10,522 bases of DNA from Streptomyces sp. NRRL WC-3549 (GTDB lineage Bacteria > Actinomycetota > Actinomycetes > Streptomycetales > Streptomycetaceae). Both the position numbers and the translations under genes were made by a program. The stretch covers positions 66,895-77,416 of the forward strand of contig NZ_KL585396.1 in assembly GCF_000721935.1 (NCBI RefSeq), given 5' to 3'. This document shows positions 1 to 10,522 of this stretch, one piece after another; positions within the stretch are counted from its first letter, which is position 1; each line of letters begins with the position of its first letter. Under the pieces are notes generated by a model. The model was not told where the DNA came from and searched no databases. It saw only the letters and a list, made by a program, of their open reading frames with translations.

Positions 1-3000
1 GCCGCCCGCCGTTCGATGGTGGCCGAGCGGTTCGCCGAGCTGGCCGCCGCGGTCCTGCGCACCGGCGCGGACCGCGTCGACATGGCGAGCGGCCTCGGCA
101 CGCTCGGCCTCGACTCACTGCTCGCCATGGAACTGCGGGCCCGGGTCCACGCCGAACTGGGCGTGGCCCTGCCCGTGGTCGCCCTGCTGAGCGGCACCCC
201 GGCCGGTGAGCTGGCCGCCCAGCTCCACGACGGACTGACCGCCCTGGTCGCGGCCGAGGACCCCGACGGCACGACCGGCGCCGTCGAACTGCACCACGAC
301 GAGCGCCAGTACCCGCTGACACAGAACCAGAAGGCGCTCTGGTTCCTGAAGCACCTCAACCCCGACGGCTACGCCTACAACATCGGGGGAGCCGTCGAGG
401 TCTCCGTCCCCCTCGAACCCGACCTGATGTTCGAGGCCGTCCGCCGGCTGATCGCACGGCATCCGGCGCTGCGCACCAACTTCCTCCTGGAGGACGGCCG
501 GGCCGTCCAGCGGGTCTCCCCGGACGTGGAGCCCGACCTCGCCCTCTTCGACGTGCAGGACCAGGACTGGGACACCATCCACCGGACGATCGTGGCCGAG
601 TACCGCAAGCCCTACGACCTCGCGCACGACCCGCTCGTCCGCTTCCGCCTCTTCAAACGCGCGCCGGACCGCTGGGTCATCATGAAGGCCGTCCACCACA
701 TCGTCTCCGACGCGATCTCCACGTTCACCTTCATCGAGGAGCTCTTCGAGGTGTACGAGGCGCTGCGGCAGGGACAGGAACCGCGGCTCGAACCGGTGAC
801 CGCACGCTACCTGGACTTCCTCAACCAGCAGAACGAGTTCCTGGCCGGCCGCGAGGCCGCGGGGATGCTCGACTACTGGCGCTCCCACCTGCCGGCCGAG
901 GTCCCGCTCCTCGACCTGCCCACCGACAAACCCCGCCCGGCCGTCCAGACCCACAACGGCGCCTCGGAGTTCTTCGAACTCGACACCGAGCTCAGCGCAC
1001 GCGTGCACGCGCTGGCCCGCGCCCACCACGTCACCCCGTTCATGGTGCTGCTGAGCGCGTACTACCTCCTGCTCCACCGGTACTCCGGGCAGGACCACAT
1101 CATCGTGGGCAGCCCCGTGACCGGCCGTACCCGCCAGGACTTCGCCTCCGTGTACGGCTACTTCGTCAACCCGCTTCCCCTGCACGCCGACCTCTCGGGC
1201 GATCCGACGGTCGGCGAACTGCTGGAGCAGGTCCGCCGGACGGTGCTCGGCGGCCTGGACAACCAGGAGTACCCCTTCGTCCTCCTCGTCGAGGAACTGG
1301 GCCTCCAGCACGACCCCAGCCGCTCGGCGGTCTTCCAGGCCATGTTCATCCTGCTGACCCACAAGGTGGCCACCGAGCAGTACGGATACCGCCTGAACTA
1401 CATTGAACTGCCCGAAGAGGAAGGGCAGTTCGACCTCACGCTGTCGGCGTACGAGGACGAGTCCGAGCATCGCTTCCACTGCGTGTTCAAGTACAACACC
1501 GACCTCTTCCTCCCGCAGACCGTCCGGCGGATGGCCTCCCACTACACCCGGCTGCTCGACCGGATGACCCAGGCGCAGGGCGACGCGGCAGCCTCCCGGC
1601 TGGAGATGCTCGACGAAGCGGAACGGGAGCGGCTGGCCGGACAGTGGAGCCGCCCCGCGCTGCCCCCCGCCGGCTCCGCCCCGGGCTCCGGGAGCGGCGA
1701 GACGGCCTTCCTGCCCGTCCACACCCGGATCAGCCGCGTCGCCGCCGCCCGCCCCGAGGCCGTCGCCGTCACCGTGCCCTCGCCGGACGGCGGGGCCAGG
1801 CGACTGACCTACGGGGAACTGGAACGCCGGGCCACCGAGTGCGCCCGTCGGCTGCGCGCCCTCGGGGTCACGGGCGGCTCGGTGGTCGCGCTCCGGCTCG
1901 ACAAGTCACCCGAGATGGTCATCACCCTCCTCGCCGTGCTGAAGGCGGGCGGGGCCTACCTCCCGGTCCAGCCCGACCAGCCCGCCGACCGGCTGGCGCA
2001 CCTCCTGCGGACCACCGGAGCGGTGCTCGTCGTGGACGGCGCCACGGGCCCGGACCCGGCCGGCGCCTCGCCCGTCGCGACGGTGGGACTCGACGTACTG
2101 CACGCCGCCCCGCCGGAACCGCACGCCTCCCCGGGACAGGGGAGCGGTCCCGCCGAGGACGTCCACCCGGGCTCTCCCGCGTACGTCATCACCACCTCCG
2201 GTTCCACCGGTCGGCCCAAGGCCGTCCGGGTCGGTCACGGCAGTCTCGCCTCGGCGTACACCGCGTGGCGGGACACCTACCACCTGGAGCGGGACACCCG
2301 GGTGCACCTCCAGATGGCCGGACCGTCGTTCGACGTGTTCACCGGCGACCTGGTCCGCGCGCTGTGCTCCGGCGGGAACCTCGTCCTTGCCGACCGCGAC
2401 CTCCTCTTCGACACCCCGCGGCTCTACCGGACGATGCGTCAGGAGCGAGTCGATTGTGCCGAGTTCGTGCCTGCGGTGGTGCGCGGCCTGATGGACCACT
2501 GCGTCAGGGAAGGGCTGCGGCTGGACTTCATGCGGCTGCTGGTGGTCGGCTCGGACGCCTGGAACGTGGGGGAGTACCGGAGGCTGAGCGAGCTGTGCGG
2601 CCCGGCGACCCGGCTCGTCAACTCCTACGGCCTGACCGAGGCGACCGTGGACAGCGCGTTCTTCGAAGGCCCCGTCGACGACCTGGAACCAGGACTGATG
2701 GTGCCGATCGGCCGGCCCCTGCCCAACAGCACGCTCCACGTCCTCGACGCCCACGGCGAGCCCGTACCGCCGGGGGTCCCCGGCGAACTCTGGATCGGCG
2801 GCGACGGAGTGGCCCTCGGATACGCGGGCGACCCGGAGGAGACCGCACGGCGCTTCGTCACCCGCACCCTCAGCCGCAGGCCGGACGCCACGCCCGAACG
2901 GCTCTACCGGACCGGTGACGTCGCCCGCTGGGACGCACACGGCCGCGTCCACCTCCTGGGCCGCACCGACGGGCAGGTGAAGCTGCGCGGCCACCGCATC

Positions 3001-3721
3001 GAGATCGGTGAGATCGAAGCACACCTGGACCGGTGGCCCCCACTGGCCCGGGCCGTGGTCACGGTCCGCACCGGCACCGGGGGCGACACCGCCCTCTGCG
3101 CCTACTGCGTCCCGGCCCCCGGCACCGCGCTCGACCGACGGGCGCTGAGGCGCCACCTGGCCGCCTCCCTGCCCTCGTACATGATCCCGTCGTACATCGT
3201 CCAGGTGCCCGAACTGCCGCTCACCGCCAACGGCAAGGTCGACCTCGCGGCACTGCCCGCCCCCGCCGCGGAGACGCGCGAGCGACCCCACGAGCCCCCG
3301 GCCACCGTCTACGAGGTCGGCGTGGCACGGATCTGGCAGGAACTCCTGGGCCTCGAACAGGTCGGTCTCGAGGACGACTTCTTCGAGGCCGGGGGCAGCT
3401 CGATCAAACTCATCGAACTCCTCCACCACCTGCGCACCGAATTCGGCGTCTCCGTCCCCGTCAGCCGCCTGTACCGCACCACCACCCTGCACGGCATGGC
3501 GGCGACGGTGGAGGAGGTCCTGCACGGCACGAGCGCCGACGAACTTCCCTACCTGGCCTTCAACCCCGGCCGGTCCACGCTCCTCTTCGCCTTCCCGCCC
3601 GCCGGCGGCCACGGACTCGTCTACCGCGGCCTCGCCTCCCACCTCCCGGAGTACGCCGTCATAGGCTTCAACTACCTCCCCGGCGACGACAAGGTGATCC
3701 GGTACGCCGACCTCGTCGAGT
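1..3721 (+). CDS. ftdB: Hybrid PKS-NRPS of PTM biosynthesis, 3' part (ACP-C-A-PCP-start of TE); open at the left edge
   Basis: The protein joins polyketide chains to L-ornithine on the way to a tetramate macrolactam. The frame is open from base 1 with no stop, so the ATG at 16 is probably internal and the upstream PKS domains lie outside the window. Domains in order: a PKS-type ACP with GLDSL (Ser codon 115-117); a full condensation domain from about 307 to 1650 (LTQNQKALWFL, RHPALRT, HHIVSDA at 694-714, VGSPVTGR, YGYFVNPLPL); an adenylation domain from about 1700 to 3250 (TTSGSTGRPKA, FDVFTGDL, NSYGLTEATVD, YRTGDVARW, NGKVDL); a PCP with GGSSIKL (Ser codon 3400-3402); and the start of a thioesterase (LLFAFPPAGG). 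The ten-residue specificity code reads DVGELVSVDK, close to the ornithine code DVGEIGSIDK. The real reading frame ends at the adapter junction at 3722. The PTM assignment rests on domain order plus the downstream genes. Confidence 0.92.
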
Positions 3722-3755
3722 CTGTCTCTTATACACATCTGTGTATAAGAGACAG
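3722..3755. other. Nextera/Tn5 mosaic-end adapter junction (sequencing or assembly artefact)
   Basis: Bases 3722-3740 match exactly the engineered 19-base Tn5 mosaic end CTGTCTCTTATACACATCT. Bases 3741-3755 are the inverted copy lacking its first four bases, so the block is a 34-base palindrome with 15-base arms around ATCT. The mosaic end is a laboratory hybrid of the natural Tn5 outer and inner ends and is used in Nextera libraries. The block is AT-rich, unlike everything around it, has no transposase nearby, and shows no 9-base target duplication on its flanks. In the upstream frame it translates to SVSYTHLCIRDS, a peptide familiar from contaminated assemblies. It sits inside the thioesterase coding sequence and joins frame 1 to frame 3. 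Confidence 0.97.
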
Positions 3756-4187
3756 CGGGAACGCCGCGGCCGCCGCGTGGCCCACGTCCTCGTCCTGGAC
3801 TCCCGGCGCATCCTGGAGCCGTACGCCCCGGGGGACGAAGGAATCCGGGTCTTCGAGGACGAACTCGCCGAGCACCTGCGCAAGCACACCGGCTCCGAGG
3901 CCGTCGCCCGCGAGACGCTCGCCCACGCGGCCGAGTACCTGACCTTCTGCGGACGCACCCCCAACACCGGCACCGTCTCCGCCGCGGTCAGCGTCATCAC
4001 CGACGAGGAGAAGGCCTCCCTGTACGCCGCCGGCGAACGGGGCACGTGGCACGGCAGCTCCACCGGCGCCACCACCGTACTGCGCGGCTCGGGCACCCAC
4101 GCCGACATGCTCGACCCCAAACACCTCGCCCGCAACGCCGAGCTGGTGCGCGCCCTGCTGACGGGGGACGCGGTCCATGGCGGATGA
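3756..4187 (+). CDS. ftdB: C-terminal part of the PKS-NRPS thioesterase domain, after the adapter junction
   Basis: This is the continuation of the same PKS-NRPS in another frame, not a separate gene: there is no start codon or ribosome site at its left end. It begins RERRGRRVAHVLVLDSRR, the usual strand that follows the nucleophile helix in NRPS type I thioesterases, and ends near the catalytic histidine in SGTHADML (His codon 4098-4100). The segment with the GxSxG nucleophile is absent. By comparison with typical thioesterases about 25-30 residues are missing. In PTM synthases this domain takes part in release and formation of the tetramate. The stop codon at 4185-4187 lies inside the next gene, an 11-base overlap. 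The true gene is probably intact in the organism. Confidence 0.88.
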   Translation, partial: RERRGRRVAHVLVLDSRRILEPYAPGDEGIRVFEDELAEHLRKHTGSEAVARETLAHAAEYLTFCGRTPNTGTVSAAVSVITDEEKASLYAAGERGTWHGSSTGATTVLRGSGTHADMLDPKHLARNAELVRALLTGDAVHGG

Positions 4188-5865
4188 CGGCCCCACCGAC
4201 TGGAACAGCCGTGAGCGCGCGCCGGGCACACCGCCACGCGTCATCGTCATCGGCGCGGGCGTCGCCGGCCTCGCCACCGGCTGCTACGCCCAGATGAGCG
4301 GTGCCCGCACCCGGATCTTCGAGAAGCACGTGCTGCCCGGCGGCTGCTGCACCGCCTGGTCGCGCGACGGCTACCTCTTCGACTACTGCATCGAATGGCT
4401 GATCGGCACCGCCCCGGGCAACGATGCCCACCAGGTGTGGCGCGAACTGGGCGCCTTCGACGGCAAGACGATGACCAACTTCGACCTCTTCAACAAGGTG
4501 GAGGACGCGAGCGGCCGGTCCGTGACGTTCTACAACGACCCGGACCGGCTCGAAGCCCACCTGCTGGAACTCTCGCCCGCCGACTCCGGGCCCGTCCGGG
4601 CGTTCACCCGCGACCTGAGACGGTTCACCCGGATCGACCTGTACCCGTTCCTGACCGCGCCCCCGCTGCGCACGGTGCGGGAGAGGGCGGCGCTGCTGCG
4701 CACGGTCCTGCCCGCCTTCCGGCTGTTCTGGCGCACGGCCGCGACCCCGATGCACACCTTCGCCGACACGTTCCAGGACCCGCTCCTGCGCCAGGCCTTC
4801 CGCAACATCTTCTTCCAGGACCCGGAGGGCTTCCCGCTCCTGCCGTACCTCTTCAACATGGCCGCCGCCCACCACCACAACGCCGGTTTCCCGCAGGGCG
4901 GGTCACTGGGTCTCGCCCGGTCCGTCGAGGAGCGCTACCTCGGCCTCGGCGGCACGGTCACCTACCGGGCCCGCGCCGAAAAGGTCCTCGTGGAGAACGG
5001 CCGCGCCATCGGCGTCGAGCTCAGGAACGGCAGGCGCCACTACGCCGAACACGTCGTGTCGGCCTGCGACGGCCACACCACCGTGTACAAGCTGCTGGGC
5101 GGCAGGTACACCGGCCCCCGGATCGAGAAGCTCTACGACGACCTGATCGGACGTCCCGGCACTCTCTTCCCGGCGGTCGTCTCCGCCTTCGTCGGCATCC
5201 GCGGCCCGTACGGCGAGGGGGAGGCGCACAGCACCACCCACCTGCTGTCCGCCGACGACGCGGCCGCACTGCCCGGCGCCCTGCAGAACAGCCTGGTCGT
5301 CCAGGTGCGGTCCCGCTACTCCGACGGATTCGCCCCGCCCGGCCACAGCGTCGTGCACTGCACCTACTTCAGCGACTTCGCCTACTGGAAGGAGCTGCGC
5401 ACCCGGGACCGCAAGGAGTACCGGGCCCGCAAACGCCAGGTCGCCGCCTTCGTCCGCCGCTTCCTGGAGCGCCGCACGCCGGGGCTGGCCGGACGCATCG
5501 AGCTCGTCGACGTGGCCTCGCCCGCCACGACCCACCGGTACACCGGCAACCACGACGGTTCGATCCTGGCCTGGAAGGCATTCTCCGACGCCGACGACGT
5601 CGCGGCACGGCTGGTCGGCAAGGACCGTATGCGGCTGCCCGGGCTGAGCGGTTTCTCCATGGCCGGCCAGTGGGTCGGCATGGGCGGCCTGATCCGCGCC
5701 GCCTCCACCGGCCGCTTCGCCACCCAGTACCTCTGCCGCGAACTCGGCCTGGAGTTCCGGGCGTGGGAGAGCGACGGGCACGCCGCCGAGCCCTGGCATC
5801 CGGGGAAGCTGGGGCACCTGCCCCAGCTGGACCGCTGGTCCGCACGGGAGGGAACCGGCACATGA
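4177..5865 (+). CDS. ftdC: Phytoene-dehydrogenase-like FAD oxidoreductase, PTM ring-forming enzyme 1
   Basis: The protein has 562 residues, in the normal range for CrtI/phytoene-desaturase-like oxidoreductases. An N-terminal Rossmann motif, VIGAGVAGLATG with GxGxxG at residues 26-31 and an acidic residue at Glu49, binds FAD. It is followed by PGGCCTAW (54-61), in the place of the family's GG-rich loop. The C-terminal FAD motif is GQWVGMGGLIRA (497-508). No signal peptide or membrane segment is obvious, so it should be cytosolic. In PTM clusters such enzymes catalyse reductive cyclisation of the polyene tetramate to form the outer carbocycles; which ring this one closes cannot be read from sequence. 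The ATG at 4177 overlaps the PKS-NRPS stop and is preceded by a weak GGGGGA. It is clearly paralogous to the next gene. Confidence 0.93.
   Translation: MADDGPTDWNSRERAPGTPPRVIVIGAGVAGLATGCYAQMSGARTRIFEKHVLPGGCCTAWSRDGYLFDYCIEWLIGTAPGNDAHQVWRELGAFDGKTMTNFDLFNKVEDASGRSVTFYNDPDRLEAHLLELSPADSGPVRAFTRDLRRFTRIDLYPFLTAPPLRTVRERAALLRTVLPAFRLFWRTAATPMHTFADTFQDPLLRQAFRNIFFQDPEGFPLLPYLFNMAAAHHHNAGFPQGGSLGLARSVEERYLGLGGTVTYRARAEKVLVENGRAIGVELRNGRRHYAEHVVSACDGHTTVYKLLGGRYTGPRIEKLYDDLIGRPGTLFPAVVSAFVGIRGPYGEGEAHSTTHLLSADDAAALPGALQNSLVVQVRSRYSDGFAPPGHSVVHCTYFSDFAYWKELRTRDRKEYRARKRQVAAFVRRFLERRTPGLAGRIELVDVASPATTHRYTGNHDGSILAWKAFSDADDVAARLVGKDRMRLPGLSGFSMAGQWVGMGGLIRAASTGRFATQYLCRELGLEFRAWESDGHAAEPWHPGKLGHLPQLDRWSAREGTGT
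5846..5854 (+). promoter_or_regulatory. Ribosome binding site of ftdD
   Basis: GGGAGGGAA ends seven bases before the ATG at 5862. The open frame extends upstream to about 4395 as a shadow of ftdC, so this site and the ATGA overlap decide the start. Confidence 0.75.
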
Positions 5866-7628
5866 CCGACGCCACGAGCGGGACCGGCCCGGGCACCACC
5901 GGCCGCAGAGAGACGATGATCATCATCGGCGCCGGCCTCGGCGGGCTGTCCACCGGCTGCTACGCCCAGATGAACGGGTACCGCACCCGCGTCCTGGAGA
6001 TGCACGAACTGCCCGGCGGCTGCTGCACGGCCTGGGACCGCGGCGGCTTCACCCTCGACTGCTGCGTCAGCTGGCTCCTCGGCAGCGGCCCCGGCAACGA
6101 GATGCACCAGATCTGGCTGGAACTCGGGGCTCTGCAGGGCAAGGAGATCCGCCACTTCGACGTGTTCAACATCGTGCGCGGCCAGGACGGCCGAGCCGTC
6201 CACTTCTACTCCGACCCCGACCGGCTGGAGGCGCATCTCATCCAGCTCTCACCCGCCGACGCCAGGACGGTGCGGAAGTTCTGCTCCCAGCTGCGCGCCT
6301 TCCGCAAAGCACTGGCCGTCTACCCCTTCCTCAAACCCGTCGGCCTGATGGGCCGCACGGAACGCTGGCGGATGCTCGCCTCGTTCCTCCCGTACGTCAA
6401 CGCCGTGCGCTCCACCCTCACCGTCCTGATGACCGACTTCTCGGCACGGTTCAAGGACCCGCTCCTGCGGGAGGCGTTCAACTTCATCCTGTACGAGAAG
6501 CACCCGGCCTTCCCGGTGCTGCCGTTCCACTTCCAGCTCGCCTCGCACGCCAACCTCTCCGCGGGCGTGCCCGAAGGCGGCTCACTCGGCCTGGCCGAGT
6601 CGATCGAACGCCGGTACCGCCGTCTCGGCGGCGAGGTCTCGTACAACACCAAGGTCGAGACCGTGATCGTGGAGGACGACCGTGCGGTGGGCGTCCGGCT
6701 CAGTGACGGACGCGAACTGCGCGCGGACATCGTGGTGTCGGCGTGCGACGGATACACCACGACCATGAAGTTCCTGGGCGGCCGCTACCTCGACGACACC
6801 TACCGGCGCCTGTACACCCGCACCATCCAGGAACCGGGCATGGTCTTCCCCGGCTACTTCACCCTGTTCCTCGGTCTCTCCCGGCCGTTTCCCGAGGGGG
6901 ACCCCTGCACGACCTACCTGCTCGACGAGGCCACGGCCGACCGGCTCACCGGCATCCGCCACCCGAGCATCAACGTCCAGTTCCGCAGCCGCCACTACCC
7001 TGAGCTCTCACCGAGCGGGACCACCGTCGTCTACGCCACCTACTTCTGCGACATCGCCCCGTGGCGGGCCCTGGACGAGGGCCCGGAACAGGTCACCCGC
7101 ACCCGCGGCGGCGAGGAACTCCACACCCTCCCCGTGCGCCACGGACGCGGCTACTACGCGGCCAAAAGGCGGGCCCGCGAGACGCTCGTGGACTTCCTGG
7201 AGCAGCGCTTCCCCGGCATCCGGGACGCGATCGTCGTCCGCGACGTCTCCAGCCCCCTCACGCAGGTCCGCTACACCGGCAACTACGACGGCACGGTCCT
7301 CGGCTGGCAGCCGTTCGTGGAGAGCGGGGAGACGCTGGAAGCGCTGATCAAGAAGCACGGCCCCGGCCTGCCCGGGCTGCGGAACTTCTACCAGTCGGGC
7401 GTATGGGCGACCACCGGAGGACTGATCCGGGCCGCCGCCGCCGGACGCCACGTCATGCAGTTCGTCTGCCGCGACGACGGCAGGCCCTTCACCGCCTCGG
7501 TGGACCGCAGCGCGCCTCCGCCGACCCACCGCGTCATTCCCGTACCGGAACGCCCCGGCCCCCGCACCACGGACGGGCGGCGGAGCACGAGCGCAGGGAC
7601 GACAGGGAAGGCAGGAAAGACCACATGA
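5862..7628 (+). CDS. ftdD: Phytoene-dehydrogenase-like FAD oxidoreductase, PTM ring-forming enzyme 2
   Basis: The protein has 588 residues and is a paralogue of the preceding gene. Shared blocks include TGCYAQM, ELPGGCCTAW in place of VLPGGCCTAW, GGSLGLA and VSACDG. The FAD-binding GxGxxG is at residues 23-28 (IIGAGLGGLS), Glu46 ends the second strand, PGGCCTAW is at 51-58, and the C-terminal FAD motif is GVWATTGGLIRA (513-524). Two differences stand out: an insertion of about 15 residues after DIAPWRALDEG, encoded near 7075-7140, and a Pro/Arg/Thr-rich tail of about 50 residues after FVCRDDG that looks disordered. In PTM pathways a second enzyme of this family usually goes with a second ring closure. 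The start overlaps the ftdC stop as ATGA, which suggests translational coupling. Function is assigned by family and position. Confidence 0.92.
   Translation: MTDATSGTGPGTTGRRETMIIIGAGLGGLSTGCYAQMNGYRTRVLEMHELPGGCCTAWDRGGFTLDCCVSWLLGSGPGNEMHQIWLELGALQGKEIRHFDVFNIVRGQDGRAVHFYSDPDRLEAHLIQLSPADARTVRKFCSQLRAFRKALAVYPFLKPVGLMGRTERWRMLASFLPYVNAVRSTLTVLMTDFSARFKDPLLREAFNFILYEKHPAFPVLPFHFQLASHANLSAGVPEGGSLGLAESIERRYRRLGGEVSYNTKVETVIVEDDRAVGVRLSDGRELRADIVVSACDGYTTTMKFLGGRYLDDTYRRLYTRTIQEPGMVFPGYFTLFLGLSRPFPEGDPCTTYLLDEATADRLTGIRHPSINVQFRSRHYPELSPSGTTVVYATYFCDIAPWRALDEGPEQVTRTRGGEELHTLPVRHGRGYYAAKRRARETLVDFLEQRFPGIRDAIVVRDVSSPLTQVRYTGNYDGTVLGWQPFVESGETLEALIKKHGPGLPGLRNFYQSGVWATTGGLIRAAAAGRHVMQFVCRDDGRPFTASVDRSAPPPTHRVIPVPERPGPRTTDGRRSTSAGTTGKAGKTT
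7613..7619 (+). promoter_or_regulatory. Ribosome binding site of ftdE
   Basis: AGGAAAG lies five bases before the ATG at 7625, inside the 3' end of ftdD. It supports this start over the long upstream extension of the same frame, which is an ftdD shadow. Confidence 0.7.
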
Positions 7629-8680
7629 AGATCAAGAAGTGGGTGGTCCGCGAGCACGTCGAGGGCGTGCCGGACGTGGGCCGGGTCTACGAGAAGGTCG
7701 TCGAGGACCTCGACGTGGACCTGGCCCCCGACGAGATGCTCCTGCGCACGCTGTACGTCTCGGTCGACCCCTACCTCCAGGGCATCGCCCTGGACACCCC
7801 GCTCGGCGGCCACATGGGAGCCGACTCGATCATGGAGGTGCTGGAGGCCGGGCCGCTCGCCGCCCACCGCGCCGGCGACCTGGTCCAGGGATTCGGAGGC
7901 TGGCGCTCCCACCTCGTCGGTACGGGTGCCGCGGAACTCTGGCAGACCGGGACCTTCCCCATGGTCTTCCCCGCCTACCGCAGGCTGGACCCCGCCCGGT
8001 ACGACGACGCCCTGCCGCTCACGACCGCCCTGAGCGCGATGGGCGGCCCCGGCATGACGGCCTGGGGGACCCTCACCAAGTACATGACCGTCAGGCCCGG
8101 CGACACCTTCGTCATCAGCGGGGCGTCCGGCGCGGTGGGCACGCTCGTCGGCCAGCTCGCCGCACGCGCGGGCGCCCGGGTCGTCGGCACCACGTCGTCC
8201 CCGCAGAAGGCGGACCACCTCACCGGGCTCGGATTCGACGCGGTCGTCACCTACCGGCACGGAGACAGCACCGACACCATCGGCAGGGCGCTCGCGAAGG
8301 CGGCCCCCGACGGCGTCGACCGGTACTTCGACAACCTCGGCGGCACCGTCACCGACGCGGTCTTCCCGATGCTCAACGTCGGCGGCCAGGTGGCCGTGTG
8401 CTGGCAGTGGGCGACCCAGGTGGGCAACGAGGGCGTCGGGCCACGCCTCCTGCCCTACCTCATGTTCCCGCGCGCGACCGTCCGCGGGATCTTCTCGCTG
8501 GAGTGGTTCACCGAAGAGAACTGGCAGGCCCTCCATACCGAACTCGGCGGCAGTATCCGGCGCGGCGAGGTGGTCTGCGACCACACCCTCCACCACGGCT
8601 TCGACGCCATCCCCACCGCCTACGACAGCCTCTACCGCGACCGCGCGGTCAACCGGGGGAAGGTGCTCGTCGAACTCTGA
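7625..8680 (+). CDS. ftdE: NAD(P)H-dependent medium-chain reductase, PTM ring-closing enzyme (IkaC/FtdE-like)
   Basis: The 351-residue protein belongs to the medium-chain dehydrogenase/reductase superfamily, in the branch of leukotriene B4 12-hydroxydehydrogenase / prostaglandin reductases. The features are LYVSVDPYLQG (43-53), MTAWGTL (144-150), the nucleotide-binding loop GASGAVGTLVGQLA (166-179) and YFDNLGG (234-240). It has only two cysteines (259 and 318) and none of the zinc-ligand pattern of classical alcohol dehydrogenases, so it should be a zinc-independent enoyl-type reductase even though PTM literature often calls it an alcohol dehydrogenase. The known ikarugamycin homologue IkaC closes a carbocycle by NADPH-dependent reductive Michael-type cyclisation; the same class of role is inferred here. 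The start overlaps the ftdD stop as ATGA. The next gene follows after 62 bases. Confidence 0.93.
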   Translation: MKIKKWVVREHVEGVPDVGRVYEKVVEDLDVDLAPDEMLLRTLYVSVDPYLQGIALDTPLGGHMGADSIMEVLEAGPLAAHRAGDLVQGFGGWRSHLVGTGAAELWQTGTFPMVFPAYRRLDPARYDDALPLTTALSAMGGPGMTAWGTLTKYMTVRPGDTFVISGASGAVGTLVGQLAARAGARVVGTTSSPQKADHLTGLGFDAVVTYRHGDSTDTIGRALAKAAPDGVDRYFDNLGGTVTDAVFPMLNVGGQVAVCWQWATQVGNEGVGPRLLPYLMFPRATVRGIFSLEWFTEENWQALHTELGGSIRRGEVVCDHTLHHGFDAIPTAYDSLYRDRAVNRGKVLVEL

Positions 8681-8731
8681 CGGCCACGCCTCCCCCCGAC
8701 GCACTCGTACGCACATCCGACCGCCACGGCC

Positions 8732-8738
8732 GAGGAGG
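8732..8738 (+). promoter_or_regulatory. Ribosome binding site of the P450 gene
   Basis: GAGGAGG lies four bases before GTG at 8743 and is the strongest such site in the window. It fixes a GTG start for the P450 and rejects the upstream extension of the frame, which runs through ftdE in another frame. Confidence 0.8.
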
Positions 8739-8742
8739 TCCA

Positions 8743-9948
8743 GTGACCACCACCGAACAGCCGCCCACCGCCCCCGCGCAGGCGGCTCCGGTCCCGATGC
8801 ACCGCCTGCGCTTCGAGGAACCCGGCCCGCCCCGCCCCGCCGAACTCCCCGACGGATCCCCCGCCTGGCTGGTCAGCCGGTACGCCGACGTCCGGCAGGT
8901 GCTCTCCGACACCCGCTTCGGCCGGGCGCGGCTGTACGCGGACGAGGCACCCGCCCTCTTCGACGCGCCGGACATCGTGAACAACCCCGACCTGATGTTC
9001 AACCAGGACGGGCCCGACCACCTCCGGCTGCGCCGCACCCTGCGCCGCGCCTTCACGCCGAGGGCGGTCGCCCGCTGGCGGCCGTGGATCGCCGAGATCG
9101 TGGAACAGCTCCTCGACGGGCTGGCCGGGCAACCACGGCCCGCCGACGTGGTGGAGACGTTCACCCTGCCGCTCCCGGTGGCCGTCATCAGCCGGCTGAT
9201 GGGGCTCGACGCCTCCGTCCGGGACCGGCTGCGGCACTGGAGCGAGCACGCCTTCTCGGACGGTTCCCACGAAGGGGGCCAGGTGGAGGCCGTACTGGAC
9301 GAGTTCAGTGCCTTCGGCGCCCGCCTCCTCGCCACGCGGCGGCTGGATCCCGGTGACGACCTGATCAGCGGCCTCGTCCGGGCGGCCGACGCGGAGGGCG
9401 GCATCCCCGAGGCGCAGTTGGTGAGCCTGGTGTGCGGGCTGGTCGTCGGCGGCCACGACAGCACGATGACCATGCTCGGCAACGGGCTGCTGTACCTCCT
9501 GGGCGAACGGCCCGACGCCTGGGAGCGGCTGGGCCGCGACGAGGAGGCGGCCGCGACCGTCGCGGACCGGCTCATCCACCTCGTCCCGCTGGGGGACGAC
9601 CGGGGCTCGGCACGTCACGCCTCCCTGCCGGTGGAGGTCGGCGGGGTGACGATCCCGGCCGGAGCGGTCGTGCTCGCCGACTGCGGCATGGCCAACCGCG
9701 ACCCGGCCGTCTTCCCGAGCGGTCTCGCCGACGGGCTCTTCACCCCGCTGGAGGCACCCACGCTCTCGTTCGGGGCGGGCGCGCACTACTGCCTCGGCGC
9801 GTGGCTGGCCCGGGTGGAACTCCAGACCGCCCTGCACCGACTGGCCGCCCGCTTCCCGGGCCTGCGCCTGGCGGAACCCGTGGACGCGGTCACCTGGCGT
9901 ACCGGAACCACCTCCCGCAGCCCGCAGCGACTCGACGTGACCTGGTAG
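8743..9948 (+). CDS. ftdF: Cytochrome P450, PTM tailoring oxygenase with a non-canonical K-helix
   Basis: The 401-residue protein has the usual length of a soluble bacterial P450 and no membrane anchor. The heme-binding loop FGAGAHYCLG (343-352) is intact, with Cys350 as iron ligand. The C-helix HxxxR is present (His93-Arg97), as are the I-helix GGHDST (236-241) and the ANRDPAVF region (317-324). Two core positions differ from the family. Where the K-helix should read ExxR before V/I-P-L, the protein reads R276-L-I-H279. The I-helix residue normally Thr is Ser240. The DNA here shows no frameshift and the flanks align well to standard P450s. In PTM clusters the P450 acts late, oxidising the finished macrocycle; the site cannot be predicted here. 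It starts at GTG with a strong ribosome site and is the last gene before the terminator. Confidence 0.94.
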   Translation: MTTTEQPPTAPAQAAPVPMHRLRFEEPGPPRPAELPDGSPAWLVSRYADVRQVLSDTRFGRARLYADEAPALFDAPDIVNNPDLMFNQDGPDHLRLRRTLRRAFTPRAVARWRPWIAEIVEQLLDGLAGQPRPADVVETFTLPLPVAVISRLMGLDASVRDRLRHWSEHAFSDGSHEGGQVEAVLDEFSAFGARLLATRRLDPGDDLISGLVRAADAEGGIPEAQLVSLVCGLVVGGHDSTMTMLGNGLLYLLGERPDAWERLGRDEEAAATVADRLIHLVPLGDDRGSARHASLPVEVGGVTIPAGAVVLADCGMANRDPAVFPSGLADGLFTPLEAPTLSFGAGAHYCLGAWLARVELQTALHRLAARFPGLRLAEPVDAVTWRTGTTSRSPQRLDVTW

Positions 9949-9962
9949 CCCGCCCGCACTCC

Positions 9963-10006
9963 GCACGGGTGTTGCCGGTGGACGGACCCACCGGCAACAC
10001 CCGTGC
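9963..10006. terminator. Perfect 19-bp inverted repeat, likely terminator of the PTM operon
   Basis: Bases 9963-9981 (GCACGGGTGTTGCCGGTGG) are the exact reverse complement of 9988-10006, around a six-base loop ACGGAC. It begins 14 bases after the P450 stop codon and has no T-tract on the plus strand, as is common for Streptomyces hairpin terminators. A perfect stem can work in both directions, so it may also end transcription coming leftwards from the minus-strand remnant. Confidence 0.85.
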
Positions 10007-10046
10007 CGGAGCGCGCCCGGTGCCCTCGGCGCACGGCACCGGCCGG

Positions 10047-10166
10047 AGCCGCCACGAGTTCGCGCTGCCGCCTCGCCAAGGACTCGACGCGGGTGGCCCG
10101 CTCCGCCGTGATCACGTCGCAGACCCAGTCCCAGTGCACCGGGACCAGGGCGCCGGTCGCCAGGCC
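10047..10166 (-). pseudogene. Remnant resembling the C-terminus of a DUF6390-type protein
   Basis: Read from 10166 leftwards, the frame gives GALVPVHWDWVCDVITAERA and then RVESLARRQRELVAA. The block HWDWVC followed by a short amphipathic stretch resembles, from memory, the C-terminal end of DUF6390 family proteins, which occur beside hydrogenase maturation genes in actinomycetes. There is no start codon or N-terminal domain, the frame joins the hypE remnant directly, and no stop follows before the hairpin. I read it as the tail of a gene mostly lost by deletion. The family assignment is tentative; the block could also be a divergent end of the hypE remnant. Confidence 0.4.
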
Positions 10167-10522
10167 GGAGGTCGACACGGCACGCGGAGCGGCCCAGGCG
10201 GTGGGTCCGGAGCGCCGCGAGCACCTGGCCCCGGCCCCGGGCGGTACGACCGCGATCAGTTCGCCCTCGTTGACCACCTGCGGCGGGTCGGGCCCGAGCA
10301 GTGCGCACGCGTCCCGCACCGCCTCGGGCACCGGCAGCGAACCCTCCACCCAGTTCGATGCCCACCGACGAGGCCCGGGCGATCTCGTTGAGCGAGGCCG
10401 AGACACCGCCGCGGGCCGGATCGCGCGGCACGTGCAGATCCGCACCGGTGGCGCTCACGTCGACCCGTCGGGCTGTGGGCGTCGTTCGCCACCCGGCCGG
10501 GCCCCGCCCCGGCGCTCCCCGC
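10157..10522 (-). pseudogene. hypE: Frameshifted fragment of hypE ([NiFe]-hydrogenase maturation protein)
   Basis: HypE, an AIR-synthase-like ATPase, dehydrates the thiocarbamoyl group to make the cyanide ligands of [NiFe] hydrogenases. On the minus strand, pieces of its C-terminal half appear in order but in changing frames: VANDAHSPTG; then ATGADLHVPRDPARGGV and SLNEIARASSVGIEL; then VEGSLPVPEAVRDACALLG and VVNEGELIAVVPP; then VLAALRTHRLGRSACRVDL. Frame changes fall near 10460-10470, at 10344-10353 (one extra G in CTGGGTGG would explain it) and near 10221-10231 (one missing base). The usual C-terminal end PRIC is absent. Codon third positions remain GC-rich, so the decay looks recent, or the region contains sequence errors. 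The fragment continues past the right edge. It is unrelated to PTM synthesis. Confidence 0.78.

What the first reader, a model, noticed from the sequence alone, without database searches (positions are those of the whole stretch)
9568..9579. P450 lacks the K-helix ExxR motif (reads R-L-I-H)
ExxR is one of the few nearly invariant elements of P450s. Anchored on the following V-P-L-G, the Glu is Arg276 and the Arg is His279. Surrounding residues, heme loop and reading frame are intact, so decay is unlikely. CYP157 of Streptomyces is a known family without ExxR, so such enzymes can persist. Here the change falls in a PTM tailoring enzyme and could alter folding, heme retention or redox behaviour.
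Basis: partly seen in the sequence, partly recalled or inferred. Interest (0 to 1): 0.72.

Follow-up and report, generated by a model that had tools for sequence, protein, structure and literature searches.

The report
P450 clade lacking the ExxR motif
An oxidising enzyme from a Streptomyces antibiotic-type gene cluster, and hundreds of its relatives, have replaced a three-residue structural lock that almost all enzymes of the P450 family keep, which suggests that this lock can be exchanged in enzymes that evolution still preserves.

Summary
The P450 at window 8743-9948 reads R276-L-I-H279 where the K-helix ExxR belongs. It is not an error or decay: 121 of 121 rows of the closest homologs (listing capped at 120 of 822) and 43 of 44 related genome loci carry RxxH, in open frames under purifying selection. 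Two AlphaFold2 models (pLDDT 90.9, 88.4) put both residues inside the K-helix.

The meander Arg completing the E-R-R triad is also gone (Arg in 0 of 239 RxxH, 0 of 144 sister and 28 of 29 canonical outgroup sequences). A supported sister clade has mostly QxxR. So one actinobacterial clade lost Glu and meander Arg, and one branch fixed R..H. That branch includes the FtdF/SGR810/SkoE-type P450s closing polycyclic tetramate macrolactam (PTM) operons; IkaD and CftA keep ExxR. Heme Cys, propionate contacts and the I-helix acid-alcohol pair are kept, so an active P450 with a rewired meander is most likely (inferred). CYP157, the known exception, loses only Arg. Two published Streptomyces surveys set aside P450s lacking the motif as fragments or pseudo-P450s, which may explain why the clade went unnoticed. 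Activity is unmeasured.

The parts
8743..9948 (+). P450 gene, GTG start, 401 aa, FtdF/SGR810/SkoE type, last gene of the PTM operon; GAGGAGG ribosome-site-like stretch at 8732-8738
9541..9582 (+). K-helix, residues 267-280
   Evidence: AlphaFold2 models
9568..9579 (+). R276-L-I-H279 in place of ExxR
9745..9747 (+). P335 at the place of the meander (E-R-R triad) Arg, eight residues before heme-loop F343
   Evidence: Arg in 28 of 29 ExxR rows, 0 of 239 RxxH rows (Pro 236), 0 of 144 sister rows (Pro 129)
9751..9753 (+). E337, meander acid that marks most of the RxxH clade; candidate partner of R276 (hypothesis)
   Evidence: acid in 209 of 239 RxxH, 11 of 144 sister, 2 of 29 ExxR rows
9457..9462 (+). 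I-helix D239-S240 (in GGHDST), acid-alcohol pair kept in variant form
9019..9033 (+). C-helix H93 to R97, heme propionate contacts (role from family knowledge), both invariant in the clade
9613..9615 (+). R291, heme propionate contact (role from family knowledge)
   Evidence: R in 199 of 240 RxxH/WxxH rows, 144 of 144 sister rows
9769..9798 (+). Heme loop FGAGAHYCLG with Cys350 ligand
   Evidence: Cys in 240 of 240 RxxH/WxxH rows and 144 of 144 sister rows
7625..8680 (+). Zinc-type alcohol dehydrogenase of the PTM operon
5862..7628 (+). Phytoene-desaturase-like FAD oxidoreductase 2
4177..5865 (+). Phytoene-desaturase-like FAD oxidoreductase 1
1..3721 (+). 3' part of the hybrid PKS/NRPS (carrier, condensation, adenylation, carrier, start of thioesterase)
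   Evidence: for the first four domains; thioesterase inferred from the domain order of PTM synthases (passage)

Best explanation
This is a heme-thiolate P450 of the FtdF/SGR810/SkoE type, the last tailoring gene of a PTM operon. It belongs to a clade of actinobacterial P450s in which the K-helix/meander lock (Glu and Arg of ExxR plus the meander Arg) was dismantled. Shown: Glu276 and the meander Arg are absent from the clade; the sister branch keeps the K-helix Arg with mostly Gln at 276, this branch has R..H; the predicted fold, Cys ligand and oxygen-activation residues are kept; the gene is under purifying selection. Inferred: the route E to Q to R at 276 and R to H at 279, each possible by single base changes (GAG-CAG-CGG, CGC-CAC); the meander is now held by other contacts, with a charge-swapped pair R276-E337 as first candidate; the enzyme binds heme and oxidises the PTM scaffold (C-12 hydroxylation or C-14 dehydrogenation are predictions in the literature, unverified).
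Against: No member of the clade has a measured activity or spectrum that I could read. PMC8399814 states that FtdF and PtmE' functions were unverified in 2021 (passage). Mutation of Cys, Glu or Arg of the signature motifs in most P450s tested gave inactive, misfolded protein (PMC3990721 passage). dN/dS of the P450 is above that of the neighbouring dehydrogenase (0.14-0.36) in 6 of 7 comparisons, so constraint is somewhat weaker. E337 or another acid at that place is missing in 30 of 239 RxxH rows, 27 of which have no acid in the nearby segment, so the charge swap cannot be a general requirement. R291 is not R in 41 of 240 RxxH/WxxH rows in this alignment. The order of changes is not proven by the tree.
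Confidence: 0.72

Rival explanations
1. The protein folds and is conserved but is not a monooxygenase: a P450-derived helper (as glycosyltransferase activators are) or scaffold for the cyclising oxidoreductases of the PTM pathway.
For: No activity is on record in what I could read; PMC8399814 could only speculate on a role of SkoE in a cycloaddition (passage). NCBIfam TIGR04515 (P450-derived glycosyltransferase activator) aligns, at 92 bits against a cut-off of 343, one of 8 families listed, all below cut-off.
Against: Helpers of that kind lose the Cys ligand (recalled, from no call). Here Cys, heme-loop His and Gly237, and H93/R97 are invariant in 240 of 240 rows, and D239 (234), S/T240 (240) and T241 (228) nearly so.
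Confidence: 0.15
2. Pseudogene or slow decay: the lock was lost because the enzyme is no longer needed.
For: Proteins without one of the motifs are read as pseudo-P450s, for example in PMC7369989 (passage). In 9 of 20 other PTM stretches no P450 was found, some of them cut by contig ends. dN/dS is above that of the neighbour gene in 6 of 7 comparisons.
Against: R and H kept at 50-100% identity across a supported branch, dN/dS 0.22-0.41, 40 of 40 matches open, 63 of 64 RxxH loci full length.
Confidence: 0.03
3. Sequencing or assembly error in this draft genome produced RLIH.
For: The assembly is poor: 282 copies of a Nextera mosaic-end sequence in the genome, one of them inside this window at 3722-3755.
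Against: Independent genomes, including the complete Streptomyces sp. SirexAA-E record, carry the same residues.
Confidence: 0.005
4. The lock is conserved in space with swapped charges: R276 in the helix (with H279) pairs with an acid in the meander (E337), so that the old geometry is roughly kept.
For: Acid two residues after the place of the lost Arg in 209 of 239 RxxH rows, 11 of 144 sister rows and 2 of 29 ExxR rows.
Against: Not universal within the RxxH clade (30 of 239 lack it); no coordinates to measure the distance.
Confidence: 0.3

Closest known systems
FtdF / SGR810 / SkoE / PtmE' PTM P450s
   Same: Same operon position and gene set; S. griseus NCTC13033, S. albidoflavus and SPB074 loci carry orthologs at 79, 70 and 60% identity, all RxxH
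   Different: No difference seen; the missing ExxR was not mentioned in the passages read
CYP157 of Streptomyces
   Same: Streptomyces P450 family without ExxR that persists; PMC3990721 says such proteins were proved functional (passage)
   Different: CYP157 reads EVLW or EQSLW: Glu kept, Arg lost (PMC3599690 passage). Here Glu, Arg and the meander Arg are all lost. One CYP157-like protein (NEVLW, read by eye) is in the same genome
IkaD and CftA (PDB 8jnc, 8jnp)
   Different: EELMR in the K-helix and an Arg in the meander, canonical triad; 34 and 35% identity
QxxR-type sister P450s (Streptomyces, Kitasatospora, Amycolatopsis; NxxR in Actinokineospora)
   Same: Sister clade; Glu and meander Arg lost
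   Different: Keep the K-helix Arg (144 of 144) and I-helix Glu (144 of 144; Thr after it in 122); the sampled loci show no PTM genes

Membership tests
Cytochrome P450 superfamily | P450 fold | tested here: met
   predicted models; Pfam PF00067 57.1 bits, cut-off 22.8, best stretch residues 290-371 only
Cytochrome P450 superfamily | Heme-ligand Cys in FxxGxxxCxG | tested here: met
   FGAGAHYCLG, Cys350; 240 of 240 RxxH/WxxH rows
Cytochrome P450 superfamily | K-helix ExxR (near-invariant signature, not absolute since CYP157) | tested here: not met
   R276-L-I-H279
Cytochrome P450 superfamily | Heme binding with 450-nm CO band | not testable with these tools
   needs purified protein
FtdF/SGR810-type PTM P450 | Last gene of a PKS/NRPS - FAD - FAD - ADH - P450 operon | tested here: met
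   all five genes in 41 of 43 related loci
FtdF/SGR810-type PTM P450 | Orthologous sequence | tested here: met
   79% to the S. griseus NCTC13033 locus, 60% to SPB074; the named SGR810 and FtdF records themselves were not fetched
FtdF/SGR810-type PTM P450 | Oxidation of the PTM scaffold | not testable with these tools
   stated as unverified in PMC8399814 (passage)
CYP157 | E-x-x-W type K-helix motif (Glu kept, Arg lost) | tested here: not met
   R-L-I-H; motif of CYP157 from PMC3599690 passage
IkaD/CftA-type PTM P450 | Canonical E-R-R triad and close sequence | tested here: not met
   34 and 35% identity
P450-derived glycosyltransferase activator (TIGR04515) | Score over the curated cut-off | tested here: not met
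   92 bits, cut-off 343

The most novel reading that the evidence does not exclude
A whole clade of active P450s has exchanged the E-R-R triad for a different, charge-inverted lock: a basic K-helix residue (R276, with H279) facing an acidic meander residue (E337), reached through a QxxR state that survives in the sister clade and already lacks the meander Arg. ExxR would then be one of several solutions for holding the meander rather than a requirement of the P450 fold.
Probability: 0.3. Interest if true: 0.78.

Novelty: new variant of a known kind. Interest (0 to 1): 0.62.

Why it matters
ExxR is used as an entry test for P450s. One Streptomyces survey reports that all its 1625 P450s have the Glu and regards 34 others as fragment/pseudo P450s (PMC6408508 passage); another counts proteins with only one of the two motifs as pseudo-P450s and drops them (PMC7369989 passage). 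This clade would fail such filters although it sits in a well-studied pathway. The RxxH, QxxR and ExxR states are arranged on a supported tree, so the question of what ExxR is for becomes directly testable with natural enzymes.

Tried and rejected
Pseudogene and assembly-error readings were tested and rejected. The idea that RxxH is a feature of all PTM P450s was rejected: 11 of 11 P450s found in 20 other PTM stretches have ExxR; in 9 of the 20 no P450 was found within the stretch. Of the 11, L174's lies about 5 kb from the dehydrogenase and L175's resembles an unrelated P450 more, so 9 to 10 are clear tailoring genes. The idea of a shared cluster context for the whole clade was rejected: a QxxR locus lies beside Mrp antiporter and EF-G-like genes (L082), another in a small NRPS cluster (L090). 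RxxH copies without PTM genes nearby exist (L088, L089). Model coordinates were not found in the Python box, so contacts could not be measured. Literature: searched a CC-licensed library only; among listings and passages seen, CYP157 was the only bacterial family named as lacking ExxR (one S. virginiae protein, Svu002, had no K-helix motif identified). Four key PTM papers were not held (Blodgett 2010, Jiang 2023, Yan 2021, and the S. griseus cluster paper asked for by a recalled DOI), so a published test of FtdF or SGR810 may exist there. In one search the script translated some own-genome loci on the wrong strand (L002, L004, L006); their rows were ignored and redone. In one search two own-genome rows were misaligned; L176 was reread by eye as ETLR and L188 as NEVLW.

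Full report
Check of the observation. The ORF 8743-9948 (+) encodes a 401-aa P450. Residues 276-279 read R-L-I-H. HMMER aligns them with E-L-L-R or E-L-T-R in the five alignments shown. AlphaFold2 gives the same K-helix, 267-280, from a mixed alignment of 134 rows (pLDDT 90.9, pTM 0.90) and from 72 RxxH rows only (pLDDT 88.4, pTM 0.88). The reading frame is open and the heme loop is present.

Clade-wide, not local. Of 822 homologs found, the best 120 were listed; with the query, 121 of 121 rows have R and H at these places and 121 of 121 have GGHDST in the I-helix. One scan of the species-level genome collection gave 44 loci: 43 have RxxH, and the 44th is a Citrobacter P450 at 28% identity with ExxR. 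In 41 of these 43 loci PKS/NRPS, both FAD genes and the alcohol dehydrogenase of the PTM operon are present with the P450; L046 has the dehydrogenase alone, divergent, and L047 lacks the PKS/NRPS on its 6.6-kb contig.

How far it reaches. In 246 Streptomyces genomes, 38 have a match at E <= 1e-75, 40 matches in all, none with an internal stop. They include RxxH proteins and a group at 54-58% identity with V/A-E-Q-L-L-R, that is QxxR. Searches of 394 genomes of the class and 391 of the order (E <= 1e-72) found matches above 380 bits only in Streptomyces and one further genus of its family (G785). Matches from other families score about 250 bits and have ExxR. Two further protein searches (best 120 of 331 and of 1586 listed) extended both groups. 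They show that the sister branch also has members outside the family: Amycolatopsis (P0200, QxxR) and Actinokineospora (P0206, P0207, NxxR), besides many in Kitasatospora.

Table of states. Of 468 sequences of at least 330 aa, 414 remained after removal of duplicates: RxxH 239, QxxR 136, ExxR 30, NxxR 4, RxxR 2, HxxR 2, WxxH 1. The RxxH group is defined by the motif, so its invariance is a finding only together with the tree. The tree of 98 representatives (100 chosen; L007 and L052 were dropped before building) has one non-ExxR clade of 75 rows (100/100), with an RxxH branch of 36 rows including the single WxxH protein (100/98) and a QxxR-derived branch of 39 rows (98/89). Leaving out K-helix and meander columns and five long outgroup rows gives 100/100, 100/97 and 97/87. 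Within the sister branch the Gln drifts to N, H or R, while the Arg is kept in 144 of 144.

The rest of the triad. Counted back from the heme-loop Phe, the residue at F-8 is Arg in 28 of 29 ExxR rows (L052 left out of the 30), in 0 of 239 RxxH rows (Pro in 236) and in 0 of 144 sister rows (Pro in 129). In the alignment itself the Arg column is R in 30 of 30 ExxR rows. Arg or Lys anywhere between F-10 and F-4 occurs in 11 of 239 RxxH and 1 of 144 sister rows; three of these, among them the SPB074 (FtdF-like) locus, have an Arg one place off, at F-9. So the meander Arg, third member of the E-R-R triad, is lost from its place in the whole sampled clade. The role of ExxR in holding the meander is from the literature (PMC3990721 passage); the triad's third Arg is recalled knowledge.

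What replaces it. An acid at F-6 (E337) is present in 209 of 239 RxxH rows, 11 of 144 sister rows and 2 of 29 ExxR rows. This suggests a swapped salt bridge, basic K-helix to acidic meander. It is a hypothesis: 30 RxxH rows lack it and no distances could be measured.

Function. H93, R97, G237, H348 and C350 are invariant in 240 RxxH/WxxH rows; position 239 is D in 234, 240 is S or T in 240, 241 is T in 228. dN/dS by NG86 is 0.22-0.41 against seven orthologs, and 0.14-0.36 for the neighbouring dehydrogenase, lower than the P450 in 6 of 7 pairs. These point to a working heme enzyme with somewhat weaker constraint than its neighbour. The substrate is most likely a PTM, from the operon. Published passages predict C-12 hydroxylation for PtmE' and C-14 dehydrogenation for FtdF and say neither was verified (PMC8399814; see also PMC6950151). 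In S. albus J1074 the P450 gene of the PTM cluster is XNR_0200 (PMC5575351 passage).

Comparison with other PTM P450s. 36 of 246 Streptomyces genomes have the PTM FAD gene; 21 of these 36 also have an RxxH match (motifs). I fetched the stretches of the other 15, of one of the 21 whose RxxH gene lies on another contig (G045), and of four genomes. Eleven P450s were found there and all eleven have ExxR; in nine stretches none was found. The solved CftA and IkaD have EELMR and a meander Arg. So two P450 lineages serve PTM clusters, one canonical and one without the triad.

Comparison with CYP157. CYP157 reads EVLW or EQSLW (PMC3599690 passage), so it loses Arg and keeps Glu. In the window's own genome, one search shows ExxR in L002-L008, L180 and L181 and, on rereading, L176; one CYP157-like NEVLW protein (L188); a very weak row with ExxR (L187, 19 bits); and a partial row without K-helix (second frame of L181).

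Why it may have been missed. One survey states that all 1625 Streptomyces P450s have the Glu and treats 34 others as fragments or pseudo-P450s (PMC6408508 passage); another drops proteins with only one motif as pseudo-P450s (PMC7369989 passage). Pfam's P450 profile aligns to residues 290-371 of this protein only, after the K-helix.

Limits. No activity, spectrum or structure of a clade member was found; the best solved match by sequence scores 246 bits. The library holds CC-licensed papers only, and main PTM enzymology papers were not available. The order of residue changes is inferred. I rate the clade-wide loss of the triad as nearly certain, an active enzyme as likely, and the charge-swapped lock as possible.

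Noticed in passing
window 3722-3755: A Nextera mosaic-end palindrome (19-base end followed by its partial reverse complement) interrupts the PKS/NRPS near its 3' end and breaks the frame; an assembly artefact, not biology.
   Followed up: yes
whole genome G000; L007 position 1479: 282 exact copies of the Nextera mosaic end (147 forward, 135 reverse) in 7.3 Mb, one of them at another P450 gene (L007, a locus that also holds 456 N); the assembly is heavily adapter-contaminated and gene calls in it are unsafe.
   Followed up: partly
L082 3490-10874: A QxxR P450 sits between Mrp antiporter subunits and an EF-G-like GTPase gene, with no biosynthetic cluster evident. L085 has a similar ORF layout (domains not tested).
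   Followed up: partly
L133 (G888) 4518-5657 and 13371-14525: Two relatives about 8 kb apart in one genome, one at the end of the PTM operon (70% identity) and one beside it (55%).
   Followed up: partly
L046 / L092 (S. sulfonofaciens) and L175 (G045 C17): RLIH P450 and PTM-type dehydrogenase, divergent, lie on another contig than the PTM synthase and FAD genes of the same genome, where no dehydrogenase was found.
   Followed up: partly
L137 (G785) 7678-8817: The only WxxH member, in the RxxH branch, with altered I-helix (SGSDSV); a stretch like the PTM synthase (68% over the part in hand) begins at 15120 of the same locus.
   Followed up: partly
window 9949-10522, minus strand: Part of another gene, seemingly split over two frames, with a weak DUF6390 match (26.6 bits, cut-off 25); error or decay not resolved.
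   Followed up: partly
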